DNA from: Coptis chinensis
Lineage: Eukaryota; Streptophyta; Magnoliopsida; Ranunculales; Ranunculaceae
Assembly (NCBI GenBank): GCA_015680905.1
Contig: CM027383.1
Span: 91,594,501 to 91,658,500 of the forward strand
Length of the DNA stretch: 64,000 bases
Reading direction: 5' to 3'
This document shows positions 1-64,000 of the stretch, in pieces. How positions within the stretch are numbered: the first letter of the stretch is position 1; each line of letters begins with the position of its first letter. The notes beneath the pieces were generated by a model. That model worked only from the letters and a program-made list of their open reading frames with translations, had not been told where the DNA came from and ran no database searches. A program made the position numbers and the translations under genes.

Positions 1-1212
1 CACAACCCACCAACCTATCTCTAATTTAAAACCCACGGTTGGATTCCTCACAAAAAACCCAATCCACCGATACCCTCAAATCTCAATTCCATTATACTGC
101 GAAAATCGCGTTCTACGCCATTAATGGCTTCTCCGAGCTTCAACCCCCCAACCCCTATGAAATCAATTCTCATCTCACCAACACAGTTCTATACTAGAAC
201 CACAGTATAACCTATCAAAACACACAACAAAATTTAATAGTATCGATTCGGATCGCCTCCATTAACGATAGCTTCACCTCACACTCTCCATCGCCCATAT
301 CAAACCAAACATCTAAAATCGCGACGGTTCATCTTCCTCAACATACCACACCCATGAGAGGTCGAAATGACGCTTACTCCAGGCAGAGGTTTGGCAATGC
401 CAATATGCATATCGCACACGCGCCATAGATGATGATCAACATGATAGAAAACTTATGCTTTAAGCTATAGCTAAGACTCAATAAAGTTAGCACACGGCGG
501 TTAAATCTAGAGCGTAACTTGAAGCCGTATGGTTTCACAGGCAGAGGTTAGTTACTGTTGGTAGATAAACAATACACAAGTACAAGAGTTTCTTCAAGCC
601 GTATGATTTCACTGGCGGCAAAGCAAAGCGATCCGTTTTCGGAAATACTAGAAACTACTTTAATACCGATTAGGAAGATCGGATACTTGCGTAAAAACAC
701 ACACCAAAGAACAAGACTGTCATTAACATATATATTCGGGACAAACTTTAAATATCATGTTACTCATCACGTTGAAATTTACATGTATACAAAATATCTA
801 CTCACCTTTAAGCGGCTCAACCCGGCTAGATCTCAAAATAAAACTCTTCTTTTTCTTCTTTCGGCAAGATCCCGTTTTTCTGTGTAAAACTCTCGCTGAG
901 TTTTTCCCCCAGAAACTCTCGTGAGAAAACTCTATTCTGTTTTCTTTTCTGTTAAAAACAAAACCCCCGAAATAGGGAAGAAGGTTTATCCCATAAACCC
1001 ACGTCTCCTATTTCCACTAACACTTATCCTATTTTTTATTTTTTCAATTATCCATTATTATTATTATTAGGAAAATAAACGAAATAAAACACGGGGTGTT
1101 ATACGCACTCTGCGAAATGAGAATTAGTTTAGGACTACACATTTTTTGGCCACTTATCTATTTTAGTGTCTCTTCTTTGCTTGAGGACAAGCAAAGTGCT
1201 GTTTGGGGGTAA
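1..1212 (+). mobile_element. Internal 3' end of LTR fossil plus unresolved AT-rich sequence
   Basis: Just before the LTR call lies a segment (about 1185-1210) with the wording typical of the 3' end of plant Ty3/gypsy Tat-type elements: a 'gaggacaagcaaag' block followed by a G-rich polypurine tract 'tttgggggt'. The part from 1 to about 1100 has no recognisable gag or pol protein and ends in 'cacggggtgtta', which resembles an LTR terminus of another Ty3 lineage, so a second fossil may lie here. The internal region is not intact. Family assignment rests only on these short terminal signals. Confidence 0.4.
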
Positions 1213-1881
1213 TGTGATAAGCACCCAAAAGTGTATTATGAAACCCCATTGAGACATATAAATTTGGTTAATTATGTGTTTAATAATCATGAAATAAATA
1301 TGTTTTCATACTTTTGCAGGTATTTGCAGTAAACATGGAAATATTGGTTAAACCTGAAATAAAGCACACGCGGCAGTATATCTGAATTCTCCCAAATCCA
1401 CACAGAAGCATCAAACTTCCAAAGCTCCTACATCTCGAATCAGGACTCCGAATGCGACATGAGAGATGCTCAGACAATCAAGGCGATGAACTCTACACAT
1501 AGGCGGGAAATTGTAATACTGCCCAAAATACCAGACCGCCACTGGACTGCACATGGACCCACTATGCGGGGCCACAAGATTGGATGAGTCATCAATCATG
1601 GAGCATGTCAAGACAAAGATAACAAATTATTGGTGCAAAGTTGACACCTTGCATGTAATAAATTAGATTAGGTGTTAATAGTGAAAAAAAAGGCAAGGTG
1701 TCACTTTGTTTTAATGTGGTTTGATAATTCACGTGGGAGGAAATGAGATTTCTCTCAAATGGAGAAGAAATTAGACAATGGTGGGGGACACTCCATTTAC
1801 TCCCTTGACTTATTTTCCTCACATGACATTATTTTAGTTCCTTAGTGAAAGAAATGTTAGTTAAGTTTTTAGTTTTTATTA

Positions 1882-2349
1882 GGGCATCTCCAATGGGGGG
1901 GTGTAAAATTACACCTCCACCTAGGCTCCACGTAGGTGCCATTAGGATTTTACACCTCTAATTGTATAGTATTGTATAGCTCATAAATATCCACACTCTA
2001 TACTCTCCAATGGAAGAGTGTAAAAAAAATAGATTTTAAACTCGGACGTCACTCCAAGTGACGTCCCTCTTTAATTTAAACTGGGACGTCACTTGGAGTG
2101 ACGTCCGAGTTAAAAAATAAAGCTTTAAACGTGTGTTGAAGTGACGTCCGAGTTTTTAAGTTAAACAGACGTTTTTTAAGTGAAGTCCGGGTTTTTATTA
2201 ACTAATAGCGAGAGGGGGAATTTCCCACCCTCTCTATTAGCTAATACACTATTACCTACGGTATAGCACCCCCATTGTAGAGAGTTTTTTGATATTTGGG
2301 GTGTAAAATTTTCACTCTATACGGTTTACACCCCCCATTGGAGATGCCC
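1882..2349. mobile_element. Tourist-like MITE (PIF/Harbinger type)
   Basis: Terminal inverted repeats start 'gggcatctccaatgggg' and continue into 'gtgtaaa', and the right end is the inverted complement. The element is flanked by the 3-bp target duplication TTA (1879-1881 and 2350-2352), the signature of PIF/Harbinger insertions. It is 468 bp with no ORF. Inside, around 2039-2110, is a perfect-looking hairpin built from repeated GACGTCAC/GTGACGTC blocks. It interrupts the LTR of the Ty3-like fossil, so it is the younger insertion. Confidence 0.85.
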
Positions 2350-2434
2350 TTAGAAAGCTTGTAATAGTTTTAATGGAGGAACACTTGTTTCTTCTAGAAA
2401 ATTAAATAGAAGTGAGTTTGATTGTTTAGCTTCT

Positions 2435-2438
<4 letters not shown>

Positions 2439-2490
<52 letters not shown>
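2439..2490 (+). repeat. (CT)n microsatellite
   Basis: An uninterrupted CT run of about 52 bp, preceded by a short TTC run, within the LTR fossil. On the opposite strand it reads as an Arg-Glu run in an open frame, which is an artefact of the repeat. Confidence 0.95.
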
Positions 2491-2496
<6 letters not shown>

Positions 2497-3105
2497 TGTG
2501 TTTTTTAGTTTATAAATCCTTGTCCCAAGGATCATGAGCTAACTTCCCCTTTGGGGAGTTAATCCAACTCATGTGAGGGTAAATCAATTTTTGTTGGTTT
2601 GATAGGTTGTTAGGAAGAACAACTAGCTCTACACCCTATCCCAAAATGATAGTTGGTGTAGTGTCTAGTTAGGAATCAAAACAATGAGCTTAGAGATAAG
2701 TCATTGTTTAGTTCCACTTGCTAGCATGTGTGAGCTCTTAAGTGAGTCATACATGCTAGGGATCAAATCTTTTCTTCCATTAGGGCCTTGTCTATGAGTC
2801 TAGGAAGGATCAAATAACCTTTTTCAAATCAACAACTAATGATAGTTCACATGAGGAGGATTAACTCTCCACCTTTTCTTTCAAATCTCTATTTTGGTAT
2901 TAAGTGCATGTTTTCAACTTTAATGTCTTTCTTAATGTTTGTGTAGGAAGGAAATCCTAGCTTAAATATTATAACCTTACTCCTTAGTTCCCTTAATTGT
3001 AACATCCAATTTGTAGTTGTTCTAAACTTTAGGTTAGTTCGAATCCTTATTCAAACTCTATGAAACGAAGATCGTGAGTAAGGAACCTTGAGTGTTTTTG
3101 CATCA

Positions 3106-4520
3106 ATTTAGAGAGTTCAAAACTCTAAGTAGTAGTAACAAGCATATATCAAGTATTATATGAGTAATAATGCTAAGTCGATCAACTTAACCTAAATATA
3201 ATCTGTTTAGTATCCAATATAGCTAAGTTTGAATTCAAAAGCTACATCTACATGAGCTCGTGTTAGTTTCAAAGTCTACATGAGTAACCTATTTTTTCCA
3301 ACGTTTTAAGTTGTTAGCCTGTCACTTGTACTGTCCACTATGGTGGGCCAGATGGTCACTTCATACTATATGTATCCATGATCCATGGAAAGATGGGAAA
3401 AAGAAGAGAGATTGGGAGTGCAATTCCATCCTACTGAACTGGAATAGATAGCTGATTTTTTAGTGTCATAAAGGTCTTCTTCACAAATTTACTTCTAACC
3501 TTTATCCTGGTCATGTAACGTACACTTGATTTAGCTGATTCGAGAAATCTAGAAAACCAGGTTGTTATTGCTGACGCTTGTTCAAAGAAATCAAGAAAAC
3601 CAAGTGTTTGTTGTTACTACATAATACCAATGAGTGCAAAAGTACATGTTGTTACTTTCCAGATGTTTTTTAAGGGTGAAACATGGACATTTTACCAAGA
3701 ATGCTACGCTATTCTTTATATTTTTTCTCTCACACCTTTGTATAGTAGGCTTAATATTTTAGCAATCTAAGCGTCTCCTAGTCTTCACCAAACATAGTAT
3801 TTGAGATCATATCATCTTCAAGATTAACATCTTTTTTCATTCCAAACAAAATCCTATTGCTCTCAAACTACCGAGCCTCCCACATCAATACCAATATATT
3901 TTCCCAACCTTAACACCAACGACCTAAACATTTCAGGAACTTGTAAATTCATTGTAGGTCAATAAATTGAATTTTGATTTTTGAATCAAGTGATTAGAAC
4001 TATGTAAGACACCAAGTGAAAAGAGGTAGGCTAGATTTTGTATAGATATTAAAGAAAGAAGAAATTTATCATCATGAGTTTAATTGCCTCCACCTCCAAT
4101 GTCGTATTATATAATATTCATACGTAAGTAGGCCACTCCTTAAAAAAAATTCTCTACAAAATATATCTCACAACAATATAATGAGGGAACAAACTTTCTG
4201 TAATGAGGGAACTTTTATAGAGCGAAGAGTGTTGAACCCCTTGCCTTTAATCTCAACCTCTTGCCCTAGCAATAGTATACGTAGTTATTGAACATTATAA
4301 AATATATGTTACAAACCAATACATATGGTAATATCGGAAAAAACATTCATAATAAAAAATCAAACCTTGAATGTCATTTATGAAGTTGATATTATCTACA
4401 TCAATGTCATTACGATAGCCATCAATGTCGTCTCTGATTGGTGCACTTAAAATGGTACTCGGGTTATCTGATAGTAATGTAAAGATTGAGTAAAAAGAAT
4501 AAAAAATAATAATAGTTAAA
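3106..4520. other. Gene-free AT-rich stretch
   Basis: No convincing exon, RNA gene or repeat boundary was recognised. Short open frames here lack codon bias or recognisable motifs. The stretch probably represents old repeat debris next to the LTR fossil. Confidence 0.5.
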
Positions 4521-4553
4521 AAAAATAATAATAATAATAATAATAATAATAAT
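4521..4553 (+). repeat. (AAT)n microsatellite
   Basis: About eleven AAT/TAA units in a row after an A-rich lead. Confidence 0.9.
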
Positions 4554-4625
4554 TAAACAACGTACCAATGACAAAATCTAGATTCATTCGATCTAGGAAC
4601 AATGTCGTAGACAAAGGGCGTTTAC

Positions 4626-5137
4626 TCAACCTGTTAACTTCTGATTGTACGTGAGTCTGGATGATATTAAACACTTGCTTTGAATCAAATGTGGCGGTAT
4701 ACTTCTGTCGTGCAACTGTTCACTATCTAAATGTGGAGGTACATTAAAGTCGTGCAAATGTTCAGTGTGTTGGACTGTATGGCTTGCAGATTCAGTATGT
4801 GCCTCATTTGGTTGAGAAAGCAGTCTCTCTCTTCGGAGTCTATAGCTTAGGCGTTTTTGTTCTCGCAGTTGGGACCTCTGTTCATCAGCCATCTCGGCCA
4901 TTCGCTGTCTATAATGGATACGACGACGTTCTTTATCAGAAGCCAATTGTTCCTCACTCTTATTAAGAACCCGTCTTCATTCATAAAGACGTCTTCGTTC
5001 ACGTTGCTCATTAGTTGATACAATCCTATTAGACCGAGGACATTGGCTTCGTTCATAAAGATGTCTTCATTCACATTGCTCATTAGTTGATACAATCCTA
5101 TTAGACCGAGGACATTGGCTTTGGTAATTCGCAACAT
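4626..5137 (-). pseudogene. Arg/Lys-rich ORF remnant, transposon-like
   Basis: Two overlapping minus-strand frames cover this interval. One encodes a strongly basic, coiled segment beginning 'MASDKERRRIHYRQRMAEM' followed by repeated RR/QQ-type residues and a His/Pro-rich tail. The other encodes two in-tandem copies of a 24-residue unit (…LGLIGLYQLMSNVNED…). The basic segment resembles the arginine-rich leader seen upstream of Helitron helicase ORFs and in other plant transposon proteins, but the match is by eye only. No helicase, Rep or transposase domain follows. It could be an exon of an unknown host gene, and function is not assigned. Confidence 0.3.
4976..5119. repeat. 72-bp tandem duplication (24 codons)
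   Basis: Two adjacent 72-bp units (4976-5047 and 5048-5119) differ at only a few positions. The unit length is a multiple of three and preserves the minus-strand open frame, so the encoded 24-residue segment is repeated. Confidence 0.9.
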
Positions 5138-5870
5138 CGGTTGTCATGATGACACATGCTTGAGAACGTAGACATAAATACATCAATGAAATATTAAACA
5201 ACACTGACAGTAAATACTTCATATATCACAGCATTTAGCACGTACATTCTTTAAACCAATGAAATATTAAACAGACACGATGATTTTCAGAAAAAAGAGA
5301 AAGAAAATAACCAAAATGCAAAGAGCTGTTTTATGAACCTTATTTAAACCAAAAGAAAACACATTGAATTCAGATATTCAACAGCCCGGATTCTTTCAAA
5401 TATATAAAATGAATTGAGAAGCTTACCATAAAAAATCTCACATCAATACCAAGATAATCACCAATCAAGATCCGAACATATTTGATTGGTTGAATGTAGT
5501 GATTCCTCAAATTAGTCGTATTCGTTCTGATACAAAAAGTTCAGTAATTGATTGCAAGTCATCAAGCGAAATGAGAGGTGGGAAGATGGAGCAGGAAGAG
5601 TCTGGAAAAGTGGGTATCCATTATAGGCGGAAAAATTGGAGAAGGAAGAGTCTGGAATAGTGGGGGGATAGATTGATTTGACTGGGGTTTTGACTGAAGA
5701 GTTTTTTTTTTTGTTATAAGGTTTGGTGAGAAGAAGAAGTCTAGGTTTTGTTTGTTTTTCTTTTTTTTTGGAATTGGTTTTGGTAAAGGTCGGGGTGGGT
5801 GGGTGTGGTTTTGAGTTTTGAGGAAAGGTTTTTTTATCCTCTTTTTTCTTATGATCTGACGCGAATATTT

Positions 5871-6112
5871 CTCAAAACTGGGCGTGAGTTTGGTTTTTTG
5901 GTGCCGAATTATTATAAAAGCTGAGGTGTCCATCTCAGAGAAAAAAGGGGGCTGAGGTGGCTTCCTAGGAGCATTCTCAACTACTCAGTATTCATGTTCT
6001 CAAAACTAGGCGTGAGTTTGGTTTTTTTGGTGCCGTATTATTATAAAAGCTGAGGTGTCCATCTCAGAGAAAAAAAGGGAGAGTATTATCAACTACTCAA
6101 TATTCATGTTCT
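5871..6112. repeat. Imperfect tandem duplication of about 128 bp
   Basis: The segment starting 'ctcaaaactgggcgtgag' (5871-5998) recurs at 5999-6112 with a few substitutions and a roughly 15-bp internal deletion. Both copies end in '…caactactca(g/a)tattcatgtt'. The duplication lies immediately upstream of the tRNA-Gly gene. Upstream of it (5560-5870) is a G/T-rich stretch with no supported gene. Confidence 0.85.
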
Positions 6113-6185
6113 TTGATGGAATAATTCTCTATTGAATAGGAAGTTTTAATATCAATACTGATTTATTCTTTTGTACAACATAAAA

Positions 6186-6256
6186 GCACCAGTGGTCTAG
6201 TGGTAGAATAGTACCCTGCCACGGTACAGACCCGGGTTCGATTCCCGGCTGGTGCA
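6186..6256 (+). tRNA. tRNA-Gly (anticodon GCC)
   Basis: The 71-nt sequence folds as a standard cloverleaf. The 7-bp acceptor stem pairs GCACCAG with CTGGTGC and leaves an A discriminator. The anticodon loop reads CTGCCAC, giving anticodon GCC, which decodes GGC/GGU glycine codons in the cytosol. The internal RNA polymerase III promoter is intact: an A box around TGGTCTAGTGG and a B box GGTTCGATTCC. There is no intron and no genome-encoded CCA, as usual for nuclear plant tRNAs. A T4 run about 20 bp downstream can act as terminator. The sequence looks fully functional. Confidence 0.97.
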
Positions 6257-7495
6257 TTTGTTTATTTGTTCCTCTTTTAGTTTGTGCATTTTGTTCTTTT
6301 TTGTTAGTTCTAAGCACAAAATGTGAGGGACTTGTGCTCAATTGATTTATTGATGAAAGCTCAGGGAGTAATGGTTAACGCTCGTCATGCTTTTTATATC
6401 TGTGTATTTGCTAAAAATTGTGTCTCCGAGTATTTGTCTCTCTGTTGTTATATTGTCTCTTTCAAATAATTAAAGGCATGCATTTTTAATAGTTGATTAG
6501 ATATCAAAATGCTTTTAACTAAGCTAAGCACTCTTTTGACCGACAGTTCTTGATACTTGGCAGTTCGACGAAAGTGATATCGAGCCATTTCATGATTTGA
6601 TTATTACTATTCTACAGTTTAATAAGTCTTTAATGTAAGAGGATGGATTGCAATAAGGAAAAATTATTTGTTTCTAACTTATTTCAGTCCTAATTCATAA
6701 ACTGCACAATAAACAAAGAGTGAAATTGGATTAATATTTCGAATATGTACTCTTAAACAACATAGTGGGCCCAGTTAGGCCATGTGAACAGGAAACTTGG
6801 GATTTGCTTTGAAGTTTGAACATGTTCTCACATGATCTGAGGTTGAAGATGCACTTGCGCTGGCTAACTAGGGCTATATAAATGGCTACCAGGTTTGAGG
6901 CATGGTTTGCTAATTAATACTTGTCCAAAGCTGGTTTTTAATCTCAGCGTCAGAATGGATTTGAGGTAGATTATGGTGAAGCTGTTGCTATCTTGGAGAG
7001 CTAGAAAAAAGAAAATGAGAGAGGGAGGAGAACTGGGCAATTTTGTAGCCAGTGTCGAGACAAAGGTGAGAACTCATTCCAGGTGTGAGACACACAGACG
7101 TAAGGGTCCATTGTCCACTCAAACCCACCTCAAAGAAGTCGAGCCCACCAACCTCTTTGTGTCATCTAAGAAATTATTTTTCCTTTTACATATTACTTTT
7201 CAACGATTCGCAACACCCCCATAAACCAACAAAATGAGACGGAAAATACACAGGTTCAAAGTTACATAAACAATCAAAAGCTTATCTTGATTTTTCGATT
7301 GAGTATGTTGAAAGAGTTCTTTGTGTCTTCTGAACGATTACATTCTACATTCCTGCCTAAAAACTTGCATATCCAATCTACATTTGAGCATTGTGAGGGC
7401 GTGAGGCGTGAGGCCTACTTAATAATAGCCACCTTCAACAAAATCCTTTATATTGGCAGAGATTTGTACATGTTGCTCCCAAAAGGTTCATCAGT
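6257..7495. other. Intergenic stretch between tRNA and kinase gene
   Basis: No supported gene. A short plus-strand open frame around 6973-7224 is Lys/Arg-rich with no motif and is probably chance. The right part (about 7200-7495) is the likely 3' UTR and downstream region of the minus-strand kinase gene. Confidence 0.5.
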
Positions 7496-10270
7496 TCACC
7501 TACTGTTGTTCGATCTTAGCAATAAAGCTAAGATTTCGGAGAACTGGGGGCGCTTTGAGGGGCAACTATTCCAGCATTTTGTCATCACTGACCGTAGGAT
7601 TTGCGGACAGTCCTTGGGGATATCCGGTCGCAGCCCACATGCAGCAATTCCAACTGCTGCTTGAACTGGTGAAAGAGCGGCATATGCTGCTTCTCCTGCA
7701 ACCATTTCCCACACCACCATCCCAAAACTATACACATTGCTCATCCATGTCTCTGTGACGCTCTCGGGGTCACCTGCAATGATCTGTACAAGAATGAAAG
7801 AGAAAAACATTAAAAAATGTGCTCTTACTATTAGCTTGACAAAAGTAAAAAACTGTAGGATTCCCATGTAGAATTAAGTTATAAAAAACATGTTAACAAA
7901 TTGAAATGACAAGTCCAATGTTGCGGCTGAAAGGAGTTCAGTTCCATGATTTAAAAGGTTAACCAACTCTGACGAGTTCATGTGAAAGTAGCCTCTGATG
8001 CTCTAGAAACAGTTGTGCTACTAATGAATGTCTTAGCACGCTTAAGAAAAGGTTTAAACATTAAGAAATTGTAAAGAAACACTAATCATTAAACACAAGA
8101 TAGGTATAATGCTTTATTGATGGAACAGTCATACTGATAATTATACAATGTAGCCTCACAGTCAGTAATGCAGAGGGTAAATAACCTTTCACATTAGTAC
8201 TGTTTTAGCTGAACAAGAGATAAATTCCTCAAATTAGTGTATGTGTTCGCAAGAAAATAATCTTAGATTATGGCCCAGTATGTGTTTGTTGGAATTTTGT
8301 AGGAATTTTGACAAACACAATGGACATAGGAGAACTATATCAACCTCTAAGTAGACCACTTGCCTTATCCTTAAGGTTTGAGGCTAGCTGATAGAATTTT
8401 GTTCTACAAACAATTCTATTCAAGGATAACCTTAAATGGCTTGGAGTAATATATACCTTATCAAGTAGATATGGTAGGGAAAATTACCATGAATGAGCAT
8501 GCCTTGATAGAATAGACAGGTACAATGTGGAGGCAGTGGTTAGTAAGAACTAAAAAGAAACATACGCTTTCTCAATGCCGTCCTAAAACGTGGTGAAGAT
8601 CAAATTTAATACAGCTGATACTAACATAATTAAGCTTGACATAGTAGTGATAGAGAACCAACCTCGGGAGCTAACCACCGGTATCCGTCCATTTCATACT
8701 CAGTCACTTCGCCATTGTTCATACAAACTGTGACAATACCCATGTTTCCAACACAAGCATTCCCCTGTCGGTCAAGTAGAATCCTGTGTGTGTTCAGGTC
8801 TCCATAAACCACACCATGATCATTCATAAACATGAGTCCTTCAGCTATATCGACAGCAACTCTTATTATGTCCTTAGCCTGAAGCTTCTTGCTGTTCTGC
8901 AAAAGGTCATGAACTGAACCCCCTTCCATTATCTTCGTTACAACGCACAATCCATGATTCTCATCGACGCAAACTCCATGGAATTGTAATATGCTCTTGT
9001 GCCCACAAGTCATCAGCTCTAACAAATCCCTTCGAATCTCAAACTCAAAAGCGTTCCCCCTTTCAGAACCCCTAAGCTTCTCAATAGCCACCCTTTTCCC
9101 CTTATATACGCCTTTAAAAGAATTGAGTCCGATCTGATCTGTGAATTCAATTTCATCAGAGCTAAATAACCATTTCCCAATCTTGTCTCCTCCAGATCGA
9201 ATTGTCTGCCACTCATCAACAGATACAAGACTTGATGTGTTGGGTAAAGGCATTTGTAACTGGATATTAAAGTTTGAATGTTCAATTCCATTTTCATAAT
9301 TATGTGAATCATTCTCATCAGCATCTCCTACTTCTTGACCCTTAGTGTTTTCCTCTTGGCACCCACAAAACCCAAAAGGTAGCTTCATCGGTTTTGGTTT
9401 CTTTAGAGCTGATTTCAAGGCATTCTCGATTCGACTTTTGAAAGATTTCTCATATCCAGATTGAACCAGAACAAGAACAATGCCCAAAGTAAAACCTTTC
9501 TTCTCAAAGATCTGAATCTTCTTGCAACAAATAGAAGCATTATCAAGTGCCCCTGACATTGTTGGCCAAGAAATTGAAGAATTACAAGCAAATGTAAGCT
9601 TGAACACAAATCCTTGTGTCTCATCATCAGAAACTTCTTGAATCAAAATAGCTGGATGTTCATCAATAGCCGCTTGCTCAATTAATTTAATGTGCAGAAA
9701 AACATCCTTCATGTCGAAATCTGCTTGGGCATAGCTATAAAAACACACAACAATAATAAATAAATCAATCAAAAAACCCAAAGTTCAAATTTGATTCCTC
9801 ACCTAACAAGTGCTACTGAATCAAGATGCATTCTAATATTAGAAATGACATAAACTAAATTACAAACAAGAAATAATTTCTTACCTAACTGGTAATGAAT
9901 CAAAATGCTTCCTTATGTTAGAAATGAGCTTCTCAGGCAGTTGACTTCCAGGGTAAAGTTGGGTGAGATTCTTAACAACCCCACCCCAGACAAGCTTTCG
10001 ACAAGTTTCAATCTTGGAACCTTGTGGACCACGAACTGAATCAAGATTGAGTGAGTTCTTAAGGTTGGTAATAGCTTCTGAAACATTACACTTGAGTTTC
10101 TGCAACTTCTTCTGCATTACTGAAGAGTCTTTAAAACCACCACCCATGTTAGAAGAATTTGAAGACAGAACTTCTTCTGATCTATCTTGGGTTTTCATCA
10201 AAACTTGCTCCACCATGTCTTCATCTGTGCTAGCCCGACCAGACCAGCATTCAAGTGCAGCAGACGCCAT
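7496..10270 (-). CDS. Raf/TKL-like protein kinase, predicted pseudokinase
   Basis: Three exons join cleanly at GT-AG sites: 10270-9885, 9734-8663 and 7783-7496, giving 581 residues. The ATG is followed by 'MASAALECW', and the N-terminal half (to about residue 310) is the conserved alpha-helical region of a plant family of uncharacterised kinase-like proteins. The C-terminal half is a kinase fold: a degenerate glycine loop (IGLNSFKGVY), a catalytic-loop equivalent (YGDLNTHRIL, Asp near 441), the APE motif (484-486) split by intron 2, then SNVYSFGMVVWEM and a terminal R-P segment. Two key residues are altered: the VAVK lysine position reads Glu (VAIEK, about 347) and DFG reads NMG (about 459). 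Catalysis is therefore doubtful and a scaffold or regulatory role is more likely (inference). All frames are open and the gene looks intact. Confidence 0.88.
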
Positions 10271-10780
10271 GAACAATATTTGTCTACAGCACAACCTCAA
10301 AGTTCTATATTTTTCCCAAGTGATGAGTGTAAGGTGTTTTTCTACAAAGAGGAGAGAGAGAATGGGTTATGACTTATGATGATGGTGGTGATCCTGTGAT
10401 GATGACTGCAGTAAAGTAGTAAAGTAGTAACTATAGTGAGCAGTGAAGGAGAGAGAAAAAGGTGGAGTATTCAGTATTGAAAATGAAGGTGACATGGGAT
10501 TGTGTGCCCGACTGTTGTGGTGTCTGTTCTGTATTTACAGACATGTCTTACTCAGCTACCTTATGGTGGGGCCATTATTAGATTTCTTTGTTGCTTCTGA
10601 GATCACAAAATCATCATCCTACATTCCTACATGATATTATATTACTATGATCCCATGATACATTGTCAATGATGGTGAACCTGTGGCTGGTTTTACAGTT
10701 ACTTTCTGAATTTGCCTTTCACGGCATCACCATTCACCCGACAGTAACTTGCACACCAAGTCACATTAAATAAGCTTCTT
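10271..10780. other. Upstream region of the kinase gene
   Basis: This is the presumed 5' UTR and promoter of the minus-strand kinase gene. It contains GA/TC-rich leader sequence (about 10330-10470). No certain TATA box or operator could be assigned, and open frames here are antisense or chance. Confidence 0.35.
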
Positions 10781-10784
10781 TAAT

Positions 10785-13700
10785 ACTTTGGTATCTCACA
10801 TCATATTTAGATGAGATACTATTTTAACATCGAATACTAAATTTTCAGTAATTTGGTATTTTTTCATTTTTAAGAGAGGCACATTAATGAAAATGTAAAA
10901 AAAAACACTAAAATAAATATTAAATTGGTTAAAATTTGGTATTTGTTTTGGTATTGTATTAAATCTCTGTGCGGTTTTTTGAACACAGCATATATAGGTT
11001 GGACTAGACAGTGGGCTTTTATAGCGTAGTGTTTCGAACACCACATGGGCTTGGGATTCTATGGCGCGGTTTATCCAAAACCACATGTGTGATATGAATA
11101 AAAATGATAGAAATTAGAAACTGTGCAATTGTATCTAATAAGAATTATCCAAAATGATAAAAATGATTTAAAACCTATAATTATGTATCTAATAAGAATG
11201 AATTGTGCAATTGTTTGAGAATGAAAATGATACTATGAATGAATTATACTCCGCTCATATATGTTACATATTCTTATACATCTCATATTACATAAAATTT
11301 ATTTAACTCTCTTCTTACGCCCCTTACCACTCGATGACTCTCCTCTTTCTATTTGGATGTTCCGAAGCTGCTCCTTTAAGTTCCTAACCTGAGAACCAAG
11401 ATCTTCTCTGTCTGCACGAAGGTTAACTACCTCAGCCTGAAGTTTCTCATATCCCTGATGTTGTTGCGTGTACACCTGCTGAATATCCTCATACACTTTT
11501 CGAGTCTCGTCATACACACGTTGAGATTGCTGATATGTTTGAGAATATGCTTCCTCTCTTTATTGGCTATAATGATACACGATAGTCATCATCCCATCAA
11601 ACATACGAACCTTTGTTCTCATATCTTTCTCGAACCTCAGCCTGAAAATCCAAAAAAATACAGTGTGAGTACATATTAGATATATAATGAATAAGATAAA
11701 TAAAACAACTAAACTCACCAGGGTATACTAATCAATCTACAGCTTTAACTCATAGAAATGAGCATCAGGCACCTCAGGAATGGAAATATAAGTTGTCTCC
11801 CCATCAAGTCCACACACGGCAAACATCTGAGGATTAGTGGCAGACACAGGAGCTGGATGATATACATTCACAGGTTGTAGGTTGTAAACAGGCTGTGGCG
11901 GATGAAGAATACGTAGCTCACGTCTCATCCCTTCTAGGCACACAAACTCGAAGTTGTTAGCCCGACCAACAGGAGGCAACAACGGACCCATAGAGACACG
12001 GTTCCACCATCTATAATATTGATAAGTAGTATGCTCAACAACAAAAGAAGACGCATCTGGCCAAGGACCACCACTGGCATGAACTTGAGTTCTACTCCAA
12101 GACTTAGCATCACTAACATTTGGTATGGGAGCACATGGAACTCCATAACGTCTAATCAAATGTCTCCAATATCTGTTGCCACAGTACCAAACCTTACAGT
12201 CACGTCGGCAAAAACAACTCTGTGACGTGACAAAACACAACTGGATCGTCAAAGACAGTAGAACAAACGCCAAGGTCTCCACTCAATAGATGACAATGAT
12301 TTAATATCAATCTGAACATGAGCCATACAAATATTATTTTTAATCTGCCTCCTGTTACGAGTCAAATGAGGCCCTGATCAACTTGAAAATTTAGGGCGAG
12401 TATTAGCAATCATGCCTATGTTAGGACAAAGACAACGAAAGTACTCATAAAACCAAATCTCCAAAAGTCCTGTGAATCTTGCAATCTGAGGACTTTTACT
12501 TCCAAATATCTATGAAGATTTGTCTAATGTCATTATCAATGTGGCATATACTGAGCTACCAATGTCATAATTTCTCATATTATGCAAATCGGAAACATAA
12601 ACATAATATTCAAATCGTACCGTAGAATGACTATTTGGAAACAAAACATACCCAATAAAAGACATAAAAAAGCCCTAATATACACATCAACACCCTCACT
12701 ACCAAGTAGAATAGTCAAAGCTAACTCTGGTCGTGTATTAGGATCTAAGAGAGATTCCATGTATGCAGTCTTAATATGAGATAGCTTAATACCATAAGAA
12801 TCATAAACATCCGCATCCAAGCGAGGAAAAATCATAAGCATACTACCAATGTTCTCATAATTTGTATTAAAAGGTATCGGTTGGCATATACCGATACTCA
12901 ACCCAGAAATCATGGTGAAGTCTAGTGGTGTGAACCTCAACTCCGCACAAAGAAAATGAAATGTATGAGTTGTATTTCACCATCTTTCTACTAAAGCTAT
13001 GACTACTGCCCAATCAGCCTTCTTAGAATCTACATCAACCAAAATACCCAAAGGTGTACACAAAATATTATCTCTAATATGTACAAACTCATCCAAACTC
13101 TTAAGAACCTTCCACCACTCTCTAAGACCAAATAAAGCCGATATAACTCGGTAGTAAATAACTTACTGATATTATGAAAAAAAAATAATACATATAAAAA
13201 AATAATTAATTGGTCCAACTCAACTAATTAATGTATAATATTCCAAAATATTTAATTACATGAGAATTAGTCACTACACTCGACACGTGTTTTGTATCAC
13301 GTGTAGAATACACAACTTGCATATCAAGTGTTTTATCGGAATTAAATTGTCAATCGAAGTCGTTCAATTGATACTCAAGTACATAGAGATGTCTATCAGT
13401 CGGCGCAACATCCTCGGTTTCTTCTTCCCTATCATCTTGTACTTCCTCGGGTTCTTCTACCTCTACATCATCGCTAATGTCGTTTGTGTACTGCCAAAGT
13501 GTCAATACTCATCGTCATCACCGTCGAAATGTTGAAAATAATCCATATAAAATTTCAAGAGTTTAGATAGTTTTTTTTTTTTTTTTACTAAGGAGAGGGT
13601 TTATGAATTGAGAGAAAAGTTAAAAATGAATGAACCGCGCGGTTTAGATCATGTTTATAAAGACATAGCACGCGGTATTTCAAACACTATGCAGTTTTTG

Positions 13701-13925
13701 GAAAATCACGTGGGATTGGGCTTCTAAAATGGGCTTCAGTGGTGCGATTTTGAAAAAGATGCGTGCAGACTATACGGTTTATCGGTTTATCTAAAACCGC
13801 GTCATTTGATGTCAATTATTTGATATTGTTTCTGAAATTGGTCGGTGTTTTTTTGGTTTGGTTCAAAATTTTGGTATTTTTGTGGTTTCTCTCTTAGAGA
13901 TGCTGTTAGTAGCATTATTGGATGG
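10785..13925. mobile_element. Candidate MULE-like element carrying a PMD gene
   Basis: Segments flanking a decayed plant-mobile-domain gene share inverted motifs. On the left (about 10960-11100) 'tagtgtttcgaacacc', 'gtgggctt' and 'cggtttatcc' occur, and near-matches in inverse orientation are found on the right (about 13640-13800, with 'ggtatttcaaacacta'). PMD genes are known passengers of plant MULEs. The exact ends and a target-site duplication were not found, so the limits are approximate and the call is tentative. Confidence 0.35.
11299..13560 (-). pseudogene. Plant mobile domain (PMD) protein, decayed
   Basis: Pieces of one protein read in order on the minus strand. An acidic N-terminal part lies around 13380-13560 (Glu/Asp-rich). 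The PMD core follows at about 13150-12600: a 'LREWWKVLKSLDEFVHIRD' segment, then 'LVERW…THTFHF', then 'ELRFTPLDFTMISGLSIG', which matches the PMD signature (W…THTFHFP.GE..lTl.D…GL). A second exon-like frame (12282-11737) and a Gln/Glu-rich coiled-coil tail ending in a basic GKGRKKR cluster (11517-11299) complete it. In-frame stops, including one inside the core between 'LVERW' and 'NTTHTF', and frame changes mark it as broken. PMD proteins occur both as host MAIN/MAIL-type nuclear factors and as transposon passengers, and the setting favours the latter. Confidence 0.6.
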
Positions 13926-14769
13926 AATGTGAGGAGTGCTGATTCAATGTATTTTGTATGCAATATTTCAATTATGCATAGCTTAACAAGAATGATTGAA
14001 ATTTGAAAGCGTCTATTCATACAAGAATTATGTCACTCTTTTTTCCACACTTGATTCTAAAAATACGTAGGCCATACCATAGGAGGCAAATGATATGAGA
14101 TTCTAAGATAAGTTTCAAGTTTTTCCCTTGTCAAAAACTCAAAATAATCTTTTTTCGAAATCCCAAAAAGTTAGTGTCTCACTCAAACGGTTCTCAAGTC
14201 TAAGTCTCAACCGTAAATCCATAATCTTCCCTTTACCTTTCTTTCCCCTATAAGATAGGAAGAAGAGATAGATATGGTAAATCACTGAATCAGGCCTCTG
14301 GCTCTCTGCCACATAGCGCAAACCAAAACCTCTAGTTATTGTCCTCTGCCATATAGCAAACTTCCCCGTCCCTCAGTTCTCAACTCTTGAAAGCAGTTGC
14401 ATATTAATATCCAATTTCGTCCAAACCTCATGTGCTAATGGACCCAAGGACCAAGGTACAAGTTCTATAGCAAACCACGTTATTATCTACTTTCCTGAAC
14501 GGGGTGGGTGGACGTTGCATGTGACCACGTAGCAACAAAAACTTAATAAAAGCTTATTAACTACTTTTTCAGTTGGCAGTTCCGCAGCAGCACCCTGGTA
14601 CAAATTCATCAAAACAACAGATTGTCTCCATGACTCCATTGACCATTAAGGCCAAAAAAGAATCGATTATAGTAGATCTCATAGCAGTGAGATATATATA
14701 TATATAGAATTAAGAGGGGAGAACATTCAAGTATTCAACTCCATTAAATTAGATCTACGTGATTAATCA
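13926..14769. other. Gene-free stretch left of the 11-kb MULE
   Basis: No supported gene, RNA or repeat. A short (AT)n run sits near 14693-14705. Confidence 0.4.
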
Positions 14770-14778
14770 AACTATATA

Positions 14779-14920
14779 GGGGACCCAGCCCACTCCATTT
14801 CGTAGGCACCCACCTCGGCGAGATGATCTCAAGATACAGCAAAACCCTTCGCACAAATAAAACAAGCCAAATTCTCCTTTTTGCGCGGCAATCAAAAGAA
14901 ATAAACAAACAATAAATCAC
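14779..14920 (+). repeat. Left terminal inverted repeat of the MULE
   Basis: About 140 bp alignable, in inverted orientation, with 25700-25847. Identity is strongest in the first 65 bp and in a 22-nt block at 14855-14876. Confidence 0.75.
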
Positions 14921-15369
14921 ATTTTCTTTTCCAGCAGCAATTTGCAACCTCCGTTTGTTTCTCCAGCAAACCGAATTAACTCTCCAGTTTCCCACCAGCT
15001 ATAAAAAGAGATGAAATCAACGCCAACATTGAATGATTTAGGTGAGCAAATATTGATTTTTACATATTTATATTGAACTGAAAGAGTTGTTTGCACCCTA
15101 CTTATATTGCCAAGTTATATTTCGAAATTAGGTTACCAAACATTAATTTTTGCATACATATATTGAACTGACAAAACTGTTTGCACCCTACTTATATTAC
15201 CAAGTTATATTTCGAAATTATTTGATGTTGATTCCGAACTTGTTTTGATGTTGGGGGTTTTCAACTTATATATTCAACTTGTTTTGAATTGGCAGATGAA
15301 AATCTCTAAGATGATTATTTTTTTGGTTTTTTTTTTCTTTCTCTAGCTTTCAACTGATTATCTATTGTG

Positions 15370-17938
15370 CTTTATGTAGAATCAATTGATGACGTCTTTT
15401 TTTATAGTGGAGTATCTGAGAAAAATGAAAATAAGGCCACTTCGTCTTCTCGTCCAACTCGAGACGACATAGACATAGTTGATAGCGAAAAGATTCCGTA
15501 TTTTGGAATGAATTCTACAAGTCTAGAAGGTGCGAAATAGTTTTATATTGACTACGGAAAAGCATTGGGATTTAGTGTCAGTACTCGAAGTATCCAAAAA
15601 AGAATTCCACATTCAAACGAAGCGAGTACTTGTCAAATGACTTGTGAGCGTTTTGGGACTTACATAGAACGAGTGAAAAAAAAAAACAGATGAGGGGTCT
15701 GAGAAAGAAATAGGGTCCGATAAAGAAGTAATAAAACAGAGGGAAAACACGAATACGGTGAAATGTGGGTATTTAGCAACAATGAGAGTAACAAAACAAG
15801 TCAGTGGATTATGGAAAGTGGTGAAATATGTTGGTGCACACAATCATAACCTTGTTAGTCCGACGAAAAAGATGTGTATGTCTATTTGCAAAAATTTGTC
15901 TGTTGCAGCTAAGATGTTGATTGACTCATTCCATGATGAAGGCATACATGTGAATAAAGTTGTTAATATACTTGACGGACCAGAAAATGGTTTTTTTGAC
16001 AGAGATTGTTGGAACCACTTAGGTCTATCGAAGGAGTATAAGAAACCTGTCAAAGGTGATGCAACCGCAATGCTAAATTTTTTTTAAGAAGAAAAGTATA
16101 GAAGACCCTAATTTCTTCTACGCAATACAGATGGATAGCGAAGCACGGGCAATAGATTTTTTCTGGGTAGATGGTCGTTCACGTATGCTGTTTTAGTATT
16201 TTGGTGAGATTCTTTTCTTTGACACCACATATCGCAAGAACGTATATGAAATGTCATTTGCACCGTTTACTAGAGTAAACCACCACATGCAGTCAATCCA
16301 ATTTGGTTGTGCACTCCTTTTGGATGAGACATAAGAATCTTTTGAGTGCGTTTTTCAGACTTGGCTTGAAGCCATGGGCGGGCATTCCCCATCTTCAATA
16401 ATCACAGATCAAGACAGAGCTATGATGGCGGCTGTTGCGAAAGTTTTCCCAAATACACAACATAGATTTTGCCTATGGCACATTTTGAAGTAATTCCCTG
16501 AAAAATTTCCACATGTTTATTTCAAGAGGACATCTTTCAAAAAAGCTATCAAAATGTGTATTCGGGAAACTTATATTCCTAGTGCTTTCAAAACGAAGTG
16601 GAAGGAATTGATGTCTACATATGAGTTGGTGGAGAATGAATGGCTCATAGGACTATATGATATTCGAGAAAAATGGGCACCGTACCGGTTTATCACTTGG
16701 ATACTTTCTATGCTGTCACTAATACTACTGGGCGTTCCAAAGGCATAAATTCTTTTTACAAGAATTTTTTACATTCAACTACAACTCTTAGAGTGTTTGT
16801 GTTAAAGAATGATAGGTGTTTGAGTAGAATTGTTCAAAGAGAAAAAAGAGAGGATTATATTACAGAACACTCGGATCGCATCGTCGATAGTAATGCCTTT
16901 CTTTTGAATAGTGCATCAAAAGTGTATACAAGGAATGCGTATGATAGGTTCAAGAAAGAATGTGAGAAAGCTTTAGCTAAGTATGTCTTGGATGATGATG
17001 AAAAGGGTAGTGAGGACTACACAACCTACACTTACAAGTCTCGAGTGGAAGGTGATCAGCGTGAGTGGAAGGTGAAGTTCAACTCAGCCACAAAATAAGG
17101 TAACTGTGAATGCAAACTTTTCGAGTTCCTAGGGATACCCTGTGGACACCTTGTAAAGGTTTTTCAATGTCGTGATATAGAGATACCTGATCACTTTATT
17201 CTAAAGAGATAGATGAAAAGGGCTAACAAATATAGAGCCGAGTATGACGGTGGACTAGTAAGTGGCCATGAGAGTTTTAAGGTACTGAGAACTACCCAAC
17301 TTCAGATGGTTGCCAATTAATTAGTCTATGAAATGGCTGAATCAGATGAGACTTCCCAATTGATGTTGAAAAGATTACAAGCACTATCACTAGAGCTGAA
17401 GGAAATAAAGAAGACTAACGACGGGACCAAGATTTCAGTTGTCGATTCATGCACTATCAATGAAAACTCACAACCTACAATTGATGCCTCACAAGGTTTA
17501 CTTATGAATCCCAACATCTCACAAACTAAAGGAAGGAAAAAAGAAGTGAAGGTTTACAAAAGTAGTACTAGAAAAAAAGGAAATTTGGAGAAAGGCATTG
17601 CAAAAGCTACCAAAGGGAAGACAGGCAGGAGATGTACTAGTTGTAACCAGGTTGGTGTTAATCACGACAAACGAAATTGTCCACAAAATCCAAATAGGAA
17701 GAAGGGGATAAGTAAGTACAGTGATTTTCGTTTTCATTCATTCCTAGTATACTAAATTTTCTTTGTTTAGAGTTCACTGTAAAATTGACATTTGTCATCA
17801 TTTTCTTACTTGACAGTTATTGATGAGGAGATTGAGAATGTGGACGATCATAGAGATGATGATGACGACGACAAAGATAGAGATGGTGATGAAGACAATG
17901 AAGATAGAGATGGTGAAGAAGTTGAATTTAAAATTTGA
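15370..17938 (+). pseudogene. FAR1-type MULE transposase, decayed
   Basis: The full domain order of FAR1/FRS-type proteins, which descend from MULE transposases, can be read across frames. A FAR1 DNA-binding region comes first (about 15480-15860: 'FYIDYGKALGFSV', later 'HNHNL'). The MULE DDE core follows (about 16100-16520: 'FFDTTY', 'ITDQDRAMMAAV', 'FCLWHI'), then a C-terminal helical part ('YAVTNTTGRSKGINSF', 16700-16770), a SWIM zinc motif (CEC…GIPCGHL, about 17109-17160), a CCHC knuckle (CTSCNQVGVNHDKRNC, about 17632-17680), and after an intron an acidic Asp/Glu tail ending at 17938. In-frame stops occur at 15538, 16194, 16332, 16491, 17096 and 17210, plus frame changes near 15700, 16087 and 16675. 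It could be a host FRS pseudogene, but its place inside the TIRs favours the element's own transposase. Confidence 0.82.
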
Positions 17939-20515
17939 AGTTAGAATCATTTGTGTTTGAATTTGAAGTTATGTATATGAATTTGGAATTTGAAGTTATG
18001 TATAGTGGGGTTTGAATTCGGAATTTGAAGTTAGAATCATTTATGTATGAAGCCGGAAGTTGTGTATATGAATTTGAATCATTTGGTTATGTGCGTTTGA
18101 ATTTCATGTTATGTGTGTTTGTATATGAATATGAAAATGTGCATTTGAATTTCACGTTGAATTTGACATTTGAAATTTGAATATGGATTATAATTTGAAT
18201 TTGGTTGGATATGACATGAACTTGGTTTGGATATGAAATGATCTTGGTTTGGATATGAAATGATCTTGGTTTGAAGTTTGATTAAGGTTTCGTTGGATAT
18301 CAAATGAATTTGAGTTTGAATTTGGTTAGATATGTGAATTTGGTTTAGATATGAAATGAACTAAAATCAAATAAAAAATGTGATTAGATTTTGGTCCATA
18401 CGACCCACCCAGGTTGCACAAAACTATCCCAAATGATGCCCAAATATTGTTTACAGACGAAACTGGCCTTAACGACCTCTGCAAATCACTGGGATATAGA
18501 CCTAAATGATCTTATGGGGTCGTTTAGAGGGCTAATGAGCAGTCTGAAGAGGTTGCTGGGTTATAAACCTAAACGATCTTATGGGGTCGTTTAGAGGGCT
18601 GATGAACGGTCTGAAGAGATCATTTCTAATACTTCTTTACGACCTCACTAGTCGTTTGGACCAAAATTCCAGATATTTATAATTGGATTTCGATTTGTAT
18701 TTCTCAGTTAACATATTACTTAACATAGTACGAAAAGAAACCCAACTACTCAACCTCTGTTTCTTAGAACTTAGAACCATAAGAATTAACTTTGTTAGAT
18801 AACTCAATTGGTTCCTCTGTCAATTCCTCTTTAACATAGGTATGTCTGATTCCTCTGTCAATCTATGTCAATGTGGCCAAATCTCACCTGAAGTTTGGTC
18901 CTATCTTGACTAGCTGCGCTTCACTAATGTGTCAAGTTGCACTAATATATTGAATTATTTTCAATGTCGCAATGAAACGTTGGAGATACTTAATGACCGA
19001 TATCAGGGAAATATTAGTCGTATGCGGAGAAGGGAAAATAAACTTTTACAAAGTATTGAAGAATTGAAGAAGGAAAATGATTCAATGAAGAAAAACATTT
19101 TTACTGCCAAAATTGTGTTGTTCTCAATTGTGAGTTTGTTGGTTGGTGTGGGCATTGACTGGATGGTTTTGGTTTAATTACCCTTAAGTAGGTGTTTGAT
19201 GTATATAAATTCTATTGTCTGTTGATGTAAGAGATCTCTATTTTGTCTGTTCATGTAAGAGATGTCTAATGCTGTTTGTTCATGTAAGTAAGACATCTTC
19301 AGATGTGTTTTTGATATAAATTTGTAATTAGTGCTTGTACGTATTTTGTTGCGTAATGTTATCTAATGTTGATTTATGCATGTTTTGATCTCTAAGTTCT
19401 ATAGGAAATTTCATTGGTGTGGGCATTGGCTTGATAGTTTTGGTTTAATTAGGTGTATACAAAAGTTGACACCTCATTTTTTTACAAAAGCTTACACCAG
19501 CTCATTTTTGACAATTTTGCAATCTTGATTGGTTGTTGAACCCTAAACTCACTAACCAATAGGATTTTGTATATAGATTAGGGTTTGGTTAGGGATTAGG
19601 GTTTTGTATATAGATTAGGGTTTCATTATGAATTTGACATTTGAATATGAATTTGACGTTGAATTTGAATTTGATGTTTGAATTTGAATTTGACTTTGAA
19701 TTTGACATTTGAGTTTGACGTTGAATATGAATTTGACGTTGAATATGAATTTGACGTTTGAATTTGAATTTGATGTTTGACGTTTGAATTTGACGTTTGA
19801 ATAATCATTTGATGTGAATTTGACATTTGAATATGAATTTGACGTTGAATTTGAATTTGACGTGGAATTTGAATTTCACTCTAAACGATCTTGCCAGACC
19901 ACTAGGAATCACTATAAACGACCTCTTCAGACCGCTTCAATTTAGACCTAAACGACCCCATTAGATCGTTTGGCTCTATAGACCATCGATTTGCAGAGGT
20001 TGTTAAGGCCAGTTTTGTTTGTGAACGATGTGTGGGGATCATTTTCTATGGTGATGTACGACCTGGGTGGGTCGTTTGGACCAAAATCAAAGCAAATTTA
20101 CTATTTGATTTAGTTCATTTCATATCCAAAGCAAATTCATATACACACATAACTTCAACTTCATATTCATATACATATACATACAACCATATTCAAATTT
20201 AAACTCAAATTCACGTTCAAAATCAAATCATATTCTTATACATCAAACCATATTCCAACTCAAACTCAAATTCACGTTCAAATTCAACTTCAAATTCAAA
20301 TGCACATTTTCATATTCAAATTCATATACATCACTTCAAATTTGAAATTTATATAAAATAACTTCAAACATATAAATTCAAACTTCAAACCCTAATCCAA
20401 CCAAACCCTAACCAAACCATAATCCAACTTCAAACCCTAATCCCTAACCAAACCCTAATCCAACCAAGCCCTAATCTATATACAAAACCCTAATCCAATT
20501 TCAAAGCTCCAACTT
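17935..20515. repeat. Long imperfect inverted repeat with GAATTT minisatellites
   Basis: The left arm (about 17940-18670) holds degenerate tandem 'gaatttgaatttga'-type repeats, 'gatatgaaatgaac', and a block starting 'ggtccatacgacccaccc' and continuing to about 18668. The right arm (about 19880-20400) carries the same blocks in reverse complement: 'gggtgggtcgtttggacc', then 'gttcatttcatatcc', then 'caaattcacgttcaaat' repeats. A further GAATTT/GACGTT minisatellite lies at 19626-19880 in the left-arm orientation. The 1.2-kb loop contains the GRF-like ORF. This may be a nested long-TIR MULE or the rearranged interior of the larger one. Confidence 0.7.
18842..19177 (+). pseudogene. Small GRF-finger-like coiled-coil/TM ORF
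   Basis: Starting at ATG 18842, the frame reads 'MSDSSVNLCQCGQISPEV', one in-frame TAG (18911-18913), then 'FQCRNETLEILNDRYQ', a Glu/Lys-rich coiled coil (…LQSIEELKKENDSMKKN…), and a C-terminal hydrophobic segment of about 20 residues (IVLFSIVSLLVGVGIDWMV). A CxCG start, a later cysteine, a short coiled coil and a terminal membrane anchor match the layout of small plant GRF-type zinc-finger proteins, which are often found with MULE/PMD loci. The finger itself is incomplete (CQCG…FQC only). Without the stop it would be 111 residues. Identification is by layout, not by strong motif. Confidence 0.5.
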
Positions 20516-20520
20516 TAGAC

Positions 20521-20675
20521 ATGATCGCGACGGTAATGCCCACCAATAAACTTGCACCGGGTCAAGTTTTCAACTTCGTGGAACGATCTCCTTGCTTCCT
20601 CAGGAATCGCAGGCCCACCCAATTGCAGACATTTCTCAAGCATGAGAGTAGTTTCGTCGAGAACGTTGCTCTGTA
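20521..20675 (-). pseudogene. Possible C-terminal exon of the PMD gene
   Basis: The minus strand encodes an open segment reading 'LDETTLMLEKCLQLGGPA', then 'IPEEARRSFHEVENLTRCK', and ending at a stop near 20521. It lies downstream of the PMD core in the same orientation and looks coding, but I do not recognise the sequence. It could be a tail exon of the PMD gene or an unrelated captured piece. Confidence 0.3.
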
Positions 20676-21187
20676 AAAAGAAATGCAAACCTAATTTAGC
20701 ATATACAATTTTAAAAGAGCAGAATTACAATTCTAAAAGCACAAAACTCACCAGTCAAGTTCCTAGGGAACTAGGAAATGTCTGCAAGGAGAAATGAATA
20801 GGAAGCTGAGGATTTATCATTCGAATGTGAGTATTCATGATGCATGAGCATGTATTAATTAATAATTAATAGTTTATATTTTATTTGGTCTCCTAATTGA
20901 ATTAGGAATAGGACTTATAATAGTTTCCTATTTGGTTTCCAATTAGGTTTAGTAGTTGTTTTCTTATATAAAGGCATCTAGGCCTTCATTGTTAGATGGT
21001 TATTACTGATTATTAATTCTTTGTGAATTGTTCTTCATGTTTCAAGGTTTAAACCCTAGATTTAGGTGTTTGATTTATTAAATCTTATTGATGTTCATCC
21101 ATTGTTGAAGTTTCCGCCAACAAGATACATCAATTCATTTCATACCATTCCATGTATCCAAACTCACACTCCCATAGATAACTTGCC

Positions 21188-21470
21188 TTAGGTCCTCAAT
21201 TTTGGGGTTGGATCACGTGATTCTCCCATGTGGTCTAATATGCCAAAGCAAGATTCCATTTGACCTTGTATCCGCGTCCGTTGGTAGTTCTCGTCGCGAT
21301 ATTTGGCTATAGAGGATTGGTGGGTATAAGCTACAGGTGACCCAACTGATGGACCGCCCTCCAAACAGCATAAAGCTCCACAACACCAAAAAAACATATA
21401 AAGCCCTCAAAATAAACAATATCATCCATCAGGCGTAAAGCTCTAACATTGTTGTAAGGCCACCATTCAA
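21188..21470 (-). pseudogene. Downstream exon region of PMD gene
   Basis: Minus-strand frames encode a Trp/Tyr-rich segment ('LRLMDDIVYFEG', then 'VFLVLWSFMLFGG', then 'DADTRSNGILLWHIRPHG'), consistent with the region following the PMD core in PMD-C proteins. The segment is split between two frames, so it is probably broken. The link to the core exon at 21815-22540 is inferred from order and strand. Confidence 0.4.
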
Positions 21471-21814
21471 TCTATTATATGAGAAAATAAATCAGTAATC
21501 ACATACTCCAACTATCAATTAATCAATAAAATATTAAACAATTTCATATACTTACCATCAAACAAGTTGTCTCATTAAGAAATTTTCGAAAACACTGCAA
21601 TGCATGTTTTGTGTTAACATAGTACGTGCGGAGCGGCAATTGAGTGCCTATGACATCGAGGTTGGGTCAACTCATACTCCAGGTTTGGGATTGGCCTGAA
21701 GCACGGGAAGTACTCGTAGATCCACACCTAGATTTATATACACACACAATTAAAATACTAATAAGATAGGGAAGATAAAATGTTAACATATAAACGAAAA
21801 TACTAAATATTTAC

Positions 21815-22540
21815 CTGTAGAAGAGTGAAATATCCTAAAATGCCTTTCACTTTGCCACCTGTGACAGCCCCAAGACCACGGTACAAGTATGCAAGTATTG
21901 TTGCACCCCACGCATACTCATTGATCTCGCTAAACTCCAACAGCAACCTCAAGTAACAAACAGGCACTGCAGTCCCAGACTTGTTGGGGAAGAGAGTACA
22001 TCCAAAGAAGAATAACAAATAACCTCTGACAGCATGATGTACCTCTATCAAAGTCGACGCCTTCTTCACACCCCCTTTTAGTTTAATCGCACTATCATGC
22101 ACCTTCCCGGCCATGTGATGCTTCAAGAATTGTAACCTTATTTTTGATATGAAGTGGCTGGCTTCCAACTCTTCCTTAATCACTCTCAACGATATATTAA
22201 GAGCGCGGTTAAGAATGTTCTGAGTCTGTTCCAACTTCATATCAATGTTTTCTTGCACGACTCTTCCTTTTATCGAGACTCCTAGGAGTTGGGAGACATC
22301 ATCCAAAGTGATAGTCATCTCCCCAAACGGCATATGAAATGTGTTGTTCTCCGGATGCCACCTCTCCATAAATGCAAAGGCCAACACTGAATCCTGATGC
22401 TCGTATACTCCCATCACAAGATCATACAAACCCGTCGTTCTGAGCTCGTTTTCAAATCTAGGAGAGTTTTTAAATTCTGACTCCAAATTCCATTGAGTTA
22501 ACTTGGTTAGGTACTGACCACACTTCAAAATTCCGCGCTC
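21815..22540 (-). CDS. Plant mobile domain (PMD) core exon
   Basis: An uninterrupted 726-nt exon (242 codons) lies between an acceptor (…ttttag, 22541-22542) and a donor (CAG|gtaaat, 21813-21814). It encodes the PMD: 'FMERWHPENNTFHMPFGEM' followed by 'TITLDDVSQLLGVSIKG', then a long helical part and 'YAWGATILAYLYRGLG', the hallmark motifs of MAIN/MAIL and transposon PMD-C proteins. Host PMD proteins act in the nucleus in silencing and genome stability. Transposon-borne PMDs are thought to come from or mimic them. No stop interrupts this exon, unlike the transposase in the same element. Upstream acidic exon and downstream pieces share the strand. Confidence 0.82.
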
Positions 22541-22626
22541 CTAAAACAATAAAGACAACGAAGAGTCAATGAGGAGAAGATTTAATTTTAAAAAAAAAAA
22601 AAAAAAAGTACTAATTAATATTAATA

Positions 22627-23358
22627 TTACCTACTCCTCCCAAACATCGCGAGCAACGTGAGCTGGTCCTTGACACGTACTTGCACTCTAGTCAGGCCAC
22701 CACCATATGTGCCTAGTTGGTACTCTTTGTCTTTCTTTGATTTTCTCACAAAAGTTTGAATAGGACGTACCACCAGTGCCTCCATTGTTTCCTCCACCGC
22801 TTCCTCCTCATCATCATCATCCTCTTCCTCATTGTCATCCTCTTCCAAATCGTCGTCAATCTCCTCCAGATCGTCATCCTTTTCGTCCCCCTCCTCATCG
22901 TCGTCACCATACTCTTCACCATCCTCCTCTTCTCCTTCCTCATCACCATCAGCATCCTCCTCTTCCCCTTCCTCATCACCATCAGCATTCTCCTCTTCAC
23001 TATCACCACCATCTAAATTCTCAGGAAGAACTACATCGACATCCTCATCCTCATCTATATCCTCATCTAAATCTAAATCTAAATCTACGTCCTTATCTAC
23101 AATAGGAGCCCTTATTTCTTTCTTTCTTTCTTCTTCTTTTATTTTTTTCTACTACCTCTAAATCACCTACACCTACTACATTACTCGGATCGGTGGCTTC
23201 TCGATCCCCTCTACGGGTGGATGTCGGCGTTCCCCTTCCTCTTTTTTTCTCAGGCGAGTCAGCACAACCCAAACTACTACTGCTACCACTAAGCAATTTC
23301 TTAATACCTGTGTAGATGGTTTTGCTACACTCTTCACATTCTTTGATCGAGAAGCCAT
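22627..23358 (-). CDS. Acidic N-terminal exon of the PMD gene (inner copy)
   Basis: Reading from an ATG at 23358 (MASRSKNV), the minus strand encodes a basic Ser/Lys/Arg-rich part and then a long Asp/Glu tract (repeating GDEEGEEEDAD units, about 22790-23100), ending in 'VVRPIQTFVRKSKKDKEYQL' and 'LLAMFGRSR' before the intron preceding the PMD core. Compared with the outer copy at 23464-23893, the start region has a 1-base difference that breaks the frame near 23325, so the functional start is uncertain. The acidic tract is low-complexity and gives spurious Ser/Pro-rich frames on the other strand. Confidence 0.55.
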
Positions 23359-23893
23359 TATTACTACAAAAAATAGTAATAAACAAGTATTAGTAACAAG
23401 GTAATTTAAAAAATAGTTGTCGTCTTCAGAAAATGACAACAATTCCTTCTTTGTATGAATTCAACATCCTCATCCTCATCTATATCCTCATCTAAATCTA
23501 AATCTAAATCTACGTCTTTATCTACAATAGGAGCCCTTATTTATCTTTCTTTCTTTCTTCTTCTTTTATTTTTTTCTACTACCTCTAAATCACCTACACC
23601 TACTACATTACTCGGATCGGTGGCTTCTCGATCCCCTCTACGGGCGGATGTCGGCGTTCCCCTTCCTCTTTTTTTCTCAGGCGAGTCAGCACGACCCAAA
23701 CTACTACTGCTGCCACTAAGCAATTTCTTAATACCTGTGTAGATGGTTTTCGCTACACTCTTCACATTCTTTGATCGAGAAGCCATTATTACTACAAAAA
23801 ATAGTAATAAACAAGTATTAGTAACAAGGTAATTTAAAAAATAGTTGTCGTCTTCAGAAAATGACAACAATTCCTTCTTTGTATGAATTCAAC
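23038..23893. repeat. Tandem duplication of about 428 bp in PMD 5' region
   Basis: Unit 1 (23038-23463) and unit 2 (23464-23893) are nearly identical, both running from 'acatcctcatcctcatcta' to 'tccttctttgtatgaattca'. The unit contains the N-terminal coding part (MASRSKNV…, ATG at 23358 in unit 1 and 23786 in unit 2), so the gene's beginning is present twice. The low divergence implies a recent event. Confidence 0.95.
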
Positions 23894-24295
23894 AGTTCTT
23901 TTCTGAGTTTCCCCGTGATATGTATATTCTACTACTAATTCAATTAATAAACAACTCAAAACCAAAAATAGGATTGATCATCTTTGGCAAAAGGAACTGA
24001 CTATATAACACAAACGAAACCTCATTTTTCATTCGCAAACTTAGTCATGACAATGCAATACAACCACCAACGAAAATCAGGTCATGACAATGCACACACT
24101 GAACCAAATTCACAATAGATAGTGCAATCATAACAATCCCATTTCAAAGGCCCCCATTTCAATATAGATAACATGCATGGATATCAAGTACCTCAGTGTA
24201 ATTTTATAATTGTTTTCACTACCTTCATACTTAATCAAAACAAAAAATAACACAAAAAATACAGAACAAACAAATTTCACACCTAATACTTATAC
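23894..24295. other. Gene-free stretch upstream of the PMD gene
   Basis: AT-rich, with no supported gene. It is the presumed promoter side of the minus-strand PMD gene. Confidence 0.4.
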
Positions 24296-24480
24296 GGGGA
24301 GGGATACACCCACTCCCATTTTGGCCACATCCAGCCCACTCCCAATCTCATCCACTCAACTCGCAAGATGATCTCAAGATTTCATGGCCGAAATTAAAAC
24401 AAAATAAAATAACGAAATAAAAGAAAAAACAAAAAAACCCCTTCGTCTGTCTCTAGCAACCCAGCAAAAACGAAGAACAA
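24296..24480 (+). repeat. Internal third copy of the MULE terminal repeat
   Basis: Starts 'ggggagggatacacccactcc', almost identical to the inverted right end at 25847, and continues through 'gatgatctcaagat' and 'ccccttcg'. Orientation matches the left terminus. The flank before it ('cttatac') does not match the TSD of the 11-kb element. Together with the right end it would delimit a 1.55-kb unit (24296-25847) with no ORF, either a nested non-autonomous MULE sharing an end or an internal duplication. Confidence 0.7.
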
Positions 24481-25330
24481 ACAAACATAACACTCCAAAT
24501 CGAAATAACTTAGAAATATTTCTTCTTTCCTTCATTTCTTTTTTCCACTCCAAAATATTGTTACAATTAATACAATGATACAGTGAATATGATCCAATAC
24601 AATCAATTTGCGACAACAAGAAATCTAGCAACTACTAATCTACTGAATGGATAAAAAAAAAATGCATGGATAACAATGGTTAAGTGATGGAATTGAAATA
24701 ATTGAATTTTGGACATACTGTTTCAAGTAAGGGATGGAAACTCAATGGAATTCACAATTCTCTCAGACAATAATGGTCAGCAAGCGTCTTTTATTTTTTC
24801 TATTTTTACTGCTTTTCCATATTGGTAATTGGAACTGAGATATGGAGAGAGAGAGCCTGCAATCTCATGAGACATGATGATCAGTCTCTGGCTATATGCT
24901 CGTCCATTAAAATCCAAAGATTTTGAATAACCTTTTTAGGGTTTCAATATCTATCGAGTCTTCGTGACTATGATTATAAAACCTGTTATTATTTATGGTT
25001 GTGTTGCCTGTGCGGCTGTGCATGTTACTACTATTTACTTGCAGAACTCTCTAAACCTGTCACTAGAACTAATAACGTCGCAAAGTGGTATAGTATAACT
25101 GCAAAACATCTTAAATGACATACTATTCTTCATGCACAGACATGTTATGACTCTTCAAAACTATTTCAACTTCTTTTTCTTATTAAACCTTCTAACCACT
25201 TCTACTTCTTTTTTTTATTAAACCAGCGAGATATGGATTCTTCAAAACAAGATGGGCTAACAATCCTCACATTACAGGTTCACACATAGTCTCCTCACAT
25301 TGATGTACTTGAAACAACAACACCCAAAAT

Positions 25331-25540
25331 GCCCAATTTATATTAACCAATCAATTGGGATAAACACAAAAACAAAATAAACAACAAAAACTAGAGCAAT
25401 GCAGGCTATGCAAAAAAAGTTTTTTGCCCAATTTATATTAACCAATCAATTGGGATAAACACAAGAACAAAAAAAAAACAAAAACTAAAAAAAAAAAAAC
25501 AAAAACAAAAACTAGAGCAATGCAGGCTATGCAGAAAAAA
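25331..25540. repeat. Tandem duplication of about 95 bp
   Basis: Units starting at 25331 and 25426 both begin 'gcccaatttatattaacc' and end 'gagcaatgcaggctatgca'. The second is extended by A-rich expansion. It lies inside the right part of the MULE. Confidence 0.9.
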
Positions 25541-25699
25541 ACCGAAATTTTTTTACTTGCCTGAAATAGCTTGAACTCTATTTGAGCAATGCAGAAAATA
25601 TCTCATGTACGAAGAGAATTTGGTTTGAAAATTTGGAAAGAGAATTTGGTTTGAAAATTTCGATTTGGAGTGGGTACACTGGGAGCAAATTTTTTATTT

Positions 25700-25847
25700 A
25701 GTTTGAGAATTTGGCTTGTTTTATTTCTGCGAACGTTTTTGTTCTTTTTTCTTTCTTTTGGTTTGTTTTATTTGAACCCTTAGATCTTGAGATCATCTCG
25801 CGAGGTGAGGTGAGTGGCTACAAAATGGAGTGGGCGTATCCCTCCCC
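25700..25847 (-). repeat. Right terminal inverted repeat of the MULE
   Basis: Inverse of the left end, ending '…gtatccctcccc' at 25847 and followed directly by the 9-bp duplication. Confidence 0.75.
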
Positions 25848-25856
25848 AACTATATA

Positions 25857-27365
25857 AATTCAACGTTTGCATGTTCTGATAAGGCTTACACCAATTTACT
25901 CCCAAAGATTTCATTTTTCTCCTCAGAATTATAACACTTGAGAAGCCCTCTTTGGTTCTTCCGCTCTTGTGCACTTCTATAGTTCCATGGTCACACAACT
26001 CCAGCAACAGACGAGACTTTCACCAAAAAAAAACAAGAAATGAGACTTTCACCAAAAAATAACAAGAAATGAGAGTCACATGTAACTAATGTAGTACAGT
26101 AGTAACACATTTAGGCAACAAAATTCTAACTGTTAAAGAAGAAGAAAACACACAGACTGCTCAATAGTCTATATTGAGTAAACCTGAGAAATAAAATAAA
26201 AAGAATACAGATGAGCTTCACAAAGTTTTTATATGGATCAGTAACTATCAAGAATTGTAGACAATGTAACTCTCCTCCAGTACACAAACGCAATACAACA
26301 AACCCGCACTCTCTTGCAATCAACTTGCCTCGTTATGGCACTAATTATATTAGCAACTCTTTAAATAGCAAAACTTTGGCCAGTGTCAGGATCTACTCAA
26401 TAGAAATAAAACTAATTGGTCTCCTGATATCCTCAGCATTGAATCATTCCAAGACAACACGGACTAAGTATGCCGCCCACACTGACAACTTCCCTCAACG
26501 ACAATTTATCCAAGACTGAGCTGAGGAAAAAGAAACCTCAATGAACTTTAAGGCAAAAGCCGCCACTTGTTATCAATGGGCTTGTAAGAGAAATAGATGA
26601 ACTCCCGGAATATAATTGTACAGCACAGATACAGGGTTACTCTCTCACTCAGGAGGCAGGAATTCAAGATCCAATTTCCTCTTAAGATGCGACCTGTCAG
26701 CACTGCAAAAAGGACGAACAGACAATAAATAAGAGTAGAAACTTTTTTCTTTTGATAGTTTATAATAATATAAATGACAGCAATTAGTTTCACTAATTTG
26801 ACATCTCTAAATATTGAACTTGCACATCAAGCTATTGCGGTATCTTCCACTCCCTTGCTTCAATTAACCCAATCGCTGAATATCTTGAATTAGTGCCAGA
26901 CGAGAATATTCAAGCAGTGCATGAAAGGGGGCTCATCCGGCTTGACAAATATCCAAAACCACATTTAACACATATATCTAAAACTAGAATCATTCGAAAC
27001 GTGGATAGTGACCCCAAATTACGTATCGAAACTTCACCAGTGCAAATGCACACACGCTAAATGAGGTACATGGTTGAACAAGAAGGCAAAGCTATGTTGA
27101 GATGGCATCAACAAAAGAGGATCCTTCCCAATTTCTTATTGGGCTAATAATACAAATGAGACATAGCATTTAAGAGTCTCAACCTAATCGCAATGTAACC
27201 TACGATAAGGATGAAAGCCCTCCCCCTTTTCTGTCTCAAGTTTTGTAACGTGAACGCTACTCCCTGGCCTTCTTTTTTCATTTCTTGATCACACACGGGT
27301 ATCTCTAGTGTTTGCTCGTGCCTTATTGTTAGCTAGCCGGTAAAGATATGGTTGAGTTGTATGCT
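25857..27365. other. Intergenic stretch without supported genes
   Basis: A 32-bp unit with 'gagactttcaccaaaaa' is repeated at 26010-26073. Open frames at 26126-26519 and 26548-26793 have no recognisable motif. No RNA gene seen. Confidence 0.4.
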
Positions 27366-27790
27366 TTATGACATGTTTCCAGTTACATAGCATTCGAAAT
27401 AGTAATACCAGTGGAAATTAAAATACTTGAAATCAAACTTTTTGTAGGGTATGTTCTTTTCGGAAACAACTTTTAGCTTAACAATATCATTTGGATAACT
27501 CAATTGTACAACAAAAGATGGGATGCAAGCTCCAGTGATACAAGGATCATCATACTGGGCCAAGTTCCCCATTTGAATCAGAGTACATAGGGGAGCATAC
27601 GTCCTAACTTTTGCCCCACCATCCTGGTGTGAGTGGTGGTCAATTCCAAGACCTTCGATAAAAATCTCATTGCTGGACCAGTGGACCACTGGACAACCAA
27701 ACAGAGAGAGGAGTATGTCATCAATTTGGTTCAACCGCACAAGAATGCCTGTCAGAGGTACATCTCTACTCAGACGGACCCACTTATTTT
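27366..27790 (-). pseudogene. Unrecognised exon-like ORF
   Basis: A minus-strand open frame of over 130 codons with balanced composition and conserved-looking blocks ('GCPVVHWSSNEIFIEGLG', 'YDDPCITGACIPSFVVQLSY', 'FDFKYFNFHWYYYF'). It reads like the terminal exon of a real protein and ends at a stop at 27366. No family was recognised. It may be a gene fragment or the end of a gene whose other exons are lost. No start codon is assigned, since the frame stays open upstream of the first Met. Confidence 0.35.
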
Positions 27791-27918
27791 CGTGTAGCTC
27801 CCTACAGTTTGAGAATTATCGTAAACAACTTGCTCTACCTGTTTGAGCTTTGAGTTCAAAATTGAGTATCTTTTGGGTTGCCATGCAATCTCAAAATAGA
27901 TTACTTCTCTTTCTCCTA

Positions 27919-29480
27919 TTTTTTTTTTTTTTTTTTTTTTTTTATCGGTAAAATGTGATGTGTGTGTATATATATATATATATATAATCATAAAGTCAAA
28001 ATTTGTAGGATGAGATATCCCACTCATATACAACAAAGGAAAAGACAGATACAAAATCGATACTACAAAAAAGAAACTACGACTATTAGAGAAAACTAAA
28101 ACAAAAGGATGCAATCATGCATGGCCGAGCAAGGAATCTCATCTAAACATAAGGTCCCCGAACGATGTATCTGTCCACTCTTCCCAGAACTTCGACCAGA
28201 AAAAGACAAATCCCTTGATTGCTACAATCACCTGTGCCCTAGTCATTGCACATCCATCAAAGTGTCTCCTGTTCCTTTCCAGCCACAAAGTCCACATAAT
28301 AGCAAAAGGTAAGATGCTCCATACTCTACATCCCTTTGGGGAATGGACACTAAGCACCCAATAGCTCAACAGATCTTTCAGTGACTGAGGAATAACCCAA
28401 TACACCCCAGAGTGGCCCACAAAGTAACTCCATATCTCCCAAGAAAAAGGACAACGAATGAGAGTGTGACTCACTGACTCCCCATCAGCCATACACAAGG
28501 GACAAAAATTAATGATTATTTTCGTTCTCCTAATAAGATTGTCTATGGTCAAAATCTTATTATGGGTCGCACACCAAATGAAAGAAGAAACGAAACAAGG
28601 AATCTTTGCTGACTAAATAAAAGAACTAGGAAAGTCTGGAATCATGACCCCGGGTGTTAACCGGTAGATGAGAACACAAAGAAAAGTAGAAAGACTTGGC
28701 TGAGAATTTCCCATTCTTTCTATAGTCCAGTGCCGACGATCCCTATCCGGTCTCACAACCTCCAGCATAAGCATGAGGGTGGCAATGCTCGCAATATCCC
28801 AATCAGTCAAGTGAGCATGAATCCCCAAATCCCACCCAAGATTACCATTACTTAGACACATGAAATCACAAATGGTGCGATTTTTAAAAACTGAGATGAC
28901 ATAAAGTCTAAGGAAAGACAATAATAACGGTCTCTCTGCTACCCATCTATCCTCCCAAAACCTAATTCTAGTCCCGTCACCTAAGACGTATGTGATTTCT
29001 CTCTGAAACTCTACGAGACCTCCCTGAATACTCTTCCAAGCCCCACACCCGTAAGGACTTGAATTCCCCCCACTATACCACCCAAGATTGAACTCACCAA
29101 ATCTGGATTTGACCACACGCCTCCAAAGCCTCACTTTCTTCCCCAAATCTCCAAAGCCATCTGCCTATAAGGGCAGAATTAAACTCACAAATCCTTTGCA
29201 AACCTAGACCCCCGTTCTTCTTCGACATACAGACAATCTTCCAGTTAACAAGATGATCCCTATGATTCTCCTCCTTGGCATCCCATAAAAAATTATTAAT
29301 GATCCTCTCAACCCTTTTGACCACGCTTTGTGGCATCCTAAAAAGAGACATAACATAAACCGGAAGGCTCTAAAAAGAGCTCTTAATCAAAATCACTCTC
29401 GGCCCTCTCGAGAGGTATTGCCCATGCCACCCTTCGAGTTTCTGACAGAGGTTCGCGTATGTTTTGATTTCTAAATTTCA
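27919..29480 (-). mobile_element. 5'-truncated L1-type LINE with poly(A) tail
   Basis: Minus-strand frames encode the C-terminal end of a plant L1 ORF2. The thumb region of the reverse transcriptase is at about 29460-29100 ('VMSLFRMPQSVVKRVERI', then 'NNFLWDAKEE', 'WKIVCMSKKNGGLGLQ'). Further sequence follows (29100-28613), then the zinc-binding RVT tail (about 28600-28139: 'FCPLCMADGESVSHTLIRCP', 'WEIWSYF', 'MWTLWLERNRRHFDG'). A 25-T run at 27919-27943 is the poly(A) tail on the element strand. The endonuclease and catalytic palm are missing, as in most 5'-truncated LINEs. Stops and frame changes are present (for example in the 'IKSSF*SLPVY' segment near 29370). A target duplication was not found. 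Confidence 0.85.
27959..27986 (+). repeat. (TG)n(TA)n microsatellite
   Basis: A short TG run passing into a TA run within the LINE 3' untranslated part. Confidence 0.85.
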
Positions 29481-29557
29481 AGAAATGGCATGACAATCTG
29501 ATCAATCCCTCTCATATTCAAGTTTATTTTAGCAACAACTAGGGAACATCTTAGAGG

Positions 29558-30254
29558 CTATGACGCACAGATAAGGCAGTTTATGCCTTGTACCCGTGTG
29601 ACACGGGTATGACACGGATACAGGATACGGGTCGGGTATGGCAAGTCGGCAGAATAGTCAACTTGCGCCGGAGACACAAAGATCTAAACTTGATTCCAAA
29701 AAAAACAAAAGAAAGAAAGAAAAGAAGGAAGAAAGAAAGATCATTGTTTCTTTCATTTTCATGATTGATCTGTGCGTCTTGAACTCTTGATTGATCTGTA
29801 TTTTCTTTCATTTTCGGACTAACTACTTTTTATTTGGTGCTTCCAGAACTTGATGATGGCGGCAGCTTTACGGTTTCAGATTTCAAGTTGTGTTTTCTAT
29901 AAACTAGGCAGACATAAGTTATAAAGCCCATCTCAAATCAGACTTAAGTTGTAAGGCCCATCTAATGGAGGAATTAAGTCTTAAGTAGTAATGGCCCATT
30001 CAAAAAGGCAGACTTAACAAAGGAATAAGTCCCATCTTTTAAAGCAAACTAAATACAATATCACTATCCCATGTAATCAGACAGGCCCATCTTTTAAAGA
30101 AATTGGATTTTCTTATATGATTTATATTAAATTGCTATTATTATTATTTTTTTAAATATTAATAAATTTACATAGCCATACCCGTATCCTAGATTTTCAA
30201 AACCCCGGTATCGTACCCCGTATCGGTACCCGTACCCGTATCTATGCATCATAG
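29558..30254. mobile_element. Non-autonomous TIR element with GGATACGGGTA motifs
   Basis: The left end reads 'ctatgacgcacagata' and the inverted right end 'ctatgatgcatagata', giving a TIR of about 16 bp with two mismatches. Both subterminal regions are rich in 'gatacgggta/tacccgta' motifs in inverted arrangement. Flanks 'cttagagg' (29550-29557) and 'cttaagagg' (30255-30263) look like an 8-bp target duplication with one indel, which would fit hAT. No ORF of the element is evident. Confidence 0.55.
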
Positions 30255-30589
30255 CTTAAGAGGTAAAAAAACTTGTAATTAATTGGGATGCGGCAAGCTC
30301 CTTTAGTGTGCTGAAATATGAAGACCGTGCATAAAGGTTGATTGTGTAATTCTCTTGCTTTCCTAGGCCTTGCTAAGGAAGCAGCAATAGGTGGGAAGGT
30401 CCTCCCTCTTTTGATTGTGATATAACTCAAATTTTAATCACTGGAATTACTTCTATTGGTGAAAAGAAAAAAAAACCTACGGAGTAAGCGAAATACTTTT
30501 TACAAATAGAGAGCCCTAGTTACTAATGAGGATGGAAAAAAATACAATACGTGAAAGTTCAGGTAACCCTGGGAATAAGCTAGTAAATT

Positions 30590-31060
30590 TGTGGAAGGCA
30601 AAAATTCGACATGGAAAATATTCATCAAAAATTCAAAATTTTGTATAAAAATTCGGTCCAGAAAAATGAAAAAAACGCCAAACATACAATTTGTCTTTTA
30701 TACAGGTATAATACAAAAAAACCGATTATATTTTTTAACATTCTAAGTTTAGAATGTAATATTTTTCCCGGAATTGCTCGTGAACTACACATACATAAGC
30801 TTCTTTTTCGTTTATACTTACTTTAACACTTTAGTTCTTTAATATTCTTTAGGTATCGAAGGTTCCAACTTAAATGGATTTTCAAAACCTTCCTTTTGCA
30901 GTTTCAACATACTTTTTATAGTTTATTTATTTTATTTAAAGAATATGGACCTTATTATTCGGAAATTATAAGCCTCGAGACCATAGAATTCACGAATTAA
31001 TTCTTAGGTTTGAAACGTTCGCCTTATTATTCGTATTATACCAAAAAAAAAACGTATAAA
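30590..31060. repeat. AT-rich dispersed repeat with AATTCG motifs
   Basis: A stretch dense in 'aattcg', 'ttattcg' and 'gaattcacgaatta' motifs that resembles 59895-60250. Ends are not defined. It may be an old MITE family. Confidence 0.3.
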
Positions 31061-31419
31061 ATGGGTATTACTAGTGATGCAACTGGGATGACTACCTTCT
31101 AAAATAATAATGTGAGAACAAAGAAAAAGTGCATGAAGAAAAGATTACTAACTTCTAGAATGAAATGTTCCCATAAAGAAGTGCAGATAAGATGTGTCCA
31201 TTAGTCTGTGAAAAGTACCTATAAAATCATGTAGTAAACGTGAATAAAGTGGGAAATCGACCTTTGACTGGACTAGATTTCAAAAAGCATGAGCTTCTCA
31301 AGAGGATCTAGGTCTCAAATATCAAATAGGCAAACTGTACTGGATGGTGTGGCTAACGAAATGAACCTAAAATTGGAACTGCATGCCACAAAAATATCTA
31401 AATACCAAATAATATGATT

Positions 31420-34332
31420 TTACCTGTTAAGTGTAGGTCTGGGAGGAGGTCTTGACCCGAACACTGAAAAATCGACTGACATCGGCATGCTCTCACTCTT
31501 GCCAGTATTCCCACTAGCTGCTTGTCTAACATCATATAAGTGATCATCAACCTTGTCGCCTTGGTGACCATGCCCTTCAAGTCTCTCACGTTGTGGCATA
31601 ACCCTCCTTGACTTTCTAGGTGGAGATAAGACAGTAGGACCCTCATTTGCATTAAGATCCAGAGGCCTATTATTGAGAGAGTCCCCCTTACGAGGCGGCC
31701 TTGGGAGCAGAGCTGGTCTTGTCGGTGCAGGTATAGACGAGAAGTACCTAAACAAGAAAGGCAGATGTAAGAATAAAGAACAAAGACTAGCTGTTACCTT
31801 TCTATTTGAAGTGATATTGTGACTACATACCTGTGCTCCAATGCTTGCTGCACAGAAATTCTTGCTTTTGGGTCATAGGTGAACATTTTTGCCAATAGGT
31901 CCAAGCAATCATCACTCGCTGTTGGAAACAGTGAACGAAGTGCCGGCGCTGGCAGATATGTATACTCCACATAATCAGGAAGGAAAACCATGTCAGGCCA
32001 CTGAGAAGGCTTCGGTGTCCCAAAAGCAGTAAATATCTTCCCTAATTGATCAATATCAGTTGAACCCTGAAACCAAAAATCCAATATGAAGTGTATTAAA
32101 AAGGAAGGAGGAGAATATTATACATACAGTGCTTTCCTTTTAAAGACCTGAAGCAAAAAAAAAGTACTAAAGGGGATACCCGTTCCAAACACACAACACC
32201 CTTTGTCTGCTAAGGAGCCTAGGAAAGAAGGAGATGGATTTTACGAGTGTCATATACAACGCAGACACAATGATGTGCCAAATCCTAAGGAAACTAAGAC
32301 ATGGTAAGGCAATGATACGTAAACAAGATAGTATATGATTTAATACATTAATACCATATGTCCATATATATGAACCACCCATACCTTAACTAGTTTATCA
32401 CTTTATCCTACTACCTACAATAATGACATTTAATTGGTGCAAATTTCAACTTATCTACAAGGCACGTCATTTATCAATCAGCAAACAAGAATATAGAAAT
32501 TCAAACTATGATATTCAACTGCCATATACCAACAATGTTTATTATTCACTGATAGCAATCACACGTACCAATCAAGAAGCATATTAAACATTTTTTAATT
32601 TCGTTTACTTATTTCTAAAGTTTAATGAAAGTTAACAGAAAAAGGAAAAGATAGAGAACTACTGGAAAATTGTTTTCTACTTGAAAACATTTGACTTCGG
32701 GATATATTGAAACTAAAATGTTGCATCAGAAAAATATACACATTGATGAGGAAGAGCATCAAACTCACCTGTAGAAAGGGCCGGCGGAGGAGAAGTTCGG
32801 CAAATATACAAGCTGCAGCCCAAACATCCACCCCAGATCCATATTGCTTGGTTCCAAACAAGAGCTCAGGTGCCCTATACCATCGAGCAAAAACCTGCTC
32901 AGAATGATTTTTGTCAAATTCACGTTTAAAATGTTTTAAGAATTCACATCGGAGGCAGTGAATTTGAGCATGCTAAACAGATTCAGTTCAAATGAAGGCA
33001 AGCATTCTCAAACAAGGTATAAAAAGACATGTCGTATGGGGTCATTACTTACTAAAAAGGACTATCGAGCCTTGGCAAGATTAGCTGCAAAGATCAACTT
33101 AAAGTCAATTAGAAAAACTGTTCAGCCTTTTCAAAAACTGATTCCTAGTCTAAAATTTTAACACATTTTAGTCTCTTAAATGTTATGTGACTTATCTCAG
33201 TTATTCCTCTTTTGTTATTGAAATGGTTCAATATGAAAAGTATTATTTGTTATCCGCTAACATTTCTAGGTTCATAGTACACACTTAAAAGTTCATTTGA
33301 ATCTAACTCTATGCCATTTGCTTCATGATTTAACAACATGGGTCAGAACCAAATTCAACCCAATAAATAGGGTGCACTTATATCTACTTGCGTCCAAACA
33401 AAGTTCAATACTAACTCGCAATTCGCCTACGTGTCCACCAATACCTAAGTAACCTAACTAATAAACCAAGTTGCATACAGGATACCCGTCAAAGAAAGAT
33501 AAAGCAACACCAAATGATGAAATTAGCTCCAACCTCATCAAACTACTCAACAACCATACCCAGTTACATAAACATAAAAGACACCATACCAACAAAAAAA
33601 ATATTCAAAAGCAAAACAAACCAACATACTTGATGAGTAAACCTGCGATCGGGGCTACCGAAAATCCGCGCTAGCCCAAAATCAGCAAGTTTAAGCTGCC
33701 CATCAGCTCCAATCAACAAATTATTCGGCTTCATATCCCTAAAATCCAAAAACCATCACACCCGAAACTCATAAAAATCACAAACTCAAACAATTCCATA
33801 ACATAAAAAATAATATATATACATTACCTATGCAAGACCCATTTCTTATGACAAAAAGCAAGTCCTTTCAGAGTCATTTGAATATACGACTTAATATCAG
33901 CAGGCGAAAGAACAATATTGCGGTCGCGAATAACAGCTTCTAAATCACTTTCCATGAATTCAAACACTAAATGTAAATTACCCTTATGTGGAAATGCATC
34001 AATTAATTGAATTATATTCGGATCTTTTAATTCTTTTAACAATTTTATTTCCCTTAATGCTGTGAAATTCACTCCTTCTTTCTGTTGCCCTATCCTTATT
34101 TTCTTAATTGCCACTACTTGCCCCGTCTGCAACACATAAAAAAAAACGTTACAAAAAATTAATACGTTCAATTGGGTTCAAAAAATAAGGTTTGGGGTTT
34201 ATATATATGTATATATTATACCTGGGTGTCGATGGCTTTATAGACAACACCATAAGTACCCTCACCGAGAACTTCACGTTTGAGGTATCGATCTGCTACT
34301 AATTTTATTGAGTGGGTATCGGCTTCTGACAT
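31420..34332 (-). CDS. CDKD: CDKD-type cyclin-dependent kinase (CAK catalytic subunit)
   Basis: Six exons join in frame: 34332-34222, 34126-33828, 33738-33630, 32894-32769, 32066-31831 and 31747 onward, about 402 residues if the last frame ends at 31420. Motifs: glycine loop [20 protein letters not shown], the CDKD signature NFTALRE (NVTALRE in relatives, PSTAIRE in others), [23 protein letters not shown]-loop [14 protein letters not shown] and [22 protein letters not shown] kinases pair with cyclin H and MAT1 in the nucleus, activate CDKs and phosphorylate the RNA polymerase II tail as part of TFIIH. 'WAAAC' replaces the usual 'WAAGC'. The last exon ends in a good donor (CAG|gtaaaa, 31424), so it either reads into an immediate TAA or splices to a further exon. 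The usual ADRxHLKRKL tail was not found. Confidence 0.92.
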
Positions 34333-34540
34333 TATTTTTCAGGATAGTGATGAAAATGGTGGGTTTTCATGGTTTAAGGAACCCTAAATAAGTGGGTTCA
34401 GCCATGACCAGATGCTGAAAGTGGAAGAAACCAGTGTTTTTATCAACTCTATTTTAAACCTTCTTGGGCCAGCTTTATATGGTCCAAATAAAGCCCACCA
34501 CTCAGGTTTGGGCTTCTTCATGTAAGTGGCATTGATTGCA

Positions 34541-34570
34541 TCTATCTATATATATATATAAAAGCTCGCG
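34541..34570 (+). other. Possible Helitron 5' end
   Basis: 'a|tctatctatatatatata' followed by 'aaagctcgcg' resembles the TC-starting, TA-rich 5' termini of plant Helitrons inserted after an A. It lies directly at the left edge of the TauE tandem array. Short and low-complexity, so only suggestive. Confidence 0.25.
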
Positions 34571-34939
34571 CACATTCTCTCTCCTCACCATATCGCTCTA
34601 TTTTGCACCTAGAGGAATATGATTGGCTTCTAAAAAAATTGGATAGAATAATAATTAAAAAAAAAAAAAACAATAAATTAAATAAACCTTATACAACCTC
34701 CTTGTATTTGTTTAAATCTCCTTTCTCTATTAAGTAATAATATTTATCTCCCTAACAAAAAACCATTAAAACCCCACACTACTGCAGAAATTGGAAACCG
34801 AAAGTCTAAACTCAAAAAAGTGATCAAACCTAAACCTAAAAAACTCTCGATTTAAACCAAAAAAAAACTTTGATACTGAGAAAAATCCTTCTTACGCTCC
34901 GGCCTCCCAACTTCTCTCTCTTTCATCTCGGATTTCAGT

Positions 34940-35182
34940 TTAGTGGGTAAACTTATGTAGAACTCCGGCTATATACCGGTGGTAAACCCTATCTAAAGAC
35001 AAAATGGGGTTATTAACATTCCACCACCAATTCGAAAAATCCCCAAACATTATTCCCGCTAACAAGACCATTACGGAAAAGTAAGCTTCAAGGTCCAAGA
35101 CTTTAGTTTGAAGATGTCCATCCTTCATGAAAATACCAAGCATACTTCCATTTTCGCCGGACCCTACCAAGATAAGTATCAC
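34940..35182 (-). pseudogene. TauE/SafE exon fragment, array copy 1
   Basis: Encodes 'MVLLAGIMFG' and then shifts frame, losing the glycine-rich motif seen in copies 2 and 4. Confidence 0.6.
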
Positions 35183-35968
35183 CGATAAGAAATTTCCGTG
35201 TCTTGACTTTTTGGTTTGTTATTCTTTGCTTTTTCTTCTACAATCGGTACTACACAAAGAAATTACACAACAAACAACACATTTCAAGCTGATTTCAAGA
35301 TCCAGTATTTCATCTATATCCCCATTGTTGGTCGTTACGGATGGCTATGGTGGTTGAAAGCACTCGGCAGACTTTTCCCACCTTTGTCTTCTCTGCCTAA
35401 TCCAAAATCTTTCATCCAAGAAGAACTTGAGAAACTAGATGACAAGCAATCAAGGGTCTTCATCATTGTTAGGTCTTCGTTAGAACTAGCCACCCGTGAT
35501 AATTACAGAAGCAAAAAGAAAGCGATCTCATGGGAAGGGATTCAAACTGGATCACAAAGCCAGACTCGATTACAAACCAATTTGACACGGTTAACTCATT
35601 AGTTATGTTCAAGCTCACAAGACATTCTCTCTCCTCACCATATCGCTCTATTTTGCACCTAGAGGAATATGATTGGCTCCTAAAAAATTGGATAGAATAA
35701 TAATTAGTCACACCTCCCCAGATTTGTTTAAATCTCCCTAATCTATTTTTAATTTTCTATGGACTCCTCAAAGTAAAAAAAAACAATAAATTAAATAAAC
35801 CTTATACAACCTCCTTGTATTTGTTTAAATCTCCTTTCTCTATTAAGTAATAATATTTATCTCCCTAACAAAAAAACCATTAAACCCCACACTACTGCAG
35901 AAATTGGAAACCCGAAAGTCAGAAACTCCGAAAAGTGATCAAACCTAAACCTAAAAAAACTCTGCGAT

Positions 35969-36190
35969 TTAAACCAAAAAAAAAAACTTTGATACAGAAA
36001 AATCCTTCTTACGCTCCGGCCTCCCAACTTCTCTCTCTTTCATCTCGGATTTCAGTTTAGTGGGTAAACTTATGTAGAACTGGCTATATACCTCAGGTGG
36101 TAACCCTATCTGAAGACAAAATGGGGTTATTAACATTCCACCACCAATTCCGAAAAATCCCCCAAACATTATTCCTGCTAACAAGACCAT
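35969..36190 (-). pseudogene. TauE/SafE exon fragment, array copy 2
   Basis: Encodes 'VLLAGIMFGGFFGIGGGML' and 'ITPFCLQIGLPPEV', the conserved membrane/re-entrant segment of plant sulfite-exporter TauE/SafE family proteins (G-x-GGG-x-hydrophobic-P-x-L). A donor site follows GAG (gtatatag). Only this exon of a normally 450-500-residue, multi-pass protein is present, so it cannot make a transporter alone. Confidence 0.7.
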
Positions 36191-37089
36191 TACGGGAAAA
36201 GTAAGCTTCGAAGGTCCAGTACTTTAGTTTGAAGATGTCCATCCTTCATGAAAATACCAAGCATACTTCCATTTTCGCCCGGACCCTACCAAGATAAGTA
36301 TCATCGATAAGAAATTTCCGTGTCTTGACTTTTTGGTTTGTTATTCTTTTGCTTTTTCTTCTACACCGGTACTACACAAAGAAATTACACAACAAACAAC
36401 ACATTTCAAGCTGATTTCAAGCATCCGTATTTCATCTATATCTCCATTGTTTGTTACGGATGGCTATGGTGGTTGAGCACTTTCGGCAGCTTTCCCACCT
36501 TTGTCTTTCTCGCCTAATCCAAAATCTTTCATCCAAGAAGAACTTGAGAAACTAGATGACAAGCAATCAAGGGTCTTCATCATTGTCCGGTCTTCGTTAG
36601 AACTAGCCACCCGTGATAATTACGTATAAAAGAAAGCGATCTCATGGGAAGGGATTCAGCCTGGATCACAGCAGACTCGATTACAAACCAATTTGACACG
36701 GTTAACTCATTAGTTATGTTCAAGCTCGCGCACATTCTCTCTCCTCACCATATCGCTCTATTTTGCACCTAGAGGAATATGATTGGCTCTTAAAAAATTG
36801 GATAGAATAATAATTAGTCACACCTCCCCAGATTTGTTTAAATCTCCCTAATCTATTTTTAATTTTCTATGGACTCCTCAAAGTAAAAAAAAACAATAAA
36901 TTAAATAAACCTTATACAACCTCCTTGTATTTGTTTAAATCTCCTTTCTCTATTAAGTAATAATATTTATCTCCCTAACAAAAAAACCATTAAACCCCAC
37001 ACTACTGCAGAAATTGGAAACCCGAAAGTCAGAAACTCCGAAAAGTGATCAAACCTAAACCTAAAAAAACTCTGCGATTTAAACCAAAA

Positions 37090-37340
37090 AAAAAACTTTG
37101 ATACAGAAAAATCCTTCTTACGCCTCCCTCCCTCTCTCTCTTTCATCTCGGATTTCAGTTTAGTGGGTAAACTTATGTAGAATCGGCTATATACCTCGTG
37201 TGGTAACCCTATTCAAGACAAAATGGGGTTATTAACATTCCACCACCAATTAGAAAAATCCCCAAACATTATTCCGCTAACAAGACCATTACGGGAAAAG
37301 TAAGCTTCAAGGTCCAAAGACTTTAGTTTGAAGATGTCCA
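37090..37340 (-). pseudogene. TauE/SafE exon fragment, array copy 3
   Basis: The same exon as the neighbouring copies is recognisable at the DNA level, but small indels disrupt the frame. Confidence 0.55.
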
Positions 37341-38171
37341 TCCTTCATGAAAATACCAAGCATACTTCCATTTTCTCCCGGACCCTACCAAGATAAGTAT
37401 CACCGATAAGAAATTTCCGTGTCTTGACTTTTTGGTTTGTTATTCTTTGCTTTTTCTTCTACTTTGGTACTACACAAAGAAATTACACAACAAACAACAC
37501 ATTTTCAAGCTGATTTCAGCATCCATGATTTCATCTATATCCCCATTGTTGGTCATTATTGGATGGCTATGGTGGTTGAGCACTCGGCAGCCTTTCCCAC
37601 CTTTGTCTTCTCTGTCTAATCCAAAATCTTTCATCCAAGAAGAACTTGAGAAACTAGATGACAAGCAATTAAAGGGTCTTCATCATTGTTCGGTCTTCGT
37701 TAGAACTAGCCACCAGATAATTCGTAGCAAAAAAAGCGCATCTCATGGGAAGGGATTCACTGGATCACCTAGACTCGATTATAAAACCAATTTGACACGG
37801 TTAACTCATTAGTTATGTTCAAGCTCTCAAGACATTCTCTCCTCACCATATCGCTTCTATTTTGCACCTAGAGGAATATGATTGGCTCCTAAAAATTGGA
37901 TAGAATAATAATTAGTCACACCCCTGATTTGTTTAAATCTCCCTAATCTATTTTTAATTTTCTATGGACTCCTCAAAGTAAAAAAAAACAATAAATTAAA
38001 TAAACCTTATACAACCTCCTTGTATTTGTTTAAATCTCCTTTCTCTATAATAAGTAATAATATTTATCTCCACTAACAAAAAAACCATTAAACCCCACAC
38101 TGAAAGAAATTGGAAACCCGAAAAGTCAAACTTGAAAAAGTGATCAAACCTAAACTAAAAAACTCTGCGAT

Positions 38172-38420
38172 TTAAACCAAAAAAAAAAACTTTGATACAG
38201 AAAAATCCTTCTTACGCTCCGGCCTCCCAACTTCTCTCTCTTTCATCTCGGATTTCAGTTTAGTGGGTAAACTTGCGTAGAACTGGCTATATACCTCAGG
38301 TGGTAACCCTATCTGAAGACAAAATGGGGTTATTAACATTCCACCACCAATTCCGAAAAATCCCCCAAACATTATTCCTGCTAACAAGACCATTACGGGA
38401 AAAGTAAGCTTCGAAGGTCC
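38172..38420 (-). pseudogene. TauE/SafE exon fragment, array copy 4
   Basis: An intact exon frame like copy 2, with the GIGGGML motif. The adjoining upstream frame (38427-38705) is open and ends at the array edge. Confidence 0.7.
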
Positions 38421-38700
38421 AATACTTTAGTTTGAAGATGTCCATCCTTCATGAAAATACCAAGCATACTTCCATTTTCGCCCGGACCCTACCAAGATAA
38501 GTATCACTGATAAGGAAGAACTTGAGAAACTAGATGACAAGCAATCAAGGGTCTTCATCATTGTTCGGTCTTCGTTAGAACTAGCCACCCAGATAATTAC
38601 AGAAGCAAAAGAAAGCGATCTCATGGGAAGGGATTCAGCCTGGATCACAGCAGACTCGATTACAAACCAATTTGACACGGTTAACTCATTAGTTATGTTC

Positions 38701-40540
38701 TCCATGGCCTGGAAGGCGTTATAGGAATCAGAACCCCTTTCTCCGAAACTAACTCTCCGAAACTAACCCGTCATTAAGACTTCTCTATAAAATTTCAGAA
38801 TCTTTTTCGATCTATGTACCCTCAAGAAGACAACTCTGAACATCAAATATATGCTCTCCATTCATATGATACACTTTCCACTCTCCTCCACTATGATAAT
38901 TGATTAGAAGAAACAATTATCTTGACTACGGTCACTATTTCACTAAGTCTTTCTTGAGCCTACCAAGAGAAGTATCACCATCATCAGAAATTTCTAGGAT
39001 TGACTTTGTTGTGACTTTTCTTCCTCAGCACTGCCCAAACCGATGTTACTAAGGTATGTTTACAAGGAAATTACACAACTAATGTAAAGACATGAAGCTA
39101 ATCTCAACATTTTACTTTCTTCTATATCCAATAATCTCAAAATAAATTGATCAGAATATGTAGAAAACTGGTCCGGTATTCTATCCATCGAGTTGAGGTT
39201 GAAAGAGAATCCCATCTTGAACCTGTGTTTCTCCGCTATTTTTATGAGATGTAGGTGAGCAAAGGTATGTCTTGTCTTGGAGGTGAAAGTCGAGATTGAG
39301 AGCAGAGTCAATGAGTACTTTTGGAGTAAGGTAACAAATTGCTCCTTATAACTTTCTTGGCATGGAATTGCATATTGTTTCTGGAAATTAAAGATGCATT
39401 GTTGAAAAATTGAAAATATATGTACAAAGTGTAAACGTTGCATTACATTTTTAAGAAAATGAGATATACCTTTCAACTTATCTCTTGACCAAGTCTCTCC
39501 GTTGGATTTTATTTTCAAGAAGACCAAACTAAGTATGAATAAAAGAAAAAAAAGAACAAGAGAAATTCTGATCTTCCCTTCAATGTCTCTTCAATGTCCT
39601 CAGAAGGTGGTCTTCCTTTCCCTTTAAGAAATTATGGAAATCTACAGTTAATTTTTGGCAAGTAGGAAAAATGAAATAATTTATTGTATACTTTTGTGAT
39701 GAAACATAGTTTTTAGTGATGAGTGTAGTGTTATTAGGAGAAGTATACATGTTGTGGTAATGTCCTCGCAGAAAGCATACATGCATGAACAGAGATCCCA
39801 CCCTTTACTTGCGGTGCATGTATTAGTGCACCAAAGAGTTGAGTAACTTAAGTTCCTCTAATGTTGAGTGCCCTTATACATCCAATATTCATTTTCTATC
39901 TTTTTTTTTGTTCATAGAAATTTCAGCACCAACGTTTTTTTATATCCAAGATGTGTCTTGGCCATAATCTATATCGTCTTAAAATTTGGTAAATGTTTAT
40001 GAAAAAAGATTACATGATTATTAGATTCTATTAAACTCTTCATGTAGGATTTGATTAGGATTTACAAAGAGACAAGAAATGGAATGTTAGGACCTGATTA
40101 TTCAACAAAATTCTCTCTTTGGCTTGCATCGGGATGTCTTTCTCCACGCCCCGGTGTTTGAGGAGGTAAGAGATGTCTTGGCAATACTTGCTTATTACAT
40201 ATTTCATTTCTTAATGATTTTAATCCAGCTTATGAATCCCACAAACCGATGATTCAGATTATTCTCTCATGAAGACGAGGAGATGATATTTTAACCTCTT
40301 AACCATTGCAAGCGAAGTTACTCTTAGTATATATTACTAACTTATTTGAGAACTTACGACAAGGATTTAAGGCTCGGTCCGTTACCGTCAAAAATTTCTA
40401 AACATTGAAGATCTTCAAGGACACCGAGAATGGCTGGTAATTGTTTTACTTTGCTTTCTAATGCAATGCAAATATTATTCAGATAGTTTGCCTATTTTCT
40501 TTTGCGTTCATCTATCCGGTTAACAAATTATAGATTTTTC
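38701..40540. other. Stretch with diverged array copy, otherwise unassigned
   Basis: 38950-39130 matches the order of blocks in the 1.1-kb array unit but is clearly diverged. A minus-strand frame at 39060-39527 spans this area without recognised motifs. No other gene seen. Confidence 0.4.
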
Positions 40541-40548
40541 TCACTCTC

Positions 40549-41291
40549 TTATGGGTAAAATAGCTTTAATACGCAGGATACTTGCATCTGCACAAGGTCA
40601 AACCTTATTAGCAGCTCAGTTTGGTAGTCAGTTGCAAGAGTAGTAGCATTGAGTGGTGGAATTCCATGACCATCTCTAAGACCACCGAACCGGGGTGCTA
40701 AGGTTTGTCCTTTATCTTCGTTTAACAGAATCTTAGTATTTGAGCTCATATATTGGATTGAAGCATTGCCTGTTCCAATTTAACGTGATGAATTGGTATA
40801 TCCTTCTTGATTAACCCCTCCTTTGTGTGGAGCATTCTCGTGGTTCCAATTTGAGGTAACGTGGTAGATCCTTCTCAGATTACCCGTTTCAACAAAAGTA
40901 GTAGCATAGAGTAGTGGACCTCCTTTACCCGCAGTGAAACCACCACTTTCTAGGATGTGGCCAATAGTACAAACTACTGAACTGTATGGGATCACTCCTA
41001 GAGCCTCGGGGTTCAATCTTAACTCTGAACTGTAAGGATGACTCCCGGAGCCTCGGGGGCTCATTACTTAACTACAAAACTATAAGGATGACTCCCGAAG
41101 CCTTTGGGTTCATTTCGTGGATCGGTATTTTGAGTACGTAAAGGTCCACCAGCCCCTTGAGAATATGTTGTGGGCGGTCTAGGCGGGTCCATCAAGGCCC
41201 CTCTTCTATAATTGTGGTTTCTCTGCGGATGTGTTGTTATTAATTGCATCTCCGCCATGCATTCTTTTGACCTATCCATCCTTAAAAACAA
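40549..41291 (-). pseudogene. Unrecognised coding-like region with GSHPYSS repeats
   Basis: Minus-strand frames carry three degenerate copies of a short unit: 'EPKGFGSHPYSFV', 'SPRGSGSHPYSSEL' and 'PEALGVIPYSSVV' (about 40960-41110). They are followed by 'HILESGGFTAGKGGPLLYA' and, in the next frame, 'RFGGLRDGHGIPPLNATTL'. The Gly/Pro-rich, repeat-bearing composition differs from the surrounding AT-rich DNA and suggests true coding ancestry, but no family was recognised. Frames are interrupted. Confidence 0.3.
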
Positions 41292-41828
41292 AGAAATAAG
41301 CTCTAGAGCCTCTCAAAGACCTCTTTCCGCATTACTAGGAGAATCAGCCTCAAGTAGGAAGAACTCTGAATCGGTGACATTTGAAAGAAAAAAGGAAAAA
41401 AAAAACCATCTAATGGAAACTAGCATAAGGTGTTGCAGTAAAGAGATTATAGCTCCTTCAGCTTTTTGATTCAAAATATACTCTTTGATTCAAGACTAAT
41501 TGTCTGTAGCATTCTTAATAATGGACACATGATGACCTGACCCATCTAAAGCTAAACTTGGATCTGAATTTAGTGGCGAAAATATGAAAACTAAGAAAGT
41601 ATGAATTTGCAGTGTAGAACCTCTCTTCGTCCAAGCATGGGTTCTTTACATTTGATTTGTATACGGTTTCTAAAAAGCAAGTGTAGTTCACGGGTAACCT
41701 GTTTGGTTCATTTACTTTATTTTTATTTTCAGTTTTCTCTTCCAACCAATTGTTCATGTAAAAAGCTTCAGTTATGATATGTTTATTTTTATTATTTATT
41801 TTTGCTTCTTATAGAATTTGTATTGCAG

Positions 41829-42047
41829 GGAGCCCACAGTATGCACAACATTCCAAGGGTGTAGGCTTAAGACAATGTACTTATGCATAATGTACTACTT
41901 GGACGACTGAGAATCTGTTGTTTGACTACCAGTTTTGCAAGACAGGGGTACTTGATAATGTCAAGAAGGATTGGAAGAGGGTTGCTATCCTCAGCATCAT
42001 CTTTCTCATCTTCATCATTATTAGTCATTACGACAAAATATTTGCAA
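41829..42047 (+). pseudogene. Tetraspanin exon fragment
   Basis: After an acceptor-like 'tattgcag' the plus strand reads a cysteine-containing loop and then 'FCKTGVLDNVKKDWKRVAIL' and 'SIIFLIFIIISHY'. This matches the end of the large extracellular loop and the fourth membrane span of plant tetraspanins (…CxSCKAGVLxNLKKDWRKV…). There is an in-frame stop upstream of the motif ('CTYA*CTTW', near 41890). A donor-like 'gtatgt' follows at 42048. The rest of the gene is absent. Confidence 0.55.
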
Positions 42048-42483
42048 GTATGTCTTCCATTACTTTTGTTCCTGTCACAAAATGATTACTTTATCCTTAT
42101 TTTCAATTCATAAACAAAACCTTTTCTTTTCAATATGTTGTTTATTTTATTCAGTATTTATATATGTTTTTGCAGCTGATATCAAGTTTGTATTGGCAAG
42201 AACATCTAGGGGACTATTTCATGCTAGGTGTCTTATAGTCCTGACTCCTGTGTCAACTATTTGTTTGAGAAAAAATCTTAAGAGATGTCTAAAGATGGGT
42301 TTCAATTTTGACTTCGTGGATTGCAAAAAGACAAGGTTATTGGGTGAGATTTTATTTTTTCTTTTTAGAAATTCCAACACCACTTTGTGTAGACACCAAG
42401 TATATCAGTCTCACATGCATGCTTTTGTTGTTTTGCCAAATCAAAAGTTCGTTTATAAAGTGTTCCCTTTCTCTTCATTTTTT

Positions 42484-42515
42484 TGCTTTTTCTTTCTTTC
42501 TTTCTTTCTTTCTTT
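42484..42515 (+). repeat. (CTTT)n microsatellite
   Basis: About six CTTT units in a T-rich context. Confidence 0.9.
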
Positions 42516-42669
42516 AGTTTTCCCCCAGGACCAAGGATTATATATTCAACAAATGGATTTAGTATGTGCAATAAAACTGCATTATATGTGGGCGTCAAAG
42601 TTCAGACACAATTTAAAAAAAAATGCAACTTTCTAGATTACACCCACTTCTCTCCGCGACTTTGACATA

Positions 42670-45600
42670 CAGGTTTGACTACTTCACTAGACCTCTTACT
42701 TTGGTCTTCCACTCTGACTCTCTATTTCCTCTATTGAATATATGATTAATCACTTCAACGCCACCTGCCTACTTTTGTTGTTTAATATATGTTTGTGTTC
42801 ATTTCTTGGTTTTGTTGATTTCTCAATTTTCAATCATTATTTATTTTTGAGTGTTGGAAATTGACGTGAACAAGTGATCCTATTTGCAAATTGTTGTTTT
42901 CCTCATAGACTCATCAATTATTTATTAAGGTTTTGTTCCACACTAATGAAACTAATGAGTCACTTCATGTGATTTGTTGGTTAACGAGTAAATGGTCCAT
43001 TTGCAGTTCGTATTATCTGACCTATAAATTGGACTTATACAGATCAAAGTTTAGTCGTTAGGTTGTTGTTTGCCTGTTTGCTAGCCTATTTGATTTTTGT
43101 GTGTAGTGAGACCTTGCAAGTGGAAAATGTTTCTGAAGTGATTTTTGGCTTTAGTTCTTTAAGATTTAGGATTTATTACCTAATAGTTGTGTACCCTTTT
43201 TGCAAAGAGAGAATGATGAGTACCTGATGCTAGCATTATCAAACTGCAAAACACGATCTCCTCACTTCTCTTAGAGGCTTTAGGTATTAGTCGTGATTAT
43301 CTTTGAACACATTGAATAGATGAAAAGTGGGTCATTGCTTGGTAACTACTATCCTACACACTCAGAGCCAGATCCTACTTTAATCACTATTCTTCTACAG
43401 TTCTACAGATTCATCATCAAAGTCAATCGGTGGATGTTCCTCCTAGGCAAGGAGCTCTAATAGTGAAAATTAGGGATCTTGTACAGGTATGATTGTACAT
43501 AGATTCTTGGAACCTTTACATTCCAAAACTTACCTGTTTGTTGTTTGTCAATTATGTTCTTAATTAAAAATGACAAGTTCAAAAGTGTGGAGCATAGAGT
43601 AGTAGTTGGACACTTTGTTGAAGGTTTTTGATTGACATCCTTTTCTTTGAATGGCACTTGAATCATAGTATGGGGCTATATATGGGCAACGGGCCAATAA
43701 AGGAATCTCTTTCGTAAGATAATCTATCGTAATATAATATAAAAAAACAACCCTACCCGATTTTAAGATATGTCCACACCAAAGGTGAGAATAGCCAGGA
43801 GGATATACAAATCAATTTTTGTTGTTCTAAACATTACACAGATAATGATTTTTGTTTTAAACTTTCTTCATAGTAATAGAATTTGAAAGTGGTTGATCAG
43901 CCAAAAAACTAAAACTCGGAGTACAAGAGTATAACAAGTAGCTAGAATATGAGAAGTCGAGTTTGCGGTTAGTTGATCTTTGGTACACACATTGGTAAAT
44001 AGATTTTTGATGCTCCCTATAATAATTAGCAGGGAGGAATGGGTCGTGAGAAACTAATATAGGTCTTTTTGCATGAATGAGATGGAAATTTTTGGTGCAG
44101 TCACATGAAGAGATGATTGTGAACTTAGTATGTGTTGGCTTTCTTTTCTGGTGGTGTTACGAACATGCAACCACAGGAAAGAGCTTTTGTAAAGGCTTTG
44201 TTGTCACGTAATCAGAGAACATGCAAAGACGTAGAAACAAGGGGTGGTTGTGACTTCTATTCCAATTGCCCTTTTAATTTTTCAAGGTACATAATGGAAT
44301 TCATATAATATAACGATTCAAGCGGCTCATCAACTCTTATGAGTGACCTGAACCAAACCTCAATTCGTTTAGGTTTGGGGTTAACAAGTACTTAACCTAC
44401 CATAGTTATGAAAAACAATGACTTAATTAAAGAATTGGTTTGCCAGGTACATGAACAGTATGAAAGGGAAAATCATTTTTACATTCTAGGTACCCCGTAC
44501 TCTGTACATGAAATTACAGCACTAACTGATGGGTTATATGATGTTTTGGCTCTCCATATTGAACATTTACCTTACTAATTAAGAGACAAGTGAATGGATG
44601 AAAGTATAAGAAAGTTTGTGCAATCATTGAGCCATGTAGAATATGAGTCTATCTCACTAATACATTGAAATTGAACTATTTTAGGTGGTTCAGCATGAAG
44701 GTTGTGATTGGTTATTTGCTTTGATTGGTGGTACTAGAACAAACTACAAGCATTCGTTATGCAACTTAGGTGGTATTCAAAGGTACTTTGAATAATTGTG
44801 TATATATCTGCAATCCATATAATTGATACTTGAAATAAGAAAATCATTGTTACAATGTAAATGATGGTAGACTATGTAGTGAGAATCTTTTAGGAGTTTC
44901 AAGGCACAAACTAAAACTTCATGTTAATGAGTTGCTTCTTTCATCATCAAGAACTGGTGGTTAGTTGCATTCTCCTTTGGCATCTAAGCATGTGTTCTTG
45001 GCCTTTTTCGTGACACACCACAAGAAGAACAACGCAGATCGTGATCTGGCCGCGATGCATTCTGAGTTTGGTGGTGATGAATAGTGATGGTGAGATGGTA
45101 ATCGTCAATAAATGTCCATTGATTGATTAGGGTGACAATACTCTGGGAGAATCTCCACCAGTGCTACATGAACTTAATGTGAAGTTAAGAGATATAAGGC
45201 GGGAGCAGCTAAAGAGGATTCGTGAAGACATAAATATTCTATGCAGGACATAAATATCCTTACTTCATTATCAACTATAACCTTTTGTTTTGATTTATGT
45301 GTTGTGCCGACTGAGACTGTACCTAAAATCTCAGCATATGCCGACATTGACTTCTTAATTGTATCAACTCTCAACTAGACTCCGGTGAGATCAGGAAATT
45401 TAAGTCTCACTTTGAGGCTAGGGAGCCAATTCTGCTAAGGTTATTGCAGTAAATTAAATCTTGAGCTGAGCTTTTCCATGAAACTATGCTTTTGTTTTTT
45501 GATGTATATTAGATTTGACTTAGAAAATCTCTGCCTAAATATCCTTGCACTTTCATAGAGTTGTGGCTTAACTGAGTTGCGTGTAAGTGTGTGTTTGATT

Positions 45601-46800
45601 AGGATTAGAGTAAGTGTGTGTTTGATTAATCAGTTTAAAACAGCAATTTGATCGAGCTCTGTGGATTGAGCAGAGAAACATTCACCAGAATACTTGGCTC
45701 AAATCAACAAAGATGATTACATGTATGTACTATCTAATTTGATGTAACAATTCCCGGCCTCCGCCCCGTGAGTAGTTCTTGATAATCACCGACGATACAT
45801 TTGAGGACAATGAGAGGCGAAGAAGTCATAGATAAAATTTGTCAATGCAAGCCAATGATCTTCAATGACTTTTGGTAGCTACTTTGACTAAACCTTGAAG
45901 TGGTGAGAATTGGATCCATAGGTCGTAAAACATACCGAGAACTTCGCACAAAATTATTTTGAGTGTTCCACGTGGAAAATTACTACATTTGTTTGCAAGT
46001 GCACTTGGTAGGGATGAATGACTAACCAATAATTTTTTATTCTTTTTACATATATTTTCACGGGTTCTAACTTCACCTGAAACACTTCTTTAACTTTAAC
46101 AATTTATTAAATTTCTGCACCAGTGAATGTGCAAACTAAGATCCTATATGACTCTAAACTCTCAATGTGTAAGTTTGAAACTTCTCATTTTCTCCTTGCA
46201 GACTTTGCCCGACAATTCTATTGAGTGTATACTGCAAATGCCTCACACCTCAGTATAATGAATTTCATGGATATCCCCAATTAACTTAATCGGGCTTTCT
46301 CATAGACTCCTAAAAAAACACCCATTCATACGAATCCTAATAAAATAAATTTTTTAAAACCTACTAAACCAAAAACTCGACTTCTTATATCAAACTCACT
46401 CTTCTCAAAACTTAGCAAACAAACTTTCTTAAAACTCTCAAACCTAGCAGCCGAGTTAGATTTTGAAAGCTATCAGCATTCAGAAAAACAAATTATCAGC
46501 CACCTTCCTATTCATGTAAGTTGTTCTTTAACACATTGTCAAGCTAGGTAATAGGGAATACACTTTGGTAATATATTGAAAGCTACTTTTCAGTCTCTCA
46601 CACCACTAATTAATTGATGTTATGCCATATAGCAATTTTAATATGCACACATATATATTATAATTGTATTATGAGGTCAGGACACTAAACTACGAATAAT
46701 GAAATCCTTTTCATTTAAATTTGGTGGTGATTTTATAGATGTACAATACAAAACAAGACAAATTCAAAGCATACCAGGGGGTAAAAACGAAGAGTCAAAT
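42670..46800. other. Unassigned stretch, possible Helitron interior
   Basis: No full gene recognised. Around 44685-45085 the plus strand has short coding-looking pieces ('HEGCDWLFALIGGTRTNY', 'HVFLAFFVTHHKKNNADRD') that I could not assign. Otherwise AT-rich. Confidence 0.3.
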
Positions 46801-46814
46801 CCCAAAAGATGGTA

Positions 46815-47117
46815 TACCCACCCATGGCTCAGCATAATTTTTCTTTTTCTTCTAATGTAATAAATACCCCACCCATGGCTCAGCATAATCTTTATTTTTC
46901 TTCTCATGTAATAAATACTGACCATCTGGAGAGGGGGAACACCAAAGTTATATTCACTAACTTTATCTGGTTAGATGGAAGACCTGTAGTGGCATCAAGG
47001 GGAAAAAACAGAGTAAGAGACAATTGCCTTGGCAGTTCCATGAAACAAATCCCAAAAGACGGTATACCCACCCATTGCTCAGCATAATCATTCTTTTTAT
47101 CTGGTTAGATGGAATAC
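46815..47117 (+). repeat. Short direct repeats ('cccatggctcagcataat')
   Basis: Two adjacent copies (about 46818-46917) of a unit of about 50 bp with 'cacccatggctcagcataat' and 'catgtaataaat', and a third partial copy near 47068. 'ttatctggttagatgga' also occurs twice (about 46963 and 47098). Confidence 0.8.
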
Positions 47118-48354
47118 AGTGAAAATGAATTTTGCCTACCATCAGAAACAGGACCTTTAATGTTGAAAATAAGCAGAGACCAAACCAAAATTACATAGCC
47201 CATTTCAAAGCTCATAGACAAGTGTTTACAATATGTCTTATTTTCAAACCAGTAAAGTTACACCCACCCACTAATTTAACATTTTGACCTACTATTTAAA
47301 TCTATTGATGTGTCAAAAGTCCTAATCATTGATTTACATAGAGATACATGTCCGTGTGTATTGCAATGCAAACCAACATTATCCAAATAATCAGTCGCAA
47401 TAGTATGTCTAAAAGGAAAGTCTGTGTAACACTACTCCATTAAAAGAACTGTTGAAAAAAAATTCCAAAAAAATATCATGTAACAAAAAATTGGAAACTG
47501 GATCAAATGCATTGAACTAACCTAAAAACTTAATTAAAATGGATGCAACTATACTTAACTTAACTCAAAAAATAATTAACGAAAAATCGGAAACTTTATA
47601 TAAATGCATTGGGTTTTTTTTAAAATAAACAATGAGGCCAAAACGATTTTATGGACAACTCGATGTTTAGACGACTACACCATCACAAAACTCCAACCAA
47701 TTAATGGACCATGGGCCAAAGTTTGGGCTTTCGTAAAGTACATACATATTTAGAAGACTTTGGGCTTTTGACGTTATTCGTATATTTTTTGGGCTTAATA
47801 CACTATTCATACATACAAAATACACTCTAACGCTTTGTTCAAACAATGTTACAGCATATTCAAACAACATTATGCAAAGTTGCATACATGTTTGTAATAT
47901 TTTAACTATAAATTCCACAAACGTTGATAAATAGTAGCAGATAAATAATACTTCGGTTAATACAAGTTTTATCGTTCCAATTCTTTGATTCTTCTTCCAT
48001 CACAACTTAACGATTCAATAAGTGCAAGTTTATATATCAATAAAAAGTTCTTAATAAATAATACTCAGACCAAGGACACATTTAAAAAAAAAAAATTAAA
48101 CTCAACCACAATTAAATGAGTTAACAAACTTTATTATAAGCTATGTCTAAAATGCAATATAGCCCTAAGAAGTGCACTATGGGCCTAAGCGATAAAATTG
48201 GATTGTATGCATCAATTTAGTTCGTATTACAGATTACCAAATGGGCTTATGACTTAAGTACACATTTGTATACAACCCACATTTTAATATAGTTTTAAAG
48301 TAATATTTTTTATACATAATAATAAAATGGAAAAAAAATCATATAAAAATGGTC

Positions 48355-48384
48355 CCCGTTCGTTGAACGGGTCCAAAAATCTAG
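48355..48384 (+). mobile_element. Helitron 3' terminus
   Basis: A GC-rich hairpin with stem 'cccgttc'/'gaacggg' and loop 'gtt' (48355-48371), then 9 nt, then CTAG (48381-48384) followed by T. This is the standard plant Helitron 3' end, with insertion between A and T. It implies a Helitron extending leftward. Its 5' end is not certain. Confidence 0.65.
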
Positions 48385-50200
48385 TTACTATTTAATATTT
48401 TGCCACTTTTAAGGCCTTGGACAGCTTTTGTTGAGATCTCTCCAATAACCAGAACCCGAGCCTGGTGGAAACCGAAATCTGTGACAGGTCCAGCCCGTCC
48501 AACTTCATGCGTTGAGATCAGTAACTCTTGTTGGCGGATTCAAGTCCTAGACCTCTGGTATCATTACCCAGAGATTTTACCGACTTTGCTAGTTGACACC
48601 TGCGGCAAAAACGGCTTGCTTTACCACTCATGCATTTTCTTCTTTTCTACTAAAACGCCAAGTTTATAAGGGAAAATTCTCTTGTGGAAGACAAACACTT
48701 GAATTGGCACATAACAATTGAATTTTTGACTCAAATCTTAGTAGACACGTAAGTACATCCTAGACCCTCGTCCTAGTGTCTCATTAAATTCTACAAAGTT
48801 CTAATTGCTGTATAATTTTTGACCAATCTTTGGATTGTGAGACTATCTAGAGGCAGTCAAGCTACAAGAGTTCGAAAGTCCAAAGTTTGGGGCTAGGCTT
48901 TGGTTTAAACCAATGCCCAAAATATCGAATTCGATGAATATTTCGATGTACTCAAAAACCAATATATATTGAAAATATCAGAAATATATATTTTTTTGTT
49001 GACCAGTCAAAATTTTGCTTTGTATGTCGATATATCGATCAAAATCAACAATATTTGGTGAAAGTCAACAATATCAGTCAAAATCAATTATTTATATCGG
49101 ATATGTCGTATATATCGGTCGATATATATCATTATATCGAAAATTGTGATATATATCAGAGAAAAAAAGATTCAATATTCGGTTGAGATATATCGAATAT
49201 ATCTATATCTTTCACCTATAAAGAAAACTCCTCACATAACATTATTTTTTGGTTCAACTGGATTTTTTTCTTCCTATTTTGCCCCTAACCGTTTTCGCTT
49301 ATTTCAACTATTACAAAAGAAAAAATATGTAATAACTAATGGTAAAGAAAAAATATGTAATAACTGATGGTGGAACGCGTTAAAACATAATTTATATGAC
49401 CTACTAAAGACAAATTCACAAGTCAGATAATTTCTATATCGAAACTGCCCCTGGTGGTTTTCCATTATTTCAAGAATATATAAACAAAATAACGTAATAA
49501 GTGATGTAAAGGATGGGTACAAACGTAAGCATGCTTACTGTATCTCATATCTTTTGCTATTATCTCTTTCTCCTCAATATCTCATCTCTCTTTTCTCTCC
49601 CTCTCTCTCTCTTAATAAATTAATATCTCATCTCATCTTTTCCTCAATATCTCATATCTCTTTCTATCTCTCTTTATTCTTTCTCCTCCATATCTCACAT
49701 CTCTTTCACAGTTTCACCATCACATCCAAAATTTCAAAGTTTCTAAATTTAAATTCCGGATGAAATTTTGATATATTATAAAATTTGAAATTTACATTAT
49801 TTTACACCACAAATTCAACATATTTACATTCGTGAACTTATATCTTGATTTGGAATTTTGGGATCGGTTTAATTTTGTAAACGAGAGTGAGATCGGGTTC
49901 TGATTATTTATATTTGAACTTTTTGGTTTAATTGAGTTTTTATCTACACATCAGTCTATTGGGGTGAGTGTATATTTCAGCTGAGTTTTTAATCGAATTG
50001 AGCTCTCATTTATGCAATTATGCATTATTCTGTCTATGCATGATTCAACATTTATATCTCCTTTATATATGTTCACATGCAAAATAACAAAATTGTATAG
50101 TGGATAATCAAAGACCATTAATACTGAGTAGTGGAGAATGCTCTCAGTGACCCACGTCAGCCCCTCTTTTTTCTCTAAGACTGACACATCAGATTTTTCA
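48385..50200. other. Intergenic, CT-rich and ATCG-rich patches
   Basis: 48910-49210 is dense in 'atatatcg' motifs and related in wording to 56880-56940, probably an old repeat. 49550-49700 has degenerate 'cctcaatatctcatctctc' repeats. No gene supported. Confidence 0.4.
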
Positions 50201-52935
50201 TAAAAAAAGGAATTCTACGCCCTTTTTTACCAATTTCAATTGTTCGTGACCCAAAATAGATAAACTCTTTTTTCAATTCTACAAACTCCCAAATCTCCAA
50301 AAAAAAAAAATCATCTCTTCAAACCCTTTCTCTTATTTTTCTCTTCTTCCAAAATTAACTAAGAATGATAGAGCACTTCCAAATCACTTGCAGTGAAAAC
50401 AAAATACCTTTTTATTAAGATGTTACACAAAAATACTACACGGTCACCGGACAAGAGAGAAGCAAGCACGCCACAAACAAAGACTTTTTCTTCATCCGCT
50501 CTCTTGAAACACCATTTTCATTGATCACACACACCAATGAGGCTTGGTTTATATTCTTTACACTCCAAAATTGTTTTCACCATGATCATGCATTGAATCT
50601 GAACTGTTCAAAAGATTCTATTTCTTGCTTTCGGGGATTTGTGATCTGGGCCAAACAGAAGTCCATACTTGTGTCGAACACATTCATCTCCAAAAGAATA
50701 GGGATGCCTACTGTCTTGAAACTAAAACCTTCACCAACTTGGTACATAACCTCTTTGTGAAGTCACAAAATTTATGATGCCTCTCCAGAAAAGGTGAATA
50801 GTATGGAAGAAATAATTGGATGGCATTCAAGAGCCTTTGGATAGACTTCCTTGACCGGACGGACCTCCCGCATAGATTTGGCATCACTCTGAAATCCTGA
50901 AATAATCAGTTGCCTTACTACCTTCAAACAAAACAGCCACCTCTCACACGTTAGATAGAGATCATCTTGATGTTCAACAGAGCATTTGATGCAAAGCTCG
51001 GGTAAGCAGAGAAAGCACTCTCGATTTACCGCCAATCATTCCGTGAAGTCCCTTGGCCTGATTTTATCGCTTGGTATGATTGCATCCTTTGGTCGCTTTG
51101 CAGAAGGATTAGCTTTGAAGAGTTACATGGATGCCTTTTCAAAACGGATTTATAGAACTATATGTGATGACCGATGAAGGATTATGGCATAAAAGGATCT
51201 TGGACAAGACTATATTGCTTTGAGGACTATGACTATCCATATTATTTCAAGTCATTTGTCCCTTTGAAGAATGGTGAGCTCTTACTTGGAAGAAGGTGGC
51301 TATAGTGGGCAAAGCCTTCGTGAAGTAATCCTTTTAAAAAGAAAGAAGGTATCGTGTTTTTTCGACGTTCTTATCCTTCCATAGTAGCTACTTAAGTAAA
51401 ACAATTATCTCAATTGCTTCGATTATGAGGGCTACAACTAGCAAAGGAATTCGGGATGAAGAGGAGGCAAGAAGAAGCAAAAGAACTAGGATCGAAAGTT
51501 TATTATCATTAAGGATCGGACCTCGGGCAATGTTTGAATGATCATGCGGTGATGGTTTATTTAGCTAATTCGATAAAGAGTCCGAGCGTCGTTATTGACA
51601 ACAACGAAGTAGAAAAATAGATATTTCGGCATTGTTATTTCGCTCTTTTTTGGAATAAGTGGGAGGATATCTCAAATGAAATTCCTCGATCTAGAGTAAG
51701 ACGCTTTGAAGACAGCTCCTTCAGAGTTTGGTAGAGAACCATAAAATCCCGCGTGAGATGTAAGAACATCGGCCGGAAAATTGTTGTGCTAAAGACTGAA
51801 AAAGAGCTCGCCATTCTCTTGGATAATCAACGCGAGCAATTTTTGAAATAAGAACGGCTACCATATTTTAATCCTTTGTTTGGTTGATTATTAAGAGTTG
51901 GTTCCCTCATATAATAAGTTTTAAGTTATACAAAACTGTTGATTTTTGCTTTTGTAGGATTTGAGTGTCGTTAAAGACTGTTGGCTGAGAACACATATGA
52001 TATAGCGTATGGCGCCTAAGCTCAATGGAAGGAGAAGTTGTCTCTTTAGCGACTCTGCTTATGGTGGTACCGGAGAAGGTGACAGATTCGATTATGGTTT
52101 TGAGGCCGGATGGAGGATTGGCTTTCGAAAGACATGATAACCATCTATGAATGTGCTATACGAGAAGTGTTGTGTCTTGGTCGAAAGAGGGTTCATTTAA
52201 AGTGTCAAGAAGGAGGCTTGGATTGATGAGTAGAACTCGAGAAAAGAAATTTCTTGCTCATTGAGATTGAGTTGCTGCAGGTTATTCGATGCTTCATTCT
52301 TGCAAAGGCCCGACCGCCCGAGTCACCTCACCGCTTATTCTTGCTTTCGCCGTAAAAATATAAATATACATAGGAAGGTTGTAATTATTAAAAGTCATTT
52401 TGACAATTACCTTAATGTTAGATTGTCAGAAACAAAGATTATCCTATTCATTTAACAATTAATCTAGGAATTTAGAAGTGGTAAATGACATGAGATGAGG
52501 GACACCTAACTTATTCATCTGAAGTGAAAAATGGCCTAAGGTATTATCTGAATTTTAATAATTAAGCAAATGAACATAAAATAATGGTACTAAGGATGAG
52601 AAGACAAATCAAACATGGCATTTTGGAGGCAAAATTATGAGGAGCAATGTGAATGTCTGGATGAGATAGTATTTTGAACTATTGTTTAAGGTGTGCAATG
52701 AAGAAGTTGTAAAGCTTCTTTCGGTACCAACATTGATGTAAATGAAAAACAGACAAAGAAGGAAACTGCATTGCTACCTCAAACCGCTCAATACTAAGAT
52801 TCCCGTGTTTGGTGAATTTTATGTCTCAAGTGCATTGCTATCTGAATAGCGGTTCATGGTTAAAATCTCTCATGCGGGACACATATTTTTTTTTTCTTAT
52901 CTTGTTAAGATTGTGGCGTTTGCTTAATGATAATC
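50201..52935. other. Degenerate coding-like debris, unassigned
   Basis: Several short plus-strand segments look coding (for example 'FREVPWPDFIAWYDCILWSL' near 51040-51100, and 'ARVTSPLILAFAVKI' near 52320) but no domain could be named and stops are frequent. Probably pseudogene pieces. Confidence 0.3.
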
Positions 52936-52944
52936 GTAGGATTC

Positions 52945-53040
52945 CATTTCGCTCCTCAAACGTGGAGCCAATGTGAGCCGAGAAACAAGTTGGGGTGACC
53001 CCCTCCACCTTGTCGCTTCCGGTGGTTATTTCCAAGCACT
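52945..53040 (+). pseudogene. Ankyrin-repeat remnant
   Basis: One frame reads 'LLKRGANVSRETSWGDPLHL' and continues 'VASGGYFQALQV', matching the ankyrin consensus (LL..GANV…G.TPLHLAA..G…). Only one repeat is evident before a stop. The following open frame (53087-53347) has no ankyrin signature. Confidence 0.45.
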
Positions 53041-53929
53041 CCAAGTATAAGGGACTGCTCCCTCCGGTAGTCTTTTTGCCTCGTACTTGGACAAGTCATA
53101 CAAATATTCCAATACATTGAAATTGAAAATCAGTGTTTGTTATCCCAAATATGTTCCGGATCCTCCTCCTAAAAGATCCAGATTAGCGTTGATGCAATTT
53201 CATAAACTCAAGAACCAAAGAATAACCTTTCATGTAAACCCTATTCCTATTCCTATTCATGTCTTTTTACTTGAGGAGTATTACCATCTTCCACGCTTAA
53301 TCCGACCCTTTGAAGAATTGCGAAAGGGAGATTCTCGAAGGCCTTGACTTCTCCGGTGGAGATGGTACCGGTGAGATCGAGAATCTGCCCTTGCCAAGAT
53401 GTGTTGAAGACATCACGACTTAAACACGCGGACTTAGGTAGACTTCGAAGAGTTGTTAAGCCAAGATGATGGGGTGGCAATGGGTGGAGAAGGGAAAAGC
53501 AAAAGACATCAAGTAAGTAACAACATCATTATCAACTATTTAAGCTATATATCGAAGATCTACTTTCATGACAATAATATCAACTTTCTACAAGAGATTA
53601 AAATCTGACATATGCCCATACCTTGAGTTGGCTCAACTTTCCGTTTTTTGAATGGAGGATCTCTCTTTGGTTTATGGGTTGTCCTTCTTGAATTTATTAG
53701 CAAAACGTATCAATGTTGTTGATCAGGGTAAAATTAAATAAAAGAGGGCGTTAATGAGGCTGGGAGTGGAAATCACAAGATACACCAGAATCTTTAAGAT
53801 ACCGCACAGGAGTAGCTCAGGAACTACTCCTCTTCAGGGGGTTCTGTACTGCAAGCCTCAATTTTGATCAACTCTATAAATTTTGTGTGGACGACTTTTT
53901 AAGCAAAAATCTTGATTTTATTGTATTTT

Positions 53930-54838
53930 GATTTTTGGCATGGTTATTAAAGGTATTGTGGTTAAAACTGCATAGAGAGAGGTGAAGAAGTCTGACACAA
54001 TCCAAAATGTGAGAACTGAATTTTCAAAATTGGAAGGTATATCTATGATAAATCTGAAGAGTTTGTTGCGGGAGATTGGCTTCAGAATGAGCAAAAGGTT
54101 GTTGATTATGACATAAAGAATGGCTTCAATCATCGTGTCTTCCGGATTCAGGATTCAACAAAAATACATGTAAAGATGTTGCAGATCGGGAAGCCAATAA
54201 CACTTGATGTGGATATGAGGGACACATCCTTACTATCAAGCGTAGGATACAGAACAAGGAGGGTATCTCTGTTGGCCAACAAGAGCTTTTCTACTTAGGA
54301 GAAGAACTGGATGATGGTCGAACGATTGCAAGTTATAACATTGAGGGAGGGTCAACAATTTATGCAGTCTTTTCGTTTGGGAGATACAATGCTAATATCG
54401 GTTACTACTTGAAAAAAATAGAACTTTTAGTCTTAAAGTGAAAAGATGGTTTACTGGTTCGAATGTCAAGTTCCCCGATTGAAAGCATGGTGGGGATCCC
54501 AATTGGCAAAACGTAAACCCGGCTTGACAAGGTGGAGCTGGAGAATGATATGACTTTAGCAAACTTACATTTTTCAGAAGGACAGACATTGAATTTGAGG
54601 AGTGACAGCATGCAAATATTCATTAGGGTGCCTTCAGGTAAATTGATTAATTACAGAGGATGGATCTTATACCGTTCAAAATGTGCAAGAAATGATTGAA
54701 GAGCAGGAGGGAATACATATAAGGTCGCAAAGGCTCATCTACGGTGCGATGCAGTTTGAGCCTTCGCGCAGTTTGGACGACTACAATATTAAGGAAGACG
54801 CCACAATTCATTTGGTTCTTCGTCTATGTGGGTGTTAG
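53930..54838 (+). pseudogene. Divergent polyubiquitin-like pseudogene
   Basis: At least three ubiquitin-like units can be read in order across frames. A poor first unit ('TIQNVRTEFSKLEGI') is followed by one with 'TIKRRIQNKEGISVGQQELF' and 'GEELDDGRTIASYNIEGGST', and a last one with 'SMQIFIRVPSG', 'TVQNVQEMIEEQEGIHIRSQ' and 'SLDDYNIKEDATIHLVLRLC'. These align with ubiquitin's DTIxNVKxKIQxKEGI, DGRTLxDYNIQ and STLHLVLRLRGG blocks. The final unit ends GC rather than GG, so the processing site is lost. Several stops and frame changes occur. Divergence from ubiquitin is far beyond what a working polyubiquitin gene tolerates, so it is either old or derived from a ubiquitin-like paralogue. Confidence 0.75.
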
Positions 54839-54839
54839 A

Positions 54840-55700
54840 TAAAGATAATTGTTAATCTTTTGGTTGAATTAGTTGATTTGATAGAAGGTATTGTACGTTT
54901 TAGCATATTGTTCTTATTACTTAGAAGCTTTTTAGAATTTTATTTCTATGCAATTTAAAAGTTGGGTCTTTGCTTTTGGGGTTTTCATTTGTTTTTTTAT
55001 AGTTAAACTTTGGTATTTGGACTCAAGTTTTAGTAGATTGTTTAATTTCTTTGACACTTATAGGCCACATTATTAGCATGGCTTTCAAAAAGTAAAAAAA
55101 TTACATAATAAGCAATTAGTGTTGTAATATATTATGAGGCTTCAAATGGGGTATATAACGGTGCATTTAGATTGATTGTTTTATTCTTTTTTTTTTTATA
55201 ATGGATCGCTACAGTGCTACTCTTCTCAACCATGCCTAAATCCTTAGAAAGAGAGCTGGAAACAACTATGGCAGCCGTGTAGCTAGAACCACGATAAGAT
55301 ATACTCAGTTGATAGTTAGTTTAATTGGATTGAGGGAGTATTGAACATTGCTGATAATCAGGTTCTTTCTAATTATAAATTAGAGTGCTATCAACTGGAT
55401 GTTCCTAATTAGTATTCCCATTACCATATGATTCTCCAAAACCTCATAAGGTATGAACATATTGATGTAAGAATGATATTTTTATCCTTTAAGTGAAACC
55501 GATTTATTAGCATCTTAAAAGGATAGACTATAACTCCCTATATCGATCAATAGTACACGGTATTGCACGAGATCATAAAATATGATAGCTATAAATATAT
55601 CAGGTGGAGAGATTTATCTATATTGATAGTCTTGATGAAGATAAATGGAGAATTTATGTGAATTTGAGGAATTACAATTTTTTTTTTTTTTTTTAATTGT
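54840..55700. other. Gene-free AT-rich stretch
   Basis: No supported gene. Poly-T tracts occur near 55680-55695 and 55743-55755. Confidence 0.4.
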
Positions 55701-55774
55701 GGGTTGGTAGAACAAAAGAGACATAATTCTATGTTACTCCATTTTTTTTTTTTTAATAATTTTAGGATATAAAG

Positions 55775-56215
55775 GGGTTCAAGGTTCCTCCTTAGATTGC
55801 GCTTTTCATCTCATTTAGAAATGTATGGAACCCCTGTCCAACATTATTTAATTTTCTATTTTTCAAGTGAATTTGAAGTAAAATTTTTAGATGACTTCTC
55901 ATTTCCAAGGCAAATATAGCTATTCTAACATAAATTACTATTTCAGGTCATGTGGATGGCACCCCGACTAAGTTTGAACTTGGATATTTTCATGTCAGGC
56001 AGGATTCAAGGTTCCTCCTTAGATTGTGTTTTCATTTCATTTAGTGATGTATGCAACTCCTGTCCGACAAAATGTAATCTTCTATTTCCAAATGAATTTC
56101 CATGAAAATTTTCGAGCAGCTTATAATTTCTAGAAAATACAACTATTCCAACAGTATGATTATTGTTTCATGTCACGTGGACGTGCCACTTGTATAATTT
56201 GAACTTAGCCTTACA
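55775..56215. repeat. Diverged direct duplication, about 210 bp
   Basis: Two copies start 'aaggttcctccttagattg' (about 55780 and 56008) and keep the same order of blocks, including 'cctgtcc' and 'caggtcatgtgga'/'catgtcacgtgga', through to 'ttgaactta/ttgaacttg'. Identity is roughly three quarters by eye. Confidence 0.7.
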
Positions 56216-56681
56216 CACTCTCTCAATGCCTATTCGATCAGTGTCATTCGATCTTCAACCTCACCACCCACCAAATAAAGTTCTTTCCCATGGTAAGTTC
56301 TTCCTCAAGGTAAGATAATCACTTTGCTTCAGAGATATATTATTATACGTTTTTACAACTCTTAAGATCTGTGCTTTAAAGATAATCACTTTGTTGGGTG
56401 GTTATATAACGTTTTCCAAGTATATCAGAATTGTTAAAGATTTGTTGCCCAAGGTTTACGTCTCTGTCATGACTCACGAGGTCAATTTCCAATTAGTAGA
56501 GCTCCTGTTATTTGGTTTAATTTGTTCTTATTATGGAATCAAATTCCTAGGTTTTCTTCATCTCTTCAATTCCCTATAAAGTATATGTCAAAATGTGGCC
56601 CTTATTTTCTTCATTTCATTGTGTTATTTAGGACAATAATACTTCCAAAAAAATTAGAAAAACATAAACCCATCAAACAAA

Positions 56682-56682
<1 letters not shown>

Positions 56683-56760
<78 letters not shown>
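56683..56760 (+). repeat. (TA)n microsatellite
   Basis: About 39 uninterrupted TA units. A second shorter TA run lies at 57188-57210. Confidence 0.95.
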
Positions 56761-56763
<3 letters not shown>

Positions 56764-56839
56764 AGTGAATGCTATCAATTATATTATTTATTCAAGTGGA
56801 TTTTAGGTTTTTGAGTCATTAGCTATCTATGTAGCAAGT

Positions 56840-56867
56840 CCGGCCATAGGCCGGGCCAAATGGCTAG
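56840..56867 (+). mobile_element. Helitron 3' terminus (second)
   Basis: Hairpin stem 'ccggcc'/'ggccgg' with loop 'ata' (56840-56854), then 9 nt, then CTAG (56864-56867) followed by TT. Same geometry as the terminus at 48384. The body would extend leftward. The 5' end was not identified. Confidence 0.65.
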
Positions 56868-57448
56868 TTATATATAATAGCCTAAAAAAAACAATATATA
56901 TCGGTAATATATTGGACATATAGGCGATATTTTGGGCCTTTACTTTAAACTTCATTGTCTGCTCTCTATATTCGATTCATCTGAATTGAGCAACAAGTCT
57001 ATAGCCAGGACTACGATTTTCCAATTAGAGGGTCCACCATGTGGAATTCTAAGTGTCAATCACCACTCGATTTCATCAATCTCATCATTCTAAACCTTTT
57101 AACGTCCCATCTTTCCCTAAATTTCTTTCTTCTTTTTCCTCTCCCGAAAACCCTCTCCATCTCACAAAAAAACGTTCTTTTTACATCTATATATATATAT
57201 ATATATATATGAGATATATACTGATTAAATTCCTCAGCATAGTCTATTAGTCAAGAACCTAGCCTATAGAGATTCTGTTGATAGTAATCCAGAGAACGAA
57301 CCAATAATAGGGAGAAAGAGAGAGTTAGAAGAAAAGACGAGAAAGACAAACATCCCCCTCATCCACTTACACAAAACTAAAAACAAATCAAATCCCAAAC
57401 AACATAAGAAAACTCAAACACCCACTTCAAAGACCACAGAGAACTCTT

Positions 57449-58060
57449 ATGGATTCAATATCAGGAGGTGGATCAACAGATATGAACATAACTGAAGGTT
57501 CATCAGCTGCAACAGGAGAAAGAGGTGTCGTCGTCGAACGATCTTCATCCGTTCCGCTTAGTCGTTACGAGTCACAAAAGAGAAGAGACTGGAACACTTT
57601 CTTACAGTACTTGAAGAACCACAAGCCACCATTATCACTAGCTAGATGTAGTGGTGCACATGTTATTGAGTTCTTGAAGTATCTAGACCAGTTTGGAAAA
57701 ACTAAGGTGCATTTATTAGGGTGTGCTTATTATGGACACCCAAATCCACAAGCACCATGTCCTTGTCCATTAAAACAAGCTTGGGGAAGTCTTGACGCAC
57801 TTATTGGAAGGTTGAGAGCTGCTTATGAGGAGAATGATGGGAAGCCTGAGGCGAACCCGTTTGGTGCAAGAGCAGTTAGGATTTATTTGAGAGAAGTGAG
57901 AGAAAGCCAAGCGAAAGCGAGGGGGATTCCTTATGAGAAAAAGAAACGGAAGAGACCAACAACTTCTACAGCTATGGCTCAAGTGGTTGAGAGCGGAGGT
58001 GTTGGACAGTCTTCTTCGGATGTCGGTGTTGTTACTATTGCTTCTAATATTACTGCATAG
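57449..58060 (+). CDS. LSH: ALOG-domain transcription factor (LSH family)
   Basis: A single-exon gene of 203 residues with a clear ATG and TAG. The ALOG domain spans about residues 37-164: [32 protein letters not shown], the zinc-ribbon insert (C92, H97, C104, C106 in [19 protein letters not shown]), [18 protein letters not shown] and [20 protein letters not shown] nuclear localisation signal KKKRKRP (164-170) follows, then a Ser/Val-rich tail without further domains. ALOG proteins are plant nuclear DNA-binding regulators of organ boundaries, meristem fate and light-dependent hypocotyl growth. The '[20 protein letters not shown]' end is closest to the LSH6/LSH10-like group by memory. The long AT-rich upstream leader contains a (TA)n tract. 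Intact. Confidence 0.95.
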
Positions 58061-59890
58061 CTTCATTTGTTATTCAGTCGTAAATTAAATTGTATCCACA
58101 TATATATGTTACTAATTGTTGTCCATCATCATGACACTTCGAACTGTTCGAAGTACTCTCTCTCTCTCTCTCACACACACACAGAAACATGCATGTACTG
58201 ATGTACACAAACCAAGCTAGCTATCATATATAGTTGCATCTCTCTGGATCGAGTCTGGTCATACATGCCAGTCAGAAACCCAATTTCATTAACTACTTTT
58301 CAGACCCTCATACACCAAAACCACACAATCAAACATACTCAATTACTCATCATGACTGACGCACCATTGAGATCACTTCAATTAAGATAGTTGAAGTGTT
58401 GGAAATCTTGGAACAACAAAACAGACTCTGATTAATTACTCTCATGGTCATGAATGTTAATAAGAACAATATTGAATTGGTTCTTTTTGTTCGTCCTTTT
58501 ATCTTAGGTTACTTAGTAACTTAGGTAGTTAGGTGTTTAAGGTCGACTGAAAAGACCTCCAGTTGATATCTTTGGAACTTTGTCCACTGTTTTTCTTTCT
58601 TTTTAAACATAATCCATGTAGAGAGATAAATGTATGTATCATAACTCTTTAATAAAATGGACGAAATTTATGTCAATCTCTTCATCGAAATTCTCTATTG
58701 CTCCAATTAAGAATTAGACAGAACAACGTGTTCCTATTCTTTTCTCTCTTTGCTATACATGATTCGTTAATCTATTCATTTCAGTCTGCGCGGTTGAGTA
58801 ACCATTTAGATGAAAATCATATATAAAAGTTGTAATCGATCAACCAAATACCTACGCATAGTGACATGGTAGTGCGTTTACTAGCTGGTCTACTAATGTC
58901 TAATGGTAATTCAGATTCTAGTCGTTCTTTTCTCCTTTTACAATGATGGAACAAGTAAGGAGAATATATCAGTGCTCAATCTAGAATCGATTTTCCACCA
59001 CTTATATATATATATATACTATATATTCTCTCCAATATATTGGAAACAGTAGGAAAAGAGCGAGCAGTATCATATCACAACCATGGGCCAGTTTTTAAAT
59101 TATTGAAATATGTTTAGGCTCGATTCCTATTGCAACACAAGCAAACATGAGAGACAGCTAGAAAGAAACCAAACAAGCCTAAGTAACTTGGTTACTTAGT
59201 CAGTAGAGATGATATATTTTCTTTTGGGATTAGAACCATTCTAGTAAATACTTACACGAGCATTGCATGCTACTGAGCTTTTTTTTTTTTTGGGTTTGTT
59301 TTGTTGGTTGTTTTTATCACCACAACTTGATCCCATGACCAGTCAGTAGTCAACCACACTACCAACGGATCACTGGGTCGTAGTTGCTACTGAGCTGATT
59401 AGTGAATAAAAGGGAAGGCTGAACCCCTTATGTTACCCTAGCATTCCCAATGGCGTACTTACATTTAAGTTGATTACTTGAGAGTTGAGAGCGAGATATT
59501 ACTTGCAAACTTGCAGTGGCTTTGTTTTAATGCTTTTTGAGTGGGGAATGGAGATTCCGGCAGTCCTTCACTGTCCAAGTCATGTCTGATGAGCTATATA
59601 CTTCCGTATAATTCAAAACTTCTATAATTGCCTCATTTGCTTAAAATTCAACTCTCTGGTCCCCACCAAAATCATGTAGAATTACACGTAGGGCTTTACT
59701 AAAGTATTTTTTTTTCGGGCATTACTAAAGTAAAATGACCCACCCTGATTTTCTATGTAGCGATAGTGTGATACACAGATCCATGGGATTTGGTTAGCTC
59801 ACTTTACAGTTTTCTTAAATTCCAGGAAAAAGGCACCTACCACTACAATGCCGATTCTAAACAAATGATAAACAGATGTATCCCTCAACC
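58061..59890. other. Downstream of LSH gene, no gene seen
   Basis: A (CT)n(CA)n run lies at about 58155-58183. Around 59290-59390 the minus strand has tRNA-like A-box/B-box wording ('gggatcaagttgtgg'), a possible tRNA-derived SINE, too weak to call. No coding region supported. Confidence 0.4.
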
Positions 59891-59894
59891 ATAT

Positions 59895-60250
59895 CAATTC
59901 GTAACGCAGTAAAAATTCGGAAAATATTCAAATAAAATTTGAGTTTTGATAAGAATTCGTTTTTTCAATCAATTCAAATTAAAAAAAATGAAAATGACAA
60001 AAGTTTAGTTCGTAAATAAATTCGAGTATAATACAAAGTTAAAAATAAAAAATTAAAAATACGAGAAAATTTGACAGCAGACTTATAGTGAAAATACGAT
60101 AAATTCGAAAATTATTCACGATAATTCCGAATCATTGAAAAATACGATATTGAAAAATACGATAATTCCGTATCATTGAAAAATACGACATTTTTAAAAG
60201 GTTTTTAAATTAAACAATAAATTCGCGAATTATTCACCGAATTGCTAACT
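59895..60250. repeat. AT-rich MITE-like repeat with AATTCG ends
   Basis: The left side reads 'caattcgtaacgcagtaaaa' and the inverted right side 'gcaattcggtgaataattcg'. The interior is packed with 'aaatacgataattccg' motifs. Possibly an hAT-type MITE related to 30590-31060. No clear target duplication. Confidence 0.35.
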
Positions 60251-62981
60251 ATATGCCCTCAAGTTCAAGGAGAAACATCAAACATGATGATCAATACTCT
60301 AATATGGCCACATGGGGAAACCGGTGTGCTGAACTGATTGGCGAATTAGCAACAAACAACCTAATAATTTATTTCAAAAGTTAGGACGATTACAATATGC
60401 ACATAAAGTAGAAATGCATCATTTTCAACTTTTAATGTGTCTACACTCTATAGTGTCTATGATATATATACCGTGTTCATATACAATATACAGCTTCAGT
60501 TACTCCGAATTTTCCCGATTAAAACAATTTTTTTTTTTAATTTATACGTATATTACGAGTTGGATAGTCTTTTTGTTTTTACTGTTAATGAAAGTTAAGA
60601 GACCTAACAAAATAGAGGCCGTTACATGTCCCTTTGGAGAAGCAAGAAATGCTAGATTATATATTATTCTAATCAGAACAACATTGTCAGCCCGTCTCAG
60701 GTACGCAACCATTTAAAAACTAGAACGTGTACAAATGGGTGTGGAAATTGCTATGAGAGCGACTGGACAGTGGACATGGAGATATTGCTTACTTTTTGTT
60801 AGATAGGATCTCGAGGTCGTCATCTACCTAATTAAGATGGCCTCCTATGTCCCAACACCCAAATGGAATCCTAGAGAGACGACAACGAAAGTAACTAGTG
60901 TAAGTTCTTGTGGCATTGTGTATAAAAACCACTTCCAACACTTCTAGATTTTGACTAAAGCCAATAGTGAGCTAGCTCTTAGAAATCATTTAGGTCTTTA
61001 TGTGGAATCTAAACTTCATACTTCGGTTCGACTACGAACAGTTCTTTTTACATGGCCACTTCTTGTCTCCCAGTCTGACCAGACCGGCAGACCTGTAAGC
61101 CTGTAATGCAGTTGGTAGAACAGTGCTTTAGGGCAGCCCAAACGGCAGCTTCTACATTAGATGTTTTTCTCTTTTTTTCTACAACTAGATCAAGTGATTG
61201 GGATTCAAACTCAGCATCATGAACGAGTGTAACATAAGTCTAGTGATAATTGAAGTTTAGCCCCATAAAGAAAGGGGCAATACACTGATGCAATTGTCAA
61301 GTTGGGTTGCTTGCAAAGCTTTTTTTGAGAATTTGAGCTAGTTTGGAAAGAGAAGGGAAAAGTCACAGTATAAATTAAATAAGAGATTAAAGATGACGTT
61401 TCGTGGGGTCCAAATTTGACGAGATGTTGTTTCAGTCATCGACAAGATATCTGGTTCGTAGACATCAAAGCCATATGGGTAAACCAGGCTTCATTCCATC
61501 CATCTTTTTAACTCTACACGACACTTTCCAGTCAAGAACACAGACAAAACTCGTACTTCCTACTCGGTAACGACCCAGGTCGATTCTCTTTTCTTTCCGA
61601 AAAACGTTTCTCCTGGGTCTCTTTAATGGTTAGATACAGTGATGGGCTTGCGTATACGTAGGCGGTAGGAGGGAGCACTGAGCAGCCCCACCGCCCCCCA
61701 CCAGAGACGTTTAAGTGGTTAAAGTGGATGGGCCTACGGTACGAACAGGAGCTGTCTTACAGTGATTATTTAAACCTGCAATCTGCATTTATTTTCTTAC
61801 CCCAACCAGGTTTTTGCAACTCGGAACACTACAAAATTGTGGCACTGCATTTTTCTTTATAATGGCAGAAATATATATTCGGAGTATTTAGGCCCAAATT
61901 ACCGGTACCTGACTACCTGTGTATAAAATACATAATAGTTTGTGGACGATATACTAATAGTGTAATAATAGCATACAAAAATTACTGCAAGGACCAATAA
62001 CCTGGAAATGCATAAGCTACAACTAAGTTTCCAACTTGACTTTCCGCAATTGCACTGTAATCGAACAATCTATTACATCTATAACTGGCCTGAGGTCAAA
62101 ATTCGAGTAACTTGTTGTCTATCAGTGCTAAAAGCAAGGCCAACCTCAACGCGATATTACCAAAATCCACCTATTAGAAACTGATGTTCTTTAAAGTTCC
62201 TCACGATCAACAAATAAAAAATAAATAGTAATAAATAATTAATAATAATGACATCCCTTATATATCCAGATTGAAATACAATTGTTAGGGTAGTTAGTAG
62301 TACACGTTTTATCTGTTACTTTGGAGTTTGGAGTCCACACTATACTAGTAAAGCACCAAAGTGCGCAAAGTTGAAATCTTGCATGCAAGTGCAGAAATAG
62401 AATTATAGAAAAGCTAAAGCATTCATACATAAGCAGAAGCATGTATATATACCATCATCGCCATAAAAGTCGATAGTATAACTACACTACTTGCATAGAA
62501 GCCATATCTGCAGCATTCTCACAGTGAAAAGATGGAGACAGAATAAATATGCACGTTAGGGACGCATCCTATACTACTACTAATCTATCAAGCATAACGT
62601 TCCCAAACACAGTCCAATCGTTCAAAATGAAACCTAACCTACTTCCTTTGAAAGATATAAGTATAACGTATTCAGATTGAATAACATAGATACATATGAT
62701 AAAAGCATACTGTTGTAAAACTTAATTATCAAACAGACCAAGGAATACTTACAACAAGATTCAGTGCTTACAAAAAAAATAATAATAATAAAAATAGAAA
62801 GATACACATACTTCCATATAAAGAAATGGAAAGATTATAGCCTATTTTTATAAAATGGAAAAAAAGAATGCCGGAAAAGCCTTTGAAGACAGTGGAAAAA
62901 GAGAGGAAAACAACAACAGAAAAAAGTAATTATTATCTACGAATAAAAATGTACAGTAGAAAGAAAGAAAGTATGGAACCT
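60251..62981. other. Intergenic stretch, no supported gene
   Basis: Only short motif-free open frames (60414-60716 and 62239-62442). The right end is the 3' flank of the minus-strand methyltransferase gene. Confidence 0.4.
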
Positions 62982-63744
62982 TTATCCATGTTTTCCATCT
63001 GTGGGACGCCAGAAACCTTTTTTACCAACTAGGTACTGACCTTCATAGAGAGTAGTCTCCCAGTGCAGCGAACGCAATATCGGAGTTAGCTTAGTAACTG
63101 TTTCCATGATATCTTGAATCAGAAGCCATCCACCCGGTCGCATTATCCGATCCATCTCAACTACTACATCCTCAATGTCACACCTGTTCATGGAAAAGAG
63201 AACACAAAAAAATCAGGATCAGAATAAACACAAGGGACAATAATCATGACCAGATTTTGTTCATAAATCAGCCGTACTTACTAATTAGAATGGAAATAAC
63301 TTCTTGTAGAAATACACAATTAATTTTATTAATTTGTTAGCATTCACCCTTTCTTCAATAAAAAATGTCCAAGACATAACGAATTCATAATTTTCTTTTC
63401 TTTTTTTCTTTTTTTTTTATGTGAAGATTAAAGCATGAAAGCAGTTGATATAGTGAACTTTCAGGCTTATCTACTGACTTTGATAGGTCAAAGCTGAGAC
63501 TCGCATCCATAATTTATAAATTGAAAATGTCAGTGAAGCAATTCTATACCTCTTTGTAAGATTTCCGAAGAGGTAATTAGCGTGCAGGAGATCATATGTT
63601 CGAGGATATGTATTAAAAGCCTCGCACCAGTCATGATATATACCAATCAAACCTCGGTCGAAAACAACACGCAGAGTATCTGGTAGATTGATTGGTACGA
63701 CATTCATTACCCAAAGGGGCTTATCAATCAGTGCTGCTGCAAAT
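62982..63744 (-). CDS. PMT-type putative methyltransferase, C-terminal exons (partial)
   Basis: Two exons are visible: 63744-63550 (acceptor …ttcag at its start, donor GAG|gtatag) and 63183-62982 (acceptor …acag, stop at 62982). They encode '[20 protein letters not shown]', '[16 protein letters not shown]', then '[20 protein letters not shown]' and '[16 protein letters not shown]'. This is the C-terminal half of the plant DUF248/PMT family: type II Golgi-membrane proteins with an SAM-dependent methyltransferase fold, linked to pectin methylation and cell-wall assembly. The motif MDRI-RPGG is the conserved family block. Frames join exactly (AG|G at the junction). The remaining upstream exons lie beyond the right edge. 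The intron occupies the last 250 bp of the window. Confidence 0.9.
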
Positions 63745-64000
63745 CTGAAAAAGAATGGGAACATATGTGTCAAATTCTGTAACTGAATTCACGTACAATT
63801 ATCTCAGATTGTGATTATGTTACTAGTGACACTCCTAGAGCTAAGCACTGTGTCCAACAAACAACACACTTCAAACACAACAATAATCATCAATATCATC
63901 TATCCCAATGTTATGTTCCAAGACATAATACGTTAGCAAAACCAGAATAAGCCCTGGAATAACCCAAAAAAAAACACACACACACTATCAATGAGCACAA

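Follow-up and report, generated by a model that had tools for sequence, protein, structure and literature searches.

The element and its ends

The window, that is, the entire 64,000-nucleotide stretch of the Coptis chinensis genome analyzed here, contains a Mutator-like element (MULE) that extends as a single 11.07 kb unit from 14779 to 25847 and is decayed, with both ends kept. The features of this locus are the following:

14770..14778, unstranded: left target-site duplication AACTATATA (exact sequence match)
14779..14876, plus strand: left terminal inverted repeat, 14 bp shorter than the ends of other copies
15012..17939, plus strand: decayed FAR1-type MULE transposase gene (Pfam; short first exon at ~ 15012 and acidic C-terminus to ~ 17939 inferred by reading)
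15379-15687, plus strand: transposase piece, FAR1 N half
15677-16084, plus strand: transposase piece, FAR1 C half
16089-16691, plus strand: transposase piece, MULE
16661-17254, plus strand: transposase piece, SWIM
17321-17752, plus strand: transposase piece, zinc-knuckle-like tail
18386..18660, unstranded: array A of intergenic palindromes (half-sites at 18518, 18571 and 18585, with an exact 22-bp palindrome at 18571)
18842..19177, plus strand: small accessory ORF encoding 111 aa, with a coiled coil and a hydrophobic segment at the C-terminus predicted (one internal TAG in the window copy)
19876..20115, unstranded: array B of intergenic palindromes (half-sites at 19883, 19916, 19950, 19964 and 20070, with an exact palindrome at 19950)
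20521..23790, minus strand: Plant Mobile Domain (PMD) gene, facing the transposase gene in convergent orientation (outer limits estimated by reading)
20838..21132, unstranded: 295-bp TG...CA insertion, solo-LTR-like, within the 3' portion of the PMD gene
21806-22540, minus strand: main PMD exon, open
23035..23890, unstranded: tandem duplication, ~ 427 bp per copy, in the 5' part of the PMD gene (limits approximate)
24297..24440, plus strand: internal third repeat similar to the terminal ones, in the orientation of the left one (alignment to other copies)
25705..25847, minus strand: right terminal inverted repeat
25848..25856, unstranded: right target-site duplication AACTATATA (exact sequence match)

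The exact 9-bp target-site duplication (TSD) immediately flanks the GGGGA...TCCCC termini, and the terminal inverted repeats (TIRs) align over the outer ~ 60 bp and in a 46-bp block at 85% (14831-14876 and 25705-25750), such that 14779-25847 has the TIR pair and the ~ 9-bp TSD characteristic of MULEs. Compared by eye with the ends of other copies, the left TIR is missing 14 bp, which is why the two TIRs appeared so diverged. The initial annotation had claimed an exact TSD and diverged TIRs bracketing this interval, and both sequence and alignment bear this out. Ends shared among MULE copies were found as well, with 47 matches to the left end and 43 to the right end listed in the genome, where some loci contribute two matches and 40 candidates were scored for each end. 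With the ends placed by eye, the TSDs of other copies match at 7 of 9 positions (C3:98.88 Mb), 8 of 9 (C9:70.12 Mb) and, within a (TA)n target, at all 9 (C9:39.51 Mb). No empty site was found within the Coptis genome, in which the joined flanks match this locus alone.

Genes and palindromes of the element

The transposase gene encodes the MULE transposase domain (PF10551, 3e-30), a SWIM domain (PF04434, 9.3e-6) and a FAR1 domain (PF03101), the C half of which scores above the Pfam cut-off (1.9e-6, 28.9 bits vs 28.1) and the N half below it (0.0037). The aligned pieces contain six in-frame stops, with frame changes between some of them, in agreement with the initial identification of a decayed FAR1-type transposase on the plus strand. 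The gene on the minus strand, which had likewise been recognized as a PMD gene within the element, matches PF10536 at 6.3e-38 (131 bits vs a cut-off of 34.9), which places it in the PMD family, and encodes an acidic N-terminal extension. Two rearrangements of this gene were found in the window copy. The LTR-like insertion, which is flanked by the 5-bp duplication ATTCA (20833-20837 and 21133-21137), is missing in all 7 other copies examined, and the two halves of the tandem duplication match a single interval in each of the 6 other copies that cover the region.

The small ORF had been annotated as encoding a GRF-like finger protein, an assignment that did not hold. The GRF ribbon (PF06839) has no Pfam match in the small ORF of the window or in the two relatives scanned, and the CxC pair is absent from the 22 other small-ORF loci read and thus private to the window copy among 23; accordingly, a CxC...C...C finger was rejected. 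Single cysteines occur at other positions in a few of these 23 ORFs. With the by-eye majority form as the query, the family shows 36% identity over 96 aa to a plant GRF zinc-finger protein (PF06839; locus L063), mostly through the coiled-coil half. Judging by these similarities and predictions, the small ORFs appear to encode a family of coiled-coil/TM proteins that is probably GRF-derived.

Palindromes of 22 bp, AAACGAYC-N6-GRTCGTTT, adjoin the small gene, with array A located in one arm of an inner inverted repeat and array B in the other. This motif occurs 967 times in the genome, compared to 5 occurrences of the control, and most of these palindromes were not assigned to any element; of 50 listed, 47 lie away from any PMD or small ORF listed, with 7 PMD matches listed on the same stretch. 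On C1, paired palindromes are spaced ~ 340-620 bp apart.

Within the family, pairwise NG86 ratios are 0.58-0.81 in the transposase pieces and 0.68-0.73 in the small ORF, and that of PMD is 0.63. Because transition-weighted counts give near-neutral values within the family, these low ratios were not used, and within-family dN/dS was rejected as proof of function. Amino-acid changes are not depleted among the shared variants of the small ORF or PMD, and singletons are near-neutral in all genes. The small ORF shows no clear sign of purifying selection, with a pooled pN/pS of 1.01 over 22 copies and of 0.57 over the 7 copies without stops. Evidence of selection is confined to PMD and to the comparison between lineages: against a PMD of 57% identity, dN/dS is 0.51-0.71 in all 7 comparisons.

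Gene order across the genome and competing explanations

We cross-tabulated 46 small-ORF loci with 150 listed PMD matches and 150 listed transposase matches. Among the PMD matches listed, a convergent PMD lies within 30 kb of 30 of these loci and within 6 kb of 23, compared to a chance expectation of 0.02 of the 46 loci for a convergent PMD within 6 kb under random placement; none of the 46 loci has a non-convergent one. Among the transposase matches listed, 23 of the 46 have a transposase upstream on the same strand, and all three genes occur within 30 kb at 20 loci among the matches listed. Conversely, no PMD is listed within 30 kb of 16 of the 46, and for 13 neither a PMD nor a transposase is listed. 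Starting from the best 29 transposase matches by score, a small ORF is found downstream, on the same strand and within 30 kb, in 19; of 12 regions read, 3 show neither small ORF nor PMD. Given this recurring order and orientation at the genomic small-ORF loci, transposase and small ORF on one strand, with the PMD gene convergent to them, is a family architecture. Because the same genes recur elsewhere in the same order and orientation, the 14779-25847 bracket is not a chance one, and the multi-gene MULE architecture suggested in the initial annotation is shared by genome copies.

Two alternatives concern the integrity and the movement of the window copy. Over the outer 18 bp, the right TIR is matched more closely by the TIR-like sequence at 24297 than by the left TIR, which would fit a composite, with the left end derived from one MULE and 24297-25847 (1.55 kb, a TIR at both ends) representing a separate small MULE beside it. 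However, the TSD fits 14779/25847, not 24297/25847, and the TIR-like sequence lies inside blocks of ~ 88-90% identity in three other copies (C5:24.01, C3:96.05 and C9:70.12 Mb) and therefore predates the window insertion; alignment shows it to be absent from three copies (C2:44.63, C9:35.42 and C3:98.88 Mb). For the window copy, the composite reading was rejected on these grounds and is highly improbable; as a route of family origin, joining of two elements could have occurred. As far as the alignments indicate, the third TIR-like sequence is an internal feature of the family. The genome copies were also examined for signs that 14779 and 25847 terminate two unrelated elements, and they did not contradict a single element with both ends preserved, in keeping with the fit of the TSD and the recurrent gene order. 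Mobilization in trans, that is, movement of the window copy once its transposase was already dead, had been suggested from the exact TSD beside a decayed transposase. Of the six in-frame stops in this gene, four recur in one further copy apiece, and for two of the four this copy is C3:98.88 Mb. However, by hand calculation, the tip divergence of the window copy, ~ 5%, predicts ~ 0.9 TSD differences; even if the insertion is as old as it can be, an unchanged TSD has a probability of ~ 0.4, so that an exact TSD beside a dead transposase does not support this suggestion. Furthermore, the copy sharing two stops is not the closest relative of the window copy in the tree, which is star-like and weakly supported, with very short internal branches, and a C-to-T or G-to-A change accounts for three of the four shared stops and may account for the fourth. 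Both private stops are transversions. We consider mobilization in trans quite unlikely.

It is also conceivable that PMD and the small ORF are pieces of host genes that were acquired once, in the manner of Pack-MULEs, and are functionless passengers. PMD capture by MULEs is proposed in the available portion of Ikeda et al. (PMC5418596), and the lack of a clear selection signal in the small ORF and the near-neutral singletons agree with such an origin. By contrast, the dN/dS of PMD between two lineages, at about 0.5, and the open frames in many of the PMD matches listed speak against it, as does the locus of the PMD with 57% identity, where palindromes lie 3' of the PMD and a convergent, probably MULE-type reading frame is nearby (weak matches only); this diverged locus probably belongs to a MULE as well. 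Passenger capture thus seems doubtful, and the extra genes look more like standing transposon equipment than like accidental passengers. The family also points to convergent accessory genes as a potentially stable component of MULEs, as opposed to incidental cargo.

Overall, it is highly probable, taking element, architecture and ordinary transposition jointly, that the element in the window is a decayed copy from a MULE family with several genes, and that it moved by cut-and-paste. By analogy with its protein families, the FAR1/MULE/SWIM protein would bind and cut the TIRs, and the element would be joined to a 9-bp staggered cut, preferably in AT-rich or (TA)n targets. Most likely, the window copy was inserted whole and then lost its transposase in place through stops and frame changes; its PMD gene acquired the LTR-like insertion and the local duplication.

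Accessory proteins and known systems

Judging by its domain, one of the two extra genes, PMD, has relatives among the gene-silencing proteins of plants. Its product and the small protein might be accessory proteins, most likely aiding escape from host silencing, perhaps via the adjoining palindromic arrays, in the way that VANC acts on VANDAL motif arrays; this anti-silencing step is possible but tentative. Speculative, and in our view unlikely, is a module in which the convergent PMD, a finger-less, GRF-derived, tail-anchored protein and the element-specific arrays would jointly evade silencing, with PMD competing with MAIN/MAIL-type complexes. Such a module would represent a separate-gene form of the PMD-MULE association, functionally parallel to VANC with its motif arrays, and possibly underlie much of the very large number of PMDs in the Coptis genome (over 3,000 in a first-look count of candidates, not proven copies).

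The transposase shares its FAR1, MULE and SWIM domains with FAR1/FHY3-type MULEs such as Jittery; the extra genes set the Coptis element apart. The small-ORF family shares a hydrophobic C-terminus with plant GRF zinc-finger, coiled-coil and TM proteins (PF06839), but no GRF finger was found in it. SaTar elements of guayule and rice, as described in part of PMC5907723, resemble the Coptis family in having MULE ends in microsatellite targets, but are small and non-autonomous, whereas the Coptis elements are ~ 10 kb and carry coding genes. In excerpts of PMC5240378, the EPSPS cassette of Amaranthus palmeri, which is rich in transposons, is reported to have several PMD genes at its ends, with MULE repeats listed; this is likewise a dicot case, but its PMDs are not presented as belonging to a single MULE. 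In the open-licence text of PubMed Central, we recognized no description of a MULE with a separate PMD gene and a GRF-related gene.

Grass and Amborella MULEs with PMD-C, according to the accessible part of Ikeda et al. 2017 (PMC5418596), show a transposase-PMD association for which an anti-silencing role was speculated; the likeness to the Coptis family is one of association, and the PMD is reported there as fused to the transposase, whereas in Coptis the PMD gene stands on its own in convergent orientation, separated from the transposase by a third gene. Parts of the same article and of PMC8616336 state that the host PMD proteins MAIN and MAIL1 participate in transposon silencing and suggest that transposon PMDs counter it. 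With stand-alone PMDs at tens of loci, some of them open, and a candidate cis array, the Coptis family offers a concrete system for testing such counter-silencing. Arabidopsis VANDAL MULEs, in the available text of PMC5735166, encode the anti-silencing protein VANC, which acts on motif arrays, and are similar to the Coptis element in combining a transposase and an accessory gene with short non-coding motif arrays. The VANDAL motif is YAGTATTAY and that of Coptis a 22-bp palindrome, and the Coptis accessory genes match PMD and, in the case of the small ORF, no family.

Gene content and limits of the element

The initial annotation described a single multi-gene MULE, with a forward-strand transposase gene, a small ORF and a reverse-strand Plant Mobile Domain (PMD) gene. 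This description is borne out by an exact target-site duplication (TSD), terminal inverted repeats (TIRs), and the recurrence of all three genes at other sites in the 935.6-Mb genome.

Features of the element and its neighbours (positions in the window, C7:91594501-91658500)
14779-25847: MULE element, 11,069 bp, bounded on both sides by exact AACTATATA
14770-14778 and 25848-25856: TSD AACTATATA, two exact copies
18842-19177 (+): small ORF, 111 aa
18571 and 19950: exact 22-bp palindromes AAACGAYC-N6-GRTCGTTT
8630-9781 (-): host neighbour gene, kinase with DUF7377
57329-58057 (+): host neighbour gene, ALOG-domain

Within the element, Pfam supports FAR1, MULE, SWIM and PMD; GRF is without such support. 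The TIRs can be aligned across the outer ~60 bases, plus a second block of 46 bp at 85%, and by-eye comparison with the ends of other copies indicates that 14 bp are missing from the left TIR. The right 1.55 kb (24297-25847) has TIR-like sequence at each end and could perhaps be mobile by itself. Immediately left of the element lies a weak second PMD-like fragment (12575-12976, -; E 0.0021, below the cut-off).

A genome search with the small ORF, in which all 74 candidates were scored, gave 58 rows that merged into 46 loci; the window is one of these, and a distant true GRF locus is another. These loci were compared with the PMD and MULE transposase matches listed (150 scored of 3,173 and of 3,776 first-look candidates, respectively). 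Among these matches, a convergent downstream PMD lies within 6 kb of 23 of the 46 loci (0.02 loci expected by random placement) and within 30 kb of 30, and none of the 46 has a PMD in any other placement. A same-strand upstream transposase is present within 6 kb at 19/46 loci and within 30 kb at 23/46; a single locus has a transposase row elsewhere, and it has an upstream one too. On the same matches, 20 loci have both partners and 13 neither. Conversely, 19 of the 29 best-scoring transposase rows (77-100% identical) are followed by a same-strand small ORF within 30 kb.

Searches with the element ends (40 candidates scored per end) yielded 47 left-end and 43 right-end rows among the matches listed, some loci giving two rows. 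In 12 regions read for gene content (sets of 9 and 3), the stretch read contained all three genes in five (C3:98.88, C5:24.01, C3:96.05, C9:35.42 and C9:70.12 Mb). At C2:44.63 Mb, the small ORF and PMD are accompanied by no more than a FAR1 remnant of the transposase, and at C1:27.81, C5:41.48 and C7:53.34 Mb, the gene absent from the stretch read (small ORF or PMD) is listed 22-29 kb farther on, a gap that nested insertions could explain. Neither gene was found in the stretch read at C8:58.85, C4:94.67 and C9:30.98 Mb.

Both ends are readable in few copies, and the TSD comparison covers the window and three others; elsewhere, an end was cut, missing or unread.

TSDs
Window: AACTATATA, 9/9 matching
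C3:98.88 Mb: TTTCTAGAT/TTTCTAACT, 7/9, ends set by eye
C9:70.12 Mb: TTATTAATT/TTGTTAATT, 8/9, ends set by eye
C9:39.51 Mb: TATATATAT, 9/9 but inside a (TA)n run, ends set by eye

TATATA-type sequence adjoins many of the element ends read. The left TIR was not found in the stretch read at C3:96.05, C9:35.42 and C2:44.63 Mb; at C9:35.43 and C2:44.64 Mb, the transposase promoter leads into palindromic or TTTGAA-type tracts in place of the TIR. On its left side, the copy at C9:70118700-70133500 carries an extra TIR-like end together with a 5' fragment of PMD, an arrangement resembling a duplication of the right arm to the left.

Decay, selection and the identity of the small ORF

Six in-frame stops interrupt the aligned pieces of the window transposase: two are private (MULE-82, MULE-135), two also occur at C3:98.88 Mb (FAR1-54, MULE-36), and one each also occurs at C1:27.81 (SWIM-146) and C8:58.85 Mb (SWIM-184). 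In the star-like, weakly supported family tree, the window tip lengths are 0.051 (transposase), 0.037 (PMD) and 0.054 (small ORF). The perfect TSD had been taken to suggest insertion after transposase decay, hence mobilisation in trans. This reading is not supported: by hand calculation, the 18 TSD bases at 0.05 changes per site would accumulate ~0.9 changes, and an unaltered pair has a probability of ~0.4, so the TSD gives no date of insertion after transposase death. Two events are private to the window copy: a 295-bp TG...CA insertion in the PMD gene with an ATTCA duplication (0/7 other copies), and duplication in tandem of the 5' part of this gene (one interval in 6/6 copies covering the region).

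Window-type PMDs compared with a 57%-identical PMD at C2:110.67 Mb give dN/dS of 0.51-0.71 in all seven comparisons (transition weight 4). Variant counts within the family are near neutral. Shared variants against singletons give 0.77 versus 1.15 for the transposase (Fisher 0.02), 0.77 versus 0.98 for the PMD and 0.91 versus 1.25 for the small ORF, the latter two not significant. Pooled pN/pS of the small ORF is 1.01 over 22 codon-aligned copies and 0.57 over the 7 copies without stops. Thus, constraint is shown for the PMD between lineages, is suggested for the transposase, and is not demonstrated for the small ORF.

The small ORF had also been annotated as GRF-like. In the window, it contains LCQCGQISPEVW, resembling a CxC finger. 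A Pfam scan detected no PF06839 match in it or in two relatives, and among the 45 other loci, the 22 that were read all lack the first Cys of the pair, whose second Cys is common, and a few have single cysteines at the other two positions; the finger itself must be given up. A true GRF protein (L063; PF06839 match at 1.3e-8) is among the weakest matches of the small-ORF search (E 5.7e-5), and shares 36% identity over 96 aa with the by-eye majority form of the family at a single-comparison E of 2e-11, a value that coiled-coil composition may inflate. The small ORF most likely represents a GRF protein in which the finger was lost while a coiled coil and a hydrophobic C-terminus (19-residue hydropathy 2.47) were retained.

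Palindromes around the small gene

All eight half-sites (AAACGAYC or GRTCGTTT) in the 64-kb window lie within the element, flanking the small gene on both sides. Among eight other regions read that contain the small ORF, half-sites occur on both sides in four (C1:27.81, C3:96.05, C3:98.88, C9:70.12 Mb) and on one side in three (C5:24.01, C2:44.63, C9:35.42 Mb); none was found near the small ORF at C5:41.48 Mb, where its 3' side falls outside the stretch read. An inner inverted repeat (18364-20111 and 18114-20330; arms 82-89% complementary) of TTTGAATTTGA-type tracts and palindromes flanks the small gene, with matching arms in several other copies.

Exact palindromes number 967 genome-wide versus 5 for a reversed control. 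Of 50 sites listed on C1, two are located 3' of PMD rows, at distances of 1.29 and 1.37 kb (2/7 such rows on that stretch; 0.0001 by random placement, with the 2.5-kb limit set after the first cases were seen), one adjoins a small ORF, and 47 are near no listed PMD or small ORF. Several form pairs ~340-620 bp apart (e.g. C1:5942486/5942944 and 39632121/39632576), suggesting another small element family that carries palindromes.

At C2:110.67 Mb, the diverged PMD locus (C2:110671500-110680500), the PMD exon is followed on its 3' side, after 1.4-1.5 kb, by exact palindromes and then by a convergent frame. This frame is probably a MULE transposase, with a MULE piece at 2.9e-4 in a two-sequence search and FAR1 (0.011) and otubain-like (0.11) matches under the cut-off. 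The 9 kb read there showed no small gene. Open frames in several close relatives of this PMD (93-98%) suggest that it was active recently. An array between the ends of convergent genes may be an old feature of PMD-MULEs, with the small gene now lying between two inverted copies of it. As a lead, the palindromes may represent a candidate protein-binding array, by analogy with VANC targets; alternatively, the array could be a terminator or insulator.

Comparison with known PMD elements

PMDs within MULEs are already known, fused to the transposase in grasses and Amborella (PMC5418596). The PMDs of eudicots are stated to be mostly genic PMD-C (PMC7156037), a transposon-rich cassette of Amaranthus is reported to have PMD genes at its ends (PMC5240378), and the suggestion of counter-silencing is repeated (PMC8616336). 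Within the open-licence texts searched, we recognised no description of a MULE with a separate convergent PMD gene and a third gene. Compared with the grass and Amborella elements as described there, in which the PMD is fused to the transposase, the family represented in the window has a separate, convergent PMD gene accompanied by a third gene.
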